From contig CAUYUJ010019348.1 in assembly GCA_963575745.1 (NCBI GenBank), positions 609,728 through 673,727 of the forward strand: a DNA stretch of 64,000 nucleotides. Reading direction: 5' to 3'. Source of the stretch: Prorocentrum cordatum. Lineage: Eukaryota > Sar > Dinophyceae > Prorocentrales > Prorocentraceae. The position numbers were made by a program, and so were the translations under genes. The notes below the pieces were generated by a model that saw only the letters and a program-made list of their open reading frames with translations, was not told the origin of the DNA and ran no database searches. Below are positions 1 to 64,000 of this stretch, one piece after another (position 1 is the first letter of the stretch; each line of letters opens with the position of its first letter).

Positions 1-560
1 GCTGCCTCTTGGGGCTTGGTGGAAGTCTCTTGGGAGCCTTGCGGGGCCCTTTCGGCGCCTTTTGGAGGCCTCTTGGAGCTTCCTGGGGGCCTCTCGAGGC
101 CTCTTGCGGACTCCTGGGGGCCTCTTGGGAGCTTCTGGTGGGCGAGGGCTCGACATGTCAGTTCGTGTTCCCCATCTGGGCCGTCTTGGAAGCTTCCTGG
201 GCCGTCTTGGGGCCCTCTCGGGCTGTCTCGGTGGTCTCTTGGGGGCCTCTTGGCTCGTCTTGAGGCGATCTTTCGGGCCTCTTGGGCCGTCTTGGAGCGT
301 CTGGAAGCCGAACTGGGGAGAACGCCCAAACCCTTCAAAATCCAGTAAAAATCAATGACAATTCCCTCTTGGGCCCCTCCCGGGAGTGCTGTCGGAGACC
401 TGCTGGGACGCTTTGGCAGCTTTTTAACCGTCTTGGAGTGCTCCCGGGCCGCTTCGGACCTCTCTTGGGCTGTCCTGAGGGTGTCCAGGAGCCATTTTAG
501 AGGGTCCTGGGAGCGTCCTGGCGTCTCTGGCGGGGGGGTGACCACAGCCACTGGGCAAAG
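1..560. repeat. Degenerate G-rich minisatellite
   Basis: The stretch is built from imperfect repeats of about 12-15 bases around GGCCTCTTGGGGGCC or GGGAGCTTCTTGG, with frequent single-base changes. All frames are open in places and give periodic peptides such as LLGASWGPL, which are a by-product of the repeat. The same family occurs at 50280-50880 in the opposite orientation. I see no gene here. Confidence 0.75.
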
Positions 561-594
561 TGAGGCCCCCCCCTGGTCCAGGACACCCTCCCCA

Positions 595-598
<4 letters not shown>

Positions 599-646
<48 letters not shown>

Positions 647-649
647 GTA

Positions 650-688
<39 letters not shown>

Positions 689-698
689 GTGCATGTAT
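599..698. repeat. TA-rich microsatellite
   Basis: About 100 bases of (TA)n interrupted by a short block of TATG repeats. It is a simple sequence repeat in an otherwise GC-rich surrounding. Confidence 0.95.
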
Positions 699-2642
699 AT
701 AAGCAGATACACATCCAGAAGCAACAGCAACACGACATAGCAAGACGTGAATGGACTCCACCTCCTCCTCCACACAACCTTCGGGACCCCCCCTCGTCGC
801 CACGGCTGCGCGTGGCTCGGGGAGGGGTCGGGCCGATACGCCCGGGCGTCGTGAAACGTCGCGACGCGCCACTTCTGGGGGAACAAGCAATCAAATAAAC
901 CTAAAAACTTGACGGTCCGCGCGGATTCCTCGGATCGGCTCTGGAGTTGGGCGCCGCATGAGAAGGGGGCGATACATCGGGGGGCAGCGAGGGCTGCAGG
1001 AAAGGGGCCCTTTAGGGCCCATAATGGGGGCCTTCAGGGCCCGAGAAGTGTATCTTTCTCCCCCCGCCCATGTATCGCCCCCCCCATTCAGCGACGCCCA
1101 GTGGAGCCCCTTGGCGGCGCCTCTGGCGCCGCGCGCTCCGCGCGCCTAGGAGGGGGGACCTGGCGCGGATCCGAGAAACCGCCGACCTCTTATGATTATG
1201 TCATTCTCCGTTCCCCGAATTTCGCCCCGTCCTGGGTCCCGACAACCCTCGCCCAGCGATCTGGTCCGAAGCATGGGGCACGAAGCTGGGGTCAACATAT
1301 TCAGCCATGCGCCATGCATTCTGTTCGCAACGTTGTGTTCTCTTCCGAGGCGTCGGATGCCGGGGGCGCTGCCGATCACCGCGCCCGCCGCAGCGATCGC
1401 GTGCCGAGCACTGTGGTCGCGATCGCGCGGTCGCCGGGACCGATTGCCGACCGCGAAGGACACTGGGGGCAAGACGTCGAGGGAAGACATCTTCGGAGCG
1501 TACATGGGCGAAAGAAGCTTCGGCCTCGGCTGGCGGACACCGCGCCCGGGGGGGGAATGTGTGGCTATGGAGGCGGTGGCGCCGATTATGGAGATGGTGA
1601 TGAGGACGATCCACAATTTCTGGGAACGTCGAAGGCACGGGGTTGCCCAAACCACGAGCCCCACAACAGCTGTTGCTGCCGCTGCTGCTGCTGACGAGGA
1701 ATCGCTCGTCGCCGCGGTGACCAAACAAGCCTGAACCCAAGAAACAGAAGAAGAACCTCCTACCCAAAACTCCGCTTGACCCTGGAGCCGTGTGGAGAAA
1801 AGAGCCTGCACAGGCCTGGTGCGCCCCACCAATGCGCCACACCTCGTGCGAGTCCGAACGCCCTGCCCACGAAACGCACAATCCGCCATCGATTTCCATA
1901 GAGTTGGAGGCGGGCGAGTCAACTACATCAATGCATCCCAAAACACGCACGCATTTACCCGATGATGGCCTTACCCCGGAACCAGGCGCACTGCGCATTC
2001 TGATTAGCTCAAGGCGCTCGGAAATCATGCTGGGATCATCAAACTCCACCCGGTACTTTAGTACCAAGTTGCATTATGTGCCAAAACGTGCGGCGGATTC
2101 CACGTCGCGGCTGCGCGCGCGCTGCATATGCCGCGCGATCGCGCGCGACAACGTGCGCAAGGAAAAGCCTCATCGCTCTGAGCGAAAACTGGCTACGGAA
2201 ACGACGGACGAGGGTGGATGAGGAGAGGGGGAACAGGAGGACGAGGAGGAAGAGGAGAGAGCAGCATAATAATAGGTAAATAAAAGGAAGGCGGAAACAA
2301 TGATGAGCGACGATGCAGTGTTTCCATGACTTGGGCTCGCGAGCGCGAGTGCCACTGGGCGCGACTAAGCAGGCGCGCCGCCGTGCGGATACCGGGGGCA
2401 CTCCTGTGAAATAGAAAATAAAAATCCTCCGCCCGCCAGCCTGTTCCAAGGCCAGAACAGGACCTCCCCGAATGGCCCCGCGCCCACCTCTGTGGACAAC
2501 CTCTGCGGACAACCGTCCACACCTGACTGGGACCAGGTGGGTGATGCCACAGCCTTTGCTTTGCAAGCTTCGACGAACCTGAATATCGGCGTGGTCTCTT
2601 TCTCTATGGAACGCTAGAGAAAGCGGCACATCCGCCCTGGTA
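699..2642. other. No recognisable gene
   Basis: Apart from the hairpin at 965-1085 I recognise nothing here. The longest open frame is on the minus strand (1201-2067, 288 codons). Its first third has an ordinary amino acid mix and the rest is Arg/Pro/His rich, as expected of a GC-rich shadow frame. No domain motif is visible. It could be a decayed exon or retroelement piece. Confidence 0.4.
965..1085. repeat. 121-bp hairpin (small MITE-like element)
   Basis: The ends are inverted copies (GGGGGCGATACAT on the left, ATGTATCGCCCCC on the right). The centre is itself palindromic, with GGGCCCTTTAGGGCCC followed by GGGGGCCTTCAGGGCCC. The whole could fold into one stem. The motif GCGATACATCG occurs again near 63614-63624. 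No target duplication is visible. Confidence 0.55.
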
Positions 2643-2850
2643 TGGGCGCCCGAAGTTGGCAGGCAAAACATGGGTACGATGCCCAGCATCGAGTATTGGC
2701 CCAAACCGACAGCAGCCGCTGCTGGGCAGGCGGCCTTCTCTCTCAAATGGACAACGCCAGCTGCGGCACCGACAGCGAGCCAGGCCAAACATCGACAGGA
2801 CCTGCTGCTGGTCTTCGTCCCCATTCTTTCCGTACCCAGTTCGAATATCG
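2643..2850. repeat. MITE-like dispersed repeat, copy 1
   Basis: This block of about 208 bases is a diverged copy of the element at 57289-57500. Shared pieces in the same order are GGGCGCCCGAA, ATGGGTAC, CCCAAACC.ACAGC, GCTGTTGGGCAGGCGGCC-like, and CCATTCTTTC near the right end. In both copies the two ends are inverted with respect to each other, though more weakly here. It is non-coding, and the open frames across it are incidental. Confidence 0.55.
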
Positions 2851-5289
2851 CGGCAAGTGTCCTCGCTCGTCAATGCTCAAATTGTAAGCCAGTCGGGCGG
2901 GTCATCGTTTCTTCGGGCATTTGCAATGTAGCCGTCGGGCCGTCGCGCCGCGCTGCGTGCGGAAACGCGTTTCGTCTCCGTCGCCAACCGTCGAGGTGGA
3001 CGCGAGCAGTGCGCGGCGATCCGTGATGCCTCTGGCACGCGAGCGAGGCGGCCCTTGGCAACCCTCGCGAAACCACGCGGCCAAAGCATCCAGCCTGGAA
3101 TACTCCCAACGCCCTTCCCAACGCCCTGGTTGCAACACCTGCGCGCCCATGTTGTCCCTCCCTGGTGAAGTCGGCCGATGATGCGAGGTGCAAGTGGCAG
3201 CCGCCGTTGACGCTCTCCGTCCACCTTCGGCGCCCCCTTGGCCAGATGATCCTCCCGAAGCTGCGCCCGATGGGCTCGCGGGCCCCGCTTCTCCGACGGC
3301 CGCCCGTCGATGGCCTCCGGGGCGCCCGCCGCAGATCCCCCACTTCGTCTTTCTCGCTGATGGCGCGATTGCGGGCCCTCTGGCTGGCGGGAGCGCCTGT
3401 TGCGCCAGCATTTGCTTTTTAGTCAGCAGCCGCAGGCGACAGCGCAAGCGGCGAGTCGAGTCAGAGCGGGCCGCGCAAAAACGAATTACCTAAAGCCGGC
3501 GGGGCCTCAGGCGAAACGCGCCAGCATCTGCGCGCTGCGTCGACATCTGACCAGAACCCAAAGGCGGCCTGCTGGCGGGGTCCAACCAATCGGCCAGGGC
3601 CCCGAATGCCGCCCTGTAGTCGGATTGGCGGTTTCTGGGCATCGGTTCCCGCCTCGCGTTGAAAATCTCGCAGCCGCTCCTGCACCATCGAGGCGTGACC
3701 TGGTCCAAGCCCAGCCGCGACGCCTCTACCCCCGATCGTTGCCGCGCTCTCCGCCCGTCCCGTGTCCGCGTGCTTTCCTTGGCGCACTCGCCGACGATGC
3801 CGGTGCACTTCGGCAGGGCGGCCCAGGAACGAGGGGTGATGCCGCGTGGCGGTACTACCAGCGCGGTCATGTAGATTTCCTTCGCCCTGCCGAGAGCAGC
3901 CCCTGTCTGTCCAAAGATCGGATGCCCCGGCCTCGCGCTGCAATCGCCCCAGATGAGGTTGTAGTTTTTCTTGAGCACCCGAGATTCGCGTGCCGCGCCG
4001 CACTCCGAAGGTCTGGCGCCAGCAAGCCTTCGTCCAAATCCCAACGCAAGCGGCCGTCGGGGGCGCGCCGTGCTCCCCGTGGCGGCCGCAGCCCCTGGGC
4101 CACTCGAGGTGCAGGCGCTTGTCATTTGCGTCCGCCCAAATTTCTGCGACTTCAGGTCGGTCGTTGTGTCGGGCGGCCCCCTGCCAGAGCCGCTTTCCCG
4201 CGTCGTCCACCAAGGCGTCAAAGACATCGACGAGGTCGCTCTTGTCGCTCTCTCCGGGGAAGGCTCGCCGGCGTTCTCCGCGTCCAATCACGTGTCCGGC
4301 CCGCGCAAAGTCCCAGCCCAGCGCTTGCACTCCTTGGCGCCGCGGGGCCCGGGGCAAATCTCGAGTCCCCCCTCCCTCGAATCTAGTCCCGCAAGTCGGG
4401 GCTCTTGGCCCAGAGGTCGAGCCGCGCCGAGAACTGGTCCGTCGCCGCTGACCCCGCGGGTCTGACACCCTCTGGCGCCCGGCAACGTGATGAGTATCGC
4501 CCCGCCCATTGACGCTGACGCCTCAAAGCAGGCGCTGACCTCCTGTTCGCCGTCGCAGTGGCTGGGAAGTCATCCGTGACTGCTCCGTGCATGGGTGGGG
4601 CCATAGCGCGCGCCTTCCTCGGGGTGGCTCCGAACCTGCGTATTTTGCCTCTGCCCAGCGCGCAAATGCGCTCATGGGCGCTCCGGAGACGCCGTTCCAG
4701 AAACGTATTGTCCGAGTTGGAAGGTGATGCCCCGCGGGGGAGCGAAGCTAAGCAAGAAAGTAAAACAAGGACACAAGGAGTGGGCGGGAAGGTCAGGGGG
4801 ACTCGATTTCCGTCATAAATATGCTCCGCAAATGGCTGCAGAGGGGACCGCCGTAAATCGTAACGGGTTGCCGACGTCGCCGCCCCCCCCCCCCCCCCGC
4901 AGGCTCTGGTGTAGATTCGGTTAGATTCGGGGCCAATGTTTCTAAGGACATACACCGCCCATCTGAGCGTCGCTCTACCACCATTCGTTTGCCGAAATCT
5001 CTTAGGCGAGTCGCATCGGCACCCGAAGTGGCATGTCGGACGGGATCGTCGCTGCTTGCTGCGAGCACCTGTTGACGCATACTGGGATCTCGATGCTGGT
5101 ATATCTCGGGGAATAATGCAGCGCGCCCCTGCCCAGCCTGGTCGGCTATCTGTTCGCTGGCGAGATGTAAGACCCTTGCGTTACTCTTCTCTCTACAGCC
5201 CTGCGAGCGGCTGCCCGCGAGGCAGTATCAACCCATCAGTCTCGGCCCTCGGTGACTACATCCAGGTCGGCTCCTGTGTTATAAGTGCG
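2851..5289. other. GC-rich sequence, no recognised gene
   Basis: Long overlapping open frames exist on both strands (for example minus 3461-4468, 335 codons, and minus 4793-5080). None shows a motif I can assign. They lie downstream, on the same strand, of the reverse transcriptase remnant at 5290-6560 and may be its decayed 3' part. A run of about 17 C lies near 4881-4898. Confidence 0.35.
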
Positions 5290-6560
5290 TCAGCTGTCTG
5301 CCCACGTCCCCTGCGGCAGCCGAGCCCGTCGCGAAAAGCAGTGTGTGTCCGCGCGCTTGAGCCCCTGAGATGCGAGTCTTGTGAAGAGGGCGTGGATGAT
5401 CTGCACAAACGCAGCCTTCGTATGGCCTTTGCTGCCTGCGACTGTGATGCTGATGTCGTCGAGACGCGCCCTTGCCACGGCCCTCGACAGTCCTGGAGAG
5501 CTACGCCTGCGCCTAGTTGACCAGGGCCTTGGCGATGCTGTTGGGGTGCCTGGGATCAACCAGGAAGGATGGACATGCAGGCGTCGAGCAGCTCCCAGTA
5601 AGATGCTTGCCACCGCGTGGCCCTCGTGGCGGAGCGATGCATATTCATCACTGTTGTAAGATTTTTCGACGTCGGCCACTGTACAACCCTGAAGTATTTC
5701 CATGTCATCGCATCGCTCGTCGGTAATGATACGGCGCAACGCCTCGCGCAATAAACTGATGTTCGCGATCGACGCGTCCCATTCGTGCTCCCGCTCATGA
5801 CCCCAGCGCCGGCAGACTGAGACGGTGTAGCGGCTCTCGACACCACACCAGCTGCGGGAGCATGGCAAGGGCCCAAATTATCGCCCTTGACAGGCTCGGG
5901 CGTCACCATGACCCCAACGAACACACACGAGCACACGAGCTCCCACGGTCACATCACTCATTTCTTGCGTTCGTCGAAGATGTCGGCTGTGCTTGGAAAC
6001 CTTCCTCTGCCAGCGTGGGGTCGGCGTTGCAGCAGGTCACGTCGACGCCCTTGCCCTTGTCGAGCTCACCCTTCAAGGCCGCGTCGAAGTATTTCTCGTC
6101 CACTGCGCGGGCTCTTCCTCCCTGGCCTCTTGCATGGGAAGGTCTGTTTTTGGCATGGCGAAGAAAGTCTGGGCATCGCCAGAGCTTGCAGAAACCTTCG
6201 GCCTTGCAATCCGCGATGTCCGCTGTGCACTTCGTGGGCTTTCTCCGTCACAATCTCCTCCTCCCTTCTCGACCGTGGCATCGCGATCTGTTGTAGCTCC
6301 CCCTTGTGCCTCTCGCCTGCCAGGAGCCACTGGCGGAAGGACCCTATCCTATCGCGCAAGCCGCGCCAGACTGTGGGGAGACCAACAGGTACTGATGCCA
6401 CGACCCCCTCGGACCTCTCCTGGGGTTCGTTCTGACCAGGACTTCGAGGCGAATGCAGCGGTGGCGACGAGGGCCTGGGTAGCGGTATCGGTACCTGTTC
6501 CTCCTCCGAGACTGGGTTTTCTCGCCTCCTCCTCCTCCGCCTGCGCCGCAACGCCTTCCA
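5290..6560 (-). pseudogene. Decayed LINE reverse transcriptase fragment
   Basis: Minus-strand frames contain two patches that fit the palm domain of a non-LTR reverse transcriptase. One is an acidic motif A-like patch, VADVEKSYNSDEYASL. About 75 codons later comes LDDISITVAGSKGHTKAAF, which fits the catalytic xxDD motif C and its following strand in dinoflagellate LINEs. The motif B region between them is out of frame (a CMSILPG-like patch in another frame, then a stop). Upstream codons to about 6560 are Arg/Glu rich and could be the linker before the palm. Several frame breaks show that the copy is dead. The assignment rests on motif pattern only. Confidence 0.5.
6411..6475. repeat. 65-bp block shared with 32622-32686
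   Basis: Starts GGACCTCTCC and contains GACCAGGACTTCGAGGCGAAT. It matches 32622-32686 without gaps over 65 bases with scattered substitutions. On the minus strand both copies translate similarly (IRLEVLV...RRGPRG and IRFEVLV...GRGPG), so the block may be a remnant of a dispersed coding repeat. Confidence 0.55.
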
Positions 6561-7391
6561 AGCCAGTCTGGCTGCAGGCGCAGCGCCGCTCGCCGCTCCT
6601 GCCGCACCGTCCTACGTGGCCTGGCCGCCTGCGAAGCAGAAACGCCCCCGCAAAAATTACTCCTTAAAACGCAAGTCGGGGGCCCGCTCTCTAAATACGG
6701 AAAATTCGCGCGGCGTCGGCACGCGCAAAGGTTATTGACGCCGCGTCGGTCTTTCAACTTTGACTCTGTCGCGGCCCCGAGCGTTCAAGGTTGAATTCCG
6801 TCGGATCCAATGGCGTTACCGTGTCCCTCGATGCTTTCCGCGTCACAGACTTCAACCTTGAACGTCTTCGCTGGCGTCGCTGGCGCGCCAACGCCGCAAG
6901 AACCTACCCCATCGTCTGCTACAGATATCCCCGCTGCCGACGGCAAATCCTGACCAAGGATGAGGGGCCAGTCGGTGCTGTGCGGTGCACATCTGGTCCT
7001 CCACCCTCCACAGGCTCCCAGAGGCTCCGCTCGGTATACCTGCAAGGAGGGAGCGAGGATGGAGCAGGCATGAGGTGGAGGGAAGCAGGAAAAGGAGCCA
7101 TGGGCTGAGGAGGGGCGGGGCCGTCGTCTCGTCGGTCGCCCCCGCCGCTTGGCCGCGCGCAGCGCGCCATCGGCGCCGCAGCCGCGGCGGCGCGCAACCG
7201 CCACGCCCCGCGAGGGCGAGCCCGCCCGGCACAGGCGGCAACGGGAAAGGAGGGCCGCCGCGAGGACCCTCTTCCGCGTCCTCGACGCGGCGCAGGTGCT
7301 GAACGGCCACCACAGTGCGCAGCATCCCCAGCAGCTGCATCAGCACCAGCCGCCCCAGCAGCAGCAGCGCCAGCGCTACTAGCAGGACAGT
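6561..7391. other. GC-rich sequence without recognised gene
   Basis: I see no domain motif. The stretch ends with a CAG/CCAGCAGCAG-rich segment (about 7320-7380) just before the open frame that I take as the start of the large LINE. Confidence 0.4.
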
Positions 7392-10385
7392 ATGGCGACG
7401 GGACCCCCTGTCGGAGCCAAGCCGTGGCCATGGAGATCCCACTCGAGAGGAAGACCGACAGGAGGGGCACAGCCTGGGAAGGAATACGAGAACCACCACC
7501 AGAACAGCTACAACGGCAAGCGCCAGCAGAACAACACGAGATCAGCTTCGCGACGGCGATGGACGCAGCACAAAGACGACAAACCCTGCACAGCCGACGA
7601 ATACGCCAACTACAGCAAGCACTTCACAAAGAAGCAAGCCGAGATCGTGCTTTCCATTACCCCGGCGCTCATGGAACTGGCCAACCAGCATGAGAGCTTC
7701 TCGTCACCCCAGCATGAGGACGACATCAAGAAGGCTTGGTACACCACAAAGGCTGCTAAACTGGCAAGGCTTGCGGACCAAGTGATTGGCGCTAAGCAGG
7801 CGCAGGTCGATGCATCGAAGATTTGCAACGAGATCGCCATCACCAGGACCACCATCGAGCTACTCACCGAGCCTACCCAACGGATACATCGATACAGACA
7901 GTAGATCGACGAACGGAGCAAGCGCAAGAATTCGATCAACCAGCAGATGAAGGACCTCAACATCGAGAGCGAGCAGATCGACCAGCACATCAATGCCCTG
8001 AAGGCGTTGATCCACGAGTCGAAGAAGATGAAGGGCCTGAAAGAGATGCTGGACGACTCCAGTTGCGACGGAGACGAGGAAGCTGAAGAAACAACCAAGA
8101 TGACAAGAGCGCGGACACCACGCCCCAGAAATAACATCGGCAAGGAGGAAACGATCGAAGGCAAGGATCTCCAGAGGGACGCGCTGCACAATCAGCATCG
8201 CGGCAAGTCCGACGACGACATCAGGAAGAGGTCATCATCGCCCTCAACAAGAAGACCGACACGCAGCAATTGCAGCGCGAGAAGGCCTTCGAGCAAGCCC
8301 AAAGCAGGAAACATGCCGAGCAGCGCGAAGAGATCAGGAGCATTACCGAGAATATGCGGAATGCGCAGAAGAGCATGGAGCACCAGGAGCAGCAGGCCTC
8401 CAACAAGCTTCTCATGACCATCTCAAATACTCTACAAGCAGGGAGAGGCGCACTCGCACGAGACGGAGATCTACAAAGCGGAGGCAAGAGCGAAGATAAG
8501 AGAGGCCGAAGCGGACAAGGACCAGTACGACCAGCACAAGGCACGAGGAGAGCAGGAGATGCAACAGATAAGGTCACGCGAAGAGCGGATCCATGAAGAG
8601 GCAGAAACTTTTCGACGAGAACGACTCCGCATGCAACTAGAGTTCCATGAGCAAGCCAAAGCGATCCACGAATTAGCCAGCGCGAGGGCAGCCACGGACC
8701 AGCACAAGCACCGGCAGGAGATTCAGGCTATGATCGCCCAAAGGGAAGCTGAACGACGAGAACTTCAGTTGCGACATGGCGCGGAACTTCAAGCCGAGCT
8801 ACAAGGGATCCGCGGAGACAGGGTGCAGCGCTACGACCAAAGAAGACGGCCATGATGGAGCAGCAACAGCAAGTCTACGACGCCGCCGCGGAGCTCCAGG
8901 CAAGGTACATACATGGACAAGAGGAGACGCAGCATGAGCAGTACAGCAAGACGATCAGACTCCGAGCGGAATTTCAACGAGAAGAGCAAGCCCACGTCCA
9001 AGAACGGATACTCGAAGCCTACGGGGAGATGCAAGCTCAGTTCACGGAGGCCCACAACAACGCGCAGCGAATCCAGCATCAGCAGTACATCTTCTACGAT
9101 AACAATGTCAGAGTGCAGCGCGCCATGGAAGAGGAGAGGGCGCACCGCCTTCAACAGCAACAATGTTTGGAGGAGGCCGTTGATACCGCTGACCAGACAC
9201 AAGAGGAGATCGACCGCGACACTGTCAGGGACCTGTCACGCGAACTCCAGGAAGACAAGACGACCGCGACACTGTCAGGGACCTGGTGCGCGCACTCAAG
9301 GAAGATGAAGACGACCGACGCAGGGGCCAGTATCTTGCTGACGAAGAGGGAAAGGACTTTCAACGCGTGACAGCACAATGCCTACGCGCTGTCCTACCTG
9401 GCCCAGACGAGGCACTTCGACCAGATATCGAGCCCTGCGCACTGGAGCTCGACAACATGGAGCAGAAAGGAGGTGCGACACAAAACACCGCGGACAGCGA
9501 ATTCAGCCTGACAGAATTGGGGTTCGCGCCAGCACCAATACCGTCAAGGCTACCCCCGCTGCCACCTGTACCCTGCCCCGCGCATATCCAACCCTCGGAG
9601 GTCCACCTCGACAGCGACGCGACACGCTTGCCAGACAGCACCACAACAGCAGACGGCGCCCCGACCACAGGGGACAACAAGCGACCCCACCACGACAGCG
9701 ACGACGACATCTCACCGGCGCTCATCGCCGACGACGGTTACGACCGCGAGCAGCAAGACGGAACATGCACACAACCATTCCCGACATCCACAACGACTGC
9801 GACTTAGCTGAAGAAGCCATCTATACCCCCAACAAGCGCAACCGCACGACGCCCATACCGACTGAACTAACAACTCCACAGCTACCAGCCACCAGGACAA
9901 GAACCAACGACAGCAGCAGCACCCACGCCCAGATTCTCAGAAGTACGAGCACCTCGGCACCACCCGAAGCTAGACAGCATGAATTCGAAACCAACGATGC
10001 CCAACCCACCTGTGCATTACTCATCGACCTGAGCAGCGATTGCGACGAAGCACCACCTCAAACACCACAACGACTACCCATACAAGACATCAGCCCAACT
10101 CAACCAGTCCAGCCAGCCCCGCCACCGCCTAGTCTACACATAGGTACACCTGAGAGGAGCCGATCAGCACGGTTGCCACGGACCAGATCTGCCCTCAAAA
10201 GAAGCGTCCGACCCGCGCAGCCAGCCAGGAAAGCACGCATCCAAGATGCAGGCGACGGCTTCGACGACCCATCCGACCGTGTACCTGTTCGAGCCGACGA
10301 GAACGAAGGCTCTGCCTGGGCACGAAGTCCAACACAAACTGAGAGGGGCCAACCCTGCTGGGGGCCCACTGGCCCAGCAGGATAG
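7392..10385 (+). pseudogene. ORF1-like coiled-coil protein region of the LINE, frame-broken
   Basis: One long coding track can be followed through frame changes. Frame 3 runs from 7392 across a TAG at 7902 to about 8240, then frame 2 (about 8250-8430), frame 3 (8440-8855), frame 2 (8852-9260), frame 1 (about 9260-9807) and frame 3 to 10385. The product is Gln/Glu/Lys/Arg rich with clear heptad-like segments (for example EQAQSRKHAEQREEIRS and RERLRMQLEFHEQAKA), then turns Pro/Thr/Asp rich and ends basic. A coiled coil followed by a basic tail fits an RNA-binding LINE ORF1, but no RRM or CCHC knuckle is visible. The role is inferred from position in front of RNase H, endonuclease and RT. Confidence 0.5.
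9211..9310 (+). repeat. 50-bp tandem duplication inside ORF1-like region
   Basis: CGACCGCGACACTGTCAGGG begins at 9211 and again at 9261, and the following GAA.TC.AGGAAGA also repeats. The period of 50 is not a multiple of three, so the second unit puts the reading into another frame. This explains the frame change near 9260. Confidence 0.8.
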
Positions 10386-12544
10386 CCCGCCACCAATGCG
10401 CAGAGCTTCTGGTCGGCTTGAAACGGCCATGCGACTGACAACCACCGCCATGCCAAAAGGCACCAGCGATAACCTAGACTACCACGGTGCAACCGGCTGT
10501 CCGACCCCTGCTGTGGCGGCGACTTGCTACGCGGTACAACCGCACCTCCCACTATGGGAGTATGTGCCACTACATACAGGTGACAGCATCGGGGATAGCT
10601 CGCTTGCATGACAGCCGCTCCGACAACCACCTCGACCACGCTACCAAAAAAAACATAAATAAGAAGCAGCATGCAACAGCCATCGACGCTGGGGGAAGCG
10701 ACGGCAGCACGGCGCCCGATCAGTGGGACATCCACTCGAACGTTGAGCGCACCACTTCAGCCACCATGATCGGACTGGAGAGATTCCCTCCAGCTGATCT
10801 CGCGGAAGATGTGGCTTGGGGGACATAGGTGCACGCTGTGGGGGCAGCTCACCTCAATTCCCCGACGTCGACGCTACCAACACGACCAACCAAGAGCACC
10901 ATCCAAATAAACAATGTTGGATCTCGGGGCATCCCCGAGACTAGCACCGCAAGGCCACTACTTCAGACAGTACGCTTCATTAGCACAACCCCACCGAGGC
11001 GGAACCAGCGAGGCCAGCGGTGCACAGCCCACCACGACCCGACCGACCTCCTGCACATAGCACGCACAAGGCGACTAGCCACTTTGGCGCAGAGACGCCG
11101 CATTTTTAGAATTTACCAACAAGAAAGCTGATATATGCTCTTCATTGGAGCGAATGCGATAACATTGAGGATACGTTCCTAAATGACCTGCACGATGGCG
11201 AGGAGGGCAACCACGACGCTAAGATCGAGGTCCGACCCGGCGAAGCAAACATACGGCAAACGCAACACGAACAACGACCAGCGAGACATAGCCAACGACT
11301 ACGACAAACGCAACTACAACGACCACCACACATACCCTTGCACAACCGATCCGCTGGTCTAGCAGACGCGACCAATCAAAATGCGACGACACACAAGACA
11401 TCCACGACCAATCAAAATGCGCGCACGTCGACGTTGTCCTGGCGAGACAAGGATCAAACTTCGAGACGGGCTCGAAGGGCGGGGGGGCTGGGCGAGCACT
11501 GCCAGCGCCTGCCATGGGGGGATGGTGAAGGGCAGGGGGGGAGGGGGGGGGGGGGTAGGACGGCCGCTGCCCGCGCCCCCGCGGTCCGCCCTAGCTCGCC
11601 ACCCCCACCATCCCCACGGCGGAGTTGGAGCTCGCCCGAACGCCCCAGAGGCGGAGCAAAGGACAGACGAGACATCCCCCACCGAAAGCAGGAACAAGCA
11701 CAAGGCGTGCGGCTCGCCCCCACCAGGGGCACCCCGACCCGTAGCCGTAGCGGGACGAGGTGGAACGGCCGCGAACCCCACTTGAAATGTGCGCATAGAA
11801 GCCTTACAAGTGCGCCCACAACCAACACGACCAGCAGCAACCCGACCACACATCGACCAAACGAGAAGCACGCCAACCAAGCAAACACAAGGCCTGGGGT
11901 TCGCCCCCACCGAGGGCACTGTGACCCCTAGCCATAGCGGGACGAGGTGGGACAGCCAAGAACCCCACTGGAAGTCGGTGCATGGAGGCCTTACACGTGC
12001 GCCCAACACCTATGCGCCACGACCAGCAACAACCCGACCACCCACCGCAATGCTACCATTCCGACAGCCACGACCACGACCACGACCAGCAACAACACGA
12101 CCACCACGACCACGACCAGCAACATACCGACCCGCAGTGCTACCATTCCGACACCCGCGACGACCCCGAGCAGACAGGACACCCAACCCTCAGCGACCAA
12201 CAGAGCACTCGCAGCACGAAGCGAGCACTGATCTACCCAAAGACAGCAGCCGCAAGGACAGTCACGAACACGCACTCGCTATGCAACCATTTAGAACCAA
12301 AACGAAGGCACCATTCGCCAAACACAAACAGCAAAAATACCAAACGCAGCGCGCGACGACGTCGACCCCCGCATCTACCACGACATGCGCCAGCGGCAGG
12401 ACCACGTGTGCGAACTTGGAGACACCAGAAGTCTGAGAAGCAGAATCAAAGCAACTACAACACCCTTTCCCAACTACAACGTGGAGGGAGACGACTTGAA
12501 ACCAGCCGCCAAATACGCTCTCGCGGCTACGACCAAAGACAACG
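10386..12544 (+). other. LINE spacer between ORF1-like region and RNase H
   Basis: The sequence is rich in CACGACCA-type short repeats and has no domain motif. It includes the larger tandem repeat listed at 11694-12070 and a run of about 14 G near 11536-11556. It may be untranslated LINE sequence or part of a strongly diverged ORF. Confidence 0.4.
11694..12070 (+). repeat. Two tandem units of about 186 bp
   Basis: CACAAGGCGTGCGGCTCGCC near 11698 recurs as CACAAGGCCTGGGGTTCGCC near 11885. Both are followed by CCCCACC, GGGCAC, TAGCC.TAGCGGGACGAGGT, AACCCCACT and a CCTTACA.GTGCGCCCA segment in the same order. The units are diverged, so the duplication is old. Shorter CACGACCAGCAACA repeats follow to about 12125. 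Confidence 0.65.
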
Positions 12545-13075
12545 GCGACCACGACATCCAGCACATCTTCACTGATGCCCCCCACGCCGCGCGACGACCC
12601 GAGAGCTGCGCCTGGGCAATTCTTGGTTCCACAAGAAGGGGGGGACTTCGAGCGGCGGACCTTCGGGGGCGCGTTCAGCAGCATCGTCCGCGAGAGCTGC
12701 AGCCTGCATAGAAAAAAGAAAAACATCACCAACGCCGCGGGCGAAATCATGGCCATCATTCAGTCACTCATGTGGGCCGTCGCGACGGCCGAAGTTCAGC
12801 AGATGTGCACCCGCGCCGACCGCGAGACGGCCATCAAGATTTGCACGGGAGAAGCTCCCGCCTCAGCCGGCGAGCACCTGCCGCGATTCACGGGGATGTT
12901 GTGCGACACGGTGCGCGCAGAAGTCCGAGTCTCTATGGTGCATGTACCCAGCCACGAAGGCATGCCATGGAATGAGCTGGCCGACGGACAAGCAAAAATA
13001 ACGAGGCAACAGTATGACGACGGAAAGGACTTCGAACACATGCCGTACAACTTCGAAGTTATAATCAGATAGCCC
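12545..13075 (+). pseudogene. RNase H-like domain of the LINE (one frame break)
   Basis: Two frames together give the order of RNase H motifs. IFTDAPHAARRPESCAWAIL (from about 12560) fits the first Asp strand. After a frame change, NITNAAGEIMAIIQSLMWAV carries the conserved Glu, RADRETAIKI fits the second Asp strand, and HVPSHEGMPWNELADGQAK is the characteristic C-terminal patch with His, Asn and Asp. All expected acidic positions are present. The domain would remove RNA from the RNA-DNA hybrid after reverse transcription. It lies upstream of the endonuclease and RT, whereas most RNase H-bearing LINEs have it after the RT. It could instead be the 3' end of another LINE copy placed in front of this one. 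Confidence 0.65.
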
Positions 13076-13339
13076 AAGTTCTACCAATGGGAAGCGATCC
13101 TGCAGCCCGAGCGCCCTGATCGAGCGGCTTACCCGACCAGGGCGGAAAGTCATCTTCGATTTGGAGCAGCACCGAAATATGCATAACCACACCACCTCAT
13201 GCCCCCCCCCGCGCCACCGCGACGGTCGACGCGACGGTGGAACTGATTTTTTCGACGCACAACGCGGAGAGCGCGAGGGAAGCAGGGCAGTCAGAAGAAG
13301 AAGCGCGCGCGATCAGCACGGCTAGCGCACCCGTGGCGA

Positions 13340-14287
13340 GGGGCAATACTAAGACAGCAATTTCGCTGCCGCAAGCTCCACCTCATCGGGGTTCAGGAGG
13401 CGCGCACAGAGCGGCAAGTATCCCCGAGCAACGGCTTCTACGTCACCAGCAGCCCGCGCGAGAACTACAACGCAGGGTGCGAGTTGTGGATCAACCCCGA
13501 CGAGCCCTTCGCACGCGGCAAGGCTGGGCCACGATACCTTCTGCCAAACCAATTCCATGTCTTGGTCAGCGAACCGCGCTTCCTCATCGCGCAGGTCGAG
13601 GCTGGCACCGTCACCGCCGCCATCTGCGTCAGCCACGCCCCGCGCAATCAGAAGAGCGGCCAAGACAATAACATATATTGGGGCGCTCTTAACATACGCG
13701 CCCGCCAACGCAAGCCCGACGTCATTCTGACCGACGCCAGCGGGCGCGTCGGAGAGGTGCGCGCGCAGCGGGTTGGAAACGAGGGCCCCCCGCAGAAGGA
13801 GGACGGCAACGGCAAGAAACATCGCGAGACGGCTGCGGACGGAAGATGCACTATCATAAGCACCAAGATTTCCAACGGCAAGGAGCACCATGCCTGGCGC
13901 GACGGACGCGGCAACAAGCGCAGATTGGGCTACAGTCTGGCCAGCGGGGGCCTCGCGCCCAAGATTACTGGCCTCCGCGCCACCAGCAACTTGGAGACCA
14001 TGAAGGAGCAGAAGAAGCACGACCACCAGGGGGAGGACCACGCGCCCGTCACGGCAACGGCTACCTGGACCATCAAGCATGCGGCGCCCAAGCAACTCTT
14101 TCCTAATATCGACAGGAACCAGCTGAAGTCACAGGAAGCCATCGGCAAGTTCAAGAACGAGCTCAACTCGACTGCTCTACCAGCATGGGCCATGAACTAC
14201 GACGAGCACGTCTACTATTACATGCTGACCATCATTGGAGCCGCGCAAAGATCCTTCGCGCGGCAAGCACACAGCACGTACCAATAA
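13340..14287 (+). pseudogene. Apurinic-like (EEP) endonuclease domain of the LINE
   Basis: The frame ending at 14287 continues back to about 13370, where it reads LHLIGVQEART, the Glu-bearing N-terminal motif of exonuclease-endonuclease-phosphatase endonucleases. It then gives GFYVTSSPRENYNAGCELWI, AAICVSHAPRN (strand with the HAP motif), KPDVILTDASGRVGEV (Asp-Ala-Ser in place of the usual D.N) and a C-terminal HAPV. This matches the layout of endonucleases that nick the target in LINEs. The N-terminal start is lost in a frame change near 13340. The frame ends with TAA at 14285, only about 50 bases before the next open frame, which carries the RT. Confidence 0.65.
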
Positions 14288-14335
14288 TACGTCACCCAAG
14301 ATACGCTCGCATTCGTACTGTGCAGGAGGCAATTC

Positions 14336-15795
14336 ATGAAGTACGTTAGGGAGGCGACCGACGGGGGGGCACTACAGCCGGCTGTAAAGAGGCGGGCCAA
14401 CCAACTCCTCATCCTGAGTAAGGACAACCCAACCCTGCACATGACAGCCGAAGCCATCCGGCAGGCGCACAGCGATACGTATCAGCTCCCCTACTTTGCG
14501 CACAACACTGACGGCAACCTTGACCACGCGACGTTCCTCAATGCCGTCAAGGAGTGGATCCACGCGACTCGAATGTGCACCGCCAGAATGATCGACAGGG
14601 GCTACGACCACTTCTTGGAAGAACAGGCGCAGCTAGCCATGGCGGCCAAAGAACATGGCGACTCCTTCGCCGAGTGGAAGTACACCACGAAGCTGCTCAT
14701 ATTCGGCGGAAGAAAAAGACAGAGAAAGCGAGCATACGCAATGGTTATCTCCGCGGAGGGTGACGTTTTTGATCGTACGGCAAATAAAACTACAGAAGCC
14801 GCACAGCGCTTCGGCAACAACGAGGCGGCGGAGATCATGACGCAGCGACAAGTGATCGACCGATGCAATCGCACGCACCAGCCCGACACCAGCCATATCA
14901 GCAGGCACATGGACAACTTCGCCAGCGCCTGCGAGCTTCGGGACATCCTAGCGAAAGCCAAGCCTCACCGCGCACCTGGGCCCGACTGCATCACCGACGA
15001 TCTGGCGAAGGCCGCGCCACGAGAAGTAGCGCGACACATGCATCCCATCATTGCCATGGCCGCGCTTCACTGCATGGAAAGCGTCGCCCACAAACGGTCT
15101 CGGATGACCTACTCCTGGAAGGGCAAGTGGGTAGAAGAGACATATAAAAAAAAACAACGATGCATCACGCTTGCCAACACGGTCATCAAGCACAACTACC
15201 GCTACATCAGGCAACGCATGAAATATCTCATTCCCGACATGCTGTTTTCCACACAGACAGGAGGCAGGCAACGATGCGGCACCGACTTCAACCGTATCAC
15301 CATGAGGCTGCTATTCGACACTGCCAAATCGCTCCCAAACGACCTCGCTATCATCGTGATCGACCTCAAAGCTGCCTTCCACAAAGTGATCAACCAGCTC
15401 GTCTACAGCATGGGGCCCAGCGAAGGGCAGATCAGCGACATCCTCGACCACGTCGACGTCCCCGAGACGATGCCTCCAGCCATCACCAAGTTGATGACCG
15501 ACAGCGGAATCGCCACCACGCACGTGGACAACCAGCACATCCTCCATCTGCTCATCGAAGCACGCAAAGAGACGTGGTTTTTCGTGCACCACGATGCTGC
15601 CTTTGCTGCCCCCAGGCCGGGGACGAGGCCTGGAGTGCCGATTGCGGATTTCACCTTCGACGCGCCCATGGCCGACGTCACTCACGAATGCCACCAACTG
15701 GCTGCACAGGATGGTGCCGTCGCGCCGATGCCGTCAGCACCCCGGCACTGTCAACAGCACGACAGCGACCAATACTTATCGTCCACTTCGTTTCG
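14336..15795 (+). pseudogene. LINE reverse transcriptase, N-terminal two thirds
   Basis: The frame encodes about 486 residues before the inserted copia LTR. Recognisable motifs: AKPHRAPGPDCITDDL (about 207-222, domain 0/1 of non-LTR RTs), YRYIRQRM and FSTQTGGRQRCGTD (domain 2 region), LAIIVIDLKAAFHKV (338-351, motif A with the catalytic Asp), and PGTRPGVPIADFTFDAP (428-444, motif B in the diverged form seen in dinoflagellate LINEs). The catalytic motif C would lie just beyond the insertion point and is absent from both flanks. The reading frame itself is uninterrupted up to the LTR, so this part is the best preserved of the element. Confidence 0.8.
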
Positions 15796-15899
15796 TGGCA
15801 GTCGGAGGAGAAACAGATGTTTATCCCTTTGAGCCACATTGGTTACGTAACACCAAATCCACTAGCTGAACCTATTCTTGAAATTCTGGACCCCTGTCA
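15796..15899 (-). repeat. 3' LTR of the copia element
   Basis: A 104-bp sequence that on the plus strand begins TGGCAGTCGGAGG and ends ACCCCTGTCA, giving the usual TG...CA ends. It differs from the copy at 25901 by one extra T and one T/G substitution. At about 100 bp it is very short for a copia LTR. The internal sequence next to it (minus strand GAAGAAAG) is a weak candidate for a polypurine tract. Confidence 0.9.
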
Positions 15900-16045
15900 C
15901 ACTGGTCCAACTTTCTTCTAGGTTCAGCTCCCCCTGTGGGATAAGCCGTAACCTCCGTGTAAATCAAAGAAACTAAACTAACATCACTTCGAAGAGGCGC
16001 GTCACTGAAACCCGTCCGTGAGCGCCCCTTCCCCTCAAGGTTGCA

Positions 16046-18365
16046 CTACTGAAACGATGAGCAAGCAGAGAGCGGTCCTGGCCGACCGGCCAGGTGGGGG
16101 GAGGAAGAGGGAAGAGAGGAAACACCACCACCACCTACCGCAGGAACCTCGGGGCCCCGGTCCAGGTACTCGCTCCAGGACAGCAAGATCGGACTTCGAG
16201 CCAGCTCCTTCCTGGATGCGTGCTGTGATCGGCCCTTCAGCTCTGGAGAGACCCTTCGACGTTCCAGTTCGGCCCCCTCGTCTACCAGGATGAGGCGGCC
16301 GTGGGTCATTATGTCGAACAGGGCTGCGTTACACTTCGTGATGTCATCTTTCGTCATCGGATCGACTGGCATTCGACCATGCGGTATCCATCGCACGCTC
16401 CCGCACGCTCGTTCTTAGCGCCTCACAGATGATCGCGAGGTCCAGCGCCGTCCGGCGGTCTTTAGCACTCGCGTTCCCGTCTTTCTGCATGGTGTCGTAG
16501 ATGGACTTCGCATCTACAGCGTGCACCTGGTTCTCCCGGGAGCCCAGCCTGCAGTCTCTCCTAAGAACGGTTGTGAAGGGTCCTGCGGCACGCCGACACT
16601 CGGGCACATCCACATCCTGAAACACTACATCCCGGTAAAAAACCTGGAGAAACTCGACCTCCGCCACCGCAGCCAATAACGCCTGGGTCTCTCCGGCCAG
16701 TGTTGGCGGTACTTTCCTCCGTAGCTTGCTGCTCCTCCAACCAAGAATGGGCGCCTTGGCGGAACTATTGGCCAGCGCGGACTTGTCTGCAACTAAGATC
16801 ATCCAGGCGCCCTGGGTCGGATCTGCAGGCAACCCACGATCGTCATTAATTTTGATATCGGCTCCTACTCCGCCAGCGTCAGAGAATGAGATGAACGCCA
16901 TCCTCCCGGGGTCCAATCGCCAGATCGTCAATCCTCGACTGGCAGTAGACCGGAGGTGTCGCACCAGCTTGCTGGCACAGGTGACATCGTAGATTGTGGC
17001 ACTCTTGAGTCTGCTGGCGAAGATGCTGGCTACTCCCGCCGCCTCGGGTCTCGATTCACGACCTACCCAGTTGAACTGATACACTAAAGACCTCAAAGCT
17101 CTGAACTCGTCTGGCAACAGCGCAGCATCCTTATCTGACATCCTTCCCTTGGCCATGGAGAGCGGTCGGATTTCTTCGAGAACGTATTTCTCCTGATCCA
17201 CGGTGATCTTCTGATCCATGAAGGTGGTTCTCCTGCCAGCGAAATCGACTGGTCCACTGTGGCAGTCTCGATACTTGCCGAACTTGAACCTAGACTCGAG
17301 CAACTTACGGAGCCAGTCCCTGGAGCTGGCGTCTGCGCTGCCGATCGAAAAGTCATCGACCTCGAGAAGCATCACGTGTAAACTCTTGCCCTTGGACCCA
17401 TAGCGAAGCCACCAACAGGGCTCCAGCAGGCTCCGAACAAAACCATGCTGCTTCAGAAAACGCACCACTGTCTTCCTCCACGCCACTGGGGCGTCGTCCA
17501 GGCCGTAGACATTGACCAGGAGGTGAATCAGGGCTCCTGGCTCCAAGGCACGGCCCTCGCACGGCTCGACATATATCTGTCCAGTAGACCGCCTCATGGG
17601 ATCGGACTGACAGAACGCATTCTTCACGTCGGCGATATCCCCCTGGAGACCCTGGTTAGCCACCACCTGGAGAAACATCATGATAGATGCCGTCTGTGGA
17701 GTGGGGGCGTACACAGCTAATGATCCCGAATCAGGGTCTCGGTGGCCGTGGACGCGCCATCGTGACTTCGCCGCTGGCTCGGCGAAGGTGCCCTCGACTG
17801 GTTTCCATCGGCGGACCATCCTACTAGAAATGGTCCTCTCAGGAAGTTGCTCTCTAATGATCCTGGCCCGGGCGGGAGGGACGACCCGAACCGCCCCAGT
17901 CTGCATCGTGGCCTGCCGTTCCTTTTGGGCAGCAGCCGCAAACTTGGCCCTCTCCGCCGGGGTCAGCTTCTTGAGCTGTATCTCTCCACTCCTGCTCGCG
18001 GCAAAGGCACCTTCAACCTTGGGGCCCGCTTGTTCCGAACCCTCGACCTCGACCGTCGGAGGGAGGTCGTGCGCCCCTTGCTTCCACCGGCCTCCGAGAG
18101 CGTCGACGCCGCCTTCCCTCGGCCCCTCTCTCGTCCAGCTCTGCTGCCCCAACTCCGCCGGGCGCGCGACAATCCCTTCCGATCCTGGAATCACCATGAA
18201 CTCTTCCATTCTCACCTGATCTTCGCCCGAGCCCCCGCGCCTAAGAGGAGGCCTGGACCTGGGTCTTCTCGCTATCTCGGCTACGCGCTCCTGCACTGAG
18301 CGTCGGGGCTCCTGACTGGTCGCAACCCCCCTTACGGGTTCCTGAACTGGGCTCATCACCACCAC
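16046..18365 (-). pseudogene. copia reverse transcriptase and RNase H
   Basis: A 673-codon open frame carries the RVT_2 (copia) reverse transcriptase: KSRWRVHGHRDPD (200-212), LQGDIADVKNAFCQSD (240-255, motif A), VYGLDDAPVAWRKTV (286-300), VMLLEVDDFSIGS (331-343, motif C, with LEVDD for the usual YVDD). RNase H follows: FISFSDAGGVG (491-501), LAGETQALLAAVAEVEF, VDAKSIYDTM, and RRTALDLAIICEAL. The end of RNase H, RWIPHGRMPVDPMTKDD...GRLILVDE, is in another frame (16046-16396), so one frame break occurs near 16370. Upstream codons are a Pro/Arg-rich linker. This is the least damaged part of the element. Confidence 0.9.
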
Positions 18366-18689
18366 CGGGGAAAGGGTTTGGGAGAGAGACAGGAGAGGGA
18401 GGAGCAGGAAGACCCGGAGGAGGAGCGGGGATGGCAGACGAGGGAAGTGGAGGCGCCCCCTCAGAGGGGACAGAGCCCGGCTCTTCCAGCCTCGGGCGCT
18501 TGACCTCGGGCGGGCTGCTGGCTGCCCGGGCTCTAGCGATGCGCGGCGGGACGTCGTCCGGCTGCCGTAGCCTGAGCTGCTGTCGCCTCGGATCCGACGT
18601 CGGGGGATCGGGGGGGGGCGCTGGCTGCACTTCCTCGGTGCCGGGCTCGATGGCCTCAGAGGCAGGAGAGGGAGGAGAGGCGGAGTGGG

Positions 18690-18692
<3 letters not shown>

Positions 18693-18736
<44 letters not shown>
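18693..18736. repeat. (CT)n microsatellite inside the copia element
   Basis: About 22 uninterrupted CT units in the linker between integrase and reverse transcriptase. The long run is a likely site of length change and may contribute to the frame disruption there. Confidence 0.95.
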
Positions 18737-18738
<2 letters not shown>

Positions 18739-18904
18739 AATCCCTGTCTCCTGGTTCGGTGGACGGGGGAGCGGTCGGAGGGGTCATCGCATTAGGTGGT
18801 TCTGAAATCTCAGACTCGGAACATCGACGGAAGTCGTGACGCCGGCTGAGCCACTGCCGATCCAGCTCGAGAGGCGTCGTGCCTGGACCGGCCCAGTGGG
18901 CCGA

Positions 18905-20200
18905 TCACCGACGGGGCGGGGGGTCGAGCCTCTGGCTGCTCTGGCTCGGCGGGTTCACGCCCGGGCCCTGGGGGCCGAGGTCCAGGGTCCGAGCCCTTAG
19001 CCACTGGCTCGTCCTCCCGCTGGGCGCCCACCGCCGAAACTCTCTTAGTCCTGGAAGCCAGGAGAAGCTCCTGCCACTGAGGGCCTCGGGCAAGCTGCAG
19101 ACCATGCTCCTCGGGGCTCGCGAGGCGCAGCTGCTCTTGACTGCACTTCCACAGTCTCGCTCTAACGGCAACCCGCGCAGCCCCCCCTCGCTCAGGACCA
19201 CCGCGCCAGGGCCCGTCCAACCGTCTCGGCGGCGCCCCAAGGCGTCAGCCCGGGAAGAGGTCCTGGAGAAGTGGCGCCACACAAAGACCCGCTGGCCAGG
19301 CGTGTATCTCTGGACCGAGGGCTTCTTGGATCGCGAGGCACGGCTAATCTTCTCTCTGGCGGTGACTTCCACAGCAAGTCGTCGAGCCGTAGCTCGAACC
19401 TGCTGAGCGCGAGCAAACTCAGCGCCGGCCTCATCCTGTTCGGACGCGGGTCGCACCATGTCCTGCCACCCCGGCAGACCCCTGTGATCATCGGGCAGCA
19501 CATCATGGGGAAGTCGGGGTTCTCTCCGAAAACTAGCTGGAGAAGGGAAAACCCCCCACGGTGCCAGAATCTGTTTTTGTGGGCCACGAGCTCAATGATG
19601 AGGTCATCGAGCTCTTCGATCCCTTCCGGCACGAAAGACCCAGCCTCCAGCTCGGCTCGCGCGCGATCCTTGACCCACCCGCCGTGTCTTTCCACATGGC
19701 CGTTTTGCCAGGGGGAGTCGGCGTCGCACACATGATGGCAGATTCCCCACTGTTCAACTCCCCGGGCAAACCTCGCTCCGAACTCCGACCCGCCGTCCGA
19801 GATCAGAAAGTGGGGGGGGGGGGGGCCCTAGAAGCCGAATCCACGCCTTGAGAAACGCCGACCAGACGGCCGAGGCCGTGGCGGACTCGGGCCTGACAAC
19901 AACCTGGAGGTTGGATCCGTGCTCCGCGACGTTGAGATAAGCGCGGGTCACCCCCTGAAACTCAAGAAAGAACAAGTCCACACCTACCATGGGGTTAAAG
20001 CGAGACGTCCTGGGAATGGCCACTCGACGGTGCACTCCCGACCTGGCTCGTTCGACGCATTCAGACCAATGGAACTTAGCTTGGACCCAGCGGACCAATC
20101 TACGCTTAGCACTTCCGGCTCCAAGAACTCTGGCGAACTTGCGAGTGTCAGGATGACCCATGTTGACATGGAGCTTGAAGAGGAGACGCTTTTCATCCTC
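18905..20200 (-). pseudogene. copia integrase
   Basis: The N-terminal zinc-binding patch starts LHVNMGHPDTRKFARVL (two His), with SECVER further on where C..C is expected, so the second Cys is lost. The catalytic core has VGVDLFFLEFQG (first Asp), ISDGGSEFGARFARG (second Asp, in a different frame after the G/C run of about 14 near 19811) and SPWQNGHVERHGGWVKDR (catalytic Glu). A C-terminal beta-rich piece, YTPGQRVFVWR followed by DGWTGPGAVVLSEGG, fits the DNA-binding end of dinoflagellate copia integrases. All three catalytic residues of the DDE triad are present despite two or more frame breaks. Confidence 0.8.
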
Positions 20201-20337
20201 ACTGGGTTCTTCATCTTCGACGGGGCTCTTCCCGGGGGGGGCCGCAGTCCGAGTCTCAGGCTCGTCTCCGCTCTCGCCCGAAACATCCTCATCGGCCTCG
20301 CCGAGTCTGGCCTCGTCTTCAAGAAAGTGACTCTCGG

Positions 20338-20990
20338 TCAGCTCAGCCCAGGTGAACTTGCCTTTGACACCCGCTCCAGACCACTGATCTGCCACCGCGC
20401 GGGCCACGAGCTGGGCGAACCTCTTTGGATACTGGGCCGCCTTAGTGGTGACCGAGCCTCCTTCCAACACGGAGTGCTCGTGTCCTCCCGTGCACAGGTG
20501 GCCGTCCAGGCGGTGAACCAGGAGGGGATGATTGGTGAGAATCCCTGTGGGCTTCTTATCAAGTCCTTTGTCATTCACTTGGAGCCCAAACTGACATGTC
20601 AACTCGAACTCGCCTCTCCCCTGGGAGTGAAGCGACGCACTTGACAACGAACGTGCCCCACGAGGAGGCGTAGAGCGAGTGCTCGAACCCGAAGCACCTA
20701 CCTTGGCTGACTTGGAAGTGCGGGACTTCCACGCAGAGGATGAGGTCCCTGATCCCGGCTGCTACGATGCGTTGCCAATCGAGCGGGTCCATTCGACTCT
20801 TAGTAAACCGATTGATCGCTGAGAACGCATGGCGCTCCGAGCAGAGCCAGACCATCCCGGGCTTCTCTCGGCTAAGGTTCTCCCGCAGCTCCTTGACATG
20901 CTGCTTGTTGGCAGTATTCCAGCCCAGGCGAAGGCCCCAACTCGGCTGTCTCCCAAGAGGCGCCCCGGCCCGACTCACCTCCGGAGATAT
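20338..20990 (-). pseudogene. Methyltransferase-like domain in the copia polyprotein, catalytic Cys missing
   Basis: Read through a frame slip at seven C (20994-21000), the sequence gives FTEVFSPPRISP, GWNTANKQHVKELREN, then MVWLCSERHAFSAINRF, IRDLILCVEVPHFQVSQGRC, FGFEHSLYASSW and KPTGILTN. This follows the pattern of a cytosine-methyltransferase-like domain I know from dinoflagellate copia polyproteins, where the middle motif reads PPC.PFS and a later one resembles EHP or ENP. Here the Pro-Cys is replaced (C..ERHAFS), so it could not methylate DNA. It may be a binding relic or simply decayed. The family assignment is from memory and pattern. Confidence 0.55.
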
Positions 20991-23447
20991 CCTGGGGGGG
21001 AGAACACCTCGGTAAAGGCCACTCTGGCCCTCCGATTCGTCAGGAGGCTCTCATCAGACTCGAGCTGCTGAGAGGAGCCACTCACCTCGACCTCGGCCCC
21101 GTTCCGAAAGCCGAAAGCAGCCGCGCACTCGCCGAGAGCCCTGCGAACGGCCGCCCCACAGGCCACCTCTCGCTCGTCGTTGTAGCCGTCGCCGTCGAGC
21201 CACTCGGGCCCGACTCTGTCCAGAAACCCGGGCCTGGAGGAGGAAGGAGACGGACAGTGATCGGGAGGAAGGCATGGGGAAACTCTGGAGGCTTCAGGGG
21301 TAGCATTTTTCTTATTCACTGGTGCTCTCGCTGAGCCAGGGGCTGGACAATTGCACTGCGTGAAACACGAAGAGAGACGCAGCGGCGGCCCTGTGCCGAC
21401 CTGCTGCAGTCCATGAGGTTCCTGACAGACGTCCGCACTCGTCATCGCAGATGCTCCATCTCGGGAAGCATTTCCCACTCCAGCGGGCTGGGCGGAACTG
21501 GACTGACCGCCTCCTCGGGGATCGTTGTGAGCCCGAGGACTCCCGTGGTAGTCGGAGCCGTAGTCGTAGTCTGCGACATCGTAGCTCCTCCTTGGCTGCC
21601 TGACGAGGCGTGCCCCTGCTGGTACTGCTCCACTCCTCCGTTGGCTACAGAGCCGGAGCCTCCGAGCCAGGGATCTCCTGGCGACTGGTGCTCCGACACG
21701 TGGAATGGTAGCTGCTGAGGCTGTGCCGCCATGTTGTAGAGGCCGCTCACTGCGCTCCCAATATGAAGCATCATGTGCCCCATTTGCTGCACCGCCGTCT
21801 CGATGCTGTTGACCTGCGTGGCCATGCCGTTGACCGTCTGCTGGAGCTGGTCCACCACCTCGCCGAAATCCTCCAGAGTGCCAAGGACGCCCTTGATGGT
21901 CATGAGCTGCTGGAAGATCTGCTGCAACCCCTCCTCGATCTGCGCGGGCGTCTCCTGGGCGGCCATCGCCGCCTGGGTCATGCGATCCAGCACCGCTCGG
22001 ACCTGACTCAGAGCCTGGACCCCCTCGGGCACCGCGTTCAGCTGCCACAGAAGGCTCTGCAGGAGAGTATTGAGAGAGTTGGCCGTCGTTCGAGCTGCCG
22101 ACCCCTGGCGAAACTCCGGATTGCCCTGCAGGATGTCCACTGCCTGAGCAGCTGAAGCTGCGGCGTCTCGAGCGGCCTGAGCCGCCGATGTCTCCGGGGG
22201 CGCCTGGGGCCCGGCAGCTCCGCGTGGCACCCAGGACCAGTCGCTGCCCACATAAGGGGCACCAGGATCCCGAACCGTGCTGATTTCCGTAGTATTTGAT
22301 GGCGTGATGAGGATGGTCGCAGGCGGGGAAGGACTTGGGAGGCGGCTTGGGGGGAGGCTTCAATGGCACTGCTGTTGCTGCCGCATCTCCTCGTCCGTAT
22401 GGGCCGCCCACGTAGCCCTGGTCCGCTGAGTGGTGTCCGATCTGTGGTCCACCCACTGCGGGGGACCTCCCTGGATTGGCTGTCCCCGCTGGCTGGTTCC
22501 CTCCTGGAGGGATGCCGGCCGTCGGCGCTCTTGGAGGACCCCGCGCCTGGTGGCGGGGTCCCGGTCCGAGCCCACCAGGAGAAGGCTCGCGCGGAGGGAG
22601 AGGCTGCCTTGGCCACCCGCTGGCGGCCGCCGTCGATCCTCCTGCCGATGGTGGCGCCTGCTGAACTGGAGCTTCGCGAGGAGTCCAGAGAGGCTGCCCC
22701 GCCTCCCCAGAGGACGCTGCGGTCGAAGACAGCTGCGCCGTCTGAACCAGCGAAGGGCCACCGTCGTTCCCGCCGCTATTCTCGAACTCGTGCGACAGCT
22801 CGGTGCCCATCGGCTGGTCGGGGGCTGCCGCCGTCGTCGGACTCCCAGAGCTCGGCTGGACCTGCGACGCTACTGGATCGACTGAGCTGACCGACTCGGA
22901 GTCGGAGTTCTCTCTGTGGCTCAGGAAGTCCTCCGTGGCCTTCTTGGCTCCGGGCTCCTTCTTCTTCGCCCCGGCCACAGCCGTCGCGTGCGTAGCGAGA
23001 AACGCGATCAACGCGAGGAGCCTCCCCATGCTGACCCTGCTGTATCGCATCGATCTGGGATCGCGAGGAGATGAATCGAATGGAAGACTGAACGTTCGAG
23101 CCAAAATGGTCTACGCTGATGATGGTGATGAGGATGAGACCTCCGAGGGCCCAACGCGTTCGGTCCTGTGCCGCAGACCTGGCACTCCTGGGCCGTTGCA
23201 CCTTAGCTTCGTCGAAGGATCCTGAGGCCCGAACCGATCCTGGGACAGCTGGCTGAGGCCGTGACACGTTGACCTCGATAGGGCTCCTTGAGTTCTCCGT
23301 GGCCCCGAACCCCTGGTAGCCCCCGGACGTTCTGACGTAGTGGCCACCGTAGCTCCGAAGTAACGCTAGTTTCCAGACGAGGTAGATGAGGGCAACGATG
23401 AGAAGAGGGAGGATCATGTACAGAGACACAACCCCATCGTCAGACAT
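20991..23447 (-). pseudogene. copia polyprotein spacer region: membrane segment, zinc patch, coiled coil
   Basis: Between protease and integrase the minus strand encodes parts often seen in dinoflagellate copia polyproteins. First comes a hydrophobic segment (MILPLLIVALIYLVWKLALL, frame 22776-23447), then in another frame a signal-like start MGRLLALIAFLATHATAVAG. A long Pro/Gly/Ser-rich region follows, and a Cys/His patch CDHPHHAIKYYGNQHG...CPLCG near 22280. Last is a helical, Gln-rich coiled-coil segment (about 21750-22250, for example QLQQTVNGMATQVNSIETAV). I cannot give a function for this part. Frames switch several times. Confidence 0.5.
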
Positions 23448-23527
23448 GACTGGCGGGCCCCTGCTGTCAATTAGGAAAAGAGTCTGGCCTCAAGAACGGG
23501 TATTTCTTCAGGGCTGCTGCGGGGACC

Positions 23528-25756
23528 TTAGCCTCTTCCTTGAGAGGCTGAATAGATCTCCACCAGACGGTGCCCAGACCCGAGCCTGGTCAACTTCGCA
23601 ACCTCGTCTAGCGCGTGGCAAAACATGTCATTCCTAGGAAGCTCTATGACGCGCCCTAGGTAATCCAGAAGACTTGCGCTCAGGATGCGCGGCACATTCC
23701 CTGCCAAAGCTGTCGTCTCAACGATGCCTAGCGCACCACCTAGACAGAGGGGGAGAGGATGACGTTGATCACATTCGCCATGCCTCCCACTCCGTGGGCT
23801 GCCTTTGGCGGCCTGGCTGGCAGCGGGATCTCCACGTACTGCACCCCGGTCCTGGCGAGATTCTCGGCCTCGCGGTTGAGGGCCTGCACCCCCGCCAGGT
23901 CGCCGCCCGCGCCTTGGACAGAAGACGCGTTGATGAACGCGGAGCCGCACTGGATCTCGGTCTCCTGCCAGGAGGGCAGGCGCGGAGGAGGCCCCATAGC
24001 GCGCGCGCCCTGAAGACCAGAGCCCCGGCTCACTAACCCGTCGAACATGTAGGCGGAGAGCTTCTGGCGATCCTGGTTCGGTCGACCGTTGTCGCTGCCT
24101 CCGCTACTGGGGCGAACTCCGCCGCCCAGGTGCTCTCCATACTTCGGGCGCTCCTTCCCCCAATGCTCCTTCTGGTGACAGCGCTTGCACTTCGTGATCT
24201 TGATCAGCTGCTCCCGAGCCAGCTTCTTCTTGAAGTTGCGGCCCTCTTGGCCGCGGGCCCTGCCTCGTCCACCCCCTGCATCTCGAGCCCGCAACGCCCT
24301 GGCCAGAGGTGGCCCCGAAGATGGAGCACCTGGCTTCGGCTTGACGCCGTAGCATTCTCGATCCTTGCGGGCGGCGCGCTTCAGCTCCTTGTTATGCTTC
24401 CATGTTCGGCCTGCGGGTCTGGGCCGACTCTCGAGGAGCCCCAGCGCGTCGTCCACCGGATCCTCGAACAAGTCGAGGTCCTCCAGTTCTGCGAGCAGGG
24501 CCAGCTCGTCGTCCCCGGAGTCGCTGTCCTCTAAGTCCTCCTCTTCGTCATCGTAGTAGTTCTCGTCGTTGTCTTCCCCAGGACCCTCGTGCCCGACCTC
24601 CGACCGACCAGAGGAGTGAGGAGGACGAGAGGAGGGCTGAAAATGACCAGCAGAGGCATCTAGAACTGGACTGGAGTCCTCAGTAGCTGATGATGCGAGC
24701 ACTGCGCCTTGGCCCTGTCGCCCGGGCAGGAGGCGCTCAGAACTCCCAGCGTCCATCTGCCTGAGGGCCCAAGTCACGTTCGCGAAGTCAGGGCGACCCT
24801 GCGTGAGCGTCCGCAGGTTCTGAGTGCCCTGTGCGGTCAGACCCGCGCCTTCCTCTAGGAGGAGGCCTTCAGCTTGGAGCTCATCCACAGGTCGTGGCCC
24901 TCGGCCTCCTGCAGTTGAGCTTCTCGGCGGCTCACATGCTGCCTGAGGCTCTCCTTGGGCTCCCGCGTGGCCTCGAAGAACGCCTTCCTGCCAGCTCTCC
25001 GGAGGTCGTCGCCTTCCCTGGTTCCGATCATCATGTCCATGCGGGCGAGGAGGGTATCGAGCCACGAACTCGCCGTCAGCTCGGATTCACTGATGTCCTC
25101 GAATCTCGACTGGAAGCCGTAATCGAATAACTTCAAGAAACCTCGGCCCGACGCCACATGGGAACGTCGGTGTTGTTGTTCCGTCGCTGGATGGATCTCT
25201 TCCACTGTCTAAACTGAGCCCAGCCTGGCCAACTGGGGGGGTCGCTGAAATCTCCGCGACCCCAGCCGCCCTCGCGCCAGGAGCCGCCCCAGCTGCCTCC
25301 GCGGCTGCCAGAGTCCCAAGCGCCCGAGTCGCCCCAGCCGGCCTCGCTGCGACTGGCCCGCCAGTCGCTGCCGTGCCAGCCGGAGCTGCCCCAGCCGTCG
25401 TCGTTGCCCCAGCCCTGGCGTCCCTGGTCTCCTCCGGCTGCCTCGTCCTCGGTGGCGCGCTTGTCGCCACGCTCGCTCTTCCAGGGATCTTGCTGGGCCG
25501 ACTGCCATGGGTCAGTTGTCGTATCTACCTTGATGTCTGCACTGCTTCCCGGCGCTCGAGCTTTAGATCCAATAGTCTCGGAGACTATACTCTGCACTAG
25601 TGGGGCCATTTGTTCCCGGATCATCTCCCGAAGCTCGCTCGCCGGGATGTTGCCAGCTGCGCCACCCTGTGATCCGCTCGAGGCTGCGCTGCCCTGAGCT
25701 GCTGGGGGTCCGCTGCCGGCTGCATGCACGCATTCATCCTTCCCGTCATCGGGCAT
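23528..25756 (-). pseudogene. copia gag and protease-like region
   Basis: The likely start is the ATG at 25756. The N-terminus is Gly/Trp rich. After frame changes follow a gag-like helical segment (LLARMDMMIGTREGDDLRR, then GLLLEEGAGLTAQGTQNLRT, a signature I know from dinoflagellate copia gag), an acidic stretch, and a zinc knuckle CKRCHQKEHWGKER in which the last Cys of CCHC is Arg. The protease region has GSAFINASSVQG where an active retropepsin has a D-T/S-G triad, so the catalytic Asp reads Asn. The C-terminal protease strands (ILSASLLDYLGRVIELP, LGSGHRLVEIYS) are in another frame. The product would form the particle and process the polyprotein, but this copy is dead. Confidence 0.7.
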
Positions 25757-25884
25757 CGCACCTGCCGTGGACCACGCTGCTCGTCGGTGCGAGCGCGGCC
25801 GGGGCGGGAGGCACGCGAGCGCTGGAGCAGCCGACCACCTCGGGCCCGCTCTCCCTCGCGCCTCTGGCCGCCCGCCGGGACCGC

Positions 25885-25896
25885 GCTCCGCTACCA
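25885..25896 (-). other. Primer binding site of the copia element
   Basis: On the minus strand the sequence TGGTAGCGGAGC begins four bases after the 5' LTR. It resembles the complement of the 3' end of initiator methionine tRNA (TGGTAGCAGAG in many eukaryotes), the usual copia primer, with one mismatch in the first eleven bases. Confidence 0.6.
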
Positions 25897-25900
25897 ACTG

Positions 25901-26003
25901 TGGCAGTCGGAGGAGAAACAGATGTTTATCCCTTGAGCCACATTGGTTACGTAACACCAAATCCACTAGCTGAACCTATTCGTGAAATTCTGGACCCCTG
26001 TCA
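25901..26003 (-). repeat. 5' LTR of the copia element
   Basis: A 103-bp direct copy of the LTR at 15796-15899 with the same TG...CA ends, about 98% identical. LINE sequence resumes directly after it. No TATA box is obvious in so short an LTR. Confidence 0.9.
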
Positions 26004-28010
26004 CAGTTGATCGACGACGCCAAGGCAGCAGCGATGACCGACAACGGCAACGACATCCACGACGTCATCACAACCATGTGGCCATGTGGGGACACTTGGC
26101 CCGATCAACTTTGAGCTGAGGCCTGCCCATTAACACGGACAAGTCAACACGGTCGTGGGAAAGCGTGTCGCGCGCACCATGATCCAAGAGGGCCGCAGCA
26201 TCTCCGACATAGGTTTCACGGTTACCATCACCAAGAGCACCGAACTACTTGGTGCGATGTTCAACAACAGGAACGACATCGGGCAAGAAGTAGAAGCACG
26301 GACCATCGCACTTCGGCAGACAACGGGACCACTCCGGAAAACGTTATTCAAAAGGCGCGCACTTACCACCTAAGCCAAGATACGCTACCTCGCAGCGTTC
26401 GGTTGCTCGAAACTTCTATTCAACGCAGGCACCTGGATCATCAGCAAGCAACGCGACACGAACCGACTGACGTCAGCATACGTATCCGCAGCCAGATAGG
26501 CCATCGGCATCACCCACGACCAGATGCGCACCAATCATACCACCAACGACCAGATCCTCGAGAATGCTGGACTCCCAACGCTACAAGAGCGGCTACGACG
26601 ACTACGGGTACGACAAGCGATACGAATCGCACACCAATGCCCACCAGCATTACAAGCGCGAGCAGACTACGATATGGAACGAAGCGGGGCTTGGACGGCT
26701 GCAATCAACAACGACCTCCAACACTACCGCCGCCAGTGCGACTACAGCCGGCAGAACAAAGCACCCAAAGACATCACGGAGCTCGTCAGCATGGCCAGGA
26801 ACGACCTCTGCTACCTCAAGTCCACCTTTTCCCACGCCTACAAACGCTCGAACAACCAGAACATGGAGCAAACTAGACGCGACACGTGGCGGGCAACTAT
26901 CCCGACCTCTGTGGCATCACTCGGGCTACTACCAGCACCACGCCAGAGCGACGACGCACACGAAGAGCTCGACCACGAATGTTACCACTGCGGGGAGACC
27001 TTCAAGAACAAAGCAGCCCACAACAAGCACGTACACACGAACCACAAGAGCGACAACGTCATCAGCAACATCATCAGCGGCGAGACCTGCCAGATCTGCA
27101 TGAAGTACTACCACACCGCCAATCGGCTCATGAAACACGTTAAAGCGTCAATCACTTGCTCGGCTTCTTGGCGGGCCATCAATTTCAGAGCCAAGCCCGA
27201 AGAGGTGGAAACCAACAACGCGGAAATAAGGCGCATCAGACGCAACAATCGACATGTTGGCCTCCCTGAAGATTTCGCTGAGCAACCGCCACTTCAACTT
27301 TACGGACCACCAATCGGGGCCTTCATCGACGACCCCGACCCCAGCGCCCCGATTCCGACACGGATCCCACACGGCAGCCAACAGTACACCGACCACCACC
27401 GAGACGAGACCACCATCACGACGAACACACGCAACGGGACTCCACCAACAATCATCCTGATCACGACCACTAGCACCACTACCACACACGAACTCCTTGG
27501 CACCATCCAGCAGTGCGTGACCCTTCAAGACACCAGCATCGAGATTCACATCCTCCGACCGGACAGCGAGACCTTCGACGACAGGCACAAACGAGCTCAC
27601 GAACAGATGGCGCATGGGCGCGTTGCTCTCCATATCATCGACACCAACCTTGAGTCATTCCAAACCGACAGCCGATGCCGCATACCGAACCAGCCATGGG
27701 GACACCAGCAATTCACCACACGACAACAACGCAACATCACTCGCGACAACCACACCATGTACAAAATAAGCATGGCTATGTTCACCACACTGGAAGCTGC
27801 AACACCCGTCATCGTACTCGACAAGACGATACGAAACCTGAAGATAGACGAAAACCAAATGCTCAGAAGGCACCCGCAAGCGAAGGTCAGCGACAGCTAC
27901 ACGGCCGTGCTGAACGACGACCACATGACAAGCTACAGCGATATCAGTGACATCATCGGCGAGACCATCCAACGTGCTGCGGATGCGTCACTACAAGCAC
28001 AAGATTGACA
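26004..28010 (+). pseudogene. LINE RT thumb and C-terminal zinc-finger tail
   Basis: After the LTR the LINE resumes with thumb-like sequence (about 26155-26510: TKSTELLGAMFNNRND, KIRYLAAFGCSKLLFNAGTW, then stops) and an intact 494-codon frame (26524-28008). That frame contains LENAGLPTLQERLRRLRVRQ, typical of dinoflagellate LINE thumbs. It also has two zinc fingers: a classic C2H2 CYHCGETFKNKAAHNKHVHT..H (C-X2-C-X12-H-X4-H) and a C2HC CQICMKYYHTANRLMKHVK. After the fingers about 290 residues, Thr and His rich and without a known motif, run to the stop. The fingers probably bind DNA or RNA at integration. Stop codons near 26370 and 26500 show decay. Confidence 0.75.
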
Positions 28011-29049
28011 CTACGACGCCAACCGCGACGAACACAGGATGCTGATCACCAAACCAGCCCGTAACAGGGGCACAGGAACAAGCACGGGAGCTACTCCCAC
28101 GCGAACGGACAAAACGCCCACAAGAGGCTGAACTACACCATCAAGAACGCCTCCTCGCGGGGCGAGGGGGAGGATGAGAAGACGTACGTGTAACTGGGCA
28201 GCGGCCGCTAGCCTTTAGGACCTTCGAGGACCCTAGAGGCATCGGCTTCGGTCGCCCCCTCTCTTCGTTCGCCCAGGAGGCCCCTCCCTCTCGCCTCGCC
28301 TTGCCTCTGGCCCTCGGTTCCCCCTCCTCCCTCGGTCCAGGTGGCCCCTCGTTCTCGCTCCGTCCTCGCGCTACTCCGTCGCCCTTTCGGATTTGGGCCT
28401 TCGGGGTTGCGTGTTCCTTTCAGAGGCTTTTAGAGGCCCCTCCAGAGGATCTCAGAGGTAGGGGGTCATGCGTCGCGCCGCGCGCTCGGGCGCGCGCGCG
28501 CGGCGCGGGCTGCGGCGGATAAGAACCGCTTTGCCCGCAGTGTCGCAGGAGGGGGAGGAGGAAGTCAAGCAAGGAGGAGCGAGGTACTGTGATGTGTACT
28601 GGGGACGCCCCCCCCGCCCCATCGGAACTGCCATCACCTGAAGAACACATGCTCTGGCAGACCTGGTTTAGGGACTAATACAAGCCAGCGGCGACGAAAA
28701 GTTGGGGGTGGGGCCGATCGGGCCGACGGCTTCCCTCGGGCGCACGAGCGTCAAAGGATGTGGAGGAGGGGGAGGAGGAGGAGCAGGGAGGAGCGAGGAA
28801 CTGTGGGTGAGCCCGAGGCGGGAACCAGGAGGACGACGACAAGGTGGGGCCGATGGGGCCGACGGCGTCCCTCGGGCGCACGAGCCTCTGCCACGCTGGC
28901 CCCGGGGCCCGTGCGGCCTCTCCGAGCTCGCCATCGGGCGGCCCGGGCGCAAGCCGCGCCCGCGGGCCGGCCAGTGGAGCGGCGGACAAGCTCCCTTGCT
29001 CCACTAGCGGCGATTCAAAGATCGGGCCCTCAGGGATGGGGCCCTAGGG
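28011..29049. other. GC-rich spacer with diverged direct repeats
   Basis: No gene is recognised. The block GTGGGGCCGAT.GGGCCGACGG followed by TCCCTCGGGCGCACGAG occurs near 28707 and near 28844 (spacing about 137 bases). A GGAGGAG-rich segment ending GGAGCGAGG.ACTGTG occurs near 28550 and near 28770. This indicates an old local duplication. Confidence 0.5.
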
Positions 29050-31019
29050 TTTTTTACCTAACAGCGTTTGCTGATAGGTTTCTAGTAGGGTCAAAAGAAA
29101 GCATCATGACTCCTCAGGGGGGTCTGGGCGGGTGCCGGGGAGGAGAACCGGGAATCGTTTTTCGCCAATAGTCACACACACACACACACACACACTTCGT
29201 GCTCTTCGACCTCCCAGAACTCCACTCCCGGGCCACATTCTGGAGAACCGGGAACAGAGCCGGGTTCGCTTTTTGCAAACAGTCACACACTTCGTGCTCT
29301 TCGACCTCCCAGAACCCAATTCCCGGGCCACTGTCTGGAGAACCGGGAACAGAGCCGGGCTCGCTTTCGCCAACAGTCACACACTTCGTGCTCTTCGACC
29401 TCCCAGAACTCCATTCTCGGGCTACATTTTGAGTGGCCGGAACCAGCTGTAGGCCACTTCGTGCTCTTCGAGTTCCCAGAACTCCACTCCCGGGCCACAT
29501 TCTGGATGCCCAGAGCTAACTGTAAGCCACCTCGTGCTCTTCGATTTCCCAAAACTCCACTCCCGGGCCACATTTTGGATGCCCGGAGCCAACTGTAGGC
29601 CACCTGGTGCTCTTCAAGCTCCCGGAACTTCATTCCTGGGTATGATTTTGAATGCCCAGAGCCAACTGTAAGCCACTTCGTGTTCTTCTAGTTCCCAGAA
29701 CTCCACTCCTGGGCCACATTTTGAATGCTGACGCAGGCTGATGCTGCGGCCGAGGCAGGCTGAGGCTGAGGCAGGCTGAGGCTGAGGCCGAGGCTGAAGG
29801 CAGACTGAGGCTGAGGCTGAGCAGCTGAGGCTGAGGCTGAGGCTGAGGCTGAGGCAGGCTGATGCTGAGGCAGGCTGAGGCTGAGGCTGAGGCTGATGCA
29901 GGCTGAGGCTGAGGCAGGCTGAGGCTGAGGCCGAGGCTGAAGGCAGACTGAGGCTGAGGCTGAAGCAGGCTGAGGCTGAGGCTGAGGCAGGCTGAGGCTG
30001 AGGCAGGCTGAGGCTGAGGCTGAGGCAGGCTGAGGCTGAGGCTGTGACTGCGACTGCCGTTGCCGCTGCGACTGTCATCGCGAATGCGACTACGACTGCG
30101 AGAACAGCATAATTTTACAACTGGATTTTTATCTGAATCTTAAGGGGAATGTTTTCAGATATGCTTCTACGTATCGCTGTTAGGTTGCTTTGCCGGGATA
30201 TTGTTTATATATAAAAAACACTATCCTGCACCAGCCTCAGCCGCAGTCTTCCTTCAGCCTCGGCCTCAGCCTCAGCCTGCCTCAGCCTCAGCCTCAGCCT
30301 CAGCCTGCCTCAGCATCAGCCTGCTTCAGCCTCAGCCTCAGCCTGCCTCAGCCTCAGCCTCAGTCTGCTTCAGCCTCAGCCTCAGTCTGCCTTCAGCCTC
30401 GGCCTCAGCCTCAGCCTGCCTCAGCCTCAGCCTGCCTCGGCCGCAGCATCAGCCTGCCTCAGCATTCAAATTGTGGCCCAGGAATGATTTTGAAAACTAG
30501 AAGAACACGAGGTGGCCTACAGTTGGCTCCGGGCATTCAAAATCATGCCCAGGAATGAAATTCTGGGAGCTTGAAGACCACGAAGTGGCCTACACTTGGC
30601 TCCGGGCATTCAAAATGTGCCCCGGGAATGGAATTCTGGGAACTCGAAGAACACGAAGTGGCCTACAGTTGGCTCCGGGCATCCAAAATGTGGCCCGGGA
30701 GTGGAGTTCTGGGAACTCGAAGACCACGAAACGGCTTACAGGTGGCTCCGGGCATCCAAAATGTACGCCGGGAATGGAGTTCTGGGAAGTCGAAGAGCAC
30801 GAAAAGGCTTACAGTTGGCTCCGGGCATCCAAAATGCACGCCGGGAATGGAGTTCTAGCAGCGCCAAGACCGATTTTGCGAGGATGTCCCAAGCGATTTG
30901 AGCTTCGACGGCAGCCGCGCCGGGTCCCGCCCCGGGTCCCGCCCCGACCCCCGTGAGGAGTCATGATCATCTCTTCTGACCCCACTAGGAACCTATCAGT
31001 CTTCGCTGTTAGGTTAAAA
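29050..31019. mobile_element. Foldback element, about 1.97 kb
   Basis: The two halves are inverted copies arranged in matching layers. Outermost, TTTTTTACCTAACAGCG (29050) mirrors CGCTGTTAGGTTAAAAC (31004-31020), and the match continues through GATAGGTT, GGTCA and ATCATGACTCCTC. Next come tandem units of about 65 bases built on CTCTTCGA.CTCCCAGAACTCC, with about seven units on the left and six inverted on the right. Then a GAGGCT-type hexamer array (29733-30046) mirrors a CAGCCT array (30227-30465). A central spacer of about 180 bases is AT-richer and holds one more CGCTGTTAGGTT (30175-30186). Long inverted repeats made of tandem units are the hallmark of foldback transposons. There is no coding potential and no clear target duplication. 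Confidence 0.75.
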
Positions 31020-31097
31020 CAAATGTTATTTTTTTTTCTCCTCGCCCCTCTCTCCATACCCCTCGTCCTCCACGCCCGCGCCCTGGCAGCGAGGCGG

Positions 31098-32441
31098 CTA
31101 CGCCGGGGGGCCGCGCCCGTGCGCCAGTCGGAGGCCGGCAAACCAGGCCGGGCCCCGGGCGCCCCCGCCCGTCGGCTCGCCAGCGGCCCCCGCGGCGGCG
31201 CTGCAGCCCGCAGCGCCGGCAGCCTCCGCCGCAGCGCCTCCGGCGTCGCCAGGGCCAGGCGCGCCGGCTCCCCCAGAGCCGACCGCGCCCGCGATGGACT
31301 CGAACGCGGCCACGAGCTCGGCGACGCCCGCGGCTGCGCCGACCCCCAGGTGGGCTGCGCCGACCTGGCCCGCTGGCCCCGCGGGCCCGCCAGTGCCAAC
31401 CGGGCCGGCGACAGCGTCCGCTTCGCCCGCCACGCCGGCCAGCGCTCCCGCCAGCGCCTCGCCTCCTGCCGGTTCCGCCGTGCCCCCCCGAACGGTTAAG
31501 TCAAGGGCGGGGGACAGGCGGGCAGGGCAGGAAGCGGGCGACGCCGGGCAGGAGGGGGCAAGCGAGGAGGTGGACGAGGAGGAGTCGGACGGCGCCGCCG
31601 GCGAAGGATCCGCGGGCGGATCGACGTCGGAGGCGGCGTCGGCGGCGTCACCTGCACCGGCGGCCCCGGCCCCCGGCAGGAGGGCACCGACATCCCCTCG
31701 GGCGAGCCGCGGGCCGCACGCGCCGACCATGCGCGCTGCTCGGCGCCAGATCGCGGCGCCGATGGCGGTGCGGGCCCGCGCCGCGAGCGCGTGCAAGGGC
31801 GCGCCCAGGCGCCTCCCCGCTGCGGCCGCCATGGACGCGACCGCGGCCGACGCATCCTCGTGCGGGCGGCCCCACGTTGTCCAGACGAGCGGCCGGTAGG
31901 CGATCCCGTCGGCCGCCAGCGCCGGCAGGTGCGGCGCGTACTTGCCGACCTTGCTGACAACGTAGGCGGCGGCAACATCCTCGCCGGCCCCGGCCGCGTG
32001 CGGCGCCACGATGCCCACGTCGAGCGCCGTCAGCCGGCCAAAGGCAGCCGTGGTGAGCACGTCGGCCGGGCGGAGAAGCGGCGCGGCCTCGATGAGGCCC
32101 AGCGCCTCCGACCGAGCGGCCCCGTCGGACAGGGAGGCCAGCGCCAGGAGTTCGTCCCGCACTCTGTTGTGGCCGCGCGTGGACTCCCCCGGGGCACAAC
32201 ACACGGCGTGTGCCCCGTCGATGCCCCGCTCCGCGCCGCACCGGGAGCACGCGCCAGGGGTCACGTAGACCGGGGCGCCAACGCGCAGGCGCGCCGCGCT
32301 CAGGAACTCCTCTGGGAGAAGCGCCAGCGCCCCGGAGTGACCCCAAACAAACGGGTGCCACGGGGGGGCCACGCCCGAGAGCGCGACGGCCGCTGCAATC
32401 GCGTAGCCTGGGGACCCCAATGTGCTCGCACCAACAATCAC
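31098..32441 (-). pseudogene. C-terminal part of a LINE with restriction-like endonuclease (5'-truncated)
   Basis: A 447-codon open frame without the RT part. It has a zinc-binding patch CSRCGAERGIDGAHAVCC (C65, C68, H78, C81), then GHNRVRDELLAL. The restriction-like endonuclease core follows with RPADVL (124-129), LDVGIVAP (140-147) and SKVGKYAPHLPAL. Then come YRPLVWTTWGRPHEDA and an Ala/Arg-rich helical end. CCHC plus a PD-(D/E)XK-like core is the C-terminus of early-branching LINEs of the R2/CRE type, and this wording is typical of dinoflagellate copies. The RT that should precede it is absent, as expected for 5' truncation. The Ala/Pro/Gly-rich last third may be read-through. The frame lies just next to the foldback element. 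Confidence 0.7.
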
Positions 32442-34320
32442 TCTGGCGAAAGGCCACTCTTACGTGTAGCCAATAGGAAAGGGTCCAAGGTTGGATCTGC
32501 ACTGTTCGAGGCACCTCGTCCGTAGGGGCCCATCCCTCAGGGCCCCATTTTGAACCACCGACAGGAGGGAACCGCGACCCTGTGATGGGGAAACCACAGG
32601 ATAACGGTACGGCTATTCCCTGGACCTCTCCCGAGGTGCACTCCGACCAGAACTTCGAAGCGAATCCGGCTGTAGCGATGGGGGCCACCCAGGAGGCCCC
32701 CGAGAGGGGGAAACGAGGCCAGGGCAGCTGCATCGGTATATCTTTCGCCGCTGAGGCGAGGGGGGACGCAATGCCCGCGCCCCCCTGTGGTGCCGGACGC
32801 TCTGCGGCAGTGCCGCGGCCGCACTGGGGAGGGACGAGCGTCCTGGGCATGACGCTCGTTACTGCCCAGAGGGTCGACAACAACTCTCGCGGGAACTGAA
32901 CCCTGGTGAGGGAAGGACCTGGGGCCGTGCGCCGACAGCTCCCTGGACATCCAGCTGCTCCGATTTTGTTCGATGCGTCTGCCAAAAACTCGCCGCTTCG
33001 ATTTTTTGGAGTGTCAGATCTCTGGGTCCTGGAGGTGGACCGCGCTGGCCTCGAGATGCCCCTCCTTGAAGGCGGTCGCCCAGGGCAGACCCGCAGCAGC
33101 CCAGGCCGTAACAATGGACGAGAAAGCTGTATGATTTTTCTGCCTCAGAAGCCTAGCGGTTGCGTGCTGGGCACCAGCCCTAGGGTCTGCTCCGCTACTT
33201 GTGAGCCAAAAAGCTACTGGCTGTGAAAGCCACGATCGAGACCTAGCAAAACTGGCAGGGCAAAACATCTAGTGAACACCCCTGGCGCTTTCAAACGCAA
33301 CGTTTGAGGAACGCGCTGGCCTCGAGAGGCCCCCCGAAGGCGGCCGCCCAGGGCAGACCCGCAGCAGCCCAGGCCGAAAGCCTGCTGGGCCCGGCGCTCT
33401 GGCGCCTCGCGCCGCGCGACTGCCGCGGGCCGGCCCAGCGGCGCCGCGCGCTCGTCGAACAAGGTCTCGTAGTAGGCGTCCTGCTCGGCGCGCCCCAAGT
33501 CGGGGGGGACGACAGGGTAGGACAGCAAAGGGCAGGGCAGAGAATCAGCTCACGCAGCTGGTTTTCATGGCGCCTCCTGGCGCCGGGAGGCGCCCATGGA
33601 TCGATGAATGGGCCCGGCGGCGGGGCCAAAACCAGCTGCATGATTTCGCAACCGCCCTTGCCCTTTCGTCCAGCCCGACCAAGGCGGTCCAACATGGTCC
33701 AAGATGGCCTGGGCGGAGGCGAGCCTGCCCAGCGATCCGACGCTCCCAAAAATTTGGGCCGCGGGTTTTGGGCCGTTTTCGGACGCCAAGGGCCCTCGCC
33801 GGGCCTTGGGGCCGTAGACAACGGCTCAGGACGCAAAACAGGCCCCAGGGAGGTGTTCCAGACCTCTGGGGCCCACGCATCGGAAAAACTGGATCAGCCA
33901 GATGTCTGGGTCGGCGCGCCCCGAGGCGGCCCAAGATGGCCCCAAGGTGGACCCCGAGGGGGCCGCCAGGGCGGAGAAGCCAGAGATTGCACAGGCAACA
34001 CTTTCGGAGGTCCACGCGGATCTCTCGTCTCGGCGCTGCACTCCCCCTGCATCCCTCCTCCGGCGAGCGGAGCGTGCAAGGGGCATCTCTCCTTCTCCCT
34101 CCCCATGCCCTCCTCCTCCTCCTCCTCCTCCTTCTCCTCCTCTTCCTCCTCCTCCTCCTCTTCCGTTTCCTCTTCTCCTCCTCCTCCTCCTCCTCTTCCT
34201 CCTCCTCCTCGTCCTCCTCCTGCTCCTGCTCCTCCTCCCTTTCCTAAAACACCCCAACCCTGGAGCCCTCAGGAACCCTCCCAAACCTCCGCCATTCTCA
34301 GAACACGTACCTTCCCCCTT

Positions 34321-34354
<34 letters not shown>

Positions 34355-34802
34355 TCCTCTTCCCTCTGCTCCTAGGAGGGCCGCTTCTACTTGCTGCGTC
34401 GCCCAATCGTTCTGTACGATGGCTCGGGGCGGTCTCTGAGCTACCTCCTCCTCCTCCTCCTCCTCCTCCTCCTCCTCCTTGTCCTGGTGTTGCTGCCGCT
34501 CCTCCTGGATGCCCTACTGCTCCACTCCCTGCGCGCTCGTGACGAGGAGGAAGAGGGGAAGGCAAACAGGCAGGGAACCTCACTTTGCGTGCGTGCGAAG
34601 TTGGGGGGCAGAGTAGGGCAGGGAGGACTGGGAGCACGAGTGGGGAAGGTCTCCTCCTCCAGCTCCTCCATCTCCTCCTTTGGCTCTAGCCCCAGCTCTG
34701 GCTTCCAGTTCAAGCTCCTCAACCTCCTCCTCCTCCTTCTCCTCCTCGTCCTCCGATTTGTCCTTTGGCACGCCCCATCTCGCGTCGCCGTCTTCCAAAC
34801 CG
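32442..34802. other. GC-rich spacer with direct repeats and simple repeats
   Basis: No gene is recognised. It holds the partner of the 6.4-kb block (32622-32686). A direct repeat of about 68 bases, 33041-33110 and 33312-33381, starts CGCGCTGGCCTCGAGA and ends CAGCAGCCCAGGCCG. From 34110 a series of CTC and CTG microsatellites runs to about 34750. The long open frames here (for example plus 33304-34542) are Ser/Pro/Leu translations of these repeats. Confidence 0.5.
34110..34500. repeat. CTC and CTG microsatellites
   Basis: CTC repeats occupy most of 34110-34245 with a few interruptions, CTG repeats 34321-34347 and CTC repeats 34442-34482. They lie just outside the left end of the large transposon. 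Confidence 0.9.
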
Positions 34803-34810
34803 CCCGGCTC
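34803..34810. repeat. 8-bp target site duplication, left copy
   Basis: CCCGGCTC directly precedes the left inverted repeat of the large transposon and is repeated exactly at 49491-49498, directly after the right inverted repeat. The neighbouring bases beyond the eight do not continue the match. Confidence 0.8.
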
Positions 34811-34851
34811 TAGGGAGTTTCACAGGTGCAGGGCCAGGGGGCCGTACAGGC
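34811..34851 (+). repeat. Left terminal inverted repeat (41 bp)
   Basis: Begins TAGGGAGTTTCACAGGTGCA and continues GGGCCAGGGGGCCGTACAGGC. It pairs with 49450-49490 with seven mismatches and no gaps. Confidence 0.75.
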
Positions 34852-35848
34852 GGGCACGGGGCAGGATCGCGCTGGAGCAACAGGAAACAGGCAATATCAG
34901 CGGAATGCATCAGGTCGGTCCGAATTCACACTGGAAATAGCTTGATCTGACCTCGCGGCCCTGCACCTGTGAACTTCTCTCAGCCAGGAGGGAGGAGCGA
35001 GCATGAAGGAAGGAGGAGCGAGGGGAGGATGGGGGAGGAGTGAGGAGTGAGGGACCCCCAAATCGGTACCGATGGAATCCCCGAAACAGGAAGTGACAGT
35101 CGAGCCACAGCGCGGCCTGGGTACCCTGAAAACCAAGTAACAGGACCACTGGAGTCCCCCAAACCCGAAACCTTTGCCATGTCATGGCATCGACGGCGAC
35201 GCCCTCCAGCCCAGTGGCAAAGTGGCGAGCTGGCCGTCCAGAGCAGCCGGCCGGGCCGCGCCGTTGTCGTCACCGTCGTTCTAGCCGTCGTTGTTGTCGT
35301 CTCCATCGTCGAATCATCGTCGTCGCCGCTGTCGATGTCGTCGGGGCCACCGTCTTCGTCCCGAAGTTTCCGTTGTCGTTGTGACGTCGTCGTCGTTGAT
35401 GTCCATCGTCGTCGTCAGAATCGTCGACGTCGATGTCTATCGTCGTCGTCGTCAGAATCGTCGACGTCGATCGGTGTTGTCGAGAGTCATGGATCGTCGT
35501 CGTAGTCATCATCGATCGTCGTCGTCGAAGTCGCCGTCGACGTCGTCGATGCTGTCGTCGACGGAGGTCAGACTCAGAAGCCTAAGTTGATTTCTTTCGT
35601 TGCCATGGCATGGGAAGGATGCACAACAGAGCAGCCTCCGAAACGATGAGTCAACACCAGACTCTAGACGGCCAGCAGCTATGCAGCATCGCACGGGGAA
35701 GTATGCAAGTCGGTCGCTATGTGTTCATGTTTTGTGTGCCTGTGTTTGTTGGCTTTGTTTGTTGTATTCTCTCTAGCTTCGAACCCTCGTGCAGGGAGGG
35801 GACCGATCTTGAAAACTGACAGTGCCAGCTTTTTTCAGAACTGATGCA
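34852..35848. other. Left non-coding end of the transposon, with GTC-rich repeats
   Basis: No gene is seen. The stretch 35265-35560 consists of GTCGTC-type trinucleotide repeats in which a longer unit, GTCGTC...AGAATCGTCGACGTCGAT, appears at least twice. Downstream codons of the third gene end at 35849, so this is the 3' flank of that gene. No polyadenylation signal can be named with confidence, as dinoflagellates lack a clear AATAAA. Confidence 0.6.
34957..34974 (-). repeat. Subterminal copy of the inverted-repeat core
   Basis: GGCCCTGCACCTGTGAAC is the reverse complement of the core of the left terminal repeat and lies about 125 bases further in, in inverted orientation. Subterminal copies of end motifs often serve as transposase binding sites. 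With the left end it could also form a 160-base hairpin. Confidence 0.6.
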
Positions 35849-38829
35849 TCACTTCCCAGCCGTGTCATCATCTTTCTTCTCATTGGGGTCGGGGTTCTTC
35901 TTGATGATCTCAAACACCTCCTTCACCAAAGCCACGTTTTTGTTCAAGCCATCTAGGCTGCTGACCAGCAGCTCCATAGACTTGCTCGCGAAGTTGATGC
36001 TGTCGCCGTCGAAGAAGTGAAGGATCGACATCTTCACGCACGCCATATCGTCCACAGGCTTCGTGTGCTCCATCAGGATCCATCCAGTGGGCGTGTAAGC
36101 GAAGTCTCCCTTCGCGACCGTCGCCTGCTTGATGGAACCGGGGTGCTCCCTGATGAAGTCAGCAATCTCAGCACTCGTCATCGCGGCAATCTTCTTGAAA
36201 CAAGCCTCGAGGGTGATGCCCTTGGAGTCCGAAGCCGCAGCCTCGCTGATGTTCTTACCAGACCACGCTACGTAGTTGTCTGCGCGCACCATCACGACGT
36301 TGGCGATGCCTTTGAGGGTCAGGCGCAACTTCGGCATGAAACAGTTCTCAGTGCCAGCATACTGGGCGTCGGCGGCACTTGCTGACAAGGCTGGAACGAG
36401 GAGCTTGAACACTTCAGGGTGGTCTTTCTTGAAGGTGTCAGGGTTGTACAAGTACTTCTTGAGTTCATCGGGGAAGCATCCAAGCACAGCTGTCATTGCG
36501 CGCTGCTGATCCGTAGGGTCCTTCATCGGCGCAGTCGCGCGCCCTGAGCTGGTTCGTTGTGGGCTGTTGAGAAACTTCTGTTGGAAAGCTTTCAGCGTCG
36601 CCTCCGGTACCGCTGCGTCCACCTGGCTGCCGCAGCCAGTCACCACGAAAGGCTCCTGTAAGGACTGCGGGAATACAGAAAGATGATGAGCGAGAGGGGA
36701 GGTATGATGCGAGAAGGCCTTCATGGTCGACTCGTGGCCTTTTCAAGCTGACTCCGACGATGGGACCACACAAAACCAAAAAGCAAAGGCCTTCCTCCCG
36801 AAACCTGACCTCATCGAAAAGTGGATTTCGTTCGATTCGAACCTCAAAGCAGACCTCGAAATGATTTTCCAAAGCCAGGAAGGAGGGAGGTGGAAGCGTG
36901 ATTGCCCCATTGCGTCCAACAGGCTCGGATTGCTGCAGTTGGTCGCCTCGAAGCTGTAGGCGTTCATCTGCTGATCCTCGCCGTGCTCGAAGTTCAGAAT
37001 GTCGCCAGTGGTGTTGATCTTGGCCTTCTTGGGCAAGGGTGGCCCCATGACGGCCGCAGCTGCGGACTTGGCGGCGGCGGCCTTCGTCTTGTTCTCTTGG
37101 ATGGTCTGCAGCTGCTTGGCGCGGGACTTGAGCAAGGTCTGTGCATCTTTGACGATGGCTTTGTTGGCGCCGATGAGCTGATTCATCTTGACCAGCTCTG
37201 CTTTGCACATGTTCTCGAACGTCTTCAACTCCTCAGCGCAAGTTGCGGCCGAGAACTCCGTCTGCTTGTCCTTGAACTCCTCGATAGAGATGATGCTGAG
37301 AAAGTCCGGGCACGGTGATTTCCTAGTATGCGACTTCACCAAGGCTTGGTACGCCTTCAGGTTACAAGTTTGCGAAAAGGCAACCAGAGCTTCCTTGCGC
37401 AGCTGCAAGATCTCCAAGTGCTTCTTGAAGTATTCCGCGTCCTCGACCTGATTGATCATCTTCTTCTCCACATCCACAACCTCAGACAAGGTCTTGTCAG
37501 CCAACTGCCTCACTTTCTCGACCGTCTCCAGGTGCTTCGTTTCTGCCTTGAGGGTCTGCGTGTCGCGATCCCAGCGCCTCCTTTTCTTATCATTGCCATC
37601 GCCTCCTCCGCCGGCGCCGGCGCCCGAGTCGACAGAACCAGCTGTGGACTCAACCTCCAGCAGATCGGCGTCCGACTCCGACTGCTGCTGGCGAATGCTG
37701 GCGATGATGTCTGCAACTGAGCCTGCCGCTGTCGCAGACTGCTTTGATGAGAAGGTGCCCAGGTTCAACGGGGTGAAGGCGGATGCTAAGGAGGACCTGT
37801 GTTCTTTCTGCCTCTCTTCCACGGCCTCCTTGTCAACGAGATTCTCGAGCTCACGGAACGACGAGTGCGAATTCGTCAATGAGCGCTTCATGCTGGCAAC
37901 GGCGGTCTTCGAGGGCTTCTTCTGTTCGGCCTCGCGCTCCCTGACAGTCACTTGCTCGCCTAACTTGTTGCGGTCGTGGACGGTGTCCCGCACTTTCACT
38001 TTGATCCGAAGAGCCTTCTTGGGACCGAAATTGTCGCATTCGGTGCCTGGCTCCTTGTCCTCGACGGCTTCCTTTCGGAGGGCACCAACTATACACCAAC
38101 GCCGATCCTGGCCCAGGATCACCCTGGGCCCAGGATCGGTGTATATGCCTTCTTGCGCAAGGCAGGAGGGCGTATACACCGATCCTGGGTCCAGGGTGAT
38201 CCTGGCCAGGATCGGTGTTGGTGTATAGTTGGTGCCTTCCTATCCTTCGTCAGCCTGGCCCACTCCGCTGCAATCTCGGGGTCAGTCAACCTGCCCCCTC
38301 GCGCAGACCTGCAATGCTCTTCAAAAACCATGAAGGTCATCATCTCGCTTTCGCCGTCGTGCTCGGTCTCGGTGATCGCGTAGGTGTCCTTGAAGAATGA
38401 CGCGAAGTCGAAGTGGGCGCGAGCTCGCCCCCGCCCCAAAGAGGGCGCATCCTCAGCAAACTTCTTCATGAGGGCCATGAGTTCAGCGTTGTCCCCAGTC
38501 GCTGCCTTTTTCTTCAGAGCCACCACGTACTTCTTTTCCTTCTTGTCCTCCACCTGGTCCAGAAGGGCTTCCCAGTCCCTCATGTGGGCTGGGCACATGT
38601 CGACCTTGCGCTTGCTATCAAATGGCTTTTTGTCCACGATGCAGATCTTCAGCGTTGACTTCTGGTTGCCCTCAGCCTGCGGAGGCGGCGGTGCCGCCTT
38701 AGCTGGCGATGGAGTTGTTGGCCCAGACGACGAGGGCGTTGCTGGAGAGACTCCGCCCTCGCGAGGGCTAGGGATCTCGACCTCGGCGAGCCCTGACGCG
38801 CCGAGCTCCTCTTCCCACTCGTCTCCCAT
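35849..38829 (-). CDS. Cargo gene of unknown function, about three exons
   Basis: Exon 1 is 38829-38236 and starts MGDEWEEELG. Exon 2 runs from 38071 to about 36947 and exon 3 from about 36655 to the stop at 35849, giving a protein of roughly 840 residues. Exon 1 has a Pro/Ser-rich N-terminus, basic Lys-rich helices and FDFASFFKDTYAITE. Across the first junction it reads LTDPEIAAEWARLTKDRK-EAVEDKEPG, then FGPKKALRIKV. This layout (an E..A.W helix followed by GP..LR..V) recurs in many uncharacterised dinoflagellate proteins. Exon 2 has a basic patch DKKRRRWDRDTQT and long coiled-coil helices. Exon 3 has AYTPTGWILMEHT near its end. No catalytic motif is visible. It may be a DNA-binding partner of the transposase or methyltransferase, but this is only inference from its place inside the element. 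Confidence 0.7.
36656..36946 (-). other. Intron 2 of the cargo gene (donor ambiguous)
   Basis: On the minus strand the acceptor TCCTTACAG is followed by in-frame GAGCCTTTCGTGG. The donor is probably GAG|GCGACC (GC donor, intron of 291 bases), which keeps the frame. GAC|GCAATGG 33 bases further into the intron would also keep it. Read-through of exon 2 soon becomes unlike the rest of the protein and ends in a stop, and exon 3 read upstream gives only a short start. Confidence 0.55.
38072..38235 (-). mobile_element. Introner-like intron: 164-bp hairpin with GC-AG ends
   Basis: On the minus strand the exon ends GATAGGAAG and the intron begins GCACCAACTATACACC. It ends CCGAAAG before GAAGCC, and removal joins K and E in frame. 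The intron is almost all inverted repeat: arms of about 69 bases (38081-38149 and 38168-38236) differ at about four positions and enclose an 18-base loop. AGGAAG occurs at both exon borders, as expected of a target duplication. The arms hold nested CGATCCTGG palindromes. Hairpin introns with inverted and direct repeats have been described as introners in dinoflagellates and other protists. Confidence 0.8.
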
Positions 38830-39908
38830 CGCGCTGCTGCCTGATCACCGATTGCAACCTGCAAAGAGAGCCCTGGAGGGCGCCAGATCCTGAAAGGCTA
38901 GAACCCAGATGTTCTACGGAAGATGAACAGCAAGGCCCAGGAGAAGAACTCGTGGACCGAGGAGTCTACCTCCAGTCGCTTCTTAGGTAGCCTCACGTCG
39001 CGCATCGCGCCTCGCGAAGCGCTGTTATCCGCGCGCCCTCGCGAGACCACCCTGGAGTTGCGTTGCTCTCCAAACCGGTGTCAGCTTTGGCCGCGACCCG
39101 CGATGCGCGATTATTTTCAAGCTCTTGCGGGGGCGACTCTAGGGCTTCGACGTCCGCTTCGCCGTTGGCGTCTGTGTCTTCCGTTCTCCCCCCACCATGT
39201 TAATGGATTTCTACTCTTCCTTCTCCTCCACCTCATCCTCTTCATCATCGTCATCATCATCATCATCAACATCGACGTTGTTGTCGTCGTTGTTTCTTGT
39301 TTTGAAATTCGTCAGGGCTTTTTGGGTTGAGACCTGTTCTGGGTGTATCCTACCGCCCGGGGCGCTTCTGGGTAGGGGCCCGTAACACTTGCACATGCCT
39401 TTCACGCCCGGGGCACATGTGAAAACTCTGGACGGGGCCCCAAACTACATTTACGCGTTTTTGGTGAAACCTATTGTTTGGGAAATCACGTCCCAAGAGG
39501 TACCCGACTGGATGGGGTTCTCGGGAATTCTCGAGCCTCCAAATTACATTTGCGCGTTTTGATGAGTGCACTGTTGCGCTTCAAACGTGCAGGATACTCG
39601 ACCAGCACAGCCCAGACCAAAGACTCGTCTCAAGGCACGGGTAATGATGCAATGCCATTGGGCATCCCTCAGCCTCAGATAAGTAGATACATCGACGTCG
39701 GATATGGCCAACGTGCCCAGAACGTGCGGCACTGGGAGGGGCGGCGACGCAAGGTTGCAAGGGTAACATTGATGAGATATGGTGCCCTCACGTGAGTCAA
39801 AGACCTCAGCGCGAACTCAGATCACAAGAGCATGTTTTACACTATATCATGCAATTTGTTGGCCACGACTCCCTGACATCCTATATGATGCGAAACTCGC
39901 GAAACGTA
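38830..39908. other. Intergenic stretch between cargo gene and methyltransferase
   Basis: No gene is recognised. A short run of CAT/TCA trinucleotides lies at 39240-39275. Two related segments, AAACTACATTTACGCGTTTT near 39434 and AAATTACATTTGCGCGTTTT near 39541, form a diverged direct repeat. Small open frames here have no support. Confidence 0.5.
38858..38860 (-). promoter_or_regulatory. Candidate spliced-leader acceptor of the cargo gene
   Basis: About 28 bases upstream of the ATG the minus strand reads CTCTCTTTGCAG followed by GTTGC, a short pyrimidine tract with AG. Dinoflagellate mRNAs receive a trans-spliced leader at such sites. There is no independent support. Confidence 0.3.
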
Positions 39909-41597
39909 TCAACCAGCGTTTGCCCCCGCGGGCTCCATGCACGCAAGAACGTATACAAGCAATGGGCCTACGACGCCGACGTGCATACCATTTCCAGCCA
40001 GTGACTTGACATCGTCACCTGACAACGACTTCGATCTGAGAATAGACATGAATGGGCAGCGGTGCGGGAGATCATCGCCAAGCACAGGGACACCTTGTAC
40101 TTGAAGGTGCTCCAGAGGAATCATCACGCGCTTCAGGGATAGAGAATACATCAACGATTTCCAAAGAAGCGTCGGCATTACACTGATGCATCGTGTAATG
40201 TGCTCCGCCGTGTCCTTCAAGTCCACAATGACAGCGTCTTGAACATGTTTCCCCATCTTTGTGGCCAAATGTCTATGCCCTTGAAGCCTCGCCCAACTAC
40301 CAGCGTCCAGGACATCATCGCAAACCCATTCGGTCTGCCCTGAGAACTTTCGTTTTCTCGCCATTTCCCTGAACAGTTCTTGTTGCTCCTCAAACCCAGC
40401 GCAGAAGAAAGCGTTCCCATCCAAATCCACCGCTCTTCCGAACAGCCAGCATATTCCATGACCATCCAACGTGTAGGGCACATTGAATATGTATGCTGCC
40501 TTCTTCACCATGATAGTCCATCTCCGGGGCCTTGAGCACGGCCATCCAAAGTGTTGCGGCGTGATGATGAGGCTGACTATGACGTATTTCTCTTCGAACT
40601 TGTCTTGCAATGCTTTGATTGGAAAGTTGCGCGTGCATTCGTGAATGATCACATCGTCATCCTCAAAGAGGCGCTCGTGCACCCAGCACTCGAAGATCAC
40701 GGCCGTTGCCCCATTGAGACCCAGTTGTTGGCCCATTGCACTCCAGTCAATGCAAGGCGCGCCAGCCACATGCAGACGCAGCTTGCCACCAGTGCCTTCT
40801 TTGCGGAGGCGGCGGGGCGCGCAGCAACTCCGAAAGGCAGGATGACGCGCGCACGGTGCAGTCTGTTGTTCTGGGTGATTGCACGTCCTAAAATATGATG
40901 TCAAGATCTTGTCGCACTCCATTTTGAATTGGCCCGCCAGTGTTTGAGCTAATTCTTTTTTGTCCAACTTAGTTTTGCTGCTATCAGCCATGATGTCATC
41001 ATGCTGTCCGCTTGTCATTTTGCTCAAGTGTGTAAGCTGCAGAGCAACATCTCGAGGGTACCTATGCAGAATGTCCTTGAAAATACATCTTGGAGGATTC
41101 TCATGGTTACGGAGAACAGTTTGGCACACAGCGTCGATGTCTGTAGCTGATTCGAAAGAAAAAGGGCCAGGTCCCTCTGACGATGCGAATCCGAGGCTCA
41201 CTGCTGACTCTTGGATAAAAGAGCATGCCATCTCAACGCGACCCATCCCTGAGAAGCAAGTGGTGAGGGGGGCGCCGTTTGCCAAACTCTCCTTGAACAC
41301 ATCACACAGCCTTGAATCACCAGTTTTGTCTTTCAACGCTTGAATGCACCGACTAGGCCAGTCAAACAGATCGCGCATGCTCGAACAACCAGCCACCAAG
41401 GGCGTTGCGTTGCCACGGCCCCTCAGGGATCCGACTGATTCAGCTGAGCCCACGCCTATCACAAGAGATCCGGGTGACGCGTCGCCTTCCAGCTCAAAGT
41501 CCATGTCAGGAAAACCAAACGTGCTCCAGCTAACCACTTGATCCAAAATGACCCAGGAGGAGGTAGAGGAGGCGAGGCGAGCTCCATTATCAATCAA
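39909..41597 (-). CDS. Cytosine-5 DNA methyltransferase-like protein
   Basis: A single 562-codon frame carries the ordered motifs of C5 methyltransferases. LTTCFSGMGRVEMACSF (111-127) is the S-adenosylmethionine-binding motif I. SATDIDAVCQTVL (150-162) fits motif II. HVAGAPCIDWSAMGQQ (276-291) is motif IV with the catalytic Pro-Cys. DVIIHECTRNFP (315-326) takes the place of the ENV motif. HFGWPCSRPRRWTIMV (349-364) is motif VIII, and KSLAGNGMHVGVVGPLL near 530-546 is motif X. Ancestors of this form occur in many copies in dinoflagellates. The target-recognition region lies between VIII and X. The catalytic Cys is intact, so activity is possible, though ENV is changed to ECT. More 5' coding sequence may lie in the frame upstream of 41600 (SLGYDELPYRPRSSR), joined by splicing. 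Confidence 0.75.
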   Translation of the reverse strand: MIDNGARLASSTSSWVILDQVVSWSTFGFPDMDFELEGDASPGSLVIGVGSAESVGSLRGRGNATPLVAGCSSMRDLFDWPSRCIQALKDKTGDSRLCDVFKESLANGAPLTTCFSGMGRVEMACSFIQESAVSLGFASSEGPGPFSFESATDIDAVCQTVLRNHENPPRCIFKDILHRYPRDVALQLTHLSKMTSGQHDDIMADSSKTKLDKKELAQTLAGQFKMECDKILTSYFRTCNHPEQQTAPCARHPAFRSCCAPRRLRKEGTGGKLRLHVAGAPCIDWSAMGQQLGLNGATAVIFECWVHERLFEDDDVIIHECTRNFPIKALQDKFEEKYVIVSLIITPQHFGWPCSRPRRWTIMVKKAAYIFNVPYTLDGHGICWLFGRAVDLDGNAFFCAGFEEQQELFREMARKRKFSGQTEWVCDDVLDAGSWARLQGHRHLATKMGKHVQDAVIVDLKDTAEHITRCISVMPTLLWKSLMYSLSLKRVMIPLEHLQVQGVPVLGDDLPHRCPFMSILRSKSLSGDDVKSLAGNGMHVGVVGPLLVYVLACMEPAGANAG

Positions 41598-41879
41598 TCA
41601 GATCCCATCGCAGGCTCCTAGAACTTCGAGGGCGATATGGGAGCTCATCATAACCTAGCGAAAGTAAATTCATCTTGATGATTTCGTTATCGGCCTTCAT
41701 TTGCGCCAGGCGGAAACAACGTGAGGGGAATCGCCACGCTGATGTATGACTGTGAACTGGGATTGCAGGGCGTGCGCACCACAGGACCACCATTGGGAAG
41801 GCAGAACGCATGTGATAACCCAAGTGTAGACGTTGAAACGTGTGCTGGTGCGTTGCAATGCATTGAGAGCAATAAGATC

Positions 41880-42700
41880 ACATGGAATACAAGGAAAACC
41901 AATGAATAATGATCAAAGACTATGCAGAAACCAACCAAAACCATTGAAATCATGCAAAACCTTGCTAAATATCACAAAATCGTCGATATCACTATGATCG
42001 CGTTGAACATCTTCAGAAGTCATATGAAACAACCTGAAACCTTGAAAAAACATATAAAACCGTAGATGCACCATAAAATCATTACAAAACATTGAAAAAT
42101 GCAAAAAAACGCTGAGAATCGTTTGAAAAACAATAGAAACGCTTCAAAATCACAAGAAACACTAAAATACTGATACAAATTTCCAAACGCGATAGATTCA
42201 GACCATCTCAATGGATTTCAATGGGTTTTGGACGGTGTTGAGAATGGTTTTTATGTGATTTCCAATGGTTTTGGGCCGTTTCCCCGGTTCTCCCCGGTTC
42301 TCCCCGGTTCTCCCCGGTTCTCCCCGGTTCTCCCCGGAACTCCCCGGAACTTTTTTGATGATATTCAATGATTTTTGATATGTTTAATTGTTTTTTGATG
42401 ATTTCATATGTTTTTCACCAATTTTGCTCATTCTTTGATGTTTTGAACGGTTTTCAATGCATTTGTATTGATTTCACTGTTTCTGGTGTGTTTTTCACGA
42501 TTTCGTAAGATTTTGATGTATTTGAGAGGTTCTGTACGGAAGTTCATTCGTTTTTGTTGGTGTGGCTGGCTTCTGGCTGAGAGTTGTTGTTTTTGATGGT
42601 TGTCGCATGTATTTGATGTTGTTTTCTGGGTCTCAACGTTCGGTGATGTGTTTCGATGTTATCGTTTGTTTTCATGCGAGCGTTTGTTCCTGAAGGCAAC
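41880..42700. other. AT-rich stretch with a strand-composition switch
   Basis: The first half (about 41880-42185) is A-rich on the plus strand with repeated AAAACC.TTGAAA-like words. The second half (about 42210-42700) is T-rich with GATTTCAATGG and GATTTTTGAT-like words. The change lies near 42200. The two halves resemble inverted versions of one degenerate repeat. This lies between the 5' end of the methyltransferase gene and the 3' end of the putative transposase gene, and there is no gene in it. Confidence 0.7.
42281..42350. repeat. 10-bp minisatellite, seven units
   Basis: Seven consecutive decamers: one TTCCCCGGTT, four CTCCCCGGTT and two CTCCCCGGAA. The block is GC-rich in the middle of the AT-rich stretch. 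Confidence 0.95.
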
Positions 42701-42864
42701 TGATTCAGAAGATCCCCAACGAATCCCAAGGGCCTAAGGGCGTCCAAAGACTGGTACAGCCCCCAATGCTGTTCTTGCGGTTCGCATGGTTTGCCGATTT
42801 GTCTCAGGGGGACACAGATGGTAGGAGGGTGACGATGATGTGATGTGATGTGGGGGGTTTAATG

Positions 42865-45800
42865 TCAATCTGAGCTGTCCGAGCTGGGTGCAGGGGGGGC
42901 AGCAGCGCGGCCGCGCGCTCTGCCCCTCCCCCGACCCCTAGCCTTCCCACGCCCTCGTCCGGCTGGCGCAGGGGCAGCAGGGGCAGGAGGAGGGACCACA
43001 GCAGCCCCAGCTGGGCCGTCCAGGCCCGCAGGAGCGGCCCCACCAGCAGCGGGTTCGGCGTCTGGGTGGGGGGCGTACCTCATTTGTCCCAGGGGTCTTG
43101 TACACTCTCCTTTCCATCCTACGTCTCCTCCTCCCTCCTCCTCCTCCTCCTCCTCCTTTACCCCTTCTCTTCCTCCTTATCCTCCTCCTCCTCCTCCTCC
43201 TCCTCATCACTTCCTCATCCTTTTTTTCTCAGGGCTTCGCTCCTCTTTCCCTCCCTCCCTCTTCCTCCTGCGAGCCTGACTCAAGCTTGGACTCAAGCCT
43301 CTCATGTTATTCCTCCTTTCTCCTCCAGGGGCACTCGATATCGTCCAATTCAGCATCGGTAAGGACAGGTCCAACTGGGCCATCAGTGATAACATTCTCG
43401 GCGAGGAAGGCCTCGGTGGGCGGTGGATCAGGTATAAGATAAGCGCCGTGAAGCCACTTGCGGTCAAGGTGCTTGGCCTGGTTGCACAATCCTTCAATGA
43501 CCTCAGTGCGCTATCGTTATGTGCTGGTGAGGCGGAGGTCATGGTTATGGACTTGGTGCACCCTGTGACATCGGAGAAGCGATGAAATGGACAACTCGCT
43601 CTCCACCCACCATACGGCTTCTGTGTAGTAACTTTGATAGGGTGGATGGTAAAACAGCCCCAGCGAAATGTTGCAGGCGGAGCAGGAGCACCGGCTGGAC
43701 CCTTTGCACCTCCGCCTCCAGCGTGGCCTGGAAGTGCATGGTGAGCAGCAGGCGGTGCTGGTAGTGGAACCACAGGGACAGGTAGTGGAGGATGCCCCTG
43801 GTGCTCCAATTCCAGCCCGTCCATAAGAGCATCCAAGATATCTTGCTCGATACTGTCATCCAAAGCCAGCGCCCCATCTTCGTCAGACATCGCAAGCGCA
43901 GTCCGCGATTTAGGCATGGGAGCCAGCGCTGGGTCAACATTGTGCAGCATTTCATTATAGTAAGATGGCCCTTGTCCATGCTTGATCTCTGGATACCCAT
44001 GCTCAAAGACCCTCCGTGCAACTACAAGCGTCAACATGTATGGGCGAGCGTATTGCGCTGACTTGAAGGGCGTGTAGAACACCTTCATGTCTCTGTCTGG
44101 CTTATGAACAAGTGTCTGTGGCCTCGGGTGGTTGGCGTGGTACCACCCAGTGCTCTGCAGTGTCAGTAAGAGTTCATAACATGTCAAGCTTTGAACAGGT
44201 ATGCCATCACGCTTCTGGAAGACAGGGGTGGACGCATGAAGCTCTCGGTGCACCTCTATCCTATGCATGGCATCTGGCGTCAAACACCAAAAGTCATCTG
44301 GCGAATAGGCTGCGAAACCGCTTGTTGCCAGCGTCGTGAGCACCTCCTGGTCGTTGCTGTGCGGTTCTGGAGCGAAGCGTCTCTCAGAGCCTGGAGACGC
44401 ACTACATTCGATCATCCTCGTGACTAAGGCCAAGTGTTCTGGAGTGTTAGCATACCCTCGAATTGCATACACCAGTGATGGTTTCACGCTCCACACAAAG
44501 GCTTGCCTTATCAAGTCGGCGTGCTTTCCTTGCACTCCGGTCAGGATCGCCACAGGGCTCCCACTCAAGGACACTTGATGTGGAGTACTCTTGACTGCGA
44601 CATTGGCCCCGCTGGTGCTGATGGGCTTGTGGATCGTGATCGCCATGTCTTGTTCTGCGAGCCTACGCCCAGTAGCGATTGGCAAGCGCATGGTCTTCTG
44701 TCTGGAAGGGTTTTTGTCGATTACCTGGAAAATATTCGTTGATCAGTAGCTGCTGCTGGCACGATGTCTTGCACATCAGGAACACCAGGGGCCATCCCGT
44801 CATCGTCTTGTAACTCCAAATCAGCGTTTGAGGCCGCGGTTGAGGCAACGATCTCGGCCACTTCATTGACAGAAAACTTATTGCACTCCACTCCAAGAGG
44901 GGTAGTCAAATACTCATTGAGAGAATGCAGACTGACATTGGCAGCACCAGGTCCAGGGGCATCGACGACTGACCACGAGTAAATTTTGGTTGGGTCTGAG
45001 ACGTAGCGGAAATGGTCCAAAGCGAAGTTCTGAAGAGCGGATTCCATCGATCTCATCTTTCTCTCTTGCTTGTGAGAAAGGGCGTTGCGGGTTTTGTCAT
45101 CACGTTTCTTCGCATCGGTTTGCTTTTTGGTCGCTGTTGCTTGGCTCATGTATTGCGACGCAGCATCGCAATGATAAACGATACGCTCAACATCTGAATG
45201 GGCCAGCGTCGAATGTTTCATTGAAGATCTGATGTCCCGTAGAGCAGGGTGGTTCTCAAAACCAAGGGTAGACGCAACTGACAAAGGGCTCCGAACCTGC
45301 TCTAGGCATTTAGCAACCTCCTCCAGCATAGTCGACCTTGGGGACAGTGAAATGACCAAACTCCAAAGCGAGGGCGCGCTATGACGACCGAGATGCAGGC
45401 ACTTTGGGCGTCCAAGTCAAGGATGCACGGGTACCCCATGGAAACCGAACCATCCCAACAGTGGAGTTTGGTTGCACGTTTTTGGTTTATGCCTGCGCCC
45501 CCTGGTTTGACACGATCAAGTCAGGCCCACGCCGATAATCGACATGAAGCTTGTCTGATCTTGTCAAGCCGAGGGCCTACCGCCCCAGATCCGAAGTACA
45601 TTCAGATACCCCCCCCAGGCAGACCTTTCATTCAGCATCTTTTCGAACTCTGGCATGCGACGAGCATTGCTGACATAAGATGGGCCGACAGCTCGAGATT
45701 CCACGTTCAGTGAGCGCGCCCAGCTTCAACTCTCCGCTCTGCCACGCTGACAAACTTCAGGCAAGCAGCCTCGAACTCTAATTCGGGTGACTCTCGCAGC

Positions 45801-48800
45801 GGCCTGCCCTCCGCGACCGAATCAACTTGACGCCGAAGGGCCCCCTGGAGAATAGCACGTGTGTTGCATGTGTTCATGTATGAAAAAAAAACAACTCACC
45901 TCCTTTCCCCTCGCCTCTTCCTTCTCCGCATCCTTCTGCCCTCCTCAATATGATCCCTCTTTGGCCTCCCCCCAGACATGACAGGGCCTCTCCCCCTATC
46001 CTCTCCTCCTTTTTCTACATGTCCTCCTTCGCCTCCCCCTTCCTCGAGCTGTCCTCCCTTCCTACAGCTATGCTCAAGTCATTCAAACTATTCTCAACAA
46101 TTCCTGACGTACCTGCACTACCCCAACCAGCCAAAAGAGTCTCCTCAGGCTGAAGGAATCGAACACTAACTCGGTGGTGGAGCTGCGGGTCGGGCCGTCG
46201 ATCCCATTGCTGCGAAACATCTCGAGCGCACTCTCGAACAACAGTTGGGTCGCTGTGTGCCAGGGCGCATAGCCGCCATGGTATCACTCTCCAAAACGTG
46301 AGCTTCACTTCCAGGACAGACCACGCATGAGCTCGTGCAATGTCCGAACATCCTTTCGAACAAAGGTCTCGAGCGAATAAGCTGCTTCCCCCAAAGAGCC
46401 CAAGATTAGCCAAGAAAGAAGCCCCCGCCCCCCTCTGGATATAACGCGGCAGTGGGCCTGGAAAAGGAATCGCTTCAGAGCGGCGGAGCTGGCGCAGCCG
46501 AATGATCAAACTCCTGCAGCACAGATTCCAATTCCATAGGCGGCGCATGCAACGTGTTTGCAAAAACAACAATGTTGCTGTAAGACTTGGCAGCGATCTG
46601 ATCAAACACACGTTTGGCTCGCCCTGCCGCCAGCTCTGGGGCTCGATTACCTTTGTTCGGGCACGAGTGTGCAGAAGGGTTACCAGATCGAATTTCTTCG
46701 TTGTAGGCTTTCTCATTGAACCACCGGGTCTTATGAACAAATAGGGCTTCGTGGCACGGGCATCCTTCGGACCAGTTGCTCAACTCATGAATCATGTTTT
46801 CCAATTCCAGCAAAGCATGCCCCCAAATCCAAAACTTTGTCCCCTGAATAATCGGTGTCAGAGCTGCTATACTATTGTTCAGATCGGTCTCGCCGTCTGT
46901 CCTGCGATCGCGTTCCTCCTCGCGTGCGCGCTGCTGAAACTTGCTTGGGTCCCAGAAAGCTCGCAAAGGCATCATGAAATTATTGAGCAATGCTTTCAGC
47001 TCCTCGACGATTAACCCCCAACGCCAGTCAACGTGTTGTCTTATACCGTTTTTGAATACAGCTTGAAAGTGAGCACCAGGACCAACAAGACAGAAGTGAC
47101 TGAATCGATTCCGAGCATCACCATTTGCTAGAAACAATGCGAGATGTTTCAGTTGCTTGACCCACTCAGGATAATGGGGCATCTTGTCCAGGAGGCCAGA
47201 GGAGAGATTGTGACAAATATGAGCCATCGCAGGAACCGGCAGCATATTTCCAAACATGAAAGCGTTTGACTCTGGAACGTGTTCAGGACAGCCGTTATCA
47301 TCTACCAGCTCACCCAGGGCAGAGGTTTCTAGGAGCACATGTTGTAAGTCCAGGCGCGCGTGTTCTGCAAGACCCAGCTCCGTGCCCATATCGAACGCCC
47401 CAGAACGAAACGCACCCATGATTATACCTAAGTCTGCCTCGGAAGCCGTCTCCAACCTCAGCATATGCAGCAGCACGCTCAATTTATGCTGGAGGGAAGA
47501 TGCCTTCGGGAACGGAGACGTGGACTCATATGCTCCAGTCCCAGCCACTCCAGCGGCCCCTGGTTGCAAGCACTCCCAGAAGTGAGGGCGAAATATTAAG
47601 CTTGCAATCAAGAGTCGCCAGGAAGGCAGGGCAGTCGCGTATGGATACTCGTCACAACGGCCCTCGGACCTTCAGACCCAAACCTCCTGGGGCAAGGTGG
47701 TGAATTTGGATGTGTTGGACAAGATCCATCCCAAGTTCTGATTTCAGATCATCTGATAATAATTCGGCATCCGTCTCAGTGCGCCCTCGGCACCGTTCCA
47801 GTCTGACGGTCGCTCTATACAAATTTACGATGTGGCTCTTCGGAATAAAGCGCATGTCTGCCAGAAGCCAATCATGACCTACTTGAGGAGATGAATCTGC
47901 CCAAATGTACAAAACGCACTCAGATAGGCCTCCGTTGTGCGCCCACCACTTCATCAACGCAACGTCGAAGAACAACGCGTACCGATGCAGAGTAGCACGC
48001 GACGGGACTTGGATTGTTTGGACATGCTTGCATGCGACATGTGCTAGATCCGCCGGCAAAGCAATCTTCAAAGCGTGTTCCAGGGATCGTCTCACTGAGC
48101 CTCTATCACGCAGCATGCCTGCTAACCTCATGCACTCAATGATGTGTGCAGCCCGGTAAACCCTCAGCCCCCAATGCGATGAATCAATTGCATCGGAGAC
48201 CCTATTCATTGAACTCGAAGCCGTCCCAGTATGAAGTTGGCAACCCAATGCATCCAAGCCCTGGACCAGGTGCACCAGGTCTGCCTCAGTGTCTTCACCA
48301 CCCTCGGGGCCAGCTGAAGAAATTGATTCCCTTATGATAGCAGGGGCCCACCCTCGTAGACGAGAAGCTGCGAGGGAGAAGAAACTCGATGTGTTGAATT
48401 GGCGCCTGTCCTCAGAATTGGCCTCTGGTTCGTGCTTGCCTGCGCGCGAGTTTCGCCACTCTGCAGGGGGCCACAGCCTGTCGAATACATCTGGTATACA
48501 AGGTCTTGCTTTCGGCTGGAACCATCTTGCCAAGAAACCAATCCTGGTCCAGTCACACCGACAAGCAAGGGCTGCAATCGGATACGGCAGTTGAAGGCAC
48601 AATGATGGTAAAAGGACGCCCCATTCTGATGCCAGATCGTTCACTGAGGTTTCCCGCATCATCGGTGCAATCGAAAAGTCAACGCCCAGAAGATCATCCA
48701 ATTGAGCAGACGAAAGCTCGAACACAACATCCTTCCGACTGAGAACAAACCGCTCTGGATGAATTGCACGTGGCCATTCGTTGTTCACTGCAATTGCGGA

Positions 48801-49133
48801 AATGTGGGCAGAGAAAAAATCAGAAGGGCGCCCCCAGAGTTCAAACAAAAAGCGTTCTTCTCGGTTGAATTGTGTCAGCGGCCCCTCCATCGCGGTGCCT
48901 GGGGAGATCAACGCCAATGCAACTATACTAGAATTGGCTTCCTCCTGGGCGAACTTTTCCAGAGTGTGTTCCTGAGCATGATTTTCCAAACGTTCCACGA
49001 TCCATTCCTCATTCCAAGGCCTCCCTGATCTAAACTTCTGATGGCGGTCGGGCCCATGCGAGCAGTTGATACAGATATATGCGGCCACGGCCGATGCCAT
49101 CCAAAAAAAACAGCGCGAACATGTTGACATCAC
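42865..49133 (-). CDS. Putative transposase of the giant element (multi-exon)
   Basis: At least six coding blocks read in order on the minus strand: 49133-47652, 47611-46475, about 46450-46140, 45359-44721, 44691-43307 and 43083-42865. I remember the same sequence of blocks as one large protein family (about 2000 residues) from dinoflagellate genomes. Block 1 has SECVLYIWADSSPQVGHDWLL, a beta strand ending in Asp as in RNase H-fold transposases. Block 2 has VPAMAHICHNLSSGL, HVDWRWGLIVEELKALL and WSEGCPCHEAL, resembling the C/H..N and RW parts of hAT transposases. Block 5 ends FRWGCFTIHPIKV...CPFHRFSDVTGC, a likely zinc site, and needs a one-base frame change near 43490. The last block ends Arg/Gly rich and PSSDSSD. 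The 5' end lies next to the right terminal repeat. Transposase function is my inference. Confidence 0.6.
43126..43205. repeat. CTC microsatellite in the last intron
   Basis: Interrupted CTC/CCT repeats lie between the penultimate and last coding blocks of the putative transposase and are probably intronic. Confidence 0.9.
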
Positions 49134-49449
49134 AACACCGAAACGAACATCTGAACCAAAACGCTACTTATCGCAATCGGCCCCAGTCGCACCGGCAAAG
49201 GTCGACATGGTATCACGAATATTGAACAATGGATGTCGATTATTGTGCCAATCACCTTCGAAATTTGCTTCGACGACCTCTAAAATTGTCAGGCCTCCTC
49301 GGAAACCTTGAAATCCTACGCGCGTGATTGGCTGCATTCCCGACGCTGCATGATCCCCTCATTTTGAATTGTTTTTTTTTATGTCAACCATGCTCCTGTC
49401 GCTGTTTGGAATGAGCCCCTCTGCCCCAGAGCAATCCCGCCCAGCATCA

Positions 49450-49490
49450 GCCTATGCGACCCTCTGGCCCTGCACCTGTGAACTCCCCTA
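49450..49490 (-). repeat. Right terminal inverted repeat (41 bp)
   Basis: On the minus strand it begins TAGGGGAGTTCACAGGTGCA and continues GGGCCAGAGGGTCGCATAGGC, matching the left end at 34811. Confidence 0.75.
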
Positions 49491-49498
49491 CCCGGCTC
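49491..49498. repeat. 8-bp target site duplication, right copy
   Basis: CCCGGCTC, identical to 34803-34810 on the other side of the element. Confidence 0.8.
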
Positions 49499-50279
49499 CG
49501 ACTCCGGGGGTCCTGGCCCCAGATGGCCGAAGCCGCGAGGTGCTCCATCTCGGCGACGCCGTCCATGCCTCCAGGAAGAGGGCTGAAATCTTCTGGCGTC
49601 GCGGAAAAATCACGACGGCAATTTTTGTCAACGCTTTTCTGCCTAGGACAATCAAAATCCCCCCAGGACGAGAAAGCAGCCCTGGGGAAGTCACGGGTGT
49701 TCGCGGCTCGGGGCACGGGTGAGGAAGGTGCCTGTGAAGTGTCCGATGACCAGCCTTGAAGCGGATTCTCGTCGTGCGAGAAATGAGAATGACGCCAACT
49801 GTGCATCCACGACGATCTTGGCCAGGCCCGTCCTGGCTCCAAGACTGGTTTGGCCAGGATCGGCGCGCGCAACATCTGCAAGGCTGGATTTCTCCCAAGG
49901 AGAAAAAAACGAAAAAGAAAAGAGGAGGACGATGAGGAGGAGGAGGAGGAGGAATGAATGAACGAATGACTGAATGAATGAATATGAATGAATGAATGAA
50001 CGGATAGATGGATGGATGGATGGATGGATGGAAAACATGTCCTTATTGGTCCATCTGTGCCTCTGCATGCCACGCGTGTCCTGCGCTGTGTAATATGATA
50101 TCGAGAGGGCGAAGGCGTGCTATCTCACTCGGCGTGTGCTCGGCCTACTCGGGAGACCCACCAGCCCTTTTGCGCGTAGGTGGTTTAACAAAACGTTGTC
50201 TTCTCTCTGCCCAAACCCCTCTTGCCCTGCTCGGTGGAAGGGTTTACCCCTCTCCCTGACCCATCCCCTGGGCCTAGGA
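49499..50279. other. Flank right of the transposon with simple repeats and a small hairpin
   Basis: No gene is recognised. GAAT and GGAT tetranucleotide repeats run from about 49952 to 50031. A 50-base hairpin at 49813-49862 has arms CGATCTTGGCCA and TGGCCAGGATCG, words that also occur in the introner hairpin at 38072-38235. The frames here are shadows. Confidence 0.5.
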
Positions 50280-50880
50280 GGGGGCGGGGACGGAGGGGTT
50301 AGAGCGCCCAAGATGGCCCAAGATGGCTCCAAGAGTGCTCAAGAATATACCTGAAGATGGCTCAAGATAGCCTCCGGCAAACATTCAAGAGGCCCCAATA
50401 CGGCCCACAAGTGTCCTGCGAACCCTCCGAAGAGCCCCCAAACAGGCCAACATGGCTCCAAAGCCGAAGGGACATCAATGTTGTTTGCCTTCTAGCCTTT
50501 TCGCTTCCGATGGGCTCTTGAAGCCTCAAGATGGCCCCAAGAGGGCCACAAGAGCGCCCAAGCCCAAGAGCGCCCAAAGAGTGCCTCACGCCCCCGGCCT
50601 TGAGCCTCCCAGGGTGGGGGCCTGAATGTATACCCCCCCCGTTTGGAATCACGTGGGCCAGAATGGCCCCAGGAGCCCCCCCCCTTCCAGACCCCCCCAA
50701 CGAGCACCAAAAAGGCCCAAAGAAGGCCCCAGAGGAACCCCAGGAGGGCCCCCAAAATGCCCAAGAGGCTCCGCAAGGACCGCAAGAGAGCCCCCAAATG
50801 GTTCCAAGAGACCTCTGGGGGGGAAAAAAAAGCTTCCAAGGCGGCTGTTGCACTGCACTCTTCTGCACTCCCCTTCCCAA
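50280..50880. repeat. Degenerate minisatellite, opposite orientation to 1-560
   Basis: Imperfect repeats of the type CCAAGAGGCTCC, CCCAAGATGGC and GGCCCCCAAAATGCC form most of the stretch. They are the reverse complement of the words that build 1-560. Open frames in all phases are products of the repeat. Confidence 0.7.
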
Positions 50881-53289
50881 GGCAACTCGCCTGACGATCT
50901 GCGTCTGGATGGGCTGATGGAAATACTTTCTGGTCAACAGGCTCGCGAAGCGGGTCGCAAGCCGTCCGAACACTATTCGGGCCGCGACTAGGCAGCAGGA
51001 AAAGAAAGGCAAACGAAGCGAGCGAGCGGGCAGCCACTCGGAAGGAAAACCATGACCGATGCTCCCAAACCCGGTGGCGTTGGAAATCCCGGTGGCGACC
51101 AGCAAGCAAGCGCAACCAAAATTGCGCGGCGGCGCGACCATAAACGCGCAGAGGTCGACCGCTCGGTTTGAGTCAGGCAAACAGCACCGTCAAAGACGAA
51201 CTACACCGCCAGGCGCACCCAGCCGACATCCGTGAAGTAGGCGACACACATGCCAGAACATCGCGTCGGCGCATGAGTGAAGAGGGGGCAACCTCATCAC
51301 CGACAAGATTGCAAACGGCAACAACACCTGCAACACGTGTCGAAAACGAAATCCACGCAGGAGAACGTCGGCCAACGAGCGCACAGAGCCACACTTGCCG
51401 AACCCGAGGTTCAGGCACCGTAAGGTAGGCAGTGTAGCGAGAGACCCACTGGAACCTTCAGGTCATCAGTAGGGGCCGACACCAGCCAGAGACAGGCCAG
51501 AGGGCACCTAACCTCAGCGAGTGCGACGCAGCACCATTCCCTGCGTGAGCCCTTGCATGCATTCCAGATCACATGAACGCCATCAGGAAGCAGCATTGGG
51601 CAGCAAGCCCCAGCCGCCAAAGAAGAACCTTGTGAAACAGGAGGGAAAGGACCCCGGTGCAACAGCTGGCCGCTGCGTCATAAGGATGCAGGATGAGAGG
51701 GGGGAAGTGCACGCCAGGCACGGTAGGCACCCCGGTGTGGCAGCGAACCGCTGCAGCATTAGGGCGCAGGAGGGGAGGGAAGGAAGTGCACGCCAGGCAC
51801 ACGGTGTGAGAGGAGGGGGGAAGAAACATATTCTCGAGCAGTTTATGCTGACTGTGCCAATCGTGGCTGTGCCATTTGCGTCCGCGCTGACTATGCCAAA
51901 CCTGACTGTGCCAGCCGTGGCGATGCCAACCCTGGCTGCGCCAAATCAGCTCCCGTGGAAAGCGAGCGCTCATAACGACGCTTGCCGAGCTCGAAGTCCT
52001 TGCACCGTCGCTGTCAGCAACGCATCGAAATCCAACTGAACCATTTCGGCCATCAGCATGGGGGGCGGCGCCGGCCTAGGACAGCCAGTGGGCACCTCGC
52101 CGCCCGCTCCCAGTGTGAAACTTTGCGTGGGATCCAAGCTGACGGAGCACCATCCGGCAGCGGCATTGGCGGCAACCCCAGCCGCGAGGGAAGATTCCAG
52201 CGAAACAGGAGAGGGGGAGCCAGCTAACCGCTGAAACAAAAAATCAGAAGGAGCAGCGCTCGCCATAACCCTGCGCGCACTGACGTGCGCGCCAGGCGCT
52301 CTGCATCGAAACTCCCCCCAGTGAACCAAATCGACTCCCAGGCCCAGTGAGTCGCTCATGGCCCGAGCATCGCAGCTGCGGTTGCGAAATGAAGCCAGGA
52401 AGACGACGCAGGTTCGCTGGTCGCGCCGACGCGCGTCGAAAGCGCGCGGAGCCAGGGGCAGCGCGCTGCTCGGCAAAGGCGTGCCAGACGGCTGTGAACG
52501 ACGCACCCAGGGTGACCTGCAAGTGTCTGATCGTCTCGTTTGGTGACTTCCTGTGGGATTACCACTGAAAGTCGTGGGCCCGGACTTTATAGAGCGGCCT
52601 TCCAGCGTCGGAGTCCCGTGGTCCTGACTGCTGGCGATCGGCGAACAGACTGGGCGTCCACCCACTTCCAATCCGACACGCCATGGGCGCCCCCCCGTCG
52701 GGCTGCCGGCCCGTCTCGGCGGTCGAGCTCGCGCCCCCGCCAGAGAGGGGGTGGCATGGCGCGCTTTGCAGGGCGGCCCACAGGCCTGCGGCAGCCGCCG
52801 CGGCGGCGGCCTCGGCGGCAGCGCCCGCGGCGCCAGCTGCGCACCAGGCGCAGGCAGCGGGCGCGGCGGCGCCCGCGCGGCCCCTGGCACGCGGCGCTGG
52901 CGGCGCCAGCGGCGCCCGCGGCGGCCGCTGCGCGCGCCGCGGTAGCGGCAGAAGCAGCGGCGCCGGCAGCACCAGTGGCGCCTGCGGCCGCCGCAGCCGG
53001 CGGCGCCAGCGCTGGCGCCAGCGGCGGAGGGGCCGGCGGCGCGAACGGCGGCCGCGGCCCTCTGCCCGCGGCGCCGAACGGCCGGCGCCGCCAGCCATCG
53101 CGCGCGGGCCCGAGCGCGCGCCGACCTGAGTCAGGGGCGGGCTCGAGCCGACACGGCTTGAGCCAGAGAGGGCTTGAGCCAGAGGGGGTTACGGAGCTGG
53201 TGGATTATTTCTCTCGCGGCCGCGAGCGAAAGTGCAGGGGGCGCCCGAAAGCTGGTGGAGATACGCGAGGCGTCAAACATTAAATTGCA
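50881..53289. other. GC-rich spacer with a 78-bp direct repeat, no recognised gene
   Basis: Two units of about 78 bases begin CCCCGGTG at 51652 and 51730 and both contain GAAGTGCACGCCAGGCAC. A series of GACTGTGCCAA-like words follows at 51848-51950. A minus-strand frame (51970-52890) has an ordinary-looking C-terminal half but no motif. From 52790 to 53100 the sequence is GCGGC/GGCGCC rich, and its Ala/Arg frames are not credible genes. Confidence 0.4.
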
Positions 53290-53690
53290 CACGGCCTCGA
53301 ACCACCCACAAGAGGAGAAGGAGGGGGAGGAGGGGGAGGAGGGGGAAGGGGGAGGAGGAGGAGGAGGAGGAGGAGGAGGAGGAGGAGGAGGAGCATGAGG
53401 AGGAGCAGGAGGAGGAGCAGGAGGAGGAGCAGGAGGAAGGAGGAGGAGGAGGAGGAGGAGGAGGGAGGAGGAGGAGGGAGGAGGAGGGGGGGGGAGGCGG
53501 AGGCTAAGGAGGAGGCGGAGGAGGGGGAGGAGGAGGGGAGGGAGGAGGAGGAGGAAGAGGGGGAGGAGGAGGAGAGGAGGTAGAGGAGGAGGAGGATCAG
53601 GAGGAGGAGAAGGAGGAGGAGGGGGGGGAGGAGGAGGAGGAGGAGGAGGGTGAGGGGGAGGAAGCGAAGGACGCGGAGGAGGAGCTCTCG
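53290..53690. repeat. GGA polypurine tract, about 400 bp
   Basis: An almost uninterrupted purine run of GGAGGA, GGAGCA and GGGGAGG units on the plus strand, with only a handful of pyrimidines. The Glu/Gly/Arg and Pro/Leu frames across it are translations of the repeat. Confidence 0.95.
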
Positions 53691-53696
53691 GAAGAA

Positions 53697-55000
53697 TCAC
53701 ACGAACACCAATGGAGAACCTGCGGAGTACCCTAATCCAAGTAAGTGGGAACAACTGCGGGCGCAGGCGCGGCCGCCCAATCCAGGGCGCGGCAGCGCGG
53801 CGCGCGCCGAGTGGGAGGCAAAAGCCAGCGCCCACTTGTGCTCGCCGGAGGCCGCGAGGGCTGCCAGAGCGGCGCAATGCCGCGCCGGGGCGCGGTGGAA
53901 GGATTCGATGTCGGCGTCTTTGACTTTACCTTGCTCCGCGCAGGCCCACAGCTGAATATCCTGCACTTTTTGCATGTGTACCTTCGCGGCGTGGATATAA
54001 TCCTCTGCGTCGGCCTCTGATTTCACCGGCTGCTTCTCGCGGGGGTTGTGCCCCCCGCTCAGCTGAGCGGGGTCTGCAGGGGGAGTTCTGTTTGCAGGGT
54101 GCGCTCTCGCCGCGTGCAGGGGGCAAGTTGCTGCCTTCACGCGGCCATTGCGGCGGGCTTGGCTCGGGCCGCACTCCCTTGCAGCGCTTGTCTCCCTTGT
54201 TGTTGATCAAAGCTGTGGCGCGAAGCGCCAGTTCTAGTGCTGCAGTAGGCTCCGCAGGGCCCATCTCTGCAGCTTAGTCTGGCGCATCATGGCCAGATAG
54301 CATAATCTCGGCGCAGTGCGAAAATCCACTCTCAGCGTTAGGCTCAGCAGGGCCCGCCTCCTCTCGCTGGTCAGGTTGGTCTGGCTGTTCTGGCACATGG
54401 AAACCGCGCGTCGGCGCGCCTGCAGCGTTGGGTCGCGCCGAGGTGATCTGCGCAGCAGCCCCCTGGCATCGAGGCCGAGGCGCGGGCGCGTCGAGCGCGG
54501 TGTGCAGGAGGCGGCGTTGGAGGCGCCATCGGAATTAGTTTGCCGCGCTCGCAAATGAGTTCGATATTCTTCAGACGTTCCCAGTAGATCATGCTGCCGC
54601 ACTCGCAACGGTCCAATCCTTAGGGGGGGCTTGCCCGAATACCAGGGGGGCGAGATGCGTCGCGCACGGCGCAACGCTGGCCGCGCGACGAATGCGGGCA
54701 CAAACCGAGCAAGGAATCCCATCGGGACCGGCACGCGAGCACCTGCTGGAGACGACAAACCATTTCTGGAAACCCGATTTCCTCAAGCCCCCAGAGAACT
54801 GGCTGGGGGGCGCGCTGGATGAACGGTCTGGTCTGCTCTGCAGCGGCATCGTCCACGGGCTCGGCAGAGTGGGCCCCCCTGTGACAGGCAAGGCGATTGG
54901 CGGCAGCATCGGGGTCAACCCGCAAGAGGAATGCTTCGACAGGGGGCGCCCCGCGCGAGGCAGTGCTGTATCATCTGCTGTTTGTTTGTCACGGTTGCGA
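53697..55000 (-). pseudogene. Decayed LINE fragment with start of a reverse transcriptase
   Basis: On the minus strand, frame 54925-54620 reads RPFIQRAPQPVLWGLEEIGF followed closely by QQVLA. Then, in another frame, comes SRAGPDGIPCSVCARIRRAA. The pattern (P.VL.W.L...E, then A.GPDGIP) is the stretch leading into domain 0 of LINE reverse transcriptases. Downstream patches in several frames (PPWYSGKPPLRIG, RCECGSMIYWERLKNIELIC, and SEADAEDYIHAAKVHMQKVQ at 54020-53900) look like former coding sequence, but I cannot assign them. Palm motifs A to C are not seen. The copy is heavily frame-broken. Confidence 0.5.
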
Positions 55001-57288
55001 CCGCGCGCGCGCCGCCTCGCGCAGCGTCGGTCGGACCCGACTCTAGGAGGCGCACGGTGCCTCTCCCGGCCCTCGCCTGCCTCGCGGCAGGGCGGCGCGG
55101 CCCCCAGGTGGCATCCGGCCATGGGGGCCCCCTGCCCCCCCCAGCGCCTCCTGGGCCAGACTAACGCCAGATAGGGGCCGCCGCCGCAATGTTTCGGCGC
55201 CCCGCGCGCCGCCAGGTCGATCCGCCCGTGGCTGCGCGGGCGCCGGCCCTTCCCCGCTTCTCCGCCGCAGAACCCCCCTTTGGAGGCGAGGGGGGGTCTC
55301 CGGGAGGAAGGCGGCCTGCGGATCCCTCAAAACTGAAACTGTTGGGCGAGACCGAGCGAGTCGATCCCCCCTTCCGTTCAGGCTGGTCTCGTAGTCATTG
55401 AAGGCTGGCAGGGTGGGGCCGTCGTGCGTCTCCCCCTGGGCGCCCCGAAGCTCATCCCGCCAGCGGGCGTTGAGCTCCTCCCGAACCTCCGCCACCTGCC
55501 GCCAGGGGCGCAAATGGGGCCCATCTGCGGACTCCTTTAGGAGGCGCCCAGGGCCGACCCCGGGTCTGCGCGGCGCCCCTCCCCGTAGACCTGCGCGAAA
55601 GAGATTCGGGCGTGGGCGGCTTGCAACCGCTCCCCCTCCATCAGCTCCTCCTCGGGGTGGGGCTCCGTCCGCGCGGGGCGCGGGGGACGGGCGGCCTGCG
55701 CCTCCCCCGCAGGGGTCGGCCGAAAATCGACGGCCCCGAGCCGGTGCTCTTGCTTGGAGCGGTCGGGCGTTCGGCCGTGCGCCCCAGCGGCGACGGCGCA
55801 TGCGATCCCGTTGCTGAAGGGATGCCCAGCCCTGGGCGCGCGCGTCGAGGCCGGGGGCATTGCTTCTCGGGGCAGCGAATGCAGCTCCTTCCCCAACTGG
55901 CCCAGCCGACTCGCCCCCACTTGGACTCGGAAGGTCTCGCAACCCTAGGCTGCGTCGATAAAAAAACGGGCGCCCCTTCCCCATGCAGGGCCGGGAAACA
56001 GCCTCCGCAGGCCGGGAACGTGAACGAAAACTACCGTCTCGATCTTCAGTCGCGCGGCGTGGATCTGGGAGTCGAGGGCGCATTCGCGCGGCTGGAGCTG
56101 CCGCTGCCACGGGCTGCTGCGAGCCGGCCCCCGCCCGGGGGGGGGGGGGGGAGGGCGGAGGGTTGGCCGTGCAGGGGTGCGGAACCCCGCTGGGCCCGCC
56201 CCCCCCCCTCCCCTGGTGGTCTGCAGCTCCGCCAGAACTACTACTGGGCGTGGCCGGAGAGACGGAGCCAGGTCCGCCCGGCTCGGGCGCCCCGCGGCCT
56301 GCCCCTTGACCCGCCGCTCAGCCATTCCTTTTCCCAAGCCGAAGGCCCGCGCCGCTGCGCCGGGCGATCCCGGGCCCAGAGGTAGCGGTCCAGCTCGCCT
56401 TCGGCGCGGGCTAGGACGGGCAGTTGCCCGGCGGGGCGGGGGCCAGCATGGGGAAGGCTGCCCACATGGGGTTGCCCCGCGTGTCCGTCCTCGGCGTAGA
56501 GGTCCCGCGGCCGAAGGGCGAGCGCCGGGCCCCCTGGCGCGGCCCCCCTCTCGCCTGGCCTGCGGGTGTGAGCTGGGGCTGCTCTGGAGCTGCCTCTCCG
56601 CCGGGCGCCGCTGGTCTTGGAGGAGAGGCGACCCCTCGGGCCGCGTGGCGGGGTGCAGCGGGGGGGGCTCTTGCAGGCTCACTCCCCTGCGTCCTGCGAT
56701 GGGCGGGTCTGCGCGAGCGCGCCCCTTTCCTCGGGCCTCCGCGGGCGTCGGGCGATCGGGATGTGGGGGCTGAGTTCCAGCTCGCGGACCCGCGCGCGGC
56801 ATCTGCGCCCCTCGGCGTTCTCGCCCGCCTGCGGGGAGGGGGGGGGGAGGGGGGGGCGGCCTGAGAGCGCGGTCGGCTCTCCTGGAAGCTCGTCGGCTCG
56901 GCCCCCCCCCCCCCCCCGCCCTTCGCCCGCCTCGTGGGGCCCCAGGCGCGAGGTCGGCCCTGGACTTGGCCCCGGCCTGCTTGGGGGCTATAGCTCCCGG
57001 CTGGGCGACCGCTGGGGCGTTGGAGTCGCGGCCGCCGCCCCGCCCGTGGGGGCCTTTCCTCGCCTCTCCTCCATAGCTTCCACGGGTGGCCCCCCTCCGC
57101 GCTTGCGTGCTGCGCGGGGGCCTTCGCGGGTTGCGCCCGGCTGGGGTGGTCTGAGGCCGGGCGCCGCGCCCTTCTGGAGTGCGCGGCCGGCCGCTCCCCC
57201 CTCCCGGGCCCCGTGCCTGGCTCGCCCTCGGCCCCCCGACGCCTGCGCCATGCCCCAGCGGCGGCGGTCTGCCCCCCGCGTCGAACTT
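55001..57288. other. Very GC-rich sequence, no recognised gene
   Basis: Long frames on both strands are Pro/Arg/Gly/Ala rich. Two minus-strand patches have a more ordinary composition (EVREELNARWRDELRGAQGE near 55470, and IHAARLKIETVVFVHVPGL near 56030) and could be old exons or LINE pieces. Homopolymers of G and C are frequent (for example near 56136-56150 and 56900-56917). Confidence 0.35.
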
Positions 57289-57500
57289 TTGGACGCCCGA
57301 AATGGGCACCGAAAGAATGGGTACCATGTCCAACAACAAATGTTGTCCCAAACCAACAGCGGCCGCTGTTGGGCAGGCGGCCTCCTGTTTCGAACGGACA
57401 CAGGCCGCGGCGGCGTGGACAGCGAATCCTGTTCAGAATGAACAGGAACTGCTGTTGGGCATAGTGCCCATTCTTTCAGCGCCCACTTCGGGCGCCCAGA
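57289..57500. repeat. MITE-like dispersed repeat, copy 2
   Basis: The ends are inverted copies. The left end reads GGACGCCCGAAATGGGCACC then GAAAGAATGGG. The right end read in reverse gives GGGCGCCCGAAGTGGGCGCT then GAAAGAATGGG. The match extends about 38 bases. Inside are GTCCAACAACAAATGTTGTC and CAGCGGCCGCTGTTGG palindromes. It is the better preserved relative of 2643-2850. A non-autonomous DNA element is likely. No clear target duplication is seen. Confidence 0.65.
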
Positions 57501-58655
57501 GAACTGGCAGCGGGCGGCCTGGTACACGGAGCCGCGTCAGCGGCAAAGGTGGGCCAACTAAGCCCAGGCCCCGTCGGCGTTGCTGGGCCAGCCCCGCGCG
57601 TCGGAGTTCAGGGCGTCCTCTAAAAGGAATGGCGCGGGCTCTGCCATTCCGACCATTCCCCAGCGCTGCGGGCGCTGGAACGGGCCCTGTGCATCCGCCC
57701 GGCCGACCACTTCCAGCCCGCGTCCTCGCTGGCGGGGCCTGGCCGAGCGTCGGGGGGGCTGGTCGGGCGTTTGGGCGCGCGGGGGCCCTGCTAAAGGAAG
57801 GCGGCAGCAGCCCCGATCCAGCCGCGCCAGGCAGCAACCCCGGCGCCACCTCACTGCCCGCCGCCCCACCCCCGTGAGGAGGCAGAGCAAGGGGCCCCAC
57901 GCCGCGCGGCCCTCCGCCAAGTCGAGGAAGGCCCGAGCAGAAGTACCCGTGTACATCTGGACGTGGCACGCGGCAGCTGGGCGCCTCCGCGTCCGTCCAC
58001 TTCCCGGCGGAGGTGCGCCACCTTTACCGCTGCCCGTTCCACGCAGACCCGAAGAGCCCGACAGGCGCAGTCGACAACCTCGGAGTAGGGGATAAATCCT
58101 GGCCGCGGCGCTTCGCCTGCTGGATGGGCGCCCCGTCGGACCCCCGGCCCAGCCGTCCAGCCGCGCCTGTTCCCCCCCTCGATCTCGGCCGCCAAGCGGT
58201 TGGGCGCGCGGGGGGGCTGCCCCCCCGGCCCGGGTCGCATCTCGGTAGATGTCGTCGTCGACAGGCCGCCCGCTTAGCCCCCGCCAGTCCAGCTCCATCA
58301 GGCGTAACCGATCACCCCCCACCGCTGCGACCCGCGTGCGGAGGTGTGAATTCCTCCGCGCAGGGCGTTGATGAGCCTCCAATGGCCCCGGCCCTCCTGG
58401 GAGACTTCCCTTCCCGAATCCTCAAGCATGGCCCCCCGCCGCCTCTGGGAACTGCGGGCCCCCTCCGGCCAGGCGTCCCCACCCGGGCGGGGCCGCGCCT
58501 CAATCTGGGTTTTGTACGGGAATAATATCGCAGAGCTCTCCGGTAAGATCAGCCACGAGGAATTCGGGCGCAGGGTGGAGCTCGTTGGTCGACCAGGTCA
58601 GAACGGACAGAGCGATGGCGCGTGGTCGGTTTCTTTTTTTTTTGGGGGGGGGAAT

Positions 58656-58697
58656 GCAATCGACACATTAATATGATATTCTAGATTTGTCGATTGC
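58656..58697. repeat. Small hairpin in an AT-rich patch
   Basis: GCAATCGACA (58656-58665) is the exact inverse of TGTCGATTGC (58688-58697). The arms surround an AT-rich loop and follow runs of T and G. Confidence 0.7.
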
Positions 58698-59522
58698 GCA
58701 TTGCATAATATAGAATCTGCTGGTCAATATTCCAAGGCCTTAGCTACAATATTCTGGGATCTTCTGACCCGGGTCAATCCAGGCCCGGGGCAGCAGGGCA
58801 CCAAAGACTGCAACGCAGGAGACAAAACCTGCAACGCAGGACTTCGCAAACCCGGGCCAGCCAATACGCGCGGCCACCTCGCGGCCACCTGCGGATCGAT
58901 GACCCGGGTCAGCCAGGGGGGGTCTTCGCAAGATCCTGCCAGATCCGGTGCCCTGGCTGACCTCGAACATCTACAACTACACGCAGCAAAACTGCACCTT
59001 GCTGCGGGATCCAAGGGTGGCAATCATCATTATATTTGGCGCGTCGGTCGGTCTGGGTGGACGGGCGCCGCCTCGCGACCTACGATGGAAGGCGACGGTC
59101 GTGCCGACGACGCTGCGTGCCAAGCTTGGAAGCGATCGCCCTGTTTCGCGGCCGGGCTTGGCGGCGGCCGCAAGGAAAAGCATAACGCGAGCAAGCGTTT
59201 CACCCTCGGGCGGGGAATCCGGCACGAAGAAGACCCGAAAGCGCAGGGGATCGGATCGCGGATTTGCTGCTGGGGCACAGGCGGGGGAGGGAAGCGGGCC
59301 GCGCGAGGTCGAGGCCCCCAGGCATAGTGCTGGCTTCGCTGAAACAAGGGATGTGGGATGCCGACGGGAAGCGGCCCAGGGGGCGGGGCCGCTGCGATGG
59401 GCAGCGCGGGCGGCCGATGCTTCGCGAAAAGGGGGCACGCACAGAACGGCACTTAGAAGCGGGGGCGCGGTGCACGTTGGGAGCGCGCGCGGCGGCGCCC
59501 GACGCGCACCCCGCCCCGCTGG

Positions 59523-59598
59523 CTAGGTGTAGTTCTAAAAGTGCTCCGTTTCGTGAGGGCGTCTCTTGCGAAACCAGCACGTACATAACTACACCTAG
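59523..59598. repeat. 76-bp palindromic element
   Basis: Perfect 12-base inverted ends CTAGGTGTAGTT and AACTACACCTAG, with a second inner stem GTGCTCCGTTTCG and GCGAAACCAGCAC. The motif AGTGTAGTTCTG recurs just after it and at 60210. Read on the plus strand it starts GT after CTAG and ends TAG, so it could also be an intron-like (introner-type) insertion, which the lack of a surrounding gene leaves open. Confidence 0.65.
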
Positions 59599-60259
59599 TG
59601 CCTGGCCAAGTGTAGTTCTGAACGCGCTGGATGTCTCGCGCGGGGCGAACGCGCGCAGACCGGCACCTAGCGCAAGGGGCGGGGCACAGGTCGGGTGCGT
59701 CGTCGCGCCCCGCCCGCAAAGTCAGGAAGGCCAGGGCCGCTGAACCCCCTGCCGGCCTCTGGGCGGAGGTGTCTGAGCGTCCCATGGCTATCCGAAGGAA
59801 ATCCAACTGCGGCCTCCGCCAACATCGCCCCCCCTATCAGAGCATCTCGCCATGGTCACTATGTTCCCCATTCCCGCCCGTTGCTTTGCCCTCCCCCTCC
59901 CCCGTTCTTCCTCTACCTGCCGCCCTCCATTTCCCTGGGCGCATCCCAATTTCCCCTGGCCCATGCGCGGCGGCAAACGCCCGCGTCCCCCCGCAGCTGA
60001 AACACTCACCTTGCGCTCATCCTCCAATGCACTCGTGAGGCGCAAGTCTTGGTTCCACACTGACACTGGCCAGCGACGTCGAGGCCCCGGCAAATCCGAC
60101 AGGCGCGATCGGCCCCCTCGAAGGGCAGACGAACCAATACGTAAGACGATGTCGCAACATTAAGTTTGGAATTTGAGGGCCCGCGCAAGCAGCTAATCCA
60201 TTCGCCCAAAGTGTAGTTCTGTGCCTGTCCGATGACCCCTGTTTGCGTTGACCCCCGTC

Positions 60260-62013
60260 TCAAGTCCCCCGAAATATTCCTATCGATTGACTTCTGGGGG
60301 CCAACCTTTCACCCCTGTCCTTCCTTCCCTGCCTTCTTGGGGTTGCGCGGCTGGCGGTTCGCGTTCCGCTCCTCCCGCGCCCCGCGCCTCTCCTTCGTCG
60401 CTGGGACTTCCTTGGCGAACTCCTGTGCGATCCAGTCGTGAAGCTCAGGGGCCGCGCAGACATTGCTTCTGACGAGGTCCGACCCTGCGAATTGCCCTCG
60501 CCGCCGCATGTGCGATCTTGGCGCCGCCCTTCGTGCGCATGAGAAGACCGGCCCAGCATCTCGAGCGACGCAAACTCCGTGATGTTCAGTTGGTCGTAGC
60601 AAGCAGCCGTCTCCAAAGCCGCGCGCGCGCGGAGGTGCTCCCCCGCTCGAGGCCCCGAACCGGTCAGGCGAGCCACCGCTTTCCAGCGGTTGTGCCTTGC
60701 CACAGGCGACGATGAACAGCTCGCCCAGAGGAGACTTCGGAGCCCGCGCACCAATCCGTGAACGGAGCGACCGTGAACGTGGAGACGGCAGCTCTGAACT
60801 CGCAGTGGCGGATGCCCTGCTTGTCGACACCGACTGGCTGCACCCTCAGGTCGAACACCACAGCCCCAACAGCGCCTCCGCCCGCGGGCGCGCCAGCCGC
60901 GGCCACGGCGGGGCCCCCGCGGGCCCAGCCGCGAGGGAGACGGCGGCCGCTGCGCCGCCAACGGCGGCCCCAGCGGCCACTCCGCCGCCGGCGGGGCCAG
61001 CGGCGGCGGCGCCGGCGGCGGCGTTGGCACCAAGGCACCGGCGGGTGCCGTCGCAGCGGCGGGCGCGGGTGCGGCCGCGGCGGCGGGCGGCGCCAGAGCG
61101 CCCGCGAGGGCGACGGCAGCGGCGGGCCCACCGAGGGCAGCAGCCAGGGCGGCGCGCCCTCCTCCAGCGTGCGCGGCGGCCGCAGCAGGCGGCGGGCCAG
61201 GCTTGAAGACCGCAACCCTTTCGTGCTACAGAACTGGCCCAGGCGCGCCGTAGCGCACACCAAAGAAGTCGCCCTCCTCGTCGAGGCCCCCCGCTGACAC
61301 AGGGGTCCCAACGCCGACCGAGAGCGGACGCCCGGCCACGCTCCGCAAGAAAAACCCAACCGGCACCGCGAAGCCCAAACGCGCGGCACCGGCAACCCGC
61401 GCGCCCGCCAGCCGAGCCGGCAAGGGCAGGGCGCGAAAGCGGTGCACTGGAGCCGGGGCCGCCGCGCCGCCGATCAGCGGCGGCGCGCCGCCCTGCGTGC
61501 CGCGGGGCAAGCGCGCCGCCTCGAAGATGTCCGCTGCCACGGAAGCGTCCTCGTCGTAATCGTCGTCATCGGTGGCAAGGATGGCGTGCGCCCCCGGGCC
61601 GGCCACCACGGCCGCCATCGCAGGCTAAGGGGGCCACCGGAACTCCGCCGTTTTAGCGCGAACGCCTCCAGCTGCAGTCGAGCCTGCTCCGCGATCGGCG
61701 CCACCTCGATCTCCTCCGCCGCCGATGCCCGAGGGGCTCGCGGCGCGCGCTGGGCCGCGAAGGCACCCGCAGGGGGAAGGCGCCCCAGCAGGAAACCGAA
61801 GCACACCAGGAGCAAGCACCACAGCGCGGGCCCCAGCAATGACGAGTCGCTCGCCTCCCGCTTGATCACGTCACCGCAAGTCACCGTCGGGCACTCCAGG
61901 CAATCGCAATTGACCACCGGGCGGCAGTCGGGGCAAAGGATGCGGTTGGCCCAGGAGAAGATGGCGGCCGAAGTGGAAGTAATGAGAGAATTGGCCGCCT
62001 CCTCGACTATCAC
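60260..62013 (-). pseudogene. Decayed dinoflagellate retroelement ORF (N-terminal, pre-RT part)
   Basis: In order on the minus strand and through several frames come: a Cys-rich patch CPDCRPVVNCDCLECPTVTC, then a hydrophobic segment LWCLLLVCFGFLLGRLPP. Next is the frame 61618-61226 (GAHAILATDDDDYDED, VHRFRALPLPARLAG, GRPLSVGVGTPVS). Then follow VQPVGVDKQGIRHCEFR...FTVAPFTDW, LETAACYDQLNITEFASLEM and APELHDWIAQEFAKEVPATK with ERRGAREER. I know this sequence of patches from proteins that precede the reverse transcriptase in dinoflagellate retroelements. Their function is unknown. No RT is found further downstream. Frame breaks and GCC-rich expansions (60870-61190) show decay. Confidence 0.6.
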
Positions 62014-63005
62014 CTTTGCCCCTCAATATGGGCTTTGGGGGGAAGAGCTTGAGCCAGAAACCAAGATACGGCACACTCGTCAGTTGGCTGTTCTCCTGCT
62101 CATTTTCTTTTTTCTTCCCCAAGTGTTCCCCCAAGAGTTTCCACAACAGCTGGGGGAACACATGCTCCAATACCCTGGCCAAACTTTACCACGCGGTTTG
62201 GCCACACAGGCGTCTTCCAAAGGCAGGGGGCAGCGGTGGTTCGCCGCAGGCGTCGCCGATAAATCCGCAACATCACCAACAACTTCTAGAACCCCGCTCA
62301 AACCTCGCACACCCAGCTCGTTCTCTCCCTCCTCCCTCTGCTCCCTCGCTAGGATGGACCCTCCGCTTGCGCAACTCGCCTTCTTGATTGCAGCAGCTTC
62401 AAAGCCAGCCATGCTGAAGCCCAAACGAGCAGCAGCCGATCCATGTACCCCCTTCCTCCAAGATGCACGAATTGGGCGGGGGTCATGCTGAGCACAAGGC
62501 TCCGTCCAGCCACCAACCGCACAAACTCTGTCTGTAGCGTTCGAACCCTGACTGAAAGAGAAGCCAAGGCAACTCTCGTTCTCTGGTGGGCCAGCGCGCT
62601 GGCTGGAGGGGAAGGGTCCATAGCTTGGCGAGTCTCAGCACAGCTTCCCACGCGTACCTTCCACATGTAGCGTACGTCAAAACTTGGCAACTCTTAGACG
62701 GTGCAAGCGAGCGTTCTCACATCAGCAGCCAAGTAGCAGCCTACTGCAGACTCTGTCCCTGAAGTGCCGCTGGGGGAGACAACTCCGGAGGGGAATTTCA
62801 GAGTGAGGATGCACCGGGTGCTGAGCCTAGACTTGTCTGTCCACCGTAGTCGGGCGAAGAAGGGTAAGAGGAGGAGGAAGAGGAGGAGGATCAATGAGTA
62901 CACTACAGAACCTTACCCAATCCGTCGCCGAGCGTATCATCTGAAACCTAGTGCTGATATTCCGATCCTGAACGCTGATGCTTTCCGCCTGGTGACTCGG
63001 GGGCG
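62014..63005. other. Spacer with one hairpin
   Basis: No gene is recognised. GTGTTCCCCCA near 62122 and TGGGGGAACAC near 62151 form a short hairpin. GGAGGAGGAAGAGG repeats lie near 62860-62890. Confidence 0.45.
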
Positions 63006-63167
63006 CGCAAACATGGATTAGCGACCCATGGATTTGGCGCGCGGTCGCCAAATCCATGGATCGGGGGAATTGCCCTCCCCACAATGCGGCCGGCGGCGAC
63101 GGAAACCCGCGACTTCCTGGGAAACGGGACCCGTCGCTATTCCACGCCCCCTTAATCCATGTTTGCG
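63006..63167. repeat. 162-bp palindromic MITE-like element
   Basis: Ends are perfect 15-base inverted repeats (CGCAAACATGGATTA and TAATCCATGTTTGCG). Near the left end lies a second perfect palindrome, CCATGGATTTGGCG and CGCCAAATCCATGG, separated by six bases (63026-63059). No target duplication is seen. Confidence 0.65.
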
Positions 63168-64000
63168 ATCGCCTGAGTGACTCTCTGGGCAATCAAGGCC
63201 CTTCAACGAAGGCTCCCCCGAACCTCAAGAAGCCCCCCCAAACCTCCAAAATATCCCCGCCCGCGACCGCTGGAGGGGGGTCGGCGACCCTGCGCCTTCG
63301 ACCCCTCCCCTCCCTCTCCCGCCCCGAGCGGTGCCCCAAAGCCCACCTCTCTCTCCCGCATCCGTCTTCCCAAATCTTCTCTCCTCCCTTCCTCCCTCCC
63401 TCTCCTCTCCTGGAAATCCTGGGACCACCATACCCCGTTCCATAGGAACCGCAAGGACAGGAATCTTGAAGAAGGAAAGACGACATGAGCACAAACTTTC
63501 GGCGCTCGATCTGCGCTGGGCCCCCCTGACGGCGCCTCAAGCGCCGCCCCTGGAGCAGCGATACAGGAGGGGCACTGGCCCAGCGGGGGGAACCATCGAC
63601 CTGGATCGGCGATACATCGCCGTTAGATCGGCGACAGGCCCCCGATAGCGGATCCGCAACGTCCAGGGCGAGGTGGGGATATCGCACCCGATCAGCGATT
63701 CATGGGCGAATGGATGGGACGCACAAGTACATACTAGTTCAGTGTGTCCTCCTTAGAGGCGTGCGTCCGACCCGAACATATAATAGTACAACCATATTGT
63801 AGTATATGTCTTCCCGAGCGGTATGGCCAGAAATCGCCCGCCACGAAGCATACAATAAGCAAACGCGTTCCACTACTCGCAAAGTGCCTACTCGCAAACG
63901 GTGATATACCATAAGACTTTTCGGCGCGCGCGTCGCCCCCCTTAGGGGGGGGAGGGGGGACTACGCACACATAGTATCAGTATGTTGGGGTGACGCCGAA
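63168..64000. other. End of window, no recognised gene
   Basis: Pyrimidine-rich CTCTCC stretches (63290-63420) and a G/C-rich segment with GCGATACATCGCC (63611-63623), similar to the hairpin at 965-1085. Nothing with coding character. Confidence 0.4.

Follow-up and report, generated by a model that had tools for sequence, protein, structure and literature searches.

The question raised by this locus is whether the large proteins encoded on one strand of a stretch of DNA from the dinoflagellate Prorocentrum cordatum (the window, 64,000 nucleotides) belong to a single mobile element. Members of the hAT group have TAGGG-type ends, as does the element in the window, and are usually only a few kilobases long.

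Ends of the element and target-site duplications

A preliminary description had placed 41-bp inverted ends at this locus, with a perfect 8-bp duplication just outside them. The element spans 14,680 bp (34811–49490), begins with TAGGGAGTTTCACAGGTGCAGGGCC and, read inward from its right end, with TAGGGGAGTTCACAGGTGCAGGGCC, and the duplication CCCGGCTC flanks it exactly as described (Table 1). An exact 8-mer match at a fixed place has a chance probability of about 2e-5. The ends are indeed inverted, but the repeat, which is the longest inverted repeat in a search of positions 34000–50500, is imperfect and extends over about 69 nt at a lower identity (77%). We scanned for ends with a score combining an exact 8-mer duplication, TA...TA ends, and an inverted-end score; the window scored 54, which was reached by none of 200 ten-mer-block shuffles (maximum 24). 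These replaced a control with 50-mer blocks, which kept the end blocks intact and whose best shuffles scored 60 (window) and 41 (C1758) versus real scores of 54 and 27. An exact inverted copy of a 17-nt core of the end is found at left-end position 147 in all seven gene-bearing elements described below, and is absent from C14129, an end-like piece that lacks the genes.

Table 1. Coordinates of features of the element, as positions in the window.
Feature	Position	Strand	Basis or description
Target-site duplication, left copy	34803..34810	no strand	sequence, CCCGGCTC
Left terminal inverted repeat	34811..34879	+	69 nt, 77% to 49422-49490; boundary identical in other copies
Subterminal inverted copy of 17-nt end core	34957..34973	-	exact match
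Gene C, several exons	35852..38829 (5' end about 38829)	-	conserved blocks; close copies in 7 elements
Palindromic insertion in gene C, about 170 bp, introner-like	38073..38244	no strand	inverted arms
C5 cytosine DNA methyltransferase, single 562-aa ORF	39912..41597	-	profile match, dN/dS, motifs
Methyltransferase motif X	39975-39998	-	
Methyltransferase motif VIII	40518-40538	-	
Methyltransferase motif VI	40632-40649	-	
Methyltransferase motif IV (PC)	40740-40760	-	
Methyltransferase motif I	41241-41264	-	
Gene B	43328..45329 (3' end about 43328)	-	conserved blocks
Gene B Cys/His-rich stretch CPFH...CTK	43552-43599	-	
Gene A, predicted hAT-fold transposase, several exons	45612..49130 (3' end about 45612)	-	conserved blocks, homologue P0003 fold
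Gene A proposed catalytic E, VAERRVEAG	45719-45745	-	motif
Gene A CPCH	46745-46762	-	motif
Gene A RW	47015-47026	-	motif
Gene A proposed catalytic D, DMGTE	47378-47392	-	motif
Gene A proposed catalytic D, ADSSPQ	47883-47900	-	motif
Right terminal inverted repeat	49422..49490	-	pairs with left repeat
Target-site duplication, right copy	49491..49498	no strand	sequence, CCCGGCTC

Copies in the genome and empty sites

Searching the 4.13-Gb home genome with the left end returned eight matches, seven of which lead into the genes, and six further gene-bearing copies bring the total to seven with the window element. One of them is 99.5% identical to the window element and has a different duplication (CTCAGAGC). 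Four others form a second subfamily with about 75–80% DNA identity, three of which have both ends and perfect 8-bp duplications, each different. The right end falls in a gap in two of the seven copies, and all five with both ends in hand have 8-bp duplications, which are also present in two distant relatives. Short terminal inverted repeats were found in the window element, the family copies, and the distant relatives. The copy on C13408 interrupts a repeat, and uninterrupted relatives of this repeat have the target once and lack the whole element; they are empty sites. Among the matches listed, the methyltransferase and gene C have close copies only in the seven elements. With eight matches in 4.13 Gb, the end sequence is no common unrelated repeat, and the earlier proposals that these genes would be bracketed by the same ends elsewhere, and that they travel as one giant element, are both borne out. 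Several other copies carry stops or frame breaks, and no convincing ends were found in the 17-kb stretch surrounding C15194.

Gene content of the element

The long conserved frames of the element lie on the minus strand, all on one strand as had been noted, yet the three genes counted originally are three only if genes A and B are one. In the distant relative C4230, gene A and the first part of gene B share a single ORF, which suggests one gene whose transcript probably includes gene B as its 3' portion; exon joins were drawn from sequence comparisons rather than RNA. The dN/dS values, computed on blocks picked by tblastx similarity and not on whole genes, a selection that favours low values, are 0.12–0.33 for gene A, 0.20–0.29 for gene B, 0.18–0.20 for the methyltransferase, and 0.19–0.37 for gene C, and the four comparisons behind them are hardly independent because the four subfamily-2 copies are mutually close. 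The palindromic insertion in gene C is missing in all three aligned subfamily-2 copies and present in C11381. Ten of the longer ORFs were scanned against Pfam; none matched a reverse transcriptase, and one phage packaging family appeared at E 0.095.

Gene A likely encodes the transposase. Its homologue P0003 matches three gene A exon pieces in order (24–33% identity), and the predicted P0003 model has the fold of Hermes according to two aligners, with Hermes at the top of both fold searches and an RNase H fold of Hermes type split by a helical insertion; the structural matches have 10–12% identity and a Foldseek rmsd of 11–14 Å across the whole alignment. Two aspartates (ADSSP and DMGTE) and a glutamate (ERSIEAKH) are conserved in most gene A homologues. 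In the model, the aspartates lie in strand 1 and after strand 4 and the glutamate before a late helix; by position in the fold they are candidate counterparts of the Hermes catalytic residues. No hAT family was matched in Pfam, NCBIfam, or PDB sequences, an absence that says little for so diverged a family; the Pfam search covered window pieces, relatives, and 18 gene A homologues and included the dimerisation domain and zf-BED. Gene A is predicted to be an RNase H-fold D-D-E transposase of Hermes-like build, and the hAT-like label given to the element at the outset agrees with this modelled fold.

The methyltransferase that the preliminary description had reported is of the C5 type. When a profile was built from five relatives, it matched M.HhaI at E 2e-6, and motifs IV–VIII align to that enzyme. 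The catalytic Cys, the motif VI Glu, the motif VIII Arg, and the motif X GN are all present, and C282, E320, R356, R358, G535, and N536 are invariant across five methyltransferases, three of which are from the window's element family. The Pfam family DNA_methylase was matched by two of the five sequences, with a best E of only 0.037, and the Pro that precedes the catalytic Cys is replaced by Thr in C4230 and by Ile in C1758. A methyltransferase is also located between genes B and C in a lineage that is about 30% identical, and the dN/dS values of its conserved blocks support purifying selection on it.

Proposed explanation and alternatives

We consider it highly probable that 34811–49490 holds, in complete form, a hAT-like cut-and-paste DNA transposon of giant size (14.7 kb) with a methyltransferase. 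Boundaries, duplications, copies, the empty sites of one copy, gene content, and conserved-block selection are read from the DNA itself, and the transposase fold is predicted from a homologue. The element presumably still moves, by chemistry of the hAT type: the gene A transposase would bind the terminal repeats as well as the subterminal one, excise the element and join it to the target at cuts staggered by 8 bp, whose fill-in would yield the 8-bp duplication. The methyltransferase and gene C are standing parts of the gene set. The methyltransferase is presumably active and presumably acts on the element; most likely it would methylate the DNA of the element itself, or that of the target, either to bring new copies into line with methylation in the host genome or to control the access of the transposase.

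The same arrangement could be a composite, in which ordinary host genes are flanked by chance, either by a small non-autonomous element or by two solo ends, and 34811–34985 is a mini-element in its own right. The left end could pass for a MITE because an inverted core copy lies about 140 bp inside it, and C14129 has an end-like piece with the genes missing. This is nevertheless very improbable, since the whole 14.7 kb recurs with the same boundaries in both the near-identical copy and the second subfamily, the duplications stand outside the outer ends, the C13408 empty sites lack the entire element, and close gene copies are bounded only by such ends among the matches listed. That the element is an endogenous DNA virus or Polinton-like is equally hard to credit: the element is large and has several genes, and such elements are common in protists, but no significant viral Pfam family was found in the ten ORFs (a weak test, with single sequences) and the predicted transposase fold is that of hAT.

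A transposon of the Kyakuja-Dileera-Zisupton (KDZ) type would account for the CPCH...C cluster in gene A, and extracts of PMC12730594 describe 8-bp duplications in Zisupton and one Dileera family and a TET/JBP gene in fungal Dileera and hAT7. We regard this as distinctly unlikely, as no KDZ match was found in Pfam at E 1 (window pieces, relatives, and 18 gene A homologues) and the modelled homologue matches Hermes, in a comparison made outside the KDZ fold. It is also unlikely, if somewhat easier to entertain, that the element trapped the methyltransferase as a passenger or as a gene that serves the host. Related methyltransferase ORFs occur without a gene A partner among the matches listed, and Symbiodinium retrotransposons also carry methyltransferases (PMC5890265, in part); against this, the place between genes B and C is kept at about 30% identity, close copies are confined to the elements among the matches listed, and the apparent purifying selection resembles that on the transposase.

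Wider families and known systems

Beyond the seven elements, we found at least 76 methyltransferase places (best 77 of 917 candidates scored; 78 rows before second pieces of one copy on C19700 and C459 were dropped) and at least 111 gene A places (best 113 of 715 candidates scored; 115 rows before dropping one piece on C21498 and three on C725). Both families comprise many strongly diverged lineages. Among the matches listed, 29 of the 76 methyltransferase places have a gene A partner within 30 kb, pairs that are not independent because seven come from the window element's family and several of the rest are nearly identical copies, and 47 have none. The gene A relative on C725 (49–59% identity, four pieces) has no methyltransferase among the matches listed. 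Further relatives of the methyltransferase are encoded in ORFs of 1245–1337 aa, possibly parts of other elements. That these orphan families owe their abundance to one giant element, as had been proposed, finds only partial support, given seven gene-bearing copies in this family and 47 methyltransferase places with no partner among the matches listed. We lean, with little more than even confidence, towards an ancient and diverse superfamily in dinoflagellate genomes, made up of giant hAT-like DNA transposons that have a cytosine methyltransferase in their core gene set and write their own epigenetic mark. They would be cut-and-paste counterparts of methyltransferase retrotransposons and, for the large families of orphan methyltransferases and orphan proteins in these genomes, a main source.

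Teratorn includes a viral part. Like the element here, it is very large and has a DNA transposon as its base, but it is 180 kb and piggyBac-based, whereas the window element is about 15 kb and hAT-like. The element resembles hAT transposons (Hermes, Ac, Tol2) in the predicted transposase fold of the homologue, 8-bp duplications, short inverted ends, and subterminal repeats (for Hermes, per excerpts of PMC10368747); it differs in its size of about 15 kb, its several genes and methyltransferase, and its sequence without match to hAT families, and in all five duplications the target site departs from the nTnnnnAn pattern that is reported for Hermes. TET/JBP fungal transposons (hAT7, Dileera, Zisupton, Kyakuja, and others), as far as the extracts of PMC12730594 go, also have a modification enzyme beside the transposase and some 8-bp duplications, but theirs is a demethylation-side dioxygenase, in contrast to the methyl-writing enzyme in another host group here. 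SymbioLINE-Dnmt and SymbioDIRS-Dnmt3 are dinoflagellate mobile elements with C5 methyltransferases (PMC5890265, in part), yet they are retrotransposons with reverse transcriptase, unlike this DNA element with its predicted hAT-fold transposase.

Implications

The exact ends and copies of the element are now defined for experiments, and the range of hAT-like transposons now reaches about 15 kb and several genes. Likely names, transposase and transposon methyltransferase, can be given to orphan gene families of this genome. Hosts commonly use DNA methylation to silence transposons, and an element with its own conserved, putatively methyl-writing enzyme would turn that defence around.

Ends and boundaries of the element

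The preliminary description had placed a giant hAT-like transposon carrying a DNA methyltransferase in the window, and its boundaries, 34811 on the left and 49490 on the right, were borne out. Its ends are the longest inverted repeat listed in the region (69 nt, 77%), and both are flanked by a target-site duplication (see table). An 8-mer would match at a fixed place by chance with a probability of about 2e-5, and the combined end score was reached by none of 200 ten-mer-block shuffles; 50-mer-block shuffles did reach it and are unsuitable as a control. The 17-nt core of the ends recurs, inverted and without mismatch, 146 bases in from the left boundary, at a position kept in all seven gene-bearing elements, as would be expected if it were a site for subterminal binding. 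Subterminal repeats occur in Hermes as well (available text of PMC10368747). The window has a G+C content of 60.8%, and the Prorocentrum cordatum genome 59.7% (available text of PMC10666404).

Features of the window element and related loci
Feature	Location	Length	Sequence or ends	Duplication
Target-site duplication, flanking both ends	34803-34810 and 49491-49498			CCCGGCTC
Palindromic insertion within gene C	38073-38244	roughly 170 bp		
Tandem repeat, spacer between methyltransferase and gene B	42281-42347	10-bp unit, 6.7 copies	TCCCCGGTTC	
End-like piece L008	C14129:6746-6897			
Distant element on C4230	20033-35820	15,788 bp	TACAAGGG...	GGGCTCCC
Distant element on C1758	270869-287574	16,706 bp	TAGGTAGTTTCCC	CGCAGGAG

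Copies and empty sites

Searching the home genome (4.13 Gb, 21,875 contigs) with the element ends returned eight left-end matches, window included, and ten right-end matches, every one on the same contigs as the left-end matches. We retrieved the DNA behind the seven non-window left-end matches. C11381 carries a full copy (99.5% identity to the window across 14,663 aligned bases), and C19700 one that is about 98% identical. A second subfamily (C13408, C15992, C21498, and C17680) is colinear with the window element, its matching blocks mostly at 75–82% DNA identity and parts of gene C down to 68%. The right ends on C19700 and C17680 fall in gaps; perfect 8-bp duplications, each different, flank all five copies whose ends both lie outside gaps. 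Other loci share the ends and the genes, with differing duplications, as the proposal of a mobile element had anticipated. The piece on C14129 matches 62 bases of the right end at 90% identity, the genes are absent from the gapped DNA retrieved behind it, and it is possibly a non-autonomous or decayed relative.

The joined flanks of the C13408 copy (260 bases) gave 41 listed matches, two of them its own halves; the 39 located elsewhere all cross the junction, at 74–83% identity. In three of four such sites retrieved CCGCGGCG is single, and the fourth has two differing bases. Because uninterrupted relatives hold this sequence once, the C13408 element inserted into a repeat, copying 8 bp. The target repeat (L036–L039) itself exists in many copies (of 2976 first-look candidates, 40 were scored), and its internal palindromes are of the GGAACGCTC type.

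Gene content and selection

Among the matches listed, only the seven elements have a methyltransferase of at least 69% identity (8 of 78 rows, seven places), a copy of gene A, the predicted hAT-fold transposase, of at least 78% (8 of 115 rows, seven places), and a gene C of at least 66% (7 of 10 rows). On C725 there is a gene A relative in four pieces (49–59% identity), with no methyltransferase among the matches listed. Of three weak gene C matches, two (C16330 and C8936) follow a same-strand gene A match, about 14–15 kb downstream of it. One of 18 gene A homologues, P0013, has a Josephin domain inside its open frame (E 1.4e-8), a possible further cargo or gene-model fusion.

Between the window and the second subfamily (dS 0.4–1.0), dN/dS is 0.12–0.33 in gene A blocks, 0.20–0.29 in gene B blocks, 0.18–0.20 in the methyltransferase (525–545 of 561 codons), and 0.19–0.37 in gene C blocks; the blocks were chosen by similarity, and the set amounts to one comparison since the four subfamily copies are alike. 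These ratios still show that selection kept each gene, methyltransferase included, between the two lineages.

The palindromic insertion in gene C adjoins short direct repeats, is present in the window and C11381, and is missing from all three second-subfamily copies aligned. It resembles an introner that created or extended an intron in a transposon gene.

Pairing of transposase and methyltransferase

The distant C4230 element, with different ends, has the window's gene order (A-B-methyltransferase-C) at 24–50% amino acid identity in matched pieces; C13545 has the same left boundary in a different flank. The C1758 element holds gene A and the methyltransferase, and searches with the C4230 proteins did not find genes B and C. 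Among the matches listed, gene A is on the same contig as 30 of 76 methyltransferase places, always upstream and on the same strand; 29 of these pairs, seven from the window's own family, are at most 24.4 kb apart (0.03 expected for random placement). The other 46 places have no gene A on the same contig among the matches listed. The association is therefore an old one that has recurred without being universal. Methyltransferase relatives also occur in ORFs of 1245–1337 aa and larger, with no gene A partner among the matches listed, possibly other methyltransferase-carrying mobile elements.

In open-access literature listings and in the available text of PMC11071213, PMC12730594, PMC5890265, PMC10666404, and PMC11453091, we found no report of a dinoflagellate DNA transposon that carries a C5 methyltransferase. 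The nearest known cases, in the available portions of these sources, are methyltransferase retrotransposons (PMC5890265) and fungal DNA transposons carrying TET/JBP (PMC12730594). Methyltransferase-encoding DNA transposons identified in marine viruses are cited within the available text of PMC5890265, so the pairing of transposon and methyltransferase has some precedent.

A 302-aa EukProt protein labelled Pyramimonas sp. AAC.1 (P0019) matches the C15992 methyltransferase at 301 of 302 residues; either the window's host contaminates that dataset, or the element has moved between species. Transcription of the methyltransferase gene would follow if the dataset is a transcriptome. The window element is most likely a hAT-type cut-and-paste transposon, whose methyltransferase may make new copies inconspicuous in a methylated genome, may protect them, or may regulate transposase binding.
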